Assembly: GCA_031290885.1 (NCBI GenBank)
Contig: JAISLQ010000003.1
Span: forward strand, 1 to 42,467
Direction: 5' to 3'
DNA from: Acidaminococcales bacterium
Lineage (GTDB): Bacteria > Bacillota > Negativicutes > Acidaminococcales > JAISLQ01
DNA: 42,467 nucleotides
Shown here piece by piece: positions 1 to 42,467 of the stretch. The translations under genes were made by a program, and so were the position numbers. Every line of letters starts with the position of its first letter. The first letter of the stretch is position 1. The notes below the pieces were generated by a model, which ran no database searches, had not been told where the DNA came from, and saw nothing but the letters and a program-made list of their open reading frames with translations.

Positions 1-722
1 AAAAGCACTTTGAAAGGCAAGGAAATCATTGCCGGCGGCAGCATCATCATGCCCATGGACATCAGCGTGCTCGCAACAACCATGTCAATGACAATAAAAG
101 GAACGTAGACAAGGAACCCTATTTGAAAAGCGGTCTTCAACTCGCTGATCATGAAAGCCGGTATAAGCGCAAAAGTGGAAACGTCGGCCTGGGTTTCCGG
201 CCGGCTGTCGCCGGCGACATCAACAAAAAGCGCAAGATCGTTTTCCCGCGTCTGTTTGAACATAAAAGACCGAATCGGCTGGAGCGCGGCGTTATAAGCG
301 TCTTCCTGCGAAAGCGTCCCCGCTATGTAAGGCTGCAGCGCCTTGCTGTTTATCTCCGAAAAGTATGGGGACATAATGAAAAAAGTAAGAAATATGGCCA
401 GGCTGACCAATACCTGGTTGGGCGGCATCTGCTGCGTCCCCAGCGCGTTGCGCACGAAGGAAAGCACCACCACGATCCTGGTAAAAGACGTAACCATGAT
501 CAGTATGGACGGCGCCAGGGTGAGTACCGTGAGGGCAAAAAGTATTTGCAGGCTTGCCGTCAGATCGGACGGGCCGGCTGGATCGCCGATCGCTATATTT
601 ATATTTGGTATGGGAAGAACCGGCGCGGCGGCCGCAAAAGCGCTGCCCGCCAGGCAGATCGCGGCGGCGGCCGAAGACAGCAAAAGCAAACAGCCAAAGC
701 CAAATGCTTTTTTTGTATTCAT
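1..722 (-). CDS. fliP: Flagellar export gate protein FliP (3' end cut by window)
   Basis: FliP is a core membrane subunit of the flagellar type III export gate, forming the channel with FliQ and FliR. The reading frame runs off the left edge, so the last few residues are missing; about 240 residues are visible. The N-terminus is a cleavable signal peptide (MNTKKAFGFG, then a Leu/Ala-rich core ending in AFA). It is followed by hydrophobic segments with the family-typical stretches LAPSILIMVTSFTRIVVVLS and, near the cut end, MGMMMLPPAMISLPF. The ATG lies 1 base after the fliO stop, so the two are translationally coupled. FliQ, FliR, FlhB and FlhA would be expected beyond the window. Confidence 0.95.
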   Translation of the reverse strand, partial: MNTKKAFGFGCLLLLSSAAAAICLAGSAFAAAAPVLPIPNINIAIGDPAGPSDLTASLQILFALTVLTLAPSILIMVTSFTRIVVVLSFVRNALGTQQMPPNQVLVSLAIFLTFFIMSPYFSEINSKALQPYIAGTLSQEDAYNAALQPIRSFMFKQTRENDLALFVDVAGDSRPETQADVSTFALIPAFMISELKTAFQIGFLVYVPFIVIDMVVASTLMSMGMMMLPPAMISLPFKVL

Positions 723-723
723 G

Positions 724-1254
724 CTAAAAAGGTCCCCTTTTTTTGCCGCCGGGCAAATTGCGGAGCATTGGCTTGATTTTCTTTTGCAGGTTGTCCAGCG
801 CCCGGCTTTGGTAACCGAAAACGCCTTCCTGATTTTTACCGGACAAGTCTTCCTTTATCCTTTCTATGTCCACGGAAGAGGATATTTCCTTGAGCAAAGA
901 GACGCTGTGCTCGGTAACGCCTAAAACCAACACGGCGCCGTTCAATTCGACAAAAACTATCCTTTTGTTATGATCCAAAGGCATGCTGCCCAATACATTG
1001 CCGGCGGCTCTCATCCGCGCGGCGCCAAATTTGCCGCCGATAAGTTTTGAGGCCAAATAAGCCAGCAGCAACACTAAAAAAAAGGCAAAAATCAACGTCA
1101 AAATATAAAAAAAAGTCGAATAAGGCGCTGTATTGCCTGTCAGGGCAGACCCCCGATTTTCCAGGTACCCCGGGGAACCTGCGGCCGCCCCGGCCAGCTT
1201 GTCCCCCAAGGCGGCGGCCGATGGCGGCAAAAACGCCGGAGCAAAGCGAAACAC
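724..1254 (-). CDS. fliO: Flagellar biosynthesis protein FliO
   Basis: FliO is a small bitopic membrane protein that assists assembly of the FliP ring of the flagellar export gate. The 176-residue product has one strong transmembrane helix at about residues 46-70 (FFYILTLIFAFFLVLLLAYL). It is followed by a basic cytoplasmic region with the FliO-type stretch GSMPLDHNKRIVFVELNG and the VLGVTEHSVSLL motif. The start is GTG, 4 bases after the cheY stop, with only a weak ribosome site, which suggests coupling. FliO is poorly conserved, so the call rests on the topology, the C-terminal motif and the position before fliP. Confidence 0.85.
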   Translation of the reverse strand: MFRFAPAFLPPSAAALGDKLAGAAAGSPGYLENRGSALTGNTAPYSTFFYILTLIFAFFLVLLLAYLASKLIGGKFGAARMRAAGNVLGSMPLDHNKRIVFVELNGAVLVLGVTEHSVSLLKEISSSVDIERIKEDLSGKNQEGVFGYQSRALDNLQKKIKPMLRNLPGGKKRGPF

Positions 1255-1258
1255 TTCT

Positions 1259-1621
1259 TTACCCTAACGCTTTGCGCATTGCCTCTACCACGCGGTCAGG
1301 CTGGAAAGGTTTGACGATGAAATCTTTTGCGCCGGCCTGTATCGCCTCGATGACCATGGCCTGCTGGCCCATGGCGCTGCACATAATGATCTTGGCGGAA
1401 GAATCAAAAGCCCTTATGTCTTTGACCGCCGATATGCCGTCCTTTTCCGGCATGGTAATGTCCATTGTCGTAAGATCGGGCTTTAAGTCTTTATATTTTT
1501 CCAACGCTTCCGACCCGTTGCTGGCCTCCCCGACAACTTCAAAATCGTTCTTTGTGAGAATGTCTTTGATCATCATCCTCATAAAAGCCGCATCGTCAAC
1601 AACCAAAACTCTTGTCGCCAT
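1259..1621 (-). CDS. cheY: Chemotaxis response regulator CheY
   Basis: This single-domain response regulator is phosphorylated by CheA and binds the FliM/FliY switch to change flagellar rotation. All receiver-domain residues are present: acidic pair D9/D10, phosphoacceptor D54 (TTMDITMPEKDG), S82 and K104 (FIVKPF). The length of 120 residues is exactly one receiver domain. The start is ATG behind a strong AAAGGAGA site. The position between fliY (a CheY-P phosphatase) and fliO is the standard one in Firmicute flagellar operons, and it puts the signal and its eraser in one transcript. No CheA is in the window. Confidence 0.95.
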   Translation of the reverse strand: MATRVLVVDDAAFMRMMIKDILTKNDFEVVGEASNGSEALEKYKDLKPDLTTMDITMPEKDGISAVKDIRAFDSSAKIIMCSAMGQQAMVIEAIQAGAKDFIVKPFQPDRVVEAMRKALG

Positions 1622-1667
1622 TTAAAATATCTCCTTTACAATCATAAAAATTTGCGCCCCCCACAAT

Positions 1668-2780
1668 TTATTGCAAATTATTGACCAGCTCAAGCGGGTT
1701 GACTATCTCGGTTATCCTGATGCCGAAGTTTTCGTCAATGACAACTACTTCGCCTTTGGCGATAAGTTTGGTATTTACATAAACGTCAATAGGCTCGCCC
1801 GCCAATTTGTCCAGTTCCACGACCGAACCTGGGCCAAGATCCAGAATCTCCCTGATAAGTTTCTTGGTCCTGCCGAGCTCTACCGTAACTTGCATCGGCA
1901 CGTCCATCAACAGCCCGATATTGCCGGCAAGGGCGGGCATGTTTTGCGGCTGCAGCGGCGCGAACTGCACTTGCTGCACCGGCACGCTGGCCACCGGCGC
2001 CCCCGATGGCTTAGGCGGCGCGTAAGCCGGCTGGGCGGGCGGCGGGGGCGCCGCAGGTGCGGAGGCGGCCTGCTTGGGAGGCGCGGCCGGGGGCGCGGCG
2101 GCCGCCTGGCTGCGCTGCATAAGCCTCTCCACCAACCTTTTCGCGACGTCCACCGACATCAGCTGCATCATTTCCGAATCAATGAGCGATCCGACTTCCA
2201 TGCGGAAAGCGACCTTCACGAGAGGATCCGGCGCGCCGGCCGCCATATTTTCCACATTGTCCTTTTGCGCAAAGTCGATCAGGGAAACCTTGGGCGGCGA
2301 AATGTCGAACTTTTCCTTGAACATGGTGGACATGGCCGTCGCGGTAGCTCCCATCATCTGGTTCATCGCCTCGGAAACCGCGCTCATGTATAGTTCGGAA
2401 ATTTCCGTCGGCGGATTGGTCCCGTCGTTGCCCATCATAAGGTCGGCAATAATCAGGGCGTCGCGCTCTTTAATGGCGAAAATATTCGTGCCTTGCTGGA
2501 CGCCCTGCGTATATTGCACCTCAATGACCAGGTAAGGCGTAGGATATTCGTTGCGGACTGTTTCCATCTTGGTGATCGTAACGCTCGGGGTCGTTATGCT
2601 TACTCTGTTCCCCAAAAGAATGGATAAAGTAGTGGCGGCGCTGCCCATGGAAATATTGCCGATCTCGCCGATAGTGTCTATTTCTTTGCTGGTAAGCGCG
2701 GCGGCGGCGGACGGCGGCGGACCCTCGTCAGCGTTCAATAACGCGTTAATCTCCTCCTGCGACAATAATCCATCATTCAT
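1668..2780 (-). CDS. fliY: Flagellar motor switch phosphatase FliY
   Basis: FliY is a C-ring component that also dephosphorylates CheY-P. Three parts are visible. The N-terminal LSQEEINALL (residues 6-15) resembles the CheY-binding peptide of FliM. A CheC-type phosphatase domain carries two ExxN active sites (E39/N42 in EIGNISMGSA; E137/N140 in SEAMNQMMGA). After a Pro/Ala-rich linker (about 210-280) comes a C-terminal FliN-like SpoA domain (VTVELGRTKKLIREILDLG). The ATG at 2780 is preferred over the one three codons earlier because AAGGAG ends right at that earlier ATG and lies 9 bases before the chosen one. It overlaps the fliM stop by 8 bases, giving translational coupling. 370 residues is normal. 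Confidence 0.95.
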   Translation of the reverse strand: MNDGLLSQEEINALLNADEGPPPSAAAALTSKEIDTIGEIGNISMGSAATTLSILLGNRVSITTPSVTITKMETVRNEYPTPYLVIEVQYTQGVQQGTNIFAIKERDALIIADLMMGNDGTNPPTEISELYMSAVSEAMNQMMGATATAMSTMFKEKFDISPPKVSLIDFAQKDNVENMAAGAPDPLVKVAFRMEVGSLIDSEMMQLMSVDVAKRLVERLMQRSQAAAAPPAAPPKQAASAPAAPPPPAQPAYAPPKPSGAPVASVPVQQVQFAPLQPQNMPALAGNIGLLMDVPMQVTVELGRTKKLIREILDLGPGSVVELDKLAGEPIDVYVNTKLIAKGEVVVIDENFGIRITEIVNPLELVNNLQ

Positions 2781-3774
2781 CGCTGTCATCTCCTTTATTG
2801 CTGCATACGCGCGTTACCTGCACAGCCATGTGTTTGCCGGAAAGGCCGGGACGGCATTTAAATTTTTCTTTCTGCCCCACGACAAAAGACAATTCGCCGT
2901 CAAATCTTGAGTCAAGCGGCAAAACGTCGCCGGGCGCGAGGCTTATCAACTCCTGCACGTTGATCGATGCCTTCCCCAAAACCACGCTTACGGGCACAGG
3001 CGTCTTGATCAGGCGTTTTTTCAGCGCGTATGTTTCCGTCACGTCCCGCCTGTTGGAAGAAGACGCGACCCAGAAGGTGGTGGTGAGCTTGCTCATTATC
3101 GGCTCCAGTACCAAATAAGGAATGCAAACGGTCATCAATCCTTCCGTCTGCATTATTTTTGCCTGCAAAGTAACAATCACCACCATGTCGCTTGGCGGCA
3201 CAATCTGGGTAAACTGCGGATTGCTCTCAAGCGTATCGAGGCGCGGCTCCACCTCAATTACTTGCTTCCATGCCTCCTGCATCTGTTCAAGCGCTTTTGC
3301 CATCACCCTTGAGATTATGGCTTCCTCAATGTCGGTAAGGGCGCGCGCTTTGCTAAAGGAACCGCCCACCCCGCCGAACAGTCGGTCGATCATGGCGAAA
3401 ACCAGCGAAGGGTTCATCTCGAACACCGCGTTCCCTTTCAGGGGCGAAAGCTGAAATATGCCAATGACGCTAGGGCTAGGCAGCGAGCGGATGAATTCTT
3501 CATAAGTAAGCTGGTCCACCGACGCGACTTCAATGTTGATCATGGTGCGAAGGTGCGCGGACAGATATGTGTTCAAAAGCCTGGCAAAATTTTCATGGAT
3601 CATGTAAAGGGTACGTATCTGATCTTTGGAAAATTTGTCGGGGCGCTTGAAGTCATATATCTTGATCTTCTTCTGTTCCTGCTCCGTGCGCATTTCGTTA
3701 ACATCAACCGTGCCGGTCGAAAGCGCGGACAAAAGATCGTCTATCTCAGACTGTGAAAGAACGTCCCCAGCCAA
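2773..3774 (-). CDS. fliM: Flagellar motor switch protein FliM
   Basis: FliM is the middle layer of the C-ring and the main CheY-P receptor. The N-terminal LSQSEIDDLLSAL (residues 6-18) is the CheY-binding peptide. The middle CheC-like domain contains the torque-interface hallmark FAMIDRLFGGVGG, and the C-terminal SpoA domain contains PVSVVLGKASINVQELISLA. 333 residues matches the family. The start is TTG, placed 9 bases after AGGAGG; a nearby ATG is in another frame. It sits between fliL and fliY, in the usual Gram-positive order. Confidence 0.96.
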   Translation of the reverse strand: MAGDVLSQSEIDDLLSALSTGTVDVNEMRTEQEQKKIKIYDFKRPDKFSKDQIRTLYMIHENFARLLNTYLSAHLRTMINIEVASVDQLTYEEFIRSLPSPSVIGIFQLSPLKGNAVFEMNPSLVFAMIDRLFGGVGGSFSKARALTDIEEAIISRVMAKALEQMQEAWKQVIEVEPRLDTLESNPQFTQIVPPSDMVVIVTLQAKIMQTEGLMTVCIPYLVLEPIMSKLTTTFWVASSSNRRDVTETYALKKRLIKTPVPVSVVLGKASINVQELISLAPGDVLPLDSRFDGELSFVVGQKEKFKCRPGLSGKHMAVQVTRVCSNKGDDSDE

Positions 3775-3810
3775 ACGCCATCCCCTCCTCTCTATTTTGC
3801 CGGCAAAGCG

Positions 3811-4311
3811 TCATTGAATGACGGCGTTGGTTATATAAACGGCCAATACCCTGTCGGCGCCCAGCGCTTCGTTCAGTTCTTTTTTTATGGCCGCTTTCAG
3901 TTCATCCTGCCGTCCGGCGAGGAAAGCGTCAATTTTTTGGGAACGCAGAAATTTTATTATGTTGTCATTTATCTTCATTTCATCTTGCGGCGTTATTGAC
4001 AATTTGCCGGTTTCGTCCTTGGTCGGCTCCACTTCGAGCGTCATGAGTATTTTCAAATATCGCCCGGTAATCCCGCCGATATTGATGACAACGCCGTCTT
4101 TGGGGTCGCCGATCTTTAAGAGCTGGCCGGGTTCGCGTTTGACGATAACCGTTACCGGCTGCCGGTCGCCGGCAATCTTTGCGGCGACAAAAAAGGATAT
4201 GCCGCCCGCGAGCACAATGCCCAAAATAGCGAGTACGACGCCAATGACAATCGACATTTTAGGTTTGGGTATTTTTGTTTTTTTCTCCTCAGCAACTTTT
4301 TCTTCCGCCAA
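3811..4311 (-). CDS. fliL: Flagellar basal body-associated protein FliL
   Basis: FliL is a single-pass inner-membrane protein around the stator that tunes motor output. It has a short basic, Lys/Glu-rich cytoplasmic tail, one transmembrane helix (MSIVIGVVLAILGIVLAGGI) and a periplasmic domain with ITGRYLKILMTLEVEP and the C-terminal ITNAVIQ. The TTG at 4311 is chosen because AAGGCGGTG, one mismatch from a perfect ribosome site, lies 6 bases before it. A TTG seven codons earlier has no good site. It is the first gene after a strong promoter (4433-4461), so it probably heads a sub-operon fliL-fliM-fliY-cheY-fliO-fliP. Confidence 0.93.
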   Translation of the reverse strand: MAEEKVAEEKKTKIPKPKMSIVIGVVLAILGIVLAGGISFFVAAKIAGDRQPVTVIVKREPGQLLKIGDPKDGVVINIGGITGRYLKILMTLEVEPTKDETGKLSITPQDEMKINDNIIKFLRSQKIDAFLAGRQDELKAAIKKELNEALGADRVLAVYITNAVIQ

Positions 4312-4485
4312 AATCCACACCGCCTTATTCAACTTTATTGTAAATTAAACAGAGCGTCCAGTTCTGCGCCGCTATGGCAAAGTTCTACGCGCGCGCGCCG
4401 ATTTCCTGTCAAAAACAACTGTACACGCAAATATAATATAAAATTTATCTGAACATGTCAAACCCATATAACAAAGCTCGGCACG
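4312..4485 (-). other. AT-rich fliL leader with promoter
   Basis: This non-coding stretch between flbD and fliL is AT-rich in its upstream half, unlike the surrounding GC-rich genes. It contains the promoter described separately. A second TTGACA lies at about 4409-4414 with only a weak -10 (TAGAAC). No motA/motB genes lie here, although they do in the flagellar clusters of some clostridia. Confidence 0.6.
4433..4461 (-). promoter_or_regulatory. Sigma-A-type promoter upstream of fliL
   Basis: On the minus strand, TTGACA (4461-4456) and TATTAT (4438-4433) are separated by 17 bases: a perfect -35, a 5/6 -10 and ideal spacing. It lies after flbD and before fliL, downstream of the post-flgE hairpin, which fits an internal restart of transcription for the switch and export-gate genes. 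Confidence 0.75.
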
Positions 4486-4680
4486 TTATCTGGCAAATTT
4501 ACCAAGCTCGCGGCGAAATTCCAGGATTTTTTTGACTATCTCCTTGGCCGATTCCTCCACGATAAGTTTGCGGCCGCTGGTCAAGGTAATCACGGTGTCG
4601 GGGGTTTCCTCAATCGTTTCGATAAGATCGGAGTTGAGGACGAATTCGTCTTTCGACTGAAATTTTGCCAATGTTATCAT
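4486..4680 (-). CDS. flbD: Flagellar protein FlbD (SwrD family)
   Basis: This 64-residue protein of the FlbD family is found just after the hook gene in many Firmicute flagellar operons. The B. subtilis member SwrD raises motor power. Family features are MITLAKFQSKDEFVLNSDLI and the PDTVITLTSGRKLIVEES segment. The ATG at 4680 is preferred because AAGGTG is 7 bases upstream; the ATG two codons earlier is too close to that site. It is read between the post-flgE hairpin and the fliL promoter, so its expression may depend on read-through. Confidence 0.9.
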   Translation of the reverse strand: MITLAKFQSKDEFVLNSDLIETIEETPDTVITLTSGRKLIVEESAKEIVKKILEFRRELGKFAR

Positions 4681-4717
4681 TTTCATTCACCTTATTAAAA
4701 ATTTTTTTGCCGGCCGC

Positions 4718-4761
4718 AAAAGCCCCGGCGGGGGCGGGCCGCGCCCCCGCCCCGGGCTTTT
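4718..4761 (-). terminator. Strong hairpin directly after flgE
   Basis: It begins one base after the flgE stop. AAAAGCCC pairs with GGGCTTTT, and above a small bulge GGCGGGGGC pairs with GCCCCCGCC around a 7-base loop, giving 17 mostly G-C pairs. In the minus direction it ends in CTTTTG, a short U-run, and a second small hairpin (TTTTGC/GCAAAA) follows. It could be a partial terminator or a 3'-end stabiliser of the hook-region mRNA. With a U-run this short, complete termination is unlikely. Confidence 0.65.
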
Positions 4762-4762
4762 A

Positions 4763-6460
4763 TCAGCGTTTGAGGTTCATAAGTTCCTGAAGCAGCTCGT
4801 CCGAGGTTGTTATAATGCGGGAATTGGACTGGTAGCCGCGCTGGGTTACGATCATGTTGGTAAATTCTTCGGCCAAATCCACGTTGGCCATTTCCAGGAC
4901 GCCCGCCTGCAAGGTGCCGCGCCCGCCAACGCCGGCCTCGCCGATAATGGGGTCGCCGGAGTTGTTGGATTTGGTGAAAAGGGTGGAGCCCGCCCGTTCC
5001 AAACCCTGCTGGTTGTTGAAGATGCAGGTGGCTACCTGCCCCAAGTTGAGCTGCTGGCCGTTGGAATAGGTGCCGACAATGACGCCGGCGGCGTTGATGG
5101 TCTTGTCCATAAGGTCGCCCGCGGCGTAACCGTCCTGGTAAGGGTCGCCCAAATTGAAGCCGCCCGCGTACTGGACCAATTCGCCGTAGTTGGGATCGGT
5201 GTAGCTTACGTTGATGACATGGGGGTTAGGGTTGACGGTGTTGTCCGGGATATAGGAAAGGGCCGTATTGCCGGCGGCCGTTACCGCCGGCGTGTTCAGA
5301 TTTGTCGCGGCGGCGGCTACGCCAACCTTTTCCGTCAAGGCGGCAAGATTTACCGCCGTGCCGTCGCTTAGGGTAACTGTCGGCAAATTGCTTCCGCCCG
5401 GAACAAGGACGGATGTAGCGGAATAGCTCCCCGATCCTACGGTCTGGCCGTTTTCGGAAAATACCAGCTGCCATTCGGCGTCGCCCGCCACGCCGGTGGA
5501 GTCGCCCTTGGTACAAGTGGCCTTCACGCCTATGGCGCGCACCGCGCCGTTATAGTCGGTAAAAATTATCACGCTGCCGGCCGTCTGCCCCAAGACGCCT
5601 TGTGAATTTAGGTTGACGGCGCCGGAAAACGGGCTGCCGGAGGTGAAATTGCCCGTACTGCCAAGATCGGGCAAAGTCATGCTTAAATCCTGCACGTTCT
5701 GGAATTTGCCGTTGGGATCGAAACTCACGATTTTGACGTTGCCGACAATGTCGTCTTCGTTCGGCGTCGGCGGGCTGGTTGATCTCTTGGCGCCCGTTAT
5801 GCTGGTGTAAGCCAGCCACTGGTTGTCGCCGACCTTGGTGTACATGGTGCTCAGCCGGTGGGCGTACCCTTCCGCGTCATAGACGTCCTTGGTCGCCGAT
5901 TTCGCTTCGCCGAGCACGGCGTCCGCCATGAGGTTGCCGTTGAAGGTTACCGTCTTGGTTATTTTCGGCTCCATAGTGGCGGTGATGGATATCTTCAGCG
6001 GCTCAACGGGCGCGGATGTATTAATGGCGCCGCTGACCTTGTCCGCCGGCCAGCCCATGACGCGCAGGCCCTCGTTGGTAACGAAATTGCCCTCGGAGTC
6101 AAAGTAGAAGTTGCCCGCCCGGGTGTAGTAGGACTGGCCGCCGTTGTTTACGATGAAGAAACCGTTGTTGTTGATGGCAAGATCGGTGTTGACGTTGGTG
6201 GTCTGAAAGCTGGTCTTGGTAAAGAGTATGTCGATGGAGGCGGTTTTTACGCCGAGGCCGATCTGTTTGGCGTTTATGCCGCCGACGTTGGCGCGCGGGG
6301 CGGTCGCGCCCTGCATGGTCTGGCTCAGGGAATCCTGGAAAATCGTGCGGCTGCTTTTGAAGCCGATGGTGTTGACATTGGCGATATTGTTACTGAGGAC
6401 GTCCATTCTGGTCTGATGGTTGGTCAGGCCGGACACCCCAGTATAGAGTGAACGCATCAT
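4763..6460 (-). CDS. flgE: Flagellar hook protein FlgE
   Basis: FlgE polymerises into the hook, the universal joint between basal body and filament. The N-terminal rod/hook motif LYTGVSGLTNHQTRMDVLSN with NNIANVNTIGFKSSR (residues 5-39) and the C-terminal segment NVDLAEEFTNMIVTQRGYQS form the D0 coiled-coil core. The middle (about 150-440) is Gly/Ser/Thr/Asn-rich and makes up the surface domains. At 565 residues it is longer than enteric FlgE (about 400), with the extra length in the variable middle. The first of two adjacent ATGs is 12 bases after GGGAGG. The gene is flanked by strong hairpins on both sides. Confidence 0.95.
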   Translation of the reverse strand: MMRSLYTGVSGLTNHQTRMDVLSNNIANVNTIGFKSSRTIFQDSLSQTMQGATAPRANVGGINAKQIGLGVKTASIDILFTKTSFQTTNVNTDLAINNNGFFIVNNGGQSYYTRAGNFYFDSEGNFVTNEGLRVMGWPADKVSGAINTSAPVEPLKISITATMEPKITKTVTFNGNLMADAVLGEAKSATKDVYDAEGYAHRLSTMYTKVGDNQWLAYTSITGAKRSTSPPTPNEDDIVGNVKIVSFDPNGKFQNVQDLSMTLPDLGSTGNFTSGSPFSGAVNLNSQGVLGQTAGSVIIFTDYNGAVRAIGVKATCTKGDSTGVAGDAEWQLVFSENGQTVGSGSYSATSVLVPGGSNLPTVTLSDGTAVNLAALTEKVGVAAAATNLNTPAVTAAGNTALSYIPDNTVNPNPHVINVSYTDPNYGELVQYAGGFNLGDPYQDGYAAGDLMDKTINAAGVIVGTYSNGQQLNLGQVATCIFNNQQGLERAGSTLFTKSNNSGDPIIGEAGVGGRGTLQAGVLEMANVDLAEEFTNMIVTQRGYQSNSRIITTSDELLQELMNLKR

Positions 6461-6485
6461 ATCTTATAAAAACCTCCCGTTTGCT

Positions 6486-6574
6486 GCCGGGCGCCCCCGG
6501 CGCAGAATAGATACACGGCGTTTTGCCAACCATGGTTTCCCGCCTATGCGGGGAAGTCCCTTCAGCCCTTCCCC
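6486..6574 (-). other. Hairpins in the flgE leader
   Basis: The 140-base gap in front of flgE contains a perfect 6-bp GC stem (6486-6491 with 6496-6501, loop of 4) just before the flgE ribosome site. A 7-bp stem GGGGAAG/CTTCCCC spans 6550-6574. Next to it (about 6575-6600) is a CCTT/AAGG mini-hairpin containing CTTCGACAAG, similar to a short palindromic repeat seen in many bacterial genomes. None has a U-run, so they look like mRNA structure or processing sites, not terminators. Confidence 0.5.
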
Positions 6575-6600
6575 CTGAGCTTCCTTGTCGAAGGTCCGGC

Positions 6601-6993
6601 TCATATGACTATGGCGCTGTCGATGTTGGTAAATACGTTGTCTTTTGCCGACGCGCCGTCCAAGGCGGTAATCACGGTGCGGTTGCTGACGCTCACCACG
6701 AAAGCCATTTGATTGTCCATCAATATCAGCGATTCGCGCGCCCCTTTGCCTGCCGCTTTGTCAACGGCCATCCGCAGCCTTTCCATCTGTTCAAAGTCAA
6801 GTTTTATTTCCCTTTGCGCCAGCCTTTGCAAAGCGTGCCGGGAAAATTTTACCTGCCTTAGCTCCTTTTGCAAAACATCCTGAAAGTTTACCGCCGGCGC
6901 CGCAGCCGATTTGCCGGCCGATACCGTATTGGCGCCGGCATTGGCTGATAAAATGGGGTTAAACGGGTAAAGAATCTTGGCATCGCCCATCAT
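6601..6993 (-). CDS. Flagellar operon protein, TIGR02530-like
   Basis: This small conserved protein is found between flgD and flgE in many Firmicute flagellar operons; its role is not established. The recognisable part is the C-terminal half: VKFSRHALQRLAQREIKL, then FEQMERLRMAVDKAAGKGAR, then a segment ending NVFTNIDSAIVI. The ATG at 6993 is preferred because GGAGG lies 7 bases upstream; an ATG eight codons earlier has no site. The product is 130 residues, basic and soluble, with no signal peptide. A hook-assembly role is guilt by association only. Confidence 0.82.
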   Translation of the reverse strand: MMGDAKILYPFNPILSANAGANTVSAGKSAAAPAVNFQDVLQKELRQVKFSRHALQRLAQREIKLDFEQMERLRMAVDKAAGKGARESLILMDNQMAFVVSVSNRTVITALDGASAKDNVFTNIDSAIVI

Positions 6994-7035
6994 CGGAAAA
7001 CCTCCCTGCCCATACATTTTCCCGATACCGGCCTT

Positions 7036-7665
7036 TCAGTCCGCAACATCTGTAACGCCTGACAAAGCTATGAATTTGTCGTTTCCTTTCTCGTCTTTGC
7101 CTACCAGGAGGTATACCTGCGCGCCCGCCGCCCGGACTGCCTCGACCCGGCCGGTTTTGCCGACCGACTTGCCGTCCGCGTCCGGTTCATACCAGGTAAC
7201 TTTCTTGCCGATCAAAGCCGATGCCTGGCTGAGCTGGGAAGTAACCGCCGCGTTGGGATCTTCGATAAGTTTGACGTCGGAATATTTGATCTCCTTGCCG
7301 GTCTGCGCGTCCACCACCAGATAGACACTGCTCCCGTCCACCCGAACCGACTCGACCACCGCGTAATAGGTTTTGGTCGCGCCGCCGGACATTTCCTGCC
7401 AGGTTACCTGCTTGCCGATGAGTGCCGCCGCCTGGCTGGCCGACATGGACGAACTCATGTTCTGCATTTGTTCCAGCATGGAGAAGGTGGAAAGCTGCGC
7501 GATAAACTCCTTGTCTTCCGAGGGGTTGAGCGGATCCTGGTTTTGTATCTGCGCTACCAACAACTGCAAAAAGGCTTCTTTGCCAAGCTCGCCGTTTTTA
7601 TTGGCAACGCTGCCGGTCGCGGCGGTTGCCGGCGCCACGCCGGTAATGCTGCTTACTGTCGCCAT
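7036..7665 (-). CDS. flgD: Flagellar hook capping protein FlgD
   Basis: FlgD is the scaffold that sits on the growing hook and lets FlgE subunits polymerise; it is discarded later. The family signature is at residues 26-65: [20 protein letters not shown], then [20 protein letters not shown]. The C-terminal part (about 80-209) contains two similar segments starting ALIGKQVTW and ALIGKKVTW, each followed by a beta-rich stretch, which suggests a duplicated Tudor-like fold. ATG follows AGAAAGGAGA. It is placed between fliK (length control) and the hook gene. Confidence 0.94.
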
Positions 7666-7679
7666 TTTTTCTCCTTTCT

Positions 7680-9167
7680 TTACACACGGTAGTCAACGCC
7701 GCCCGTGCCGCTTTGCGTCTCTCCTTCGTAAGCCGCCGCCTCCGCCGGCGTTTGTTCTTCGGCGGTCAACCGCAAACGGCCGATTTTGTTCGCTTTGCCT
7801 TCCGGCTGGCTGCCGGGCTGGTTTTGGGCAAAAGAATGAAAATCGCCGAGCCCGGCGTAAACGCCGACGTCGTGAACTTTCAGGCCGCTGCCGGAAAGCT
7901 CCTGCCGGATGGCCGGCAACGCTTCCTGCAAAATGCCGCGCACTTCGGAGTTGTTGGAATGAAAGGCCGCAGATATAGCGCCGCCGTTTTCGGCAATGAT
8001 CCTGACGGTCATCTCGCCTAAATTCTGCGGCCTAAGGCGTATGGTCATTTCCGTGCTGCCCGGCCTTTGCGTAAGTTTTGCCTGTTCCACCAGGTGGTTG
8101 GCCAAATCCTGCGTGTCCCGGACGTCAAGCTCGCGCCCGGCAAAATGAAGTTTTTGCGCGAAACTGTCCTTAGCCGGCGCGTTGGCGGCGATTGGCTCCT
8201 GCCCGGCCGTTTGCGCCGCAGTTTCCGTTTGTGCCGCAACTTCCGTTCCCGCCGTTTCCGCTTCTTCCGCAGGTAATTTCAGGGAAAGCGGCGCGGCGGC
8301 TTTAGCCGGCGCCGAACGCTCCGTCGGCCGGCCGGCCTCCTCTATGCGGCCGGGGGCTTTCACGGCAAAATCCGGCGCGATTTTCTCCCCTGGCGCGGCA
8401 AGTTCCGGCCGGACATTTTCCGTCGGCCAGGCTTTTTTGTTTTCCGCCGGGGCGGCCAATACCGGCGCGCCGATGGCGGATACCGCTTTTTCCGCGGGCG
8501 CTTTCGGCAAAGGATCGCCCGGGGGAAGGACAGCGGCGTCTTTTATGACCACTAAGCGGTCGCCGAACAGTTCCCTGGCGTTCACGCTTTTTTCCGGCGC
8601 CTGCTCCAGCGCCTGTTCCGGCATCCGCTTCGGCGCGGGCGCAAAATGCGGCGCCAGAACTTCTTTGAGATCCAGAACTTCTTTTAGCTCCGGAACTTCT
8701 TTTAGCGGCAAACTTTCTGCAGGCGCTTCAGGCGCGGCCGCGCCCACCGCCGTTTTAAGCGGAGCGGGACGGATGCCTTCCTCCGGCAAAACAGCCGGCT
8801 GCTTCATGCCGAGCAGAGCCTGGCGCATACCGCCCGCCTTGCCAGCCAAAGACTCGACCACGGCTTCGGCTTCTTGCAAAGCGGCTTGCTCGGTAAATTC
8901 CCCGCCGTCCGCCGGGATCAATTGTACGGGCACAATACCGACCGGGAAGAAGTTCATGGCTGGCGCGGCGCCGGCCGTTTCTTCCTGCGAATTTTTCTTT
9001 TTTCCGCCGTCAGGCACGGCGTACAGCAATTTAAGCGCTTCGGCAAAAGGCATCGCGGCGCCTTTTTCCACGCCGGGGTCGCCGGCAGCCGCTGCCGGCG
9101 CGGCCTGCGCTTTTGCGCCGGCAACAATGTCCTGCGCCGCCGGCATAAGTATAATTCCCGTTTCCAT
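7680..9167 (-). CDS. fliK: Flagellar hook-length control protein FliK
   Basis: FliK is a secreted molecular ruler that switches export specificity from hook to filament when the hook is long enough. About 350 residues of Ala/Pro/Glu-rich, low-complexity sequence (the ruler) precede the conserved C-terminal domain. That domain has the signature [20 protein letters not shown], and [20 protein letters not shown]. The ATG at 9167 has AAGGAGG 10 bases upstream; the annotated-length alternative three codons earlier would use the GTG inside that site. A six-residue repeat ([18 protein letters not shown]) lies in the ruler. 495 residues is within the broad family range. Confidence 0.93.
8658..8711 (-). 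repeat. Three 18-bp tandem repeats within fliK
   Basis: Units at 8658-8675, 8676-8693 and 8694-8711 share AACTTCTTT(T/G)AG. In the protein they give a three-fold (x)ELKEV/(x)DLKEV hexapeptide. It is in frame, so copy-number change would lengthen or shorten the ruler by 6 residues per unit. Confidence 0.8.
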
Positions 9168-9220
9168 GTCGTTCACCTCCTTTCTCCGTAAGCTTGGCGA
9201 CTGCGTATATAGCGGACAAA

Positions 9221-10096
9221 TTACAGCACCCCGGCGGAGAGGGTTGCTTCTTCCGTCGGCGATGGATGCAATTTGAGGATGTTTTTCGTGATGGCCGAGG
9301 CGCGCTCGGGCTCAAAACCCGCCAATATTTGCGAGGCCAGGGCATCCGGCATGTTGCTGAGGATCAAAATTATTTCGTCGTTTTCCATGTTTTTCAAGAT
9401 CCTTACCGCATCGGCAGCCGGCATGGAAGAGTAGTAGAGGGCAAGTTTGCCCGCCCTTTTGTTCAGTTCCTGCTGGCGGGCGGCGATGGCCTTTTTCAGT
9501 TCATCGTCCTGCCTTTTGCGCTCGGATTCGCGTTTTCGCGTCTCGTCCTCGGCATTGGCCGCAGCCGGAGGCTCCTGCCGTCCGCCCTTTTCCCCCGCGG
9601 TCCGCTTTTCTTCCTCTATCGCCGCCAGGCGCTCTTCTTCCGCTTTTTTCGCTCTTATCTCTTCTTCTTCTTTGAGCTTCAGCGCTTCCTGCCGCTCCAC
9701 GCGGTACTGTATGATTTCCCCGGCGGCGGAAAGGACGGAAACGGCCCATTCGGCCACCGGCAGCAGCTCGCGCGCTATCTTGTTGTCAGAGGCGCGCAGC
9801 GGCGGCATCATGCTTTCAAAGTTAAGCGCCGTCCCGGCGTTTAACAGTTTATAGTAGTTAGCGGCGTAGGCCCCTCCCAAAAAGAGGGAAAACAACAAAG
9901 TGAAAGCCAGCACCGGTTTCCACAGGCGCGACGCTATGTATTTTGCTATTTTTGTGGGCGCAAGCCCGTTTTTCAATTCCGAGAGCGTTGCGGCGGCGCG
10001 CTGCTTTTCCTCTGCGTAAAACTCGCTTTTGAGCGACGCTGCGTTCGTATTTTTTTCTTTGTCCGGAGTCTTTTTGTTCGGAGCATTGTCCGCCAA
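9221..10096 (-). CDS. MotE-like flagellar membrane protein with MgtE-N-type C-terminus
   Basis: It resembles the MotE / YlxF-type proteins encoded between fliJ and fliK; MotE-like proteins are thought to stabilise stators or the basal body. In order: a charged cytoplasmic N-terminus, one transmembrane helix (about 62-80, PVLAFTLLFSLFLGGAYAAN), a long Glu/Lys/Arg coiled coil (about 128-215), and an MgtE-N/FliG-like helical domain (LYYSSMPAADAVRILKNM, then NDEIILILSNMPDALASQIL). The start is TTG, with AAAGGGGA upstream. The symbol is left blank because the family is loosely defined and the function is inferred from domains and position. Confidence 0.8.
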   Translation of the reverse strand: MADNAPNKKTPDKEKNTNAASLKSEFYAEEKQRAAATLSELKNGLAPTKIAKYIASRLWKPVLAFTLLFSLFLGGAYAANYYKLLNAGTALNFESMMPPLRASDNKIARELLPVAEWAVSVLSAAGEIIQYRVERQEALKLKEEEEIRAKKAEEERLAAIEEEKRTAGEKGGRQEPPAAANAEDETRKRESERKRQDDELKKAIAARQQELNKRAGKLALYYSSMPAADAVRILKNMENDEIILILSNMPDALASQILAGFEPERASAITKNILKLHPSPTEEATLSAGVL

Positions 10097-10118
10097 GGCA
10101 AAATCCCCTTTCGCGAAA

Positions 10119-10679
10119 TTAACCGTCAGAGGCTATGTCGTCCAGGATGTTGCGGACATAGGCCTGAGTTTCTTGATAAGGCGGAATGCCGCCATAATTG
10201 CGGACAGCTTCCGGCCCGGCGTTGTAGGCGGCCAGCGCTTTTGCCGTGTCGCCGCCGAACATTGCCAGCATCTGCTTAAGATACCTTACGCCGCCGTCAA
10301 TGTTTTCCTTGGGGTCAAAGCTGTCGGCCACGCCAAGGCTGCGCGCCGTGCCGGGCATAAGCTGCATGACGCCGACCGCGCCGGCGGAAGAGACGGCGTC
10401 ATGCCGATAACCGGATTCGGCGTTGGCCACGGCCAACACCAATTCGCTGTCAACTCCATATTTTTGCGCGGTCTCCACCAGCATACGCTTTATGCCGTTT
10501 TTTCCATGGGCCGCCCTGGCCTTGCCCGGCGGCCTATGCGTTATCGCCGGCGGCTGCTTTTCTTTTTTCCCGGCCGCTTCCAGATATTGCGCAAAGGCCG
10601 CGCTCTCCGGCGCTTTCGGAGAAAATCTGTTCTCGATTTGCGCTATGCGCTCCCTTATTTTCATCATGCCTTCCAGCAT
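10119..10679 (-). CDS. Lytic transglycosylase (SLT domain) in the flagellar operon
   Basis: This murein lytic transglycosylase-like protein would cut peptidoglycan glycan strands, here presumably to open the wall for the rod. The SLT fold is clear from about residue 65: catalytic E88 in VANAESGYRHDAVSS, then GAVGVMQLMPGTARSLGV, and the AYNAGP motif at 151-156. No signal peptide is seen. The N-terminal 60 residues look like a linker, so export through the flagellar apparatus, as for FlgJ, is possible but inferred. The start is uncertain: ATG at 10679 has no close ribosome site, and two in-frame ATGs lie 4-5 codons on. Confidence 0.88.
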   Translation of the reverse strand: MLEGMMKIRERIAQIENRFSPKAPESAAFAQYLEAAGKKEKQPPAITHRPPGKARAAHGKNGIKRMLVETAQKYGVDSELVLAVANAESGYRHDAVSSAGAVGVMQLMPGTARSLGVADSFDPKENIDGGVRYLKQMLAMFGGDTAKALAAYNAGPEAVRNYGGIPPYQETQAYVRNILDDIASDG

Positions 10680-10682
10680 AAA

Positions 10683-11141
10683 TCAGAATTCATCCCCTTC
10701 TTGCCGCCGGTAGCGGGTAATCGCGATCTCATCGAGTATTTTCTGCTCGGCAAGCTGCAATTGGATTTTATACTGTTCAAACCGCCTCTCACGGAGCTTT
10801 TCAACCGATTTGCGGTCTTTCATGGCTTTTTCGGCGGCTTTGAGCGCGTCCGCGACTTCCCGCGCCAATTGTTCTACCGCGTCTTCCTGCTTTTTTATCT
10901 CTTTATCCATAAAATCAAGGAATTTGTGCCACAATTGCAGCTGCGCCACCAAGACTTCGCGCTTTTCCCTCTGCGCCTTGAATTCGTCCACCGCCGCCCG
11001 CCGCCGCCCGTTCAGCTCGTCCAGAAAATCCCTGGCGGCCTTCAAGCGGGCGCGCGCCTGCGCCAGAACGATGTTGGCTTCGTCTTCGCGCCTTTGGCGG
11101 ATGGCAAGAAGCGTTTCGAGTTTAAATACAAATGGTTTCAC
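10683..11141 (-). CDS. fliJ: Flagellar export chaperone/ATPase stalk protein FliJ
   Basis: FliJ is a coiled-coil stalk protein inside the FliI hexamer that links the ATPase to FlhA and handles export chaperones. The 152-residue product is almost entirely charged helix. It starts with the family motif FVFKLETLLAIRQRREDEA and continues with heptads (VAQLQLWHKFLDFMDKEIKK) to a basic C-terminus. The start is GTG, soon after GGGTGA. It is directly downstream of fliI with a 21-base gap. Confidence 0.92.
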   Translation of the reverse strand: MKPFVFKLETLLAIRQRREDEANIVLAQARARLKAARDFLDELNGRRRAAVDEFKAQREKREVLVAQLQLWHKFLDFMDKEIKKQEDAVEQLAREVADALKAAEKAMKDRKSVEKLRERRFEQYKIQLQLAEQKILDEIAITRYRRQEGDEF

Positions 11142-11162
11142 GCCGGTTCACCCAAAACGCCA

Positions 11163-12584
11163 TCAGCTTAGTTTTATGTCAAAAGCGCCGCCGCGAAAAT
11201 CAGGCCGCAACCCGCTTCCTTCCTGCCGGGCGCCGGGCGCGGGCGAAGGTTCGCTTGCGCTTTTCGCCGGCTGCGCGGCGAAAAGCGCGCAAAGCCGCTT
11301 GATACAGGAACTGTAGTCGGTTCTCTCGTATACGCCCTGGCGCAAAAATTCCCTCGAGGGATTGATGAACTTTATGGCCTGGTCAATTTCGGGGTTGCTC
11401 CCCGCCATGTAAGCCCCTATATTGATAAGATCCTGCGCGTCGTTATAGACGGCGAGGACTTTCCTAAGCTCCTGCGCGGCGTCCCAATGCTCTTTGTCCA
11501 CTATTTCCAGCATTATCCTGCTCACGCTGGCCAGTATGTCGATCGCCGGGTAGTGGTTTTGCGCGGCCAGCGAGCGCGATAAAACTATATGCCCGTCCAG
11601 TATGCTGCGCACCGTGTCGGCGACAGGCTCGTTCATGTCGTCGCCTTCGACCAGCACGGTATAAATGCCGGTAATGGCGCCGAGTTCGCCCGCGCCGGAG
11701 CGCTCAAGGAGCTTTGGCAGGATGGCGAACACCGACGGGGTATAGCCGCGCGTGGCCGGAGGCTCGCCGACCGTGAGGCCGACTTCCCGCTGGGCCATGG
11801 CGAAGCGCGTTACCGAATCCATCATCAACACTACGTTTTTGCCGTTGTTTCTGAAATATTCGGCGATCGCCGTGGCGGTCATGGCGCCTTTTATACGGAT
11901 AAGCGCCGGCTGGTCGGAAGTGGCGACAACTACCACGGATCTTTTCAACCCTTCCTCGCCCAGGTCGCGTTCGATAAACTCCCTCACTTCACGGCCGCGC
12001 TCGCCGATAAGCCCGATTACGTTTATATCGGCTTCGGTGTTCCTGGCGATCATGCCCAAAAGAGTGCTTTTGCCAACCCCGCTGCCGGCCATGATGCCAA
12101 TGCGCTGGCCGCGCCCCATCGACAAAAGCCCGTCTATCGCCCTTACCCCGACGGATATTTTCTCGTCTATCCTGGCGCGGGAAAGCGGCGGCGGCGGCGG
12201 CGCTTCCAAGGGATAAAATATGTCGGAGTCAATTTCGCCCTTGCCGTCGATCGGATTGCCCAGTCCATCGAAAACGCGGCCAAGCAACTGCTCGCCCACC
12301 TTTACGGTCAGGGTCTGCTCGGACGCCACCACTTCGCATCCAGGGCCGATGCCCGTCATTTCCCCCAAAGGCATCAGCAGGACGCGGCTCTCCCTAAAGC
12401 CTACGACTTCCGCCCTTAAAGGCGGCAGATGGGACGCCCGGGGATAAATATAGCAAGATTCGCCAATAATCACGTTGGGGCCATCGGTTTCTATGACCAA
12501 GCCGATGATTTGCGTCACTTTGCCGGTAAGCAGCATGGGACGCGAGGCCGCTACGGCGTTTACTATGCGATCGCAATCTATCAT
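11163..12584 (-). CDS. fliI: Flagellum-specific ATP synthase FliI
   Basis: FliI is the ATPase that powers unloading and unfolding of flagellar export substrates and is related to F1-beta. Walker A AGSGVGKST is at 166-174 and Walker B VVLMMD at 251-256. The family block REVGLTVGEPPATRGYTPSV and the catalytic-Glu region IGERGREVREFIERDLG are also present. 473 residues is slightly long because of a Pro/Ala/Ser-rich C-terminal tail. The ATG overlaps the fliH stop (ATGA), so the partners FliH and FliI are translationally coupled. Confidence 0.97.
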   Translation of the reverse strand: MIDCDRIVNAVAASRPMLLTGKVTQIIGLVIETDGPNVIIGESCYIYPRASHLPPLRAEVVGFRESRVLLMPLGEMTGIGPGCEVVASEQTLTVKVGEQLLGRVFDGLGNPIDGKGEIDSDIFYPLEAPPPPPLSRARIDEKISVGVRAIDGLLSMGRGQRIGIMAGSGVGKSTLLGMIARNTEADINVIGLIGERGREVREFIERDLGEEGLKRSVVVVATSDQPALIRIKGAMTATAIAEYFRNNGKNVVLMMDSVTRFAMAQREVGLTVGEPPATRGYTPSVFAILPKLLERSGAGELGAITGIYTVLVEGDDMNEPVADTVRSILDGHIVLSRSLAAQNHYPAIDILASVSRIMLEIVDKEHWDAAQELRKVLAVYNDAQDLINIGAYMAGSNPEIDQAIKFINPSREFLRQGVYERTDYSSCIKRLCALFAAQPAKSASEPSPAPGARQEGSGLRPDFRGGAFDIKLS

Positions 12585-13762
12585 TGGCGCACCACCGCCT
12601 CAATGGTTTTTCGTATTTCCGCCACCTGCGTTTTAAGGCGCGCGTCAACATCGCCGCTGCCGCCAGTGCCGATGACGACGTCGGCCGGGCCGAAGCTGTC
12701 GTCGGCGGCAAAAGATATTTCCTGTTTGTTGCCCAGCGCCTTTTTTATATCGCCGCAGGCCGCGCACGCAATTTCGTAGTTGTCCGTGCTCACGGTAACA
12801 AACAGCCGCGGCTGGTCGGCCACTTTTTGCGCCGCTTCTTTTACAATCTGCAATATTATGAAGGGGTTTTCGCTGATTTCCTTGTTTAATATCTTTTCGG
12901 CCACCGCCATAGCTATTTGCACGATTTTGTCGTCGGCGTCGCCGATTATTTTCTCTTTTTCTTTTTCCGCTTCGATGATTATGTTATTGGCTTTTTGCGT
13001 GGCTTCGGCCAGTTGAACGGCCATTTCCCGGCGCGCGCCTTCTATCCCCTCGGACCGGCCGGCCGCTTCCCCGGCGTCCATCCCTTCTTTTTTGCCTTCC
13101 TCGCGCCCGGCCAGCTTTCCTTCGGCCATCCCTTTTTCAAAACCTTCTCTGTACCCTTCGTCCCGGCCCGCCTTAAAGCCCTCGTCCCGGCCGCCGGTTT
13201 TGGCCTCTTCAAACAGCTCCCGCGCTTTTTCTTGGGCTTCGGCAAGCAGCTTGCCGGCCTCGGCGTTAGCTTCGTCTATTATGTCCGTGGCGACGTTTTT
13301 GGCCAGTTCCTTTTTTACTTCCCCTTCGGATATTTCCGCCGACAGTTTCATGCTCAGCGTTTCCGCTTCCTGCTTGGCGATTTCCAAAATCCTCTCCGCC
13401 CTTTTCTCGGCGAGCGCGATTATTTTCCGCGCTTCTTCCTCCGGCGAAACATACGCTTTCGCCGCCGCAAACGCTTCCTCGGGCGCGCCTTCGTCCCCTT
13501 TCGCGCTTTCTTCCGCGGCCGCCTCTTCCGGCGCCTGTTTTGACTCATCGGCGCCGGTCACGGATTCCCCGTTTTCATCTATGTAATATTTTTTGTATTC
13601 GTCATCGCCGCCGTCCGCTCCAACGTCTTCCGCCGCTTCAAAAAAGCGCAGGCAATCGTCGTCGCCGCCGTCGCCGGCGTCTGCGGAAAACGCGCCTTCC
13701 GAAAGTTCAACGAGAAAAGGGCGCCCTTTTTCCACGGAAAAGGATTTGATAACTCTATGCAA
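12581..13762 (-). CDS. fliH: Flagellar assembly protein FliH (long acidic N-terminus)
   Basis: FliH is the peripheral stator that regulates FliI and tethers it to the C-ring. The hallmark is the run of GxxxG/AxxxG helix repeats at about 195-250 (GRDEGFKAGRDEGYREGFEK onward). The C-terminal domain includes KIVQIAMAVAEKILNKEISE and VVIGTGGSGDVDARLKTQVA. It starts at TTG with MHRVIKSFSV, a normal FliH opening, overlapping fliG by 8 bases. It is unusually long (393 residues against about 230-270) because of a strongly acidic Asp/Glu/Gly-rich insert at about 20-110. Confidence 0.92.
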   Translation of the reverse strand: MHRVIKSFSVEKGRPFLVELSEGAFSADAGDGGDDDCLRFFEAAEDVGADGGDDEYKKYYIDENGESVTGADESKQAPEEAAAEESAKGDEGAPEEAFAAAKAYVSPEEEARKIIALAEKRAERILEIAKQEAETLSMKLSAEISEGEVKKELAKNVATDIIDEANAEAGKLLAEAQEKARELFEEAKTGGRDEGFKAGRDEGYREGFEKGMAEGKLAGREEGKKEGMDAGEAAGRSEGIEGARREMAVQLAEATQKANNIIIEAEKEKEKIIGDADDKIVQIAMAVAEKILNKEISENPFIILQIVKEAAQKVADQPRLFVTVSTDNYEIACAACGDIKKALGNKQEISFAADDSFGPADVVIGTGGSGDVDARLKTQVAEIRKTIEAVVRQ

Positions 13763-14768
13763 TTACCTCGTCTCCCTTGCCCCGCGAAATAACGATCTCG
13801 CCGCTGTCTTCCAGCCGGCGGATGACATTTACCACTTTCTGCTGGGATTCTTCCACGTCCCTGATACGGACGGGGCCCATAAATTCGATCTCTTCCCGGA
13901 GCATTTCCGAAGCGCGTTTGGACATGTTTTTGAATACTTTGTTGGACACTTCCTCGGAAACGCCTTTGAGGGCCAGCCCCAAGTCTTTGGTTTCGATTTC
14001 GCGAAGTACCATTTGCAGGGAACGGTCATCGAGCATAACGATGTCTTCAAAGACAAACATGCGCTTTTTAATTTCTTCCGCCAATTCCGGATCCTGCACT
14101 TCGAGGTTCTCCAGTATGGCCCTTTCCGTGGTGCGGTCAACCCTGTTGATAAGTTCGACTACCGATCCCAGGCCGCCGGTGGTGGTGAAGTCCTGAGTGG
14201 CCATAGAGGCAAGCTTGCGCTCCAAAATACGCTCCACGTCCCGTATGACGTCAGGGGATGTCCTGTCCATGGTCGCGATCCTTTTGACAACATCGGATTG
14301 CACTTCCGGCGAAAGAGCCGAGAGAATCATGGACGCTTTGTCCGGCGGCATATACGCGACGATCAGCGCCAAGGTCTGCGGATGTTCGTTTTGTATGAAA
14401 TTCAAAAGCTGCGAAGGGTCGGCGGTACGGATACAGTCAAAGGGGCGTATCTGCAAGCTGGACGTCAGCCTGTTGATTATGCTGACCGCCCGTTCCGCGC
14501 CAAGCGCTTTTTCCAATATTTCCCGGGCGTAATCAATGCCGCCCGTGGACATGTAATCACGGGCAAGGCACAATTCATAAAAGTCGGAAATTATTTCATC
14601 TTTAAGTTCCTGCGAAACTTTGCGCTGGTTGGCTATCTCCATGGTGAGTTTTTCTATCTCTTCTTCTTTCAGCGACTTCATGACGCTCGAGGATATATCC
14701 GGCCCGAGCGTAATCATGAGTATGGCCGATTTTTGCTTTCCACTGAGGTTTTCGATCAATGTTCCCAT
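13755..14768 (-). CDS. fliG: Flagellar motor switch protein FliG
   Basis: FliG is the rotor protein that meets the stator and generates torque. The N-terminal FliF-binding domain begins with KQKSAILMITLGPDISSSVM. The middle domain contains EHPQTLALIVAYMPPDKASM, the FliG EHPQ motif. The C-terminal torque helix has the expected charged pattern (LDDRSLQMVLREIETKDLGL, then KGVSEEVSNKVFKNMSKRA). 337 residues is standard. ATG follows GGAGG by 8 bases. Upstream, instead of tight coupling with fliF, is a 159-base gap occupied by a repeat-like sequence. Confidence 0.97.
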   Translation of the reverse strand: MGTLIENLSGKQKSAILMITLGPDISSSVMKSLKEEEIEKLTMEIANQRKVSQELKDEIISDFYELCLARDYMSTGGIDYAREILEKALGAERAVSIINRLTSSLQIRPFDCIRTADPSQLLNFIQNEHPQTLALIVAYMPPDKASMILSALSPEVQSDVVKRIATMDRTSPDVIRDVERILERKLASMATQDFTTTGGLGSVVELINRVDRTTERAILENLEVQDPELAEEIKKRMFVFEDIVMLDDRSLQMVLREIETKDLGLALKGVSEEVSNKVFKNMSKRASEMLREEIEFMGPVRIRDVEESQQKVVNVIRRLEDSGEIVISRGKGDEVIA

Positions 14769-14855
14769 AAAAGAAGCCTCCAGGAATAAAATTTATGCCG
14801 GCCACCGGCCAAAATACGATATAACATTCACAAGCCGCCGGCAAGCGCGAAAGAC

Positions 14856-14928
14856 CGCCGAGGATCTAACAAAGCGGCGCGGCAACCCGGCCGCAAAGGC
14901 GCCGCGATTTCAAGTCAGGGGATGGCAT
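14856..14928 (-). repeat. Dispersed intergenic repeat, copy A (fliF-fliG gap)
   Basis: This GC-rich 73-base stretch fills most of the fliF-fliG spacer up to the fliF stop. It matches a stretch at 26429-26502 with shared blocks GAGG-TCTA, CAAAGCGG, CGGCCGCAAAG and GATTTCAA in the same order and spacing. It also contains the inverted pair GCGGCGC/GCGCCGC. The strand is given relative to fliG transcription. By eye about 70% of positions agree; no alignment was run. Confidence 0.55.
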
Positions 14929-16640
14929 CATGTTTCTTCCATCAGCCAGCTGCGCAAGGTAGCGGCGAATTCGTCCGGCTGGGTCGACGCCCATTCCACA
15001 ATGGCCGCTTTTTTGGCGGCAATTTCTTTTTCTTCCTGGGTCAGCGGTTTGTCCATCGTCAAAACCAATTCTTCTTCTTCTCCATCCGCGCTTTCCGCCG
15101 CATCTTCCATGCCGCCCTCGCCCCGCTCGGCTCGCATCGCCATAGGCTGCGCGGCCAACCTCTCCTGTTCCATGGCCGTCCGCGCCGCCGCTTCGCGCTC
15201 TTGCGCCGCGACCCGTTCGCGTTCGGCCTCCGCCGCCAACGCGGCCGCTTTTTGTTTCTTGCGCCGCGAATAAAGCATCCAGCCCAACAAAAGCAAGAGC
15301 AGAAGCAAAACAGGTGCCCCGTACAAAGCGTAGCCCATTATCTGCCGCTCCGTCTCCTGAAGCTGTATCTGCGTCGCGGTCGCCGCGTTAAAGGGTATGC
15401 GCTCCACGGAAACCAAATCGCCGCGCGCCTCGTTAAAGCCGGCGGCGGAAGCGACAACGCGCGCGATGCCATCCTGCTGCGCCTGCGTGAGCGCCTCGTC
15501 AATAAAGACCGCTACGGTAACGCGTTTGATGGAAACAGGCTGCTGAATGATCTTTTCCTTTGTTTCGGTTATTTCGTAGTTCCTGGTGGCTTCTTTTTTC
15601 TCGTAATTTGACTGCCCGGGCTGGGCACCGGCCGGATAGCCGGGAATGTTGCTGGTGGTCCCGGGCGGGCCGCCCGGCTGGGCGTTAGAGCCCTGGTAAT
15701 TCTCGGACACTTCCTGCATGCTGCGGAGTATGCCGCGGTCTTCAACGGTAGGCTCAAATATCTGCCGGTCAATAAGGCGCCGGTCAAAGTTAAGTTCAAC
15801 GGTAACGCGCGCCACCGCGCGCTTTTCCCCCAGCGAATTGTCAAGCAGCGTCTGCACGTTCTCCTGCATTTCAGCCTGTATCTCGCGCGTCAGGGAAAAG
15901 TAAAATTTGGAGAGTTTGTTCGCCTCGGCGTTGGCGTTGGCGTTGTTGTCCCGTTCGGCGGCCGCTTTGTTCAGTTCTTCGTCTTCCGGCAGATTCAAGA
16001 TTTTGGCGAATCCGTCGATTATGGTTATGTTTTCCGGTTTCAGCCCCTGAACGCTATGCGAAACTAAATTGACTATGCCTTCGACCTGGGGTTTGCCCAG
16101 CGCGGCGTTGCCCTTCAGTTGCAGCATTACAGAAGCGCTCGCCGGTTTTTCGTTCTTTTTGTAAAGGCTGTCCTCCGGCAGGACAATATGAACCCGCGCG
16201 GCCTCGATTTCCTGTATTTGTTCGATCGTCCGCGCCAATTCGCCTTGGACCGCCTGCAAATAGTTTACTTTGTTTTGGAATTCAGTAGTGCCAAACTTGC
16301 TTTCCTCAAAAAGCTCAAATCCCTTCTTCCCGCGCGGCAATCCGGCCGAGGCCAGATTCATGCGCACTTGGTAAACCTCGTTTTTCGGCACCAGCACAGA
16401 TGATCCGTTATCCGCTATTTCGTAGGCTATTTTGTCTTCTTTAAGTTTGTTGACTATGTCGCCCGCGTCTTTGGCTTCCAGCTTGGTATAAAGCGGGGCA
16501 TATTCCGCCCTCCCGCCGAACCAATAACTCCATCCCAGAACAACCGCAAAAACCGCTGCCATGCCCGCAACGGAAAATATTTTCTGTTGTTTGCTGAAAC
16601 TATTCCAAAGACGCAAAAATTGCTCTTTGAACTCGGCCAT
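14928..16640 (-). CDS. fliF: Flagellar MS-ring protein FliF
   Basis: FliF forms the inner-membrane MS ring, the base on which the flagellum is built. There are two transmembrane helices, near residues 22-45 (IFSVAGMAAVFAVVLGWSYW) and about 435-455 (APVLLLLLLLLGWMLYSRRK). Between them are ring-building domains with the family stretches VRMNLASAGLPRGKKGFELF and EDSLYKKNEKPASASVMLQL. The C-terminus (IVEWASTQPDEFAATLRSWL) is the FliG-binding tail. 570 residues is typical. ATG follows AAAGGAAG. Confidence 0.97.
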   Translation of the reverse strand: MAEFKEQFLRLWNSFSKQQKIFSVAGMAAVFAVVLGWSYWFGGRAEYAPLYTKLEAKDAGDIVNKLKEDKIAYEIADNGSSVLVPKNEVYQVRMNLASAGLPRGKKGFELFEESKFGTTEFQNKVNYLQAVQGELARTIEQIQEIEAARVHIVLPEDSLYKKNEKPASASVMLQLKGNAALGKPQVEGIVNLVSHSVQGLKPENITIIDGFAKILNLPEDEELNKAAAERDNNANANAEANKLSKFYFSLTREIQAEMQENVQTLLDNSLGEKRAVARVTVELNFDRRLIDRQIFEPTVEDRGILRSMQEVSENYQGSNAQPGGPPGTTSNIPGYPAGAQPGQSNYEKKEATRNYEITETKEKIIQQPVSIKRVTVAVFIDEALTQAQQDGIARVVASAAGFNEARGDLVSVERIPFNAATATQIQLQETERQIMGYALYGAPVLLLLLLLLGWMLYSRRKKQKAAALAAEAERERVAAQEREAAARTAMEQERLAAQPMAMRAERGEGGMEDAAESADGEEEELVLTMDKPLTQEEKEIAAKKAAIVEWASTQPDEFAATLRSWLMEET

Positions 16641-16681
16641 ATTCTACTTCCTTTCAGAGGGCAAATGCGAATATTTATATA

Positions 16682-16984
16682 TCATACCTGCATACGCATG
16701 ATTTCTTGGTATGCTTCCACCACTTTGTTGCGTACCTGCACGGTCAACTGCAAGGACAAAGCGGCCTTTTCGGCCGCGATCATCACTTCCGACAAGTCTT
16801 CGACCCTGCCGGCGACCAATTCAATATTTTTCGCCTGCGCGTTTTTTTGCAATCCGTTCACTTCGTTTACGGCGGCGCGCAACAGGTCGGAAAAACTCGG
16901 CGCGCTTTCCGGCCCCTGGCGATCCACCGGTTCCAAAAGACTGCCGCCGCCGGGAATCGGCGCCAAAAGCCCGTTTATTTTCAT
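16682..16984 (-). CDS. fliE: Flagellar hook-basal body complex protein FliE
   Basis: FliE is the small adaptor joining the MS ring to the proximal rod. The 100-residue product ends with the family signature ALSLQLTVQVRNKVVEAYQE followed by IMRMQV, and has SFSDLLRAAVNEVNGLQK in the middle. ATG follows GGGGGAGGCAG. It lies between flgC and fliF as in B. subtilis. Confidence 0.95.
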   Translation of the reverse strand: MKINGLLAPIPGGGSLLEPVDRQGPESAPSFSDLLRAAVNEVNGLQKNAQAKNIELVAGRVEDLSEVMIAAEKAALSLQLTVQVRNKVVEAYQEIMRMQV

Positions 16985-17042
16985 AAAATTCTGCCTCCCC
17001 CGTATAACTGCCTTGTTTTCATCCTTTGACCGAACGGCACTT

Positions 17043-17070
17043 ATTATAAAGAAAGATCATTTCAGTAAAT
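17043..17070 (-). promoter_or_regulatory. Weak promoter-like sequence before fliE
   Basis: A perfect TATAAT (17048-17043) lies in the 100-base flgC-fliE gap. The best -35 is ATTTAC or TTTACT at 15-16 bases, so this is a weak candidate for an internal promoter. The gap is otherwise featureless. Confidence 0.3.
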
Positions 17071-17084
17071 AATCCGGCAAACAA

Positions 17085-17519
17085 TCAGCGCCCTATTTCT
17101 AGCGCTTTGGCCGCCATGGCCTTGGATGACGCGATGGACGCAACATTAGCTTCATAGGAGCGCGATGCCGTTATCATGTCAACCATTTCGGCGACTACGT
17201 TTATGTTCGGCATGTGCACATAACCTTGCGCATCGGCGTCTGGATGATAAGGGTCGTAGACCACCGGCGAAGGGGAGTTGTCTTCCACTATGCCGACAAC
17301 CCGCACGCCCTTGCCCGCTTCCAGTTTCGCGGCCAGCATCCTGCCAAAATCGCTGTATTCGTCGCGCGGCATGTAAACTACTACCTGCCGGCGAAACGGC
17401 CCGCCTTTGTTGGTACGCGTGGTATTGGCGTTGGCAAGGTTGTTGGATATGACGTCAAGGCGCAGCCTCTCCGCCGTCATGCCGGAACCGGCAGCGTCAA
17501 TCGCGCCAAACATGCTCAT
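17085..17519 (-). CDS. flgC: Flagellar proximal rod protein FlgC
   Basis: FlgC is a rod subunit exported by the flagellar system. The N-terminal rod motif is FGAIDAAGSGMTAERLRLDV then ISNNLANANTTRT. The middle carries the usual proximal-rod block ending GYVHMPNINVVAEMVDMITA, and the C-terminus is SRSYEANVASIASSKAMAAK. 144 residues is normal. ATG is preceded by CGGGAGTGA. It is separated from flgB by 16 bases. Confidence 0.96.
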   Translation of the reverse strand: MSMFGAIDAAGSGMTAERLRLDVISNNLANANTTRTNKGGPFRRQVVVYMPRDEYSDFGRMLAAKLEAGKGVRVVGIVEDNSPSPVVYDPYHPDADAQGYVHMPNINVVAEMVDMITASRSYEANVASIASSKAMAAKALEIGR

Positions 17520-17535
17520 TGTTCATTCACTCCCG

Positions 17536-17985
17536 TCATCTATTTTCAATTACTGTGCGCAGGGCGGTAAAATATCCGCCTATCCGCTGCGCTATCGCTT
17601 GGTAATAAATGGTGTTTTTCGCCATGTCGGCCATTTCCGAATCTATATCGACATTGTTTCCGTCCGTCCTCATGGTGTTCTCGTCGACCGTGCGGACAAT
17701 CGCCCCCAAAAACGGCGCAGGCAAAACCTCCTTGCGGGGAACTATATGACGGCTGTTCGTACGCGCCATTGCTAATTTCCCTTCCGGCGGCGCCGGTTTT
17801 TTTTCCTTTTCCAGATAATCAAGGTAGTCTTTGAGATATGTTTCAAACAAAACTTCGCTGCGTTTAAATAGTGGCGTATCGACATTGGCAACATTATTGC
17901 TTAACACCCTGTGCCGCAAGCTGGAAACGCTTAAGGCGCCCTCAAGCGTACGGATATCCGCCGCCTTAGCAATAAAATCCAACAA
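17536..17985 (-). CDS. flgB: Flagellar proximal rod protein FlgB
   Basis: FlgB is the first rod protein and the first gene of the flagellar operon. The rod motif SSLRHRVLSNNVANVDTPLF and the C-terminal block ending YYQAIAQRIGGYFTALRTVI are clear. The TTG at 17985 is taken as the start because GGAGG sits 8 bases before it, giving 149 residues. An in-frame ATG 13 codons upstream has no ribosome site and would place extra residues over that site. The central Lys/Glu/Pro-rich loop (EKEKKPAPPEGK) is a small insertion. Confidence 0.93.
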   Translation of the reverse strand: MLDFIAKAADIRTLEGALSVSSLRHRVLSNNVANVDTPLFKRSEVLFETYLKDYLDYLEKEKKPAPPEGKLAMARTNSRHIVPRKEVLPAPFLGAIVRTVDENTMRTDGNNVDIDSEMADMAKNTIYYQAIAQRIGGYFTALRTVIENR

Positions 17986-18041
17986 TCGCCTCACCTCCGG
18001 CCCTTCAATCTTCCCCGACAACATTAAAATCCACGTGTATT

Positions 18042-18070
18042 ATAATACCACAAAGGCACACATATGTAAA
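18042..18070 (-). promoter_or_regulatory. Sigma-A-type promoter of the flagellar operon
   Basis: TTTACA (18070-18065) and TATTAT (18047-18042) are 17 bases apart, between the codY stop and flgB. A 12-bp perfect palindrome GTATTATAATAC (18037-18048) covers the -10. The sequence looks like a housekeeping promoter, not a sigma-D one. The palindrome could be an operator or coincidence. Confidence 0.7.
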
Positions 18071-18074
18071 ACAC

Positions 18075-18854
18075 TTAACGTATCTTCTTCAATTCAGGCA
18101 ACAAAAGGTTGTTCAGTATTTTTATGTAGGTCCCTTTCATGCCGAGCGATTTAGATTCTATGACGCCGGCGCTTTCAAATTTGCGCAGGGCGTTTACGAT
18201 TACCGATCTGGTGATGCCCACCCGGTCGGCGATTTTGCTCGCGACCAGCAGCCCTTCGTTGCTTTCCAGTTCGTTCAGGATGTGAATCATCGCTTCCAGT
18301 TCCGAGTAGGACAAAGTTGCCAGCGCCACTTGTACCGTGGCTTTTTTCCTGGCGTATTCCTCGATCTTTTCCGTGCGTCCGCGCAATATTTCCACGCCGA
18401 CCACCGTAGCGCCGTATTCAGCCACCAGCAGGTCGCCATCGGTATATTCGCTGTCGAAGCGGCCGAGCACAAGCGTCCCTATCCGCTCGCCATTTCCGTA
18501 AATGGGAATAAGCGTTGTGCGCTTGTCGCCGAAAAGACATTCCGTTCCTTGGCTAAAAGCGCACGCGTTTTTCTTCAGCGCGATATTGGAGGTGGTTTCC
18601 GTTACCTTCATGAGCCATTCTACATAATTTTCCGGAAATTGCCGGATTTTTACGACTTTATCGAGCATTATGCCGCATTCGAACCCGTCCAGCAGGGAGT
18701 AGCCGAGGATTTCGCCATTTTTCGACGATATGTACACGTTCGAGCTTAAAATATCGCCCAACAGTCCAGCCAAGTCATTATAGTCAACGTTGCCGGATTT
18801 TTGCAGAAGTTTACTAATCTTTCTGGTCTTTTCCAAAAGGTTCAGCTGATCCAT
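18075..18854 (-). CDS. codY: GTP/branched-chain amino acid-sensing repressor CodY
   Basis: CodY is the global nutrient-status regulator of Firmicutes. It binds DNA when isoleucine/valine/leucine and GTP are plentiful. The GAF-type ligand domain spans about 1-155. The C-terminal winged helix carries the near-invariant recognition segment ASKIADRVGITRSVIVNALR and then the block ending ESAGVIESKSLGMKGTY. 259 residues is exactly the family length. ATG follows AGGAAGGAAG. It lies between xerC and the flagellar operon, as in B. subtilis, where CodY represses flagellar genes. Confidence 0.97.
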   Translation of the reverse strand: MDQLNLLEKTRKISKLLQKSGNVDYNDLAGLLGDILSSNVYISSKNGEILGYSLLDGFECGIMLDKVVKIRQFPENYVEWLMKVTETTSNIALKKNACAFSQGTECLFGDKRTTLIPIYGNGERIGTLVLGRFDSEYTDGDLLVAEYGATVVGVEILRGRTEKIEEYARKKATVQVALATLSYSELEAMIHILNELESNEGLLVASKIADRVGITRSVIVNALRKFESAGVIESKSLGMKGTYIKILNNLLLPELKKIR

Positions 18855-18924
18855 ATGGCAACTTCCTTCCTATAAGATATAAAATTGGGCGCGGACATAT
18901 CTTTTCGGGGCAGATCCGTAAACC

Positions 18925-19845
18925 CTACGCACGCGGATGCGTCTTTTTATAAACGCCGGCCATGCGCTCGGACGTAACGTGCGTATAAATCTGGGTCGTA
19001 GACAAGTTGGAGTGCCCGAGCAGTTCCTGAACGGAACGAAGATCCGCCCCGTTGTTCAGCAAATGCGTGGCAAAAGTGTGCCGGACGCTGTGCGGGCTTA
19101 TTTTTTTGTTTATGGCCATGATTTTTATGTATTTGTCGACTATGCGCCGCACGCTGCGGTCGGTCAGCTTCCCGCCGCGGCTGTTTACAAAAAGGGCCCC
19201 GTGTTCGTCCGCCCGGTAACGGGCGATAATCAACGGCCGGGTAAAAATGGCGTATTTTTCCAGGGCGTCCACCGCCTTGCCGCCTATGGGGACAATTCTT
19301 TCCTTGTCGCCTTTGCCCTGCAGGAGGACATACCTGTTGGCGCAGTCCACATCGTCCATGCGCAAGGCGACAAGTTCCGAAACGCGGCAGCCGGTGGCGT
19401 ACAAAAGTTCCAGCACGGCCATGTCCCGCCGGCCCAGTTCGTTGTCCGCCGGCAGCGAAAAAAGTTCTTCGATTTCGGCAAAATCAAGAAAAACCGGCAA
19501 TTTCCTGTCAAGTTTCGGAGTTTTGACTTTCGTGAAAGGATTGCCCGCGATTTTTCCCTCGCGCGCCAGATAGCGGCTGAAGGAACGCAACGCGGAAACT
19601 TTCCGGGCGATGGTCCTTCTGGCGTATTGTTTTTCATTGAGAAAGGCCAAGTACGATCTGATGTACAAAGGACTCAAAGCCGAAAAGTCCGCCCCGGCAG
19701 GGTTGTCATTGAAAAAAAACGCGAAAAAATCATCCAAGTCGTTAAGGTAGTTTCGCAAGGTGTGCAAAGACGCATTTTTTTCTATGTTTAAAAAATCCGC
19801 GAAGCCCTGAGTTTCTTTTTTATGGTTTTCTTTTGTTATAAACAT
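18925..19845 (-). CDS. xerC: Tyrosine recombinase XerC (CodV)
   Basis: XerC is a site-specific recombinase that resolves chromosome dimers at dif together with a partner. All catalytic residues are visible: R154 (TGCRVSEL), K178 (GKGDKER), H252 and R255 (PHSVRHTFATHL), H278 (LLGHSNLSTTQIYTH) and nucleophile Y287. The N-terminal SAM-like core-binding domain (about 10-95) contains the YARRTIARKVSALRSFSRYL block. 306 residues is typical. The ATG has only a weak ribosome site. It is followed, after 70 bases, directly by codY with no hslV/hslU between. Confidence 0.95.
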   Translation of the reverse strand: MFITKENHKKETQGFADFLNIEKNASLHTLRNYLNDLDDFFAFFFNDNPAGADFSALSPLYIRSYLAFLNEKQYARRTIARKVSALRSFSRYLAREGKIAGNPFTKVKTPKLDRKLPVFLDFAEIEELFSLPADNELGRRDMAVLELLYATGCRVSELVALRMDDVDCANRYVLLQGKGDKERIVPIGGKAVDALEKYAIFTRPLIIARYRADEHGALFVNSRGGKLTDRSVRRIVDKYIKIMAINKKISPHSVRHTFATHLLNNGADLRSVQELLGHSNLSTTQIYTHVTSERMAGVYKKTHPRA

Positions 19846-19932
19846 GGCATTTCAGCGTAAAATAAACGAATTCCCCCTTGCTTTTCTCATGGTTTTCCGT
19901 TCATGCCCGCAAATGTTAATTATTACAAATCC

Positions 19933-19967
19933 GTTATAATTATAACAAAATTTGCTCGTGTATACAA
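19933..19967 (-). promoter_or_regulatory. xerC-codY promoter with palindrome and CodY-box candidate
   Basis: TTGTAT (19967-19962) and a perfect TATAAT (19944-19939) are 17 bases apart. A 14-bp perfect palindrome GTTATAATTATAAC (19933-19946) covers the -10. On the minus strand AATTTTGTTATAATT (19952-19938) matches 12 of 15 positions of the CodY box AATTTTCWGAAAATT. CodY binding here would block its own operon. The promoter is well supported; the operator is a candidate. Confidence 0.6.
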
Positions 19968-20333
19968 TACAAAAATAGAAATTAAATTTTTTAATGAAAT
20001 TTGCAACGTTAGAGCCTGTTAACGCTGCCGTTCAACGCCCATTTTTTGCGTGGCGTATTTTCCGCCATGCGTTGCGCCAAAGCCTCGCGAAACCTATTGG
20101 TTCGCCCGCGTTTGCGCCGCGCCGGATAAAAAATTCGCTCAAAATCCGAACATTCCGGATAATGCCAACGGGTTCTAAGCGCCGCGAAAGTTCACGGCAA
20201 TCCCGATTCCGTGAGCCGATCATTGTCAGTCGGATTCCGCGCCCAAAAGCGCGGCGGGGGACACTAACCGACGGGCCAGTCGGACAGCGGCGCGCCCGGG
20301 CGCGAAAGTACGGCCATTGGGCGCATGCCGCCG
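19968..20333. other. Non-coding gap between trmFO and xerC
   Basis: After the AT-rich promoter, about 330 GC-rich bases hold no convincing gene on either strand. The open frames here are arginine-rich, overlap trmFO antisense or lack ribosome sites. A perfect 6-bp hairpin CCGCGC/GCGCGG (about 20236-20254) and several shorter inverted pairs are present, with no U-run. It may be a decayed region or an uncharacterised repeat. Confidence 0.4.
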
Positions 20334-21668
20334 TTAAAAACCTTCCGCCGCGCAAAACCGGGCGAGCGTTTGCAAGGCCCGCGCCGCTATTTGGCTGTTT
20401 CGGTTTTTTCGGCCGCGCACTTTTTCCGACAGCGGCGGGAAAAGGCCGAAATTTATGTTCATGGGCTGAAAATCGTTGGCGGCGGGGTTGCTTATATAGT
20501 TTGCCAGAGCGCCCAGCGCCGTTTCGGCGGGGAAGGCGGCAAAATCCAGCCCTCGCGCCGCCCTGCCCGCGTTCAGGCCGCAAACGAGCCCGGACGCGGC
20601 CGATTCCACATAGCCTTCAACGCCGGTTACCTGCCCCGCGAAAAACAGCCGCGGGTTTTTTCTTAGACAAAAAAAACTGGTCAGGAGTTTAGGCGAATTT
20701 ATAAAAGTGTTGCGGTGCATAACGCCGTAACGGAGAAATTCCGCTTTTTCCAGTCCGGGGATCAAAGAAAACACCCGTTTTTGCTCCGGCCATTTTAAGC
20801 GCGTCTGAAAGCCTACCATGTTATACGCCGTGGCCGCCGCGTTGTCCTGCCTAAGCTGCACTACCGCGTAGGGCGTCTCGCCTGTCCCGGGGTCAGGCAA
20901 CCCCACCGGTTTCAGCGGGCCGTAACGCATAGTGTCTTCGCCCCGCGCCGCCAATTCTTCTATCGGCACGCAGCCTTCAAAAAAGGGCGGCTTTTCCGCG
21001 AAATCTTCCCGGCGGGCAAGTTCGGCGCCGACAAGGGCGCGGCGAAAAGCCAAGTATTCTTCCCGGGTCAGGGGGCAGTTCAGATAATCGCCGCCGCCTT
21101 TTCCGTAGCGGGAGGCGCGAAAGACTTTGTCTTTGTCGATGGAGTCATAAAAGAGCAAGGGCGCCGCCGCGTCGTAAAAGTATAAATATTCCTCTCCGAG
21201 CAAGGCCCGCGCCGCGCCGGCAAGCGCATCGGACATCAGCGGCCCGGCCGCGACGATCACCGGGCCGTCGAAAGCGGAAAAATCAACGGCTTCTTCCCGT
21301 ATAATGTCGACAAACCGGCTATCGCCCAAAACTTCGGTCACATAGCGCGGAAATTCTTCCCTGTCCACCGCCAGCGCGCCGCCGGCCGGTACCCGCGCAT
21401 GCGCGGCCGCCCGCATGATCAAAGAGTCAAAACGGCTCATTTCTTTTTTCAGCAGCCCGACCGCGTTTTCGACATTCTCGGCGCGCAGCGAATTGCTGCA
21501 GACCAGTTCGGCGAAAAGGCCGGTTTTGTGCGCGGGCGTCATTTTTCCCGGCCGCATTTCATAAAGGGCGACGCGCACCCCGCTTCTCGCCAACTGCCAG
21601 GCCGCCTCGCAGCCGGCAAGTCCCGCGCCGATGATAGTTACGTGGCTATTTTTTCTTTCTGAGAGCAT
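20334..21668 (-). CDS. trmFO: tRNA (m5U54) methyltransferase, folate/FAD-dependent TrmFO
   Basis: TrmFO makes ribothymidine at position 54 of tRNA using methylene-tetrahydrofolate and FAD. The FAD-binding Rossmann motif is [20 protein letters not shown] (10-29). The candidate flavin/catalytic cysteines are C57 ([12 protein letters not shown]) and C233 ([11 protein letters not shown]). A C-terminal FAD loop block, [19 protein letters not shown], is present. The ATG at 21668 gives 444 residues and overlaps the end of topA by 23 bases; upstream in-frame residues are antiparallel to nothing known and belong to the topA 3' end. The order topA-trmFO-xerC is classic for Firmicutes. Confidence 0.95.
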
Positions 21669-23748
21669 TTTTGTTTGTTCCGTCCGCACATTCATTGTTG
21701 ATGCAAACAAGTTTCGTCTGTCCGGAGCGGTTGGTTTTTTCCACCAGGATGCCGGAACACTTGGCGCATCTTTTTTCGGTTGGCTTGTCCCAGGTAACAA
21801 AGGTACATTCGGGGTATTTTTCGCAGCCGTAAAATTTGCGGCCGCGTTTGCTTTTAAGTTCCAACAGCTCATTGCCGCACAAAGGGCACTTTATACCGAT
21901 TTTTTTCAGGATGGGCTTGGCGTTGCGGCAGGCGGGAAAGCCGGGGCAGGCGAGGAAATCGCCGAAACGTCCGTGCTTTATCACCATGAACCGCCCGCAT
22001 TTTTCGCATTTTGTGTCAGTAACTTCCGGCTCTATTTCCACGGCGCCGATCTGGTCTTCGGCGGCGGCAAGGTCGTTGGCGAACGGCCGGTAAAAGCCGT
22101 CAAGCAATTTTATTTTGTCGGCATGGCCTTCCGCTATGTCGTCAAGCCCTTTCTCCATGTGGGCGGAAAATTCCACGTCGACTATGTCCGCGAAATATTC
22201 GCTCAAAAGCTGGACAACCGTAATGCCAAGCTCGGTCGGGAAAAATTTTTTGTCTTCTTTTTCCACATACCGGCGCTCAAGGATGGTGTTTATGATGGGC
22301 GAGTAGGTGCTTGGGCGGCCTATGCCGTTTTCTTCCAGTTTTTTCACAAGGGCGGCCTCGGTATAGCGCGGCGGCGGCTCCGTGAAATGCTGCGCGGCGG
22401 GCGGCACTTTGTCCAGCAAAAGTTCCTGCCCGGCTTTTAGCCTGGGCAGAATTACTTCTTTTTCGCCCGCTTCGCCGTCCTTTTTGTCATAAACAGCGAG
22501 AAAGCCGTCGAATTTAAGTACGGAGCCGGTGGCTTTAAGTTCCAGGCTGCCGGCGGCGATGCCGGCGGAGGTAGTGTCAAAGACGGCCGGGGCCATCTGG
22601 CTGGCCGCGAACCTTTGCCAGATCATGGCGTATAGCCGCAATTGGTCGCGCGACAAATAGGCTTTTACGCTTTCCGGCGTTTTTAATATGTCGGATGGCC
22701 TTATCGCTTCATGCGCGTCCTGCGCGCCGCTTTTGACGCTGTACACCGGCGGCCGGGCCGGGCAGTAGGCTTTGCCGTATCTGTTTTCAAGGTAGGCCTT
22801 CGCTTCTTTTTGCGCGTAGTCGGCTATTCTGACCGAGTCCGTGCGCATGTAGGTAATCAGGCCGGCCGCGCCGCTTTCCCCGAGGCTGATGCCTTCATAA
22901 AGCTGCTGGGCCAGCATCATGGTTTTTTTCGTCGTAAAGCCAAGCCGCCGCACGGCGTCCTGCTGCAAGCCGCTCGTCGTATAGGGGGGGGCGGGGTTGC
23001 GCCTGCGTTCCTTGAAGGCGACTTGCGCTACTTTATATTTTTCTTTTTTCAGGCGCTCTTCCAGCGCGCGCGCCTGCCGTTCGTTGGTTATTTTCAACTT
23101 TTTGCCGCCGCTTTTGACAAGTTCCGCAGTAAAAAGGGCGCCTCTGGGCTCCTCCCGCAATTTGGCCGCAAGCGTCCAGTATTCTTCCGGCTTAAAAGCC
23201 TGTATTTCTTTTTCACGGTCGCAAATCAGTTTGACCGCCACGGACTGCACACGGCCGGCGCTTAGCCCTTTCCGGATTTTGCGCCATAAAAGCGGGCTGA
23301 GTTTGTAGCCCACTATGCGATCGAGTATGCGCCTCGCCTGCTGCGCGTCCACCATCGCCTGGTCAATGGGGCGCGGTTTTTTGATCGCTTCTTTGATCGC
23401 GCCGCCGGTTACTTCGTTGAAAACGACCCGGCAGGACGAATTTTCCGGCAAATCCAAAATAAAAGCCAGATGCCAGGCGATCGCCTCCCCCTCACGGTCG
23501 GGGTCGGTCGCCAGAAGCACGTTGCCGGCGCTTTTGGCTTTGTTTTTCAATTCCTTGATAAGCTCGCCTTTGTTGCGTATATTTATGTATTTTGCCTGAT
23601 ATTGGCGTTCCGTGTCCACGCCGAACTGGCTTTTGGGCAGATCGCGCAAATGTCCCATGGAAGCTATGACGCTATAGTTTTTGCCGAGGAATTTGCCGAT
23701 GGTTTTCGCCTTGGTCGGCGACTCAACTATTACCAGTGTTTTGCCCAT
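21646..23748 (-). CDS. topA: DNA topoisomerase I
   Basis: This type IA topoisomerase relaxes negative supercoils. The Toprim domain has E9 ([12 protein letters not shown]) and DPDREGE (82-88). The active-site tyrosine is Y300 in [13 protein letters not shown]. The C-terminus carries three zinc-binding modules beginning [32 protein letters not shown] and [16 protein letters not shown]. 700 residues is normal. Its ATG shares one base with the dprA stop (TAATG), so the genes are coupled. Confidence 0.97.
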
Positions 23749-24842
23749 TACCTGCCGCCCCTTTCTATTCGCCGGTACATACCCGCGTTTGCTTCTATCC
23801 GTCCGGAAATTTCCATCTCCAACAGGGAAAATGCGGTTTCGGCAGGATCAAGCCCCGTTGTTTCAATTATTTCGTCAACGGAATAATTTTTGCCGGAAAG
23901 TAGGCTGTCGTGGATTTTTTTCGCGTTCCCTGTCAGCTCTTCCGGCCGCACGGCGGCCGTCCGGGACGAAGAAACGAACAGCCTCCCCAAATCGGCGATT
24001 ATATCTTCCGGGCAGTCGGCCAGCTTGGCGCCCTGTTTTATCAAGTTGTGCACGCCGGCGCTGCCGGGGGAATATATGCTGCCAGGCACGCAGTAAACTT
24101 CCCGCCCTTTTTCGGCGGCAAAATCGGCGGTAATCAAAGAGCCGCTCTTTTTGCTTGCCTCAACGACCAAGACGCCTTCGCAAAGGCCGCTGATGATCCG
24201 GTTCCGGGCGGGGAAGCGCCATCCGGCGGGCGGATCGCCCGGCAAATATTCCGTAACAAGGGCGCCGCCGCCGGCGACTATCGCTTCATAAAGTTTTTTG
24301 TTTTCTTTCGGATAGCAAACGTCTATGCCGCAGCCAAACACCGCGACTGTCCGGCCGTTTTCCGCAAGCGCCCCCTGGTGCGCCGACGTGTCGGCGCCCC
24401 TTGCCCCGCCGCTTACTATGACGAATCCCGCCCGCGAAAGGTCGGCCGCAAATTGTTTGGCCGCCGCTATCGCATAAGCCGATGCTTTCCTGCTGCCGAC
24501 GATAGCGATTTTGTCCTCGTCCGCCGGCAAGCGTCCCTTAACGAAAAGCGCCAGGGGCGCGTGTCCCGTCTCCAGCAGCCGCCTGGGGTAATTCTTTTCA
24601 TAATAGGCGGTTATGGACACATTTTCCTTTTGGCAAAATTCAGCAAGTTTCAACGGGTCTTTTTTGCCCCTTTGCCTGACAAGGTTGTCCGCAGCGTCTT
24701 CATGCAGTCCCGCCGCGCGCAGATCGCGCGAAGAAGTGCCCCATATCAGCGCGGCGCTGCCGAAGCGTTTGAGCAGCGCGGCCATCTCGCCCATCCGCAG
24801 TCCTTCCATATTGCAAAGCAGGCTTAGACAATATTTTTCCAA
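23748..24842 (-). CDS. dprA: DNA processing protein DprA
   Basis: DprA binds incoming single-stranded DNA during natural transformation and loads RecA. The extended Rossmann fold contains IAIVGSRKASAYAIAAAKQF, VIVSGGARGADTSAHQGAL and the VTEYLPG / FPARNRIISGL block. A C-terminal winged helix follows (YSVDEIIETTGLDPAETAFS). The TTG at 24842 is chosen because AGGGAG lies 6-7 bases upstream; a TTG six codons earlier has no such site. 364 residues is typical. It heads the dprA-topA-trmFO run behind its own promoter. Its presence hints at, but does not prove, competence. Confidence 0.95.
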   Translation of the reverse strand: MEKYCLSLLCNMEGLRMGEMAALLKRFGSAALIWGTSSRDLRAAGLHEDAADNLVRQRGKKDPLKLAEFCQKENVSITAYYEKNYPRRLLETGHAPLALFVKGRLPADEDKIAIVGSRKASAYAIAAAKQFAADLSRAGFVIVSGGARGADTSAHQGALAENGRTVAVFGCGIDVCYPKENKKLYEAIVAGGGALVTEYLPGDPPAGWRFPARNRIISGLCEGVLVVEASKKSGSLITADFAAEKGREVYCVPGSIYSPGSAGVHNLIKQGAKLADCPEDIIADLGRLFVSSSRTAAVRPEELTGNAKKIHDSLLSGKNYSVDEIIETTGLDPAETAFSLLEMEISGRIEANAGMYRRIERGGR

Positions 24843-24877
24843 AGGGCTCTCCCTTTTCAAAAACCAATTAAATACAA

Positions 24878-24905
24878 ATTATAACAGTTCATGTTATTTT
24901 GGCAA
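24878..24905 (-). promoter_or_regulatory. dprA promoter, extended -10
   Basis: TTGCCA (24905-24900) and TATAAT (24883-24878) are 16 bases apart, with TGT just before the -10 (extended -10). It lies in the AT-rich gap 36 bases upstream of the chosen dprA start and presumably drives dprA-topA-trmFO. Confidence 0.7.
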
Positions 24906-24922
24906 GTTTTTTATTTAACATT

Positions 24923-26071
24923 TTATTTGTCCCCAAGGAAAGCGCATATCCTGAGCGCGGCGTCTTTGGCGGCGAAGGGCTTGCCCAACGCCCGCTGATT
25001 TTTCTTTATCTCGCCCATGAAAGATTTTTCCCGCGCGGATCCGGCAATAACCATGCGGCAGGCCTCTTCCGGGCTTTTGGCCAAAAGCGCCAGTTTCCGC
25101 TCGGCCAGGCGTCCTGCGTTGACGAATTCCTGCCCCGGCAGCGGCCGGTAAATTATCAACGGCAGCCCGACGGCGATAACCTCGGCCGCCGTCAGGCCGC
25201 CCGCCTTGGAAATTGCCAAATCGGCCGCTTTTATGTATTGCGCGAAGTTTTCGACAAATCCCAGCACTCTAAGATATGGCAGCGCCAGGCGGGAAAGCTG
25301 GTTTTTAAGCCGACCGTTTTTGCCGCAAACAGCGACGAAAAACACGCGCGGATGCTTGTCCGCTTCCCGCCGCCAGGCGGCCATTATTTCCCGCATGTCC
25401 AACAGCCCTTCCCCGCCGCCGCTCATGACGCAAACAAAAGCGTCGCGCGCAAAGCCCAATTTCCGCCGCAGTGTTTCTTTGCCGTCGGCGCAGGCCGGGC
25501 AAAATTCCCTGTCTATCGGTATGCCGACGTCCCAGACCGCCCGGCCCGGTTTCATGTCCGCCCGGCAGTCGGCGAACATTTCCTTGTCGGCGCCAATGTA
25601 AACGTCCACTTCGTCATACGCCCACCATCTGTGCATGGCATAGTCGGTGATTACGCCAAAAAGCGGCATGTTTTTGCCGCTTTCTTTTTTATAGAGCGCC
25701 GCTACGCCGGCGGGCGCGAAATGAGTGGCGATCACGGCGTCCGGCGCTTCCCGCTCGAAAAAACGGCGCGCGCCGGCGTAAAACAACCGGTTTGCAACGG
25801 AGCGCAGGGCGAGGGAGCTGCCTTTGTCTCCCCATTTGTACAAGAAATCATAGCTTGACGGCCATATTTTTAACATTCCCATATATATTCGCAACAACAA
25901 TTTTCCGAACATTCGGGGCGCGAAGTCAAAAATATCGCCGGACACCAGTTCGACGCCGCCAAAAGCCTCCAGTTCGCGTTTGAGCGCGCTGGCGGCTTTC
26001 GCGTGCCCCGACCCTATGGGGGCGTAAAGTATGATTATTTTCTTTTTTCCGTTATGGCCGGGCAAACCCAT
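24923..26071 (-). CDS. MGDG-synthase-type glycosyltransferase (diacylglycerol glucosyltransferase-like)
   Basis: This GT28/MGDG-synthase family protein probably transfers a hexose from a UDP-sugar to diacylglycerol at the membrane, making glycolipids. The N-terminal domain opens with IIILYAPIGSGHAKAASALK, the lipid-acceptor glycine loop. The middle has VIATHFAPAGVAALYKKES and FGVITDYAMHRWWAYDEVDV. The nucleotide-sugar site is ISKAGGLTAAEVIAVGLPLI. No signal peptide or transmembrane helix is seen, as usual for this peripheral family. The ATG at 26071 matches family N-termini; in-frame ATGs up to 26185 would add a low-complexity, basic 38-residue extension, and no start has a strong ribosome site. 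Confidence 0.85.
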   Translation of the reverse strand: MGLPGHNGKKKIIILYAPIGSGHAKAASALKRELEAFGGVELVSGDIFDFAPRMFGKLLLRIYMGMLKIWPSSYDFLYKWGDKGSSLALRSVANRLFYAGARRFFEREAPDAVIATHFAPAGVAALYKKESGKNMPLFGVITDYAMHRWWAYDEVDVYIGADKEMFADCRADMKPGRAVWDVGIPIDREFCPACADGKETLRRKLGFARDAFVCVMSGGGEGLLDMREIMAAWRREADKHPRVFFVAVCGKNGRLKNQLSRLALPYLRVLGFVENFAQYIKAADLAISKAGGLTAAEVIAVGLPLIIYRPLPGQEFVNAGRLAERKLALLAKSPEEACRMVIAGSAREKSFMGEIKKNQRALGKPFAAKDAALRICAFLGDK

Positions 26072-26219
26072 CCTGCCACGCGCCTTTCCGCAACCGGCGG
26101 CGCCGCGCGCCGCCGCAGCCGTGTTTATGCCGCTTTGGGCCGGCCGCATTTTTTTATTGCGCATAAACATATTTATATGTATCATATATGTATGTTGTTT
26201 TGCAACAGTTTATTTCAGC

Positions 26220-26243
26220 TTTTGCCGCGGCGCCCCGGCAAAA
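26220..26243. other. Perfect 8-bp hairpin in intergenic region
   Basis: TTTTGCCG and CGGCAAAA pair around an 8-base loop CGGCGCCC. It is symmetric enough to act on either strand, but it is not followed by a U-run on the side where a terminator would be needed. It is a candidate operator or leader structure for the glycosyltransferase gene. Confidence 0.5.
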
Positions 26244-26428
26244 ACAGGGTCAGCCGGCGGCAAGGCCAATGCGGTATCCTTGGGGCAATAAATATCGCAA
26301 ATATATTGACAAGGAGTTGTGCGGCATTTAGCTTCCCCCAATACTGTTCCAAAGATTAAAACATAAACAGGATTTGCGAGATGATTTGCCGCCTTGCGCG
26401 GCGCAAAATCCAGGCGGACCTGCGGGCT

Positions 26429-26502
26429 CGGCGAGGCTTCTATGCAAAGCGGGGCGCTAAATCGGCCGCAAAGACAGCATGATTTCAATCCGGGAACAGC
26501 AT
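26429..26502 (+). repeat. Dispersed intergenic repeat, copy B
   Basis: Matches copy A (14856-14928) with shared blocks GAGG-TCTA, CAAAGCGG, CGGCCGCAAAG and GATTTCAA in order. It ends 26 bases before the nicotinate phosphoribosyltransferase start and is orientated on the plus strand exactly as copy A reads on the plus strand. A weaker relative is at 42233-42266. Confidence 0.55.
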
Positions 26503-26528
26503 AAGCTAAAACGCCCTATAAAACTGCC

Positions 26529-27575
26529 ATGAGGGAGCGCCTTTGCGCAACAAGTTTCGATATACCATACGAATCGATCAAAAGCGGTTTTTATACCGAC
26601 GCTTATTTCCTGCGCACGGCGGAAATATTGAAAGCGGCCAAGCATCGCCCCACCGTGCTTATGCAGGTGTTTCAGCGCGGACATAGCGTGCTTTGCGGCG
26701 TAGACGAGGCCATCGCCGTGCTGAAAACCTGCGCCGGCGGGCCGCTGAAAATCAAGGCGCTTTATGATGGCGACGAAATTGAGCCTTGGGAAACGGTTAT
26801 GTCTATCGAGGGAGACCTGGCCGATTTTGCTTATCTGGAAACAATTTATTTGGGCATTCTGGCCAGGCAAAGCAAAATCGCCACCAACGTCAGGCGGGCA
26901 GTCGAAGCGGCGGGCGGCAAAACCGTGCTTTTTTTCGGCGCCCGTTATGACCATTACCTTATGCAAAAAGGCGACGGCCACGCGATAAAAATAGGCGGCG
27001 GCATTGGCGTGTCTACGGACGCCAACGGCCTGCTCGGCGGCAAAAAAGGCCTCGGCACCATCCCGCACGCGCTCATCGCCGCTTTCGGCGGCGATACGGC
27101 CAAGGCCACGCGCGCTTTCGATCAGTATATCGACAAAACGGTCAACCGCACCGCCTTGGTAGATTTTGATAACGACTGCGTCAACGCTTCCCTGGCCGTG
27201 GCGCACGAGTTAAAGGAAAGGCTTTTTGCCGTCCGCCTAGATACTTCCGGCAATCTCGTGGATAAATCGATCATTCCTAAGATGGGCGCTTTCATGCCCA
27301 ACGGCGTTTGCGCCGAATTGGCGCAAAACGTACGGGCGGCCTTGGACAAAGAAGGGTTCAGCCATGTGAAGATCATGGTTTCCGGCGGGTTTACGGCGGA
27401 AAAAATCGCCGATTTTGAAAAAAATGGGGTGCCGGTCGATATATACGCTGTCGGCAGCGCTTTTTATGACAAAAACATCAATTTCACTGCGGACGTAGTG
27501 CTGGCAAACGGCCGTCCGGCCGCCAAGGCGGGGCGTTCTTACCGCCCCAATCCCCGGCTTGAGGAAGTAACCTGA
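26529..27575 (+). CDS. Nicotinate phosphoribosyltransferase (COG1488 type)
   Basis: It joins nicotinate to PRPP to give nicotinate mononucleotide, the entry step of the Preiss-Handler NAD salvage pathway. Family signatures are IKSGFYTDAYFLRT (17-30), VFQRGHSVLCGVDEA, the phosphate-binding region IKIGGGIGVSTDANGLLGG, and GTIPHALIAAFGGD with the probable catalytic H180. The C-terminal barrel segment has KIMVSGGFTAEKIADFEKNG and VDIYAVGSAFYD. 348 residues matches the short archaeal/Firmicute subgroup. The ATG lacks an obvious ribosome site. The 3' end overlaps the convergent radical SAM gene by 37 bases. nadE lies 3.4 kb away on the same strand. Confidence 0.88.
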   Translation: MRERLCATSFDIPYESIKSGFYTDAYFLRTAEILKAAKHRPTVLMQVFQRGHSVLCGVDEAIAVLKTCAGGPLKIKALYDGDEIEPWETVMSIEGDLADFAYLETIYLGILARQSKIATNVRRAVEAAGGKTVLFFGARYDHYLMQKGDGHAIKIGGGIGVSTDANGLLGGKKGLGTIPHALIAAFGGDTAKATRAFDQYIDKTVNRTALVDFDNDCVNASLAVAHELKERLFAVRLDTSGNLVDKSIIPKMGAFMPNGVCAELAQNVRAALDKEGFSHVKIMVSGGFTAEKIADFEKNGVPVDIYAVGSAFYDKNINFTADVVLANGRPAAKAGRSYRPNPRLEEVT

Positions 27576-29164
27576 CTAAAGGGGACGTCCTCGGCGTCAA
27601 AATCCGCGCGCGCGAGCGGACGCCATTTTTTCTCCGCCAGAAGGAAAAGGACCGCCAGCGGTTCCGTTAACTTTGCGCCGGCAAAATATCGCCTGAAGGT
27701 TTCTATCTGATATTTGTTGCCAATTTCGCGCCAATTGGTAAAAGTATAGCCGGGCAGGTATTTGCCCGCCCTTTCGCCGTTGCGCCAAAAGTTTTCCGTA
27801 GCCGCTCCCCGCCCGTTTTTCTGCCAGATTATAAAGTCCGGGCGGAAACTTTTTTCTTGGTTCAAAACAATGTCAGCTTTCAAAGTTTCCTGCGCGTCCG
27901 GCCAAGCGTCCGGCAGCTTTTCCCTGACGAAAGCGGCCAAATGCCCGGCTGCGGCCTTCGGCCCGGCCAGCGCCGGAAGAAGGCCGCCTTCTTCCAGCCA
28001 AGCGGCCAGCGCGGCGTAAAAGCTATAGGCGTCCCCCCGATATATTTCCTTGACCAGAAAGTCCAGCGTGTGCGAAAATTTGCCGGAATTGTACGTTTGC
28101 GCAAAAACGCGCCCGAAAATTTTTATCTGCCGCAATTCGGCGTACCCGATGTATTTGCTGCCCAACACCTCATACGGCGGTTCCGGCATGAAAATGTAGC
28201 CGTGCCCGCCGTTTTCCGTCGCAAGCGGCGACCCTTTGAGTATTTTTAAGAATCCTATTTGCAGGACGTGCGGCGACAGCGCGTAAACTTTGTTGAAAGA
28301 ATGCCGGAAAAGTTCCGCCGTTTCGTAAGGCAGTCCTGCGATGAGGTCAAGATGCAAGTGTATGTTGCCGCTCGCGCGCAATTTGCCGACGGCGGAGGCG
28401 ATTTTCGCGAAATCCTGTCCGCGCCCGATGGCGGCCAAGGTCTTTTCCTGCGCGCTCTGCACCCCGATCTCAAATTGGAACCTTCCCGGCGGCGCCGACT
28501 TGAGAAAGTCCAGCGTTTCCGCGTCAAGGATGTCGGCCCTTATTTCAAAATGAAAATTAGTCATGGTTTGCCGCGCCGCCAGATAGCGCATTGCCGGCAA
28601 ATAATGCCTGCGGCTGAGATTGTAGGTTCGGTCGACGAATTTTACCTGCCGCACGCCCGCTTTTATAAACAGTGCCAGATCGTCCAGGACTTTTCCCACC
28701 GGCGCGAAACGCACGCTGCCGCCCGCGCCCGAAAGGCAATAGGCGCAATGGTACGGACAGCCGCGCGCGCTTTCGTAATACAATATGCGGCCGGAAAAGG
28801 CGCCGCCTGCCAAATCATAGGGGAATTTCAGCAAAGACAGATCCGCGAGCGTCCGCGCCCCGCCTTCTATGCGCACACGTCCGTCCGCGCCTTTCCAAGC
28901 CGCACCCGGCACGCCGCGCCCGTCGCCGCCCCTTTCGCGTTCTTTGAGCAGCCCGCTGAATATTTCCTCCCCTTCGCCCTGCACGATAAAGTCCGCTTCC
29001 GGGCAGCCGGCAAATATCCGCTCAACGTCATGGGAAACCTCCGGCCCGCCCAAAACTATGGCCGCCTCCGGCAAAACGCGCTTGATCATCGCAGCCAAGG
29101 CAAAAGACAGCGCCCTGTTCCAGTGGATGTATTTGCTGTTAAAGGTTGTGAGCGCTATTTTCAA
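27539..29164 (-). CDS. B12-binding-type radical SAM protein with DUF4080-like C-terminus, shortened N-domain
   Basis: This radical SAM enzyme has an iron-sulfur site CPYHCAYC (in ARGCPYHCAYCLSG), a TIM-barrel with FVDRTYNLSRRHY and a C-terminal DUF4080-like extension. Such proteins normally start with a complete cobalamin-binding domain. Here the opening MKIALTTFNSKYIH is followed after only about 15 residues by the late segment KRVLPEAAIVLGGPEVSHD. Some 50 residues of the usual Rossmann fold therefore appear to be missing, in frame. The TTG at 29164 is chosen from GGGGAGG 7 bases upstream. The substrate is unknown. It lies just downstream of thrC on the same strand, 42 bases away. Confidence 0.82.
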   Translation of the reverse strand: MKIALTTFNSKYIHWNRALSFALAAMIKRVLPEAAIVLGGPEVSHDVERIFAGCPEADFIVQGEGEEIFSGLLKERERGGDGRGVPGAAWKGADGRVRIEGGARTLADLSLLKFPYDLAGGAFSGRILYYESARGCPYHCAYCLSGAGGSVRFAPVGKVLDDLALFIKAGVRQVKFVDRTYNLSRRHYLPAMRYLAARQTMTNFHFEIRADILDAETLDFLKSAPPGRFQFEIGVQSAQEKTLAAIGRGQDFAKIASAVGKLRASGNIHLHLDLIAGLPYETAELFRHSFNKVYALSPHVLQIGFLKILKGSPLATENGGHGYIFMPEPPYEVLGSKYIGYAELRQIKIFGRVFAQTYNSGKFSHTLDFLVKEIYRGDAYSFYAALAAWLEEGGLLPALAGPKAAAGHLAAFVREKLPDAWPDAQETLKADIVLNQEKSFRPDFIIWQKNGRGAATENFWRNGERAGKYLPGYTFTNWREIGNKYQIETFRRYFAGAKLTEPLAVLFLLAEKKWRPLARADFDAEDVPFSQVTSSSRGLGR

Positions 29165-29206
29165 AAAGCAGCCTCCCCGCAAAAAGAAAAACCGGCTGCC
29201 CGCCGG

Positions 29207-30694
29207 TCAAATCGCCAAAATCTCCCGCACGGCGCCCGTCATTTGTTCAGCCGCCACCGCCTTGCCGTGCAAAACCGGCAAACGGTCAAGCTCGCGCATG
29301 GCTTCGGGTATTTTCAAGCCGGAAAGCCCCGACAGGGCCGCTATGGCGGCAAAAGCGCCCATGTCCGGCGCGCCCGGGTCCAGGGCTTTTAGCACGGGCA
29401 AGGCGAATTTGAAAGGGCTGGCGGTGGACAAAACAATGGCATAGCCCGCGCCGCCCGTCTGTCGGCGATGGTCGGCGCAGGCTTTCCACGCGACCGCCGT
29501 GTGCGGATCCATAAGATATTTATGCGCGGCAAAGGTTTCGGCGATGGTTTTTTGCGTTGCGCCGTCGTCCGCCCAGTACCCGCTGAAGTATTTTTGCAGA
29601 GCCTTTTTGTTTTCCGCGCCTATGTCGTAGGCGCCTTCCTGCGCGAGCAGCTTCATCCAGCCGGAAACCGCCGGCGCGTCTTGGCCGGTCAAATGGTAAA
29701 GCAGCCGTTCCAGGTTGCTTGACGCCAATATGTCCATAGAGGGCGAAATGGTTTTGTGAAAAGTTCTCCTGCGGTCATAACGGCCGGTATTTATGAAATC
29801 GGCCAGAACGTTGTTGGCGTTTGAGGCGCAAATAAGGCGGCCTATCGGCAGGCCCATGCCAAGGGCGTAAAATCCCGCCAGAATATTGCCAAAATTGCCT
29901 GTGGGCACAGCGAAATCAATCTTTTCGCCGGCCTTGACGCGGCCGTTTTTCACCGCCAGCGCGTAAGCGTAAAAATAATAGACAATCTGCGGCGCGAGCC
30001 GGCCCCAATTGATGGAATTGGCGGATGAGAAAAAAAGCCCCTTTGCCGCCATCTGCCCGGTTAACTGCCGATCGCTGAACATCCGCTTTACTCCGGCCTG
30101 CGCGTCGTCAAAATTTCCCTTTACGGCCAGCACAAAGACATTGTCGCCTCTTTGCGTTACCATCTGCCGTTCCTGGACAACGCTTACGCCGTCCTGCGGA
30201 TAAAAAACGACTATTTTTGTCCCCGGCACGCCGGCAAAGCCCTCCAGCGCCGCTTTGCCCGTGTCGCCGGAAGTCGCGGCGAGTATGACGATCTCTTTTT
30301 GCCCCGCTGACTTGCCGGCCGCCAGGACGAGAAGGCGCGGCAAAAGTTGCAGGGCCACGTCTTTGAAGGCGAAGGTCGGGCCATGCCACAGTTCCAAAAC
30401 GGCGGTTTCCTCCGTAATTTCTCTTAAAACCGCCGGGCCGCAGGGGAAGGCGCCCTGCCCATAGGCCGAATGGACGGCGCTTTTAAGCTGCGCGTCGGCA
30501 TAGTCGGTCAGATATTTGCGCAAAATACATTCCGCCGCGTGAACGTAGCCTTTGGCGGCAAAACTTTCAATTTCCCCCTGCGTGACGGCGGGAAGGGTCT
30601 CCGGCGCAAACAGCCCGCCGTCGGCGGCGATCCCTTGCGCGATCGCCCCGGCCGCTCCGGCTGCATCGCCGCCGCGCGTGCTTTTATAAAGCAT
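29207..30694 (-). CDS. thrC: Threonine synthase
   Basis: This PLP enzyme converts O-phosphohomoserine to threonine. The N-terminus MLYKSTRGGDAAGAAGAIAQ is family-typical. The PLP lysine is in WHGPTFAFKDVALQLL, the phosphate/PLP site in AATSGDTGKAALEGFAG, and the active-site block in AVPTGNFGNILAGFYALGMG. The ATG at 30694 has AAAGGAG 9 bases upstream and gives 495 residues; the longer frame adds 21 residues with no ribosome site. It has its own promoter (30729-30757), divergent from nadE. Homoserine-pathway partners are not in the window. Confidence 0.96.
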   Translation of the reverse strand: MLYKSTRGGDAAGAAGAIAQGIAADGGLFAPETLPAVTQGEIESFAAKGYVHAAECILRKYLTDYADAQLKSAVHSAYGQGAFPCGPAVLREITEETAVLELWHGPTFAFKDVALQLLPRLLVLAAGKSAGQKEIVILAATSGDTGKAALEGFAGVPGTKIVVFYPQDGVSVVQERQMVTQRGDNVFVLAVKGNFDDAQAGVKRMFSDRQLTGQMAAKGLFFSSANSINWGRLAPQIVYYFYAYALAVKNGRVKAGEKIDFAVPTGNFGNILAGFYALGMGLPIGRLICASNANNVLADFINTGRYDRRRTFHKTISPSMDILASSNLERLLYHLTGQDAPAVSGWMKLLAQEGAYDIGAENKKALQKYFSGYWADDGATQKTIAETFAAHKYLMDPHTAVAWKACADHRRQTGGAGYAIVLSTASPFKFALPVLKALDPGAPDMGAFAAIAALSGLSGLKIPEAMRELDRLPVLHGKAVAAEQMTGAVREILAI

Positions 30695-30728
30695 AAAACG
30701 ACTCTCCTTTAAAAACCTGTCCTGCTTT

Positions 30729-30757
30729 AATATATCAAAAAAGCCGCGCCGTGGCAA
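30729..30757 (-). promoter_or_regulatory. thrC promoter
   Basis: TTGCCA (30757-30752) and TATATT (30734-30729) are separated by exactly 17 bases, 35 bases before the thrC ATG. Good sigma-A-type promoter. Confidence 0.7.
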
Positions 30758-30783
30758 TTGGCATTATCGTTTTGTACCCGGGA

Positions 30784-30849
30784 TTGACAATCCCATGTCA
30801 GTGGCCCAGACTATATACATACAGCAAGGCGCTGACAACCGCCTTGCTG
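30784..30849 (+). promoter_or_regulatory. nadE leader: TTGACA and 10-bp hairpin
   Basis: A consensus TTGACA (30784-30789) is followed by TATATA at a too-long spacing of 22 bases, so the promoter is imperfect. Just after it a perfect 10-bp inverted repeat CAGCAAGGCG / CGCCTTGCTG (30822-30831 and 30840-30849) encloses the loop CTGACAAC. No U-run follows, so it is more likely an operator or leader structure than a terminator. A link to NAD repression is a guess. Confidence 0.5.
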
Positions 30850-30929
30850 CGGCGGCGGGAATTTCTCGGCCGGGCAAGGCGCCGGCCCGCCAGCAGTCGT
30901 TGTATGCCGCCCATAGGGAGGATGAGACC

Positions 30930-32807
30930 ATGCAAATGAAAATAGCCCTGGCGCAGATGGAAGTGCTGCCAGGGCGCCCGCGCGTCAATCTCGCCCGCAT
31001 GTTGGATTATCTCGACAAAGCGAAAAAAGGCAAGGCCGACCTGGTCATCTTCCCGGAACTGGCGATACCCGGATACCTGTTAGGCGATTTATGGGAATAC
31101 GAGTGGTTTTTGCGCGAGTGCGAAGAGTGCGGGCATGAACTCATCGGCGCCAGCGAGGGCATAGCAGTCATTTTCGGCAACATAGCGGTGGATTGGGCAA
31201 AACACAACGAGGACGGGCGGGCGCGCAAATACAACGCCTGTTTCGTCGCGCAAGACAAAAAAATGGCGCGGAGCGCTCTGCCTTATCCTTTTTATATCAA
31301 GACCGCCCTGCCCAATTATCGGCAGTTTGACGATGCCCGCCATTTTTACGGCAGCATCGGCCTCGCGCTGGAGTCTGCCCGTCCGCCGTCCGACTTTATC
31401 CGCCCTTTCAAAATCACGGTCAGGGGCCGGGAAATATCGCTTGCCTGCATGATTTGCGAAGACGGCTGGATAAGTTTTTATCCGGTGAAGCCGCCTTTGA
31501 TCCTGGCCGAAGCGCGGCCGGACATGTTCATAAACATCTCGTCCTCCCCTTTTGCGCTGGGCAAAACCGGCCTGCGGCACAGGCTTTTTTCCGATCTGGC
31601 GCGAAACTCCGGCATCCCCCTGCTCTATGTCAATCACACCGGCATACAAAACAACGGCAAAAACATTTACACTTACGATGGGGCAAGCCGCGCGTTTTCC
31701 CCTTCAGGCGACGCTACTGTGCAATGCCCAAGTTTCGTTGACGGGCTTTTTTTCTGCCGGTATGACAAAGGCCGCTTTCTCCCGGAAGAAAACACCGCTT
31801 TGCGGCGGCCGCCGGAAACGGGCTGGGAAATTTACGCCGCCGTCGCTTACGGGACAAAGAAATTTCTCGCGCAATGCCAAATCGAAAAGATTGCGATCGG
31901 GCTGTCCGGCGGCATAGATTCCTCGGTGGCCGCCGCCCTCTACGCGCACATACTCGGCAGCAGGCGCGTCCTGCTGCTCAACATGCCCAGCCGCTACAAT
32001 TCGGCGCTCACTATCGATCTCGCCCGGCAACTGGCGAAAAATCTCGGCGCCCCTTGCGCCAGCGTGCCGATCGGCGAAAGCGTGGAACTTACCGCACGGC
32101 AAATCGGCGCTATCCGCGTAAACGGGCGCCCTCTCGTTTTATCAGATTTCGCGCTGGAAAACGTGCAGGCGCGCGACCGTTCCTCCCGTATTCTCGCGGC
32201 GGCCGCAGCCGCTTTGGGCGGCGGCTTTTCCTGCAACGCCAACAAGAGCGAACTTACCGCCGGCTACGGCACGTTCTACGGCGACCTGGCCGGTATGCTC
32301 GCGCCGCTGGGCGATCTGTGGAAACACCAAGTGTACGCGCTGGGCCGGTACTTGAACGCGCAGGTTTTCAAGGCGAAAACAATTCCCGAAACAATCTTTC
32401 ATATCGCGCCGAGCGCCGAACTTTCCCCCGCCCAGACCGTGGGCACGGGCGGCGATCCGCTCCACTATCCTTATCACGACTATTTGTTCAGCGCTTTTGT
32501 CGAGAAAAATCTTTCCCCGCTGGAAATTGCCCTCTGGTACAAAGACGGATCGCTTGAGGAAAAGATCGGCTGCGAAAAAGGCCTGACAGTCCGCCTTTTT
32601 CCAACGCGCGACGATTTTTTCGCCGACCTAGAACGTTGGTGGCTCGCTTTGGGCGGCCTCTCCATTGCCAAACGCATCCAGGCGCCCCCGATAGTTACGG
32701 TAAGCGAACGGGCTTTTGGCTTTGAACGCCGGGAAACCCAGATCCCCGCCGCCCTGCCGGCGAAATATCTGCTTTTAAAACAGCAATTGCTCTCTTTAAG
32801 ACATTAG
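30930..32807 (+). CDS. nadE: Glutamine-dependent NAD+ synthetase
   Basis: The last step of NAD synthesis: it amidates nicotinate adenine dinucleotide using glutamine-derived ammonia. The N-terminal nitrilase-type glutaminase has the triad E43 (FPELAIPGY), K124 (FYIKTALPNY) and C176 (CMICEDGW). The C-terminal synthetase has the pyrophosphate loop GLSGGIDSSVAAALYA and the NKSELTAGYGTFYGDLAGML block. The ATG at 30930 has AGGGAGG 8 bases upstream and gives 625 residues; the open frame extends 45 codons further upstream without a site. It is a single gene, convergent with the CYTH gene 17 bases downstream. Confidence 0.96.
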   Translation: MQMKIALAQMEVLPGRPRVNLARMLDYLDKAKKGKADLVIFPELAIPGYLLGDLWEYEWFLRECEECGHELIGASEGIAVIFGNIAVDWAKHNEDGRARKYNACFVAQDKKMARSALPYPFYIKTALPNYRQFDDARHFYGSIGLALESARPPSDFIRPFKITVRGREISLACMICEDGWISFYPVKPPLILAEARPDMFINISSSPFALGKTGLRHRLFSDLARNSGIPLLYVNHTGIQNNGKNIYTYDGASRAFSPSGDATVQCPSFVDGLFFCRYDKGRFLPEENTALRRPPETGWEIYAAVAYGTKKFLAQCQIEKIAIGLSGGIDSSVAAALYAHILGSRRVLLLNMPSRYNSALTIDLARQLAKNLGAPCASVPIGESVELTARQIGAIRVNGRPLVLSDFALENVQARDRSSRILAAAAAALGGGFSCNANKSELTAGYGTFYGDLAGMLAPLGDLWKHQVYALGRYLNAQVFKAKTIPETIFHIAPSAELSPAQTVGTGGDPLHYPYHDYLFSAFVEKNLSPLEIALWYKDGSLEEKIGCEKGLTVRLFPTRDDFFADLERWWLALGGLSIAKRIQAPPIVTVSERAFGFERRETQIPAALPAKYLLLKQQLLSLRH

Positions 32808-32824
32808 CCGCCCCGGCGGGCCGG

Positions 32825-34357
32825 CTATTCGGCTTCCGCTTCCCCCGGAATTTTTCGGGGAAGGCAAAGCTCTTTCAGGCGTTCGGCGAGACGGGTTTCA
32901 TCTACGGCAAATTCCAGCAAATATGAACCGTAAAGTATCCCCGCGTCCCGGTACACCAGCCGGCTGTCGGACGGCTTGAAGAGGGAAAACAGCGACTTGC
33001 CGGCCTGCCCGAGCTTTGCCTTGTTTTTGAGAGCCGCCAGTATTTTGGCTAAGTTCTTCGCTTCCCGGGCGGCGCCTCTACGCAACGCGCCGGGCAGCAT
33101 TTTCCGGCTATAGGCGAGAGCGTAGCAGCAGTCGTACAATTCGGCGCTTTCGCTTAGGCCGTTTTCCGTCAGGGCGGATATTTTAGCCAGCAGCCATTCC
33201 CTCTGCCGCGCAAGGTGCGCGGCGGCGGTTATCTCCTCGTTGCCTCGCCACGGATCGTCCGCCATCCACGCCCACAGGGAAAAGATATCCGCCGCATGCG
33301 CGCCGCGCGCGAAGGATGCGGTTAATTTTCTCCAGGCTTGTTTTTTCTTTTCCCCAATCGTTTTCGCGAAAACGTCCGTCATATTGATGTCAGGGGAGTT
33401 TTCTTGAATCACGCGCCAGCGCTTTTCAAACCCCGCCAAAAGAAAAGCGTCCCGCATCTCTTCAAGCCAAAGGTTTATCCTATCCGCCTGCCGCGTATAT
33501 TCGCGCTCTTTAAGCAAGGGCCCGGCAAAAAGCAAAAGCTGCTTTAGCCTATATGTTTCCCGGCAAAAAGCGGCCAATTTCTTTTTGCCGCCGCCGGCGG
33601 CATCCGTCAAAGCGGACAAAGAACGCCCGATTTGGGCGATGAGCGCGCCACGCAAAACATTCTTGAACGGTTTTTTAGCGTCAAGTTCTTTTATCCGCCG
33701 CTCACTTGCGGACGGTTTTGCTTTTTCCCCGGCCAGCGCGCAGCCGCGATCGTATTTGCTGCGCTTTTCCGTGTAAAGCGGCGCTTCCTTTAACAGCAAA
33801 GATAAAAACTCAATAAGGGCAGGCGCTTTGCCTGACAAGAGTTCAAACTCCACTTCGGCGACCGGCGCCGTCTTTTCCCCGGCGGCGATCCAGCCGGTGT
33901 CCACCGCCATTTCAACCACAGTTTGGCCGGGAAGGGCGAGTTCGCAGCTGCGCCTTTCCACGGCAACGGTGAAAAGTTTTTCTACGCCGCCGTCTTTGGC
34001 GGCCATGCCCGGCAGATCCGCCAGAAAGCTGATTTTGCCGAACCCGCCGAGATCCGGCTTGGCTGTAGGCAGCTTGACGCTGTATTCCATGCGTTCGGAA
34101 AGGCCGCCGCTGTTCTTGTTTTCTATTTTTGCCGTGCCGACGAACCCGCCCGCTTCGGCGCGTACGCGAAACGCCACGCCGGACTTGGCGAAGCGGCGCT
34201 TCGGCGTGTCGTAATAGCGGCTTTCCAGTTTTTCTGTCCTTTCGCTGCCGGGCACTATATATTTTTTGACTGTTTCAAGTTCAAAAATGCCTTCAAGGAC
34301 GTGTTCCGAGAAGGCAATCAGTTTTATTTCCGTTTCAATGTTGTTGCCGACGCCCAT
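32825..34357 (-). CDS. CYTH domain protein with divergent CHAD-like C-terminus
   Basis: The N-terminal CYTH (triphosphate tunnel) domain, about residues 5-200, begins with the ExExK metal-site motif (E8-T-E10-I-K12). It has further barrel pieces RYYDTPKRRFAKSGVAFRVR and VEFELLSGKAPALIEFLSLL, and is probably an inorganic triphosphatase. The C-terminal 300 residues are helical with evenly spaced Lys/Arg, like a CHAD domain, a polyphosphate-associated helical bundle. The classic histidines of the CHAD motifs are mostly absent (for example CRETYRLKQLLLFAG). The ATG at 34357 is 8 bases after GGAGG. It follows the 80-residue gene closely. Confidence 0.75.
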   Translation of the reverse strand: MGVGNNIETEIKLIAFSEHVLEGIFELETVKKYIVPGSERTEKLESRYYDTPKRRFAKSGVAFRVRAEAGGFVGTAKIENKNSGGLSERMEYSVKLPTAKPDLGGFGKISFLADLPGMAAKDGGVEKLFTVAVERRSCELALPGQTVVEMAVDTGWIAAGEKTAPVAEVEFELLSGKAPALIEFLSLLLKEAPLYTEKRSKYDRGCALAGEKAKPSASERRIKELDAKKPFKNVLRGALIAQIGRSLSALTDAAGGGKKKLAAFCRETYRLKQLLLFAGPLLKEREYTRQADRINLWLEEMRDAFLLAGFEKRWRVIQENSPDINMTDVFAKTIGEKKKQAWRKLTASFARGAHAADIFSLWAWMADDPWRGNEEITAAAHLARQREWLLAKISALTENGLSESAELYDCCYALAYSRKMLPGALRRGAAREAKNLAKILAALKNKAKLGQAGKSLFSLFKPSDSRLVYRDAGILYGSYLLEFAVDETRLAERLKELCLPRKIPGEAEAE

Positions 34358-34372
34358 AAGCCACACCTCCGC

Positions 34373-34615
34373 TCATCCGCGTATATCGGTAAAGAGCACC
34401 GCCGCTTCGGCGGCATCGTACACTTTCGGCGGCAGGAGCCGAAGATCGTCCGTCCGCCAGCCGCCGCGCCGGGCGAGCAGGCCCAATGCCTCCTCTTCGT
34501 CGCGCGCCAGCACGACCGCTACCGCGTCACGGTATAAATCCTGATGCACGCACGGTTCATTGATCATGCTGTAGCTGTGAAATTCCCTGTTGTGCCGCCA
34601 GACGTATATTTTCAT
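34373..34615 (-). CDS. Hypothetical 80-residue protein
   Basis: Not recognised. It starts MKIYVWRHNREFHSYSMINE and ends in VYDAAEAAVLFTDIRG. It is mixed alpha/beta by eye and soluble, with no signal peptide, membrane segment or cysteine pair beyond one Cys. Support for being real: ATG with a GGGGTG site, GC and codon use like its neighbours, a stop 15 bases before the CYTH gene start, and the same strand as both flanking genes. A segment DAVAVVLARDEEEALGLLAR resembles regulatory small-domain folds but proves nothing. Confidence 0.6.
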   Translation of the reverse strand: MKIYVWRHNREFHSYSMINEPCVHQDLYRDAVAVVLARDEEEALGLLARRGGWRTDDLRLLPPKVYDAAEAAVLFTDIRG

Positions 34616-34650
34616 CAGGCACCCCCCGCGTTCCGTTAACGCTAATTAGC

Positions 34651-36678
34651 TCAAGGCCGGCCCTTTTTTAATATGGCGAGCAGTTCCCCGATTTTTTCAG
34701 ATGCTTTTTCATACTCAAGTTCCCGCACGAGACTGCTTATTTCCCGGAGATAGCCGCTTATGCGCCCATCTTCCGCGCAGTCTTCCGTTTGCGCCGCAAT
34801 TTTGGCGGCGGTGTCGCCGATGCCGTAAAGGCAGGCGTCATCCAGCATTTCCAATTTGTCGATCAACATGGCGCCGCCGCAAAGCGCGAGCGCCTTGTCA
34901 TCCCCGTAAACATCCGGCGCGTTGGCCTCCGGCGATTTTACGGCGCCGTATTCAAGCGCGATTTTTTCCGGCGGCAGCCATTTGGCGAGTATCAAATTCA
35001 ATTGCGCCGGCTCAATCGGTTTGGAAATAAAGTCGTTCATGCCGCTCGCGATGAAAGTGTCGCGCGCTCCGGTTACGGCGTTGGCCGTCAAGGCGATTAT
35101 CGGCAGGCGTTTGTAAAATTCCCCTTTCATGCCGCGTATCCGCTTGGTGGCTTCTATTCCGTCCATGCCCGGCATCATGTGGTCCATAAATACTATGTCG
35201 TAGCGCTTGCTTTTTACCTTTTCGATCGCCTGCTCCCCGCTGTCGGCGGCGTTGCCCGAGATGTTGTGGGCGGCCAGCATCCCCAAGGCGACGGTAATGT
35301 TTATATGGTTGTCGTCGACAACTAGGATGGCTACACCGTCTTTGGCCATGACCCGCGCTATTTCGCCGGAGCGTTCAATGTTGTCCGGGTTGCCTGCGAC
35401 CAGCGGCAGCAAAACCGTAAAAACAGATCCTTTGCCGTATTCGCTCTCTACTTCCAGCTTGCCGCCCATCATGGACACAAGGGGTTTCGTGATGGACAGG
35501 CCCAGCCCCGTGCCGACTATGCCCCGGTTCTTCTTTGCGTCGAGCTGGCTGAACACTTCAAAAAGTTTCGGCATGTCTTCCTTCTTTATGCCAATCCCCG
35601 TATCTTTTACGCTGAATTTTATATATTCCCGTCCGCCCTCCGCATGCCGTTCGAGCGCTAAAGACACACAGCCCCTGCGGGTATATTTGATCGCGTTGTT
35701 GGTTATGTTCGTGAATATCTGCCGAAAACGCACCGCGTCGCCATAAACCACCGCCGGAAGGCTTTCGTCGATGCTGCTCGTAAATTCCAGTTCTTTGGCG
35801 TTGGCGGTGAATTTGCTCATCGAACAAATGTTGTCGTATAGCTCCGCCAAGTTAAAATCGGCAGGGACAATTTCCAGTTTGCCTGCCTCTATTTTAGAAA
35901 AATCCAAAATATCGTTGATAATTCGCAGAAGCGCCTTGGCCATTTTCTTGATGTCGGCAAAATACCGCTGCTGCAAGCTGTCAAGGTTGTCAACGCGCAT
36001 AAGGTCGCTCATCCCGATAATGGCGTTCATGGGCGTGCGTATCTCATGGCTCATGGAAGCCAGGAACCTGCTCTTGGCGCTGCTTGCTTGTTCCGCCTGC
36101 CTTTTGGCCAGAATCGTATCGGTCTCGTCGTGAAACAAAACCATTATGCCATCAAACGTATTGGCCTCGTCGAACATAGGCGTGGCATGTATGGCGTATA
36201 TGCGCAGGCTGCCTTTGCCGTCGATGTCAACGGTTTCTTCGGCCCGAACGGCTTTATGGCTTTGCATGGCATCTTCAAGTATGCCGCCGACCCGCGCCGA
36301 AAAGTCCGTGCCGCCAAAACCCTTGAACACCTCGGTGAATTTCGCCCCGTTGATAAGGCCGAAACTGCGCAAATTCAATAAATTCAAAAACGTGACGGTG
36401 CAGTAAGCGAAACATCCGTTACGGTCAAGCAGTATGATGATATCGGGGCTGTTTTCAAGCAAAAGGTCAAGATATTTTTCCTGGCGGGACTTTTCCGCCA
36501 AAATGGCCGCGCTGACGCGGGAACGGACGACATAGGCGTTTTTGTTTTGCTCCATGATAAAGTTCATGGATTTCAATTGCCTGTTCAGCCGTTTCATTTC
36601 CACGCGCAAATTAGCGTTTTCTGTCTGCAATTGCTCCATCGGCGTCAGTTGCTCGCTTGATTGCCGCGTATTGGCCAT
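34651..36678 (-). CDS. Hybrid sensor histidine kinase (PAS-HisKA-HATPase-REC)
   Basis: This soluble signalling kinase has, in order: an N-terminal coiled coil (about 14-45), a PAS domain (about 68-190, [20 protein letters not shown]), HisKA with phospho-H211 in [19 protein letters not shown], and a HATPase with N-box [10 protein letters not shown] and glycine boxes DTGIG (359-363) and GTGLGL (389-394). A receiver domain follows with D455/D456, phospho-D499 ([11 protein letters not shown]), T531 and K553. The last 100 residues are helical like an Hpt domain but have no phosphorylatable histidine in the expected place. No transmembrane helix. It starts 9 bases after the FIST gene, so input probably comes from the FIST protein. 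Confidence 0.93.
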
Positions 36679-36687
36679 ACATTTCCC

Positions 36688-37851
36688 TCATAAAATACAT
36701 ATTATTAAAACATTGTTGTTGAAGCGGTTAAACATTTTTCCTTCTTTATCGAATACCGGGCATATTTCCCCGCCCGAATAGGACGCCTGGTAGACTGTCG
36801 GCGCGCCGGCCATACATTGCGCGATTTTTTCCATCTCCGCGTCGCCTTCCGCCCCCAACACGAAGCTGCGAGCCGCGCATGAGTAAATGAGCAGGCTTTT
36901 CCCTTTCGCCTTGGCCAGCGCTTCTTGCAGCGTATTTTCCGCTGAGCTTACCACATCGTTGGCATCCATGATGGCGATGCTCAAAATGGCGCCGACCGGC
37001 ATCTCGCCGCCGAAAAGGATGCCCCCCTCCTTGTCCGCCAGCCGGAAAGCCGTGCGCATGAGCGCCGGCGTCCCGTCGTTAAGGTTAATTAATATCGGCA
37101 TGGTGCTGATGCCGCGTATGTTGCCTTTTTCAATAAGCCCCATGGAAACAAAATAGTCGGCCGCGCTTATATTGTTTACTCCGCGCAAAATATTTCTTTC
37201 GGCGGCGGTAATAATCGCCTTTTGTTTGAAAACGCGGTCTTCCGACACATAGGCCACGAGAAATTCCGGGGAAATGTCGCCGCCGGCCGCCACGATGACG
37301 ATTTTATCGGTATCGTACTGGTCATTGTAAATGGTGTATAAATTCGTCAGGTCAATTGTCGTGCCAAAAGAGCGCGTGCCAAAAACAGGCGCTCCCCCGG
37401 ACACTTTGTCCATCTCCGCGACGAACTCGTCCCCGCTTATAAGGGGCGAAAAAGGTACAAATGTCAGGAGCAGCTTGGGCCTTTCCGGAAGTTCGGCCTC
37501 TATCCGCGCATACAGATCTTTGACCGCCCCGGCGGCATCATTGCCGACTTTCTCCGAAATCCCGGCGGCAAAGCAGACATCGTCGGAAGTAAGCACAGAC
37601 AAAGTAAGCAGAAGCTGCCCGAATTCGCCGCACGCCACCGTACCGCTGGTGGTGCAGCCTACCAAGTCGAAGGGCAGTTTGCCTTTAAGCGCCTCCACGA
37701 CGCCGGAATCCAGAAAATCTTCCGGGCAATGGACGATCCCCACGGAGTTTTTCAGTTGGCTATGCGCAAGGTCAAGCTGCCCAAGCAATTCTTCCACCGC
37801 CTCGTCCACATAGTCAATTTCTCTGGTACACGCTGTCAGCATCTTTATCAT
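36688..37851 (-). CDS. FIST domain sensor protein
   Basis: FIST (FIST_N plus FIST_C) domains are intracellular sensor modules thought to bind small ligands such as amino acids, usually linked to chemotaxis or two-component proteins. Visible features are FDLVGCTTSGTVACGEFGQL in the N-domain, then KLLLTFVPFSPLISGDEFVA and APVFGTRSFGTTIDLTNLYT. The FIST_C part has GILFGGEMPVGAILSIAIMD and SLLIYSCAARSFVLGAEGDA. It has no attached kinase or methyl-accepting domain, so it must signal through a partner; the hybrid kinase 9 bases downstream is the obvious one. 387 residues is typical. ATG sits after GGCGGGGTG. Confidence 0.88.
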   Translation of the reverse strand: MIKMLTACTREIDYVDEAVEELLGQLDLAHSQLKNSVGIVHCPEDFLDSGVVEALKGKLPFDLVGCTTSGTVACGEFGQLLLTLSVLTSDDVCFAAGISEKVGNDAAGAVKDLYARIEAELPERPKLLLTFVPFSPLISGDEFVAEMDKVSGGAPVFGTRSFGTTIDLTNLYTIYNDQYDTDKIVIVAAGGDISPEFLVAYVSEDRVFKQKAIITAAERNILRGVNNISAADYFVSMGLIEKGNIRGISTMPILINLNDGTPALMRTAFRLADKEGGILFGGEMPVGAILSIAIMDANDVVSSAENTLQEALAKAKGKSLLIYSCAARSFVLGAEGDAEMEKIAQCMAGAPTVYQASYSGGEICPVFDKEGKMFNRFNNNVLIICIL

Positions 37852-37950
37852 GGTCGCACCCCGCCTTTTTTATGAAAAGACCCCTGTATTTCTTCCTGTC
37901 GCTACGCGCCTGCCCCGCGCCCAAAATCGCCGCCGGCCCATGATCCCGCG

Positions 37951-39453
37951 CTACAGCGTCCTCATTTGCGGAAAAAACAAGACGTCCCGAATAGACGCGC
38001 TGTCGGTCAGGAGCATTGCCAGGCGGTCAACGCCGACGCCGAGGCCTCCCGTGGGCGGCATGCCGTATTCGAGCGCCGTTATATAGTCCTCATCCATCAT
38101 GTGGGCTTCTTCGTCGCCCGCGTCGCGGCTTTCCACTTGACGGGCAAACCGTTCCTTCTGGTCTACCGGGTCGTTGAGTTCGGAAAAACCGTTGCACAAT
38201 TCGCGGCCAAAAACAAAAGCCTCAAACCGGTCGGTCATTTCATCGTCCCCCCGGCTGCTTTTGGCCAAAGGCGACACTTCTTTGGGATAGCCAGTGACAA
38301 AAGAGGGCTGAACCAGCTTTGCCTCAGCGCAATGTTCAAAAACCGCGTTGATTATCTTGCCCGCGCCGAAATTTTTTTCAATCGCCGCCCCTGATTTTTG
38401 GGCGTTCGCCCGCAAGTCGCCAATGTCCAAATGGGGCGAGAAGTCAAGGCCGGTTTCCTGCCGGATGGCTTCCGTCATGCTGATGCGCCGCCAGGGAGGC
38501 GTAAAATCTATCTCCTGTCCCTGATAGGTTATACTGGGCCGGCCGGTTGTTTCCTTGACAACATAATGTATAAGTTCTTCCGTCAGCTCCATCATATCGT
38601 TATAATCGGCGTAGGCCTGATAGGCTTCCATGAGCGTGAATTCCGGGTTGTGCCTTGTCGACAGGCCCTCGTTGCGGAAAACCCGCCCGATCTCGTACAC
38701 CCGCTCCAAGCCGCCGACGATCAGGCGTTTGAGATAAAGCTCCGGCGCTATCCGCATAAAAAGGTTCATGCCCAGGGCGTTATGGCGGGTAACAAAAGGT
38801 TTGGCCGCCGCCCCGCCGGCAATGGCATGCATCATCGGCGTCTCCACCTCAAGAAAATCGCGCCGGTCAAGAAAATGCCTGAGCGCGCGTATTATTTTGC
38901 TGCGCGCCGTAAAAGTGTCCTTGACGCTTTTGTTGACAATAAGATCAATATATCTTTGCCGGTAACGGGTGTCTATGTCCTTCAGGCCGTGCCACTTTTC
39001 CGGCAGGGGGCGCAAGGATTTGGTCAATATCTCCAAAGATTCCGCCTTTACGCTCACCTCGCCCATGCGGGTGCGAAAGACCGTTCCGCCAATGCCGGCA
39101 AAGTCGCCTATATCCATGAGTTTGAGCAGTTTGTAGTCGTCTTCCCCTAAAGCGTCTTTGCGCAGGTAACATTGAATGTTGCCGGTACGATCCGAAAGAT
39201 CAATAAAAGTCGTCTTGCCGTGCCCACGTATGGCCATGACACGCCCGGCCACTCGCACCCGGTCCGTCTCGGCAAAACTGTCAAACCCATCGGCAATCGC
39301 CGCCGCCGTATGCGTGGGCGCGAAACGCCGGCCAAAAGGCTCGTGCCCACACGCCGCCAATTCATCCATTTTCTGGCGGCGCGCGTTCATCTGCTCGTTT
39401 ATGCCGCCCACATCAGCCGTCTGCTGCCCCGGTTCTTTTTTCCGTTCGGTCAA
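37951..39453 (-). CDS. lysS: Lysyl-tRNA synthetase (class II)
   Basis: It charges tRNA-Lys. The N-terminal OB-fold anticodon domain has [20 protein letters not shown]. The class II motifs are motif 1 ([20 protein letters not shown]), motif 2 ([20 protein letters not shown]) and motif 3 ([12 protein letters not shown]). 500 residues is standard. The start is TTG with AAGGAG 9 bases upstream, formed by the last codons of greA. The stop of greA lies 6 bases before it, so greA-lysS is an operon, a pairing seen in many Firmicutes. Confidence 0.97.
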
Positions 39454-39459
39454 AATAAT

Positions 39460-39951
39460 TTACTCCTTAGCCGACATGCGTTTTATCGACATGATCTTAT
39501 ACTTTATTGTCCCGTCCGGAACGGCCACCTCCACCGTTTCGCCTGATTTTCTGCCTATAATCGCGCTGCCCACCGGCGATTCGTTGGAAATTTTATTGGC
39601 CAGGGGATCCGCTTCCGCCGAACCGACCAGCGTATATTCAACGGTTGATTTCAGCGCTACGTCCCGCAGTTTCACCGTCGCCCCCAAGGTAACCATATCG
39701 GTTTTTATTTCGCCGTCGTCAATCACCTTGGCCGTGCGGATCATTTTATCAAGGGTGATTATCTCCCCTTCAATAAAGGCCTGCTCGTTCTTGGCGTCTT
39801 CGTATTCGGAGTTCTCGCTTATATCGCCGAAAGAGATCGCCTGTTTTATCCGTTCCGCGACTTCCAGGCGCCGGACGGATTTTAGCGTCTCTAATTTTTC
39901 TTCAAGTTTCTTCAAGCCTTCGGCCGTCAAGATGGTCTCTTTTTCCGTCAT
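39460..39951 (-). CDS. greA: Transcription elongation factor GreA
   Basis: GreA rescues backtracked RNA polymerase by stimulating transcript cleavage. The N-terminal coiled coil carries the acidic tip [19 protein letters not shown], which enters the polymerase channel. The C-terminal FKBP-like domain has [20 protein letters not shown]. The ATG at 39951 has GGAAGGGG 6 bases upstream and gives 163 residues, the normal size; the longer frame adds 14 residues with no support. It is driven by a consensus promoter. Confidence 0.97.
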
Positions 39952-40049
39952 AATATGCCCCTTCCCAAATGGCCGACTTCCCGGCCGACGCAAAAAATCG
40001 CTTTGTCGGCGCTATCCAAAACTTTGCCGATAATTTGCTTTATTGGTTA

Positions 40050-40078
40050 ATTATAGGATTAGAGCGCACGCTTGTCAA
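40050..40078 (-). promoter_or_regulatory. Consensus sigma-A promoter of greA-lysS
   Basis: A perfect TTGACA (40078-40073), a spacer of exactly 17 bases and a perfect TATAAT (40055-40050) lie 98 bases before the greA ATG. This is the strongest promoter seen in the window. Confidence 0.88.
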
Positions 40079-40211
40079 CTTTTACCGGCAAGAAGGCGCG
40101 CGCGCGCGGAAAAACTGACATTTCCCAAAGCCGGCCCATAAGCCTGCCAAAGGGCTTCCGCGCGTACGGAAAGTGCGGCATTGCCTTTTCTTTGCTTTTT
40201 GTCGCCTTGTT
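40079..40211 (-). other. serA-greA intergenic region
   Basis: No gene. It contains an alternating GC tract at about 40096-40110 and a stem-like CTTTCCG / CGGAAG inverted pair near 40160-40175 after serA. Neither has a U-run, so no clear serA terminator was found. Confidence 0.4.
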
Positions 40212-41792
40212 TTATAATTTCACAAAATTGACCTTTTTTATGCCGTCAACCCCGCTGATCATATTCAGCACCTCGCGGGGCACTACCGAATCGACCGCCA
40301 TAAACATCATGGCGTTGTTGTGTTTGTCGCGGCTGACTTGCATGGTCGCGATATTTACCTTGCCTACGCCCAAAATTGTGCCGATTTGCCCGATCATGCC
40401 CGGTTTGTCCTCGTTCATCGCCACCAGCATGCAGGGGCTTGGATTAAGGTCAAGGCTGTAGCCGTTCACTTGCAGTATCTTGCATTCGTTGCGGCCGAAA
40501 ACGGTGCCGGTAGCGGAAAAGCTCTTGGACCGCCCGCTGACTATGACCTCTACGGAACTTTTCAGATCGGAGCCGCCGACTTTTTTGCTTTCAAGCGCCT
40601 CTATCCCCCTGTTTTGGGCTATGAGCGTGGAGTTTACGTAATTTACCCGTTCTTTCAGGATCGGCTCAAACAGGCCCTTGAGCACTGCCCGCGTAAGCAG
40701 GGATGTCTCCAAGTCGCTGGCCTGCCCCTGATAAATGATTTCTATTTTCTCCACCGGTTCTTTCTCCAGTTGATGATAGAATTTGCCCAAAACCTCGCAC
40801 AAATATAAATAACTTCTCGTCCGGTCAAGTTCGTTGGGCAAAAGATTGGGCAGGTTCACGGCGTTGGTTACCATCTCGCCGCGCAGGGACGCAAGCACTT
40901 CCTCGGCAATCGTCCGCCCGACGTTGGCTTGGGCCTCAAAAGTATCGGCGCCGGCGTGCGGGGTAACCGTAACATTTTCGCAGTCGATCAGAGGCGACAC
41001 GGCCTGCGGCTCCCCCACTAAAACATCTATGCCGGCGGACGCCACCCGCCCGTCTTTCAAGGCCGCGCCCAGCGCGGTTTCATCGATAAGCCCGGCGCGC
41101 GCGCAATTTATTATGATGACGCCTTCTTTCACCGCCGCCAGTTCCGCCGCGCCGACAATGCCAATGGTTTCCTCGGTCTTTGGCGTGTGAATGGTAATAA
41201 AATCGGCCCTTGCCAGAAGCTGCTTGAGCTCGGCGCATTTTTCCGCGTTAAGTTTCGCAAAGCGCGTGTCGCTTATATAAGGATCATAAGCGATGACCTT
41301 CATGCCGAAGGCTTGCAGGCGCGTGCAAACCAGGGCGCCAATACGCCCAAGGCCGATGATGCCGACGGTTTTGCCCAAAAGCTCCCTGCCCATCAAGCCG
41401 TTCCTGCTCCAAACCTTTTGGCGTAGCCGATCCCGGTGCCGCACGACATTGCGCGCCGCCGCCAGCATGAGCGCTATGGTCAGCTCGCAGGCGGAAACGC
41501 TGTTGGAATCAGGCGTGTTTACGACAATAATGCCTCGGCTGGTGGCTCCCTGCATATCGATGTTGTCCACTCCGTTGCCGGCCCGCCCGACCACTTTCAA
41601 TTTGGCCGCTTTTTTGTAAAGTTCCTCGTCTACGGCGGTGTTGCTGCGCACGATCATGGCGTCATAGCCATCTATGACCTTGAGCAGTTCGTCCCGGGAA
41701 ATATCCATCCGCAAATCAACATCTATGTCCCCGGCCTGCCGCAACACTTCGACGCCGGCATCCGCCAGCTTTTCCGTAACAATTATCTTCAC
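40212..41792 (-). CDS. serA: D-3-phosphoglycerate dehydrogenase (ASB and ACT domains)
   Basis: First step of serine synthesis: oxidises 3-phosphoglycerate with NAD+. The substrate domain contains VVGRAGNGVDNIDMQGATSR, the NAD-binding motif is GKTVGIIGLGRIGALVC, and the catalytic Arg is in NCARAGLIDE. The catalytic His sits in TPHAGADTFEAQANVG, where most homologues read HLGAST. The C-terminus has the ASB domain and an ACT domain (MLVAMNEDKPGMIGQIGTIL) for serine feedback. The GTG at 41792 is chosen from GGAGG 8 bases upstream; an in-frame TTG two codons earlier is too close. 526 residues is normal. It is controlled by a T-box leader. Confidence 0.96.
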   Translation of the reverse strand: MKIIVTEKLADAGVEVLRQAGDIDVDLRMDISRDELLKVIDGYDAMIVRSNTAVDEELYKKAAKLKVVGRAGNGVDNIDMQGATSRGIIVVNTPDSNSVSACELTIALMLAAARNVVRHRDRLRQKVWSRNGLMGRELLGKTVGIIGLGRIGALVCTRLQAFGMKVIAYDPYISDTRFAKLNAEKCAELKQLLARADFITIHTPKTEETIGIVGAAELAAVKEGVIIINCARAGLIDETALGAALKDGRVASAGIDVLVGEPQAVSPLIDCENVTVTPHAGADTFEAQANVGRTIAEEVLASLRGEMVTNAVNLPNLLPNELDRTRSYLYLCEVLGKFYHQLEKEPVEKIEIIYQGQASDLETSLLTRAVLKGLFEPILKERVNYVNSTLIAQNRGIEALESKKVGGSDLKSSVEVIVSGRSKSFSATGTVFGRNECKILQVNGYSLDLNPSPCMLVAMNEDKPGMIGQIGTILGVGKVNIATMQVSRDKHNNAMMFMAVDSVVPREVLNMISGVDGIKKVNFVKL

Positions 41793-41853
41793 CGACAATC
41801 CCTCCCCAGATGCGTTTACGCTGTTGCCCGCTCAAAACAAAGCAGCAATATAT

Positions 41854-41882
41854 AAAAAACCGCCCTTAAAGATTAAGGACGG
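41854..41882 (-). terminator. T-box intrinsic terminator
   Basis: CCGTCCTTAA pairs with TTAAGGGCGG (one G-U) around the loop TCT, followed by six U residues. Part of the T-box switch; the competing antiterminator uses the T-box sequence. Confidence 0.9.
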
Positions 41883-42079
41883 GGTTTCCCACGTGGTGCC
41901 ACCTTGTTTTGCCGCTCGCACGGCCTCATGACGCTTTAACGGCCGTCAGCCGCGCCGGTTGCTGCCCCGGAACGAGTTCGGAAACGGATTCGGCTCCCGC
42001 CGCGCCGGTTCACAGCGGCCACCGGCTCTCTTTAGCGTGCTGGGAGCTTACTGCTTTTCGTCATCACCAAACATATTGT
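41854..42079 (-). ncRNA. T-box riboswitch (tRNA-Ser) upstream of serA
   Basis: This leader RNA senses uncharged tRNA and lets transcription continue when serine is short. Seen: a Stem I with AGUAA (42052-42048), GCUCCC (42047-42042) pairing with GGGAGC (41998-41993), a distal GCCGGU/ACCGGC hairpin, and a specifier region CGAAUCCG giving codon UCC (41988-41986, Ser). The T-box sequence AAGGUGGCACCACG is at 41905-41892, and the intrinsic terminator is at 41882-41854. UGGC (41901-41898) pairs with GCCA, fitting the G73 discriminator of tRNA-Ser. The exact codon frame in the specifier loop is inferred. Confidence 0.92.
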
Positions 42080-42086
42080 TTTTCTC

Positions 42087-42114
42087 ATTTTATAATATAT
42101 TTCGCGATTGTCAA
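42087..42114 (-). promoter_or_regulatory. serA promoter
   Basis: TTGACA (42114-42109), a 16-base spacer and TAAAAT (42092-42087) lie just upstream of the T-box. An overlapping TATAAA is at 14 bases. Confidence 0.7.
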
Positions 42115-42467
42115 GCATTTTGTGTTTATTTGCATGAAATCAATTTTCAAAGTTCGCGCAAATGCCAAGCGGTAAAGTTTCAAGAGAAGATGAAATTGGA
42201 TCGGAAGAAACCGCAAAGTGAAGGCCGAACGAACAAGCGGCCCGGCAAGGCCCGCAAAATGCCGGCAGGCTTTGCGCAAGCGGGAAGGCATGATTGCCCA
42301 TCGCGGCGCTGTACGGCAGGCTTTGCGCAAGCCTTGGAACGGGTGCGGGAGGTCGATGCGTGGATGTTCTTCAAGTGGTTCTTCAAGACGTGGGTGGCGG
42401 CGGAGACCGCCTCCTGTCGCGATGGAGTCAGACGGCGGAGCCAACTTTTCAACGCCTGCAATGCCGG
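42115..42467. other. Unassigned region upstream of serA with direct repeats
   Basis: No recognisable gene. Two short open frames on the minus strand are basic or low-complexity and have no family signature. A 19-bp direct repeat CGGCAGGCTTTGCGCAAGC occurs at 42263-42281 and 42314-42332, each copy holding a small inverted pair (GCTT/AAGC). A stretch at 42233-42266 resembles the core of repeats A and B. A GGCGG/CCGCC hairpin lies near 42390. It may be a cluster of intergenic repeats, or the edge of a gene cut by the window. Confidence 0.45.

Follow-up and report, generated by a model that had tools for sequence, protein, structure and literature searches.

A stand-alone FIST gene beside a gene for a soluble hybrid histidine kinase is a two-gene unit that recurs, and the more interesting point of this work is how it is distributed over gut bacteria from different phyla. 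The pair analyzed here lies in the window, a stretch of 42,467 nucleotides of contig JAISLQ010000003.1 from an Acidaminococcales bacterium (assembly GCA_031290885.1). It is best explained as a sensory pair in the cytoplasm, of the FIST/NosP-kinase type, and to this explanation, with the separate Hpt output included, we give slightly better than an even chance. The FIST family to which it belongs is interleaved across at least eight phyla.

The FIST-kinase pair and its surroundings

The features to which the text refers are as follows.

39460..39993, minus strand: greA, upstream neighbour, named by reading
37951..39453, minus strand: lysS, upstream neighbour, named by reading; matched in 21 of the 21 genomes searched
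36688-37851, minus strand: FIST gene, 387 aa, intact
36877..36879, minus strand: codon of Cys325 of the FIST protein; Cys in 103 of 103 aligned FIST rows, aligned with FBXO22 Cys326
36718..36720, minus strand: codon of residue 378 of the FIST protein; Asn in this protein, whereas 95 of 103 aligned rows have His
36679..36687, no strand: 9-bp spacer between the FIST gene and the kinase gene, which are on the same strand
34651-36678, minus strand: kinase gene, 675 aa, intact, product soluble
36118..36459, minus strand: PAS domain of the kinase, residues 74-187; PF08448 (PAS_4), 35.0 bits
35881..36078, minus strand: HisKA, residues 201-266; PF00512, 72.8 bits
36046-36048, minus strand: codon of the phospho-acceptor His211, invariant in 6 of 6 aligned kinases
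35401..35742, minus strand: HATPase_c, residues 313-426; PF02518, 95.3 bits
34996..35328, minus strand: receiver, residues 451-561; PF00072 (Response_reg)
35182-35184, minus strand: codon of the phospho-acceptor Asp499, invariant in 6 of 6 aligned kinases
34654..34911, minus strand: C-terminal helical module, residues 590-675, by sequence homologous to the module after the Hpt in longer relatives
34373..34615, minus strand: 80-aa orphan gene, downstream neighbour
32825..34366, minus strand: CYTH-domain protein, downstream neighbour; PF01928, 41.9 bits

The sequence-only reading of this DNA had placed a FIST gene 9 bases upstream of a cytoplasmic PAS hybrid kinase that carries its own receiver, and the analysis agrees: both genes are intact, and the kinase has the HisKA, HATPase_c and receiver domains of a hybrid histidine kinase, with the phospho-accepting His and Asp in place. 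As had also been stated, no DNA-binding regulator was seen among the genes adjoining the pair. Apart from the kinase, the contig has a single receiver match, in a 120-aa frame at 1277-1609 next to a gene that we take to be a flagellar, FliY/CheC-like one. The neighbours were likewise as described, with greA and lysS upstream and an orphan gene and a CYTH protein downstream, except that Pfam found no CHAD domain in the latter at E up to 1. The 80-aa orphan is without a Pfam or NCBIfam match, and it adjoins the pair in the genus's second genome as well.

In that second genome, hereafter the sister, the gene order is unchanged for lysS, greA, the FIST and kinase genes, the orphan and the CYTH gene, with 78% identity for the FIST protein and 81% for the kinase. 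Within the taxonomic order, FIST matches were found in 8 of 61 genomes at E 0.001, four of them strong (the source genome, the sister, G048 and G058) and four weak, and within the class in 53 of 380 genomes at E 1e-10, some as partial matches only. In G048 the arrangement is REC-HD-GYP, FIST and a kinase with a true Hpt, and in G058 it is a kinase with Hpt, FIST and REC-HD-GYP. The greA-lysS genes are kept in 18 genomes of other families (19 were searched, of which 18 gave the locus and were examined), and no match to FIST, kinase, orphan or CYTH was found in their flank, which was at most 1.5 kb and in some cases less than 0.3 kb. Conservation in relatives, on which the sequence-only reading had made its proposal depend, therefore came out divided: matches in the order are few and none lies in the examined greA-lysS flanks of the other families, whereas the pair is kept in the sister and far outside the order.

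The kinase tail and the route of output

The tail of the kinase had been read as an Hpt domain that has lost its histidine. As an impression of the fold this is fair, as AlphaFold predicts four helices for the tail alone (pLDDT 79), which match Hpt domains at Z 10 to 11; these are tied with unrelated four-helix bundles, and the fold is thus too unspecific to decide. By sequence, the tail scored 16.2 bits against a profile of the post-Hpt module of longer relatives (built from 18 sequences, of which the source genome itself supplied 3), the best of 500 shuffled tails reaching 6.8, in contrast to 2.4 bits against a profile of 17 Hpt domains, for which shuffled tails reached up to 5.4. As far as the sequence goes, a degenerate Hpt is rejected. 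The last 110 residues matched no Pfam family over its cut-off, no Hpt was found in the kinase by Pfam at E up to 1 or by a local model, and a genome-wide scan with PF01627 (E up to 10) returned nothing in the kinase gene; a C-terminal Hpt with a phospho-accepting His, as in tripartite hybrid kinases, was not seen. The post-Hpt module has no conserved histidine column of its own, the fullest column holding 6 of 20. As judged from sequence, the tail would be the module that follows a true Hpt in relatives, with the Hpt itself missing.

The kinases linked to FIST genes differ in this region. When 55 pairs were typed with local models, 17 kinases had a true Hpt after the receiver, 12 had two receivers, and 25, with the kinase of the window and that of the sister included, had one receiver and no Hpt; one cut kinase was left untyped. 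Among the tails listed, only the kinases of the window and of the sister keep the post-Hpt module without the Hpt.

Systems are known in which a stand-alone FIST gene adjoins a kinase gene, as it does here, and the FIST protein regulates the kinase. According to the available parts of the reports, these are NosP/NahK in Pseudomonas and Legionella and NosP/NosK/NosR in Burkholderia, and their output runs either via HptB, a separate Hpt, or via a regulator of the HD-GYP kind. For instance, the available text of PMC12570481 states that NosP changes NosK autophosphorylation and that NosK phosphorylates an HD-GYP regulator, which is itself probably an inactive enzyme, and that of PMC11784011 that NahK hands its phosphate to a separate HptB. 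Unlike these systems, the pair in the window has no adjoining regulator, it has Asn in place of the FIST_C histidine, and its kinase carries the post-Hpt module without the Hpt.

The FIST protein shares one trait of NosP, namely that it is encoded beside a histidine kinase, at a spacing of 9 bp. The curated models gave a different answer. The NosP model NF041558 (cut-off 450 bits) did not match the FIST protein at E up to 1 and stayed below its cut-off for other FIST proteins, with 36.7 bits for the one on contig C59 of the source genome and 51.5 bits for that of G058, while the kinase scored 184.5 bits against NF041832 (cut-off 400) and 122.5 bits against NF041831 (cut-off 1500), the models for NahK and for the kinases near NosP. 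Membership in NosP/NahK was rejected on this basis, and because both proteins fall below the curated models, we file the locus as a FIST-kinase pair outside NosP/NahK that probably functions in the same manner. A reading as NosP proper, with heme bound by the FIST protein, nitric oxide as its signal and the pair as a NosP/NahK system, is in our view improbable. Its gene pairing and domain plan are the same, and the kinase is a partial match to the NahK/ErcS-type domain of NF041832; against this stand the two model scores and the FIST_C histidine, which is replaced by Asn both here and in the sister, in a protein that has only two histidines in all.

In a sensory pair that works like NosP/NahK, the FIST protein would have a small ligand bound within or close to its C-terminal repeat and would gate the autophosphorylation of the adjacent soluble kinase, in which phosphate would then pass from His211 to Asp499. 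The phosphate would leave most likely through a separate Hpt and go on to a response regulator, for instance one of the REC-HD-GYP type, because the kinase is without an Hpt and yet keeps the post-Hpt module. The parts of this scheme differ in strength. It is quite probable that FIST gates the kinase, while the route through an orphan Hpt falls somewhat short of an even chance; the HD-GYP output and the small-molecule ligand are what we infer.

The source genome, an assembly of 85 contigs that is 95% complete, was searched for such partners, as the sequence-only reading had proposed, and one orphan Hpt and three REC-HD proteins were found. The orphan Hpt, the only stand-alone one found, is a 119-aa protein over the Pfam cut-off (G000:C59:33856-34023, or L051:1375-1734) and is the candidate for the route described above. 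The further Hpt matches are one of what we take to be CheA type and two below the cut-off inside long kinases. Two of the REC-HD proteins are on C20 and one, with a partial HD domain, is on C82, and there is one GGDEF protein. The orphan Hpt lies on another contig than the pair and adjoins a DUF362 gene (7 bp before), not a kinase gene. Since 16 of the 30 receiver matches in the genome lie within open frames of more than 500 aa, it could serve other kinases of the source genome. Four FIST genes were found in this genome, all within FIST-kinase clusters: besides the pair analyzed here, C47 carries two FIST genes clustered with a kinase gene (FIST-FIST-kinase), and C59 carries one FIST-kinase pair. 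The gene of the orphan Hpt is divergent from that of a protein with what are presumably iron-sulfur-type cysteine motifs.

The claim of a unit without a separate regulator thus holds locally. It does not extend to the family, in which 8 of 60 named loci (described below) have an HD-GYP match on the same strand no more than 700 bp from FIST and 12 of 60 have one somewhere in the available locus DNA, nor to the source genome, with its orphan Hpt and REC-HD proteins elsewhere. Alternatively, there could be no phosphorelay output, the kinase's own receiver acting as an internal brake, or the output could be protein contact or phosphatase activity. We consider this rather unlikely, because His211 and Asp499 are intact and the source genome offers an Hpt and regulators, although no regulator adjoins the pair and the 25 of 55 FIST-linked kinases with one receiver and no Hpt are consistent with it. 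Because of the same 25 kinases, the kinase in the window may need no Hpt.

The FIST domain and its conserved cysteine

The FIST protein consists of FIST N (PF08495, 61.9 bits, cut-off 23.2) and FIST C (PF10442, 53.2 bits, cut-off 28.5), and its AlphaFold model has a pLDDT of 95.7 and a pTM of 0.94. The best match of the model among solved structures is FBXO22 (Z 20.3 over 264 residues, rmsd 4.0), and the next are chorismatases and cyanuric acid hydrolases, which match over the whole length at Z about 12 to 13. The latter are enzymes, to which FIST proteins are likened here by their predicted fold. FBXO22 and the FIST protein would share one fold with an identity of about 13% in the structural alignment, and FBXO22 is a ubiquitin-ligase substrate receptor, unlike the FIST protein of the window. 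The kinship of FBXO22 with chorismatases and cyanuric acid hydrolases, which have a YjgF-derived fold, is already published in PMC11185555, as the available part of that paper states; the pairing of the term 'Toblerone fold' with FIST was not found in the papers searched, and the same kinship is worded otherwise in that part of PMC11185555. The authors, in the same text, saw no obvious ligand pocket in FBXO22, which counts against a simple ligand pocket in FIST.

When FIST proteins were aligned in 103 rows (7 frames of less than 350 aa were dropped, and one contig was counted twice, as L015 and L083), the residues conserved besides Cys325 included Glu362 (103 rows), Arg328 (102) and Cys364 (92). 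The Cys-x-x-Arg motif is also present in four plasmid FIST proteins, from an archaeon, a cyanobacterium, Sulfurovum and Legionella. Searches of the PDB sequences with the single FIST protein and with a 6-row profile found no FIST structure. With a 58-row profile, Cys325 and Arg328 aligned with FBXO22 Cys326 and Arg329 in a weak match (E 0.5), and it is on this weak profile match together with the strong fold match (Z 20.3) that the equivalence of Cys325 and Cys326 is based. In FBXO22, Cys326 is the residue modified by aldehyde compounds, according to the available text of PMC11208438 and PMC13316043. If these lines are drawn together, FIST sensors, swapped as FIST-kinase cassettes among at least eight phyla of termite-gut bacteria, might read a small molecule shared by the habitat through a nucleophilic C325 (the equivalent of FBXO22 Cys326), and FIST domains from bacteria to human would then sense carbonyls or other electrophiles; we regard this proposal as a long shot. 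The conserved cysteine matched in FBXO22, the high-confidence model and the many natural FIST-kinase pairs make the ligand question of FIST domains testable.

Spread of the pair across phyla

A scan of a collection of 84,980 species with two short peptides gave 60 named loci. The scan required exact short peptides taken from these same sequences, so that it has low recall and picks members with a bias; for instance, five genomes hold 17 FIST copies, of which the scan's five loci cover six. The loci belong to Spirochaetota, Synergistota, Elusimicrobiota, Planctomycetota, Deferribacterota, Fibrobacterota, Actinomycetota, Acholeplasmatales and several Bacillota families, by names that we assigned from the record titles. 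A hybrid-kinase frame lies on the same strand within 700 bp of FIST in 52 of the 60, and by a stricter count (FIST frame of at least 350 aa, gap of less than 350 bp) in 50. The conserved-neighbourhood analysis that had been suggested therefore supports FIST plus hybrid kinase as a two-gene unit well. The eight loci without a kinase comprise three with FIST at contig ends, one with two FIST genes before a chemoreceptor, one with FIST before a GGDEF gene, and three with neither in the frames scanned.

In a maximum-likelihood tree of 82 FIST rows (L015 and 16 of the 26 loci of Negativicutes family f20 were left out), 67 rows form one supported group (99/95) within which the phyla are interleaved. 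The starred branches force at least eight changes for Synergistota and at least eight for Spirochaetota, and five for Oscillospiraceae. The FIST protein of the window falls, unexpectedly, apart from its own order, in a 6-row set (100/99) with the sister, three Spirochaetota rows and one Synergistota row, and those of G048 and G058 group with Negativicutes family f20 (94/94, not starred). The phyla are also interleaved in the kinase tree, which was built by a quick method. This lineage quite probably acquired the pair horizontally, out of a gut-bacterial pool of such pairs.

The cross-phylum pattern could instead result from misbinned gut metagenome contigs, or from paralogues that arose in ancient times and were lost in part. 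To judge by the titles, most of the named members are metagenome bins; the family is multi-copy with up to nine copies per genome, and the number of changes on the tree does not separate transfer from duplication and loss. However, the pair lies between the same chromosomal genes in two assemblies, the source genome and the sister; two Spirochaetota genomes, G780 and G878 (4.1 and 3.9 Mb), carry their FIST copies on single contigs of more than 3.6 Mb; the starred branches force their changes in both Spirochaetota and Synergistota; and 149 of 185 Synergistota genomes have no match at E 1e-40, the other 36 having up to 9 copies. This explanation is therefore unlikely, and transfer from the gut pool is preferred. 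Among Spirochaetota, 15 of 392 genomes, drawn from a larger group, match FIST.

Whether the two genes travel together was judged from the pairs (L019, L122, L128, short FIST frames and repeated kinases were left out). The nearest neighbours of FIST and kinase agree in 33 of 55 pairs, compared with at most 8 in 2000 permutations. The agreement is 27 of 31 for FIST neighbours from the same group and 6 of 24 for those from another. For the 51 closest comparisons, the correlation of FIST and kinase distances is 0.79. In a mirror-tree comparison of all 55 pairs there was no correlation (Spearman 0.07, with 98 of 2000 permutations as high), which speaks against simple co-inheritance, and between groups the correlation was 0.02 (310 of 1000 permutations as high). 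Because neighbours agree within groups and distances do not correlate overall, the cassettes seem to hold together in the short term and to exchange partners in the long term. Either the genes have changed partners or the kinase core is too short for a good tree, and in consequence the couplings may differ from that of NosP/NahK.

The accessions of 15 of the 60 loci lie inside the termite-gut MAG block given in the available part of PMC7024585, and five more carry the sample codes Iy174 and Pcl387, which are named as lower-termite MAGs in that of PMC12887300 (where Ly174 is printed). The loci with a checked source, 20 of the 60 named, are thus all from termite guts. From the shared naming scheme and accession series, we infer that 32 further loci belong to the same termite project. 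Seven loci carry BN and BO accessions and stand outside the termite-gut tallies. One more, GUT77, is presumably from a termite gut. The habitat of the loci is suggestive of a FIST family restricted to insect guts, and of gut bacteria sharing such sensors with one another; the term 'FIST domain' did not occur in the open-licence papers listed by a search on termite guts. The spread of one sensor family across phyla in a shared gut would show that signalling parts, and not only metabolic genes, are a shared resource.

Some further loci stand out. At L107:4719-9630, a methyl-accepting chemotaxis protein (HAMP and MCPsignal), in place of a kinase, comes after a tandem of two FIST genes that belong to this family, and at L136:4018-7101 a FIST gene is followed by one small frame and then by a GGDEF protein. 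On a Calothrix plasmid (L145:1657-5268), a FIST gene lies 6 bp before a PAS histidine kinase; the plasmid is typed as mobilizable, and transposase genes lie upstream of FIST. Nine FIST copies are present in the Synergistaceae genome G380, from which L087 comes, and two of them lie on its contig C40 in opposite directions.
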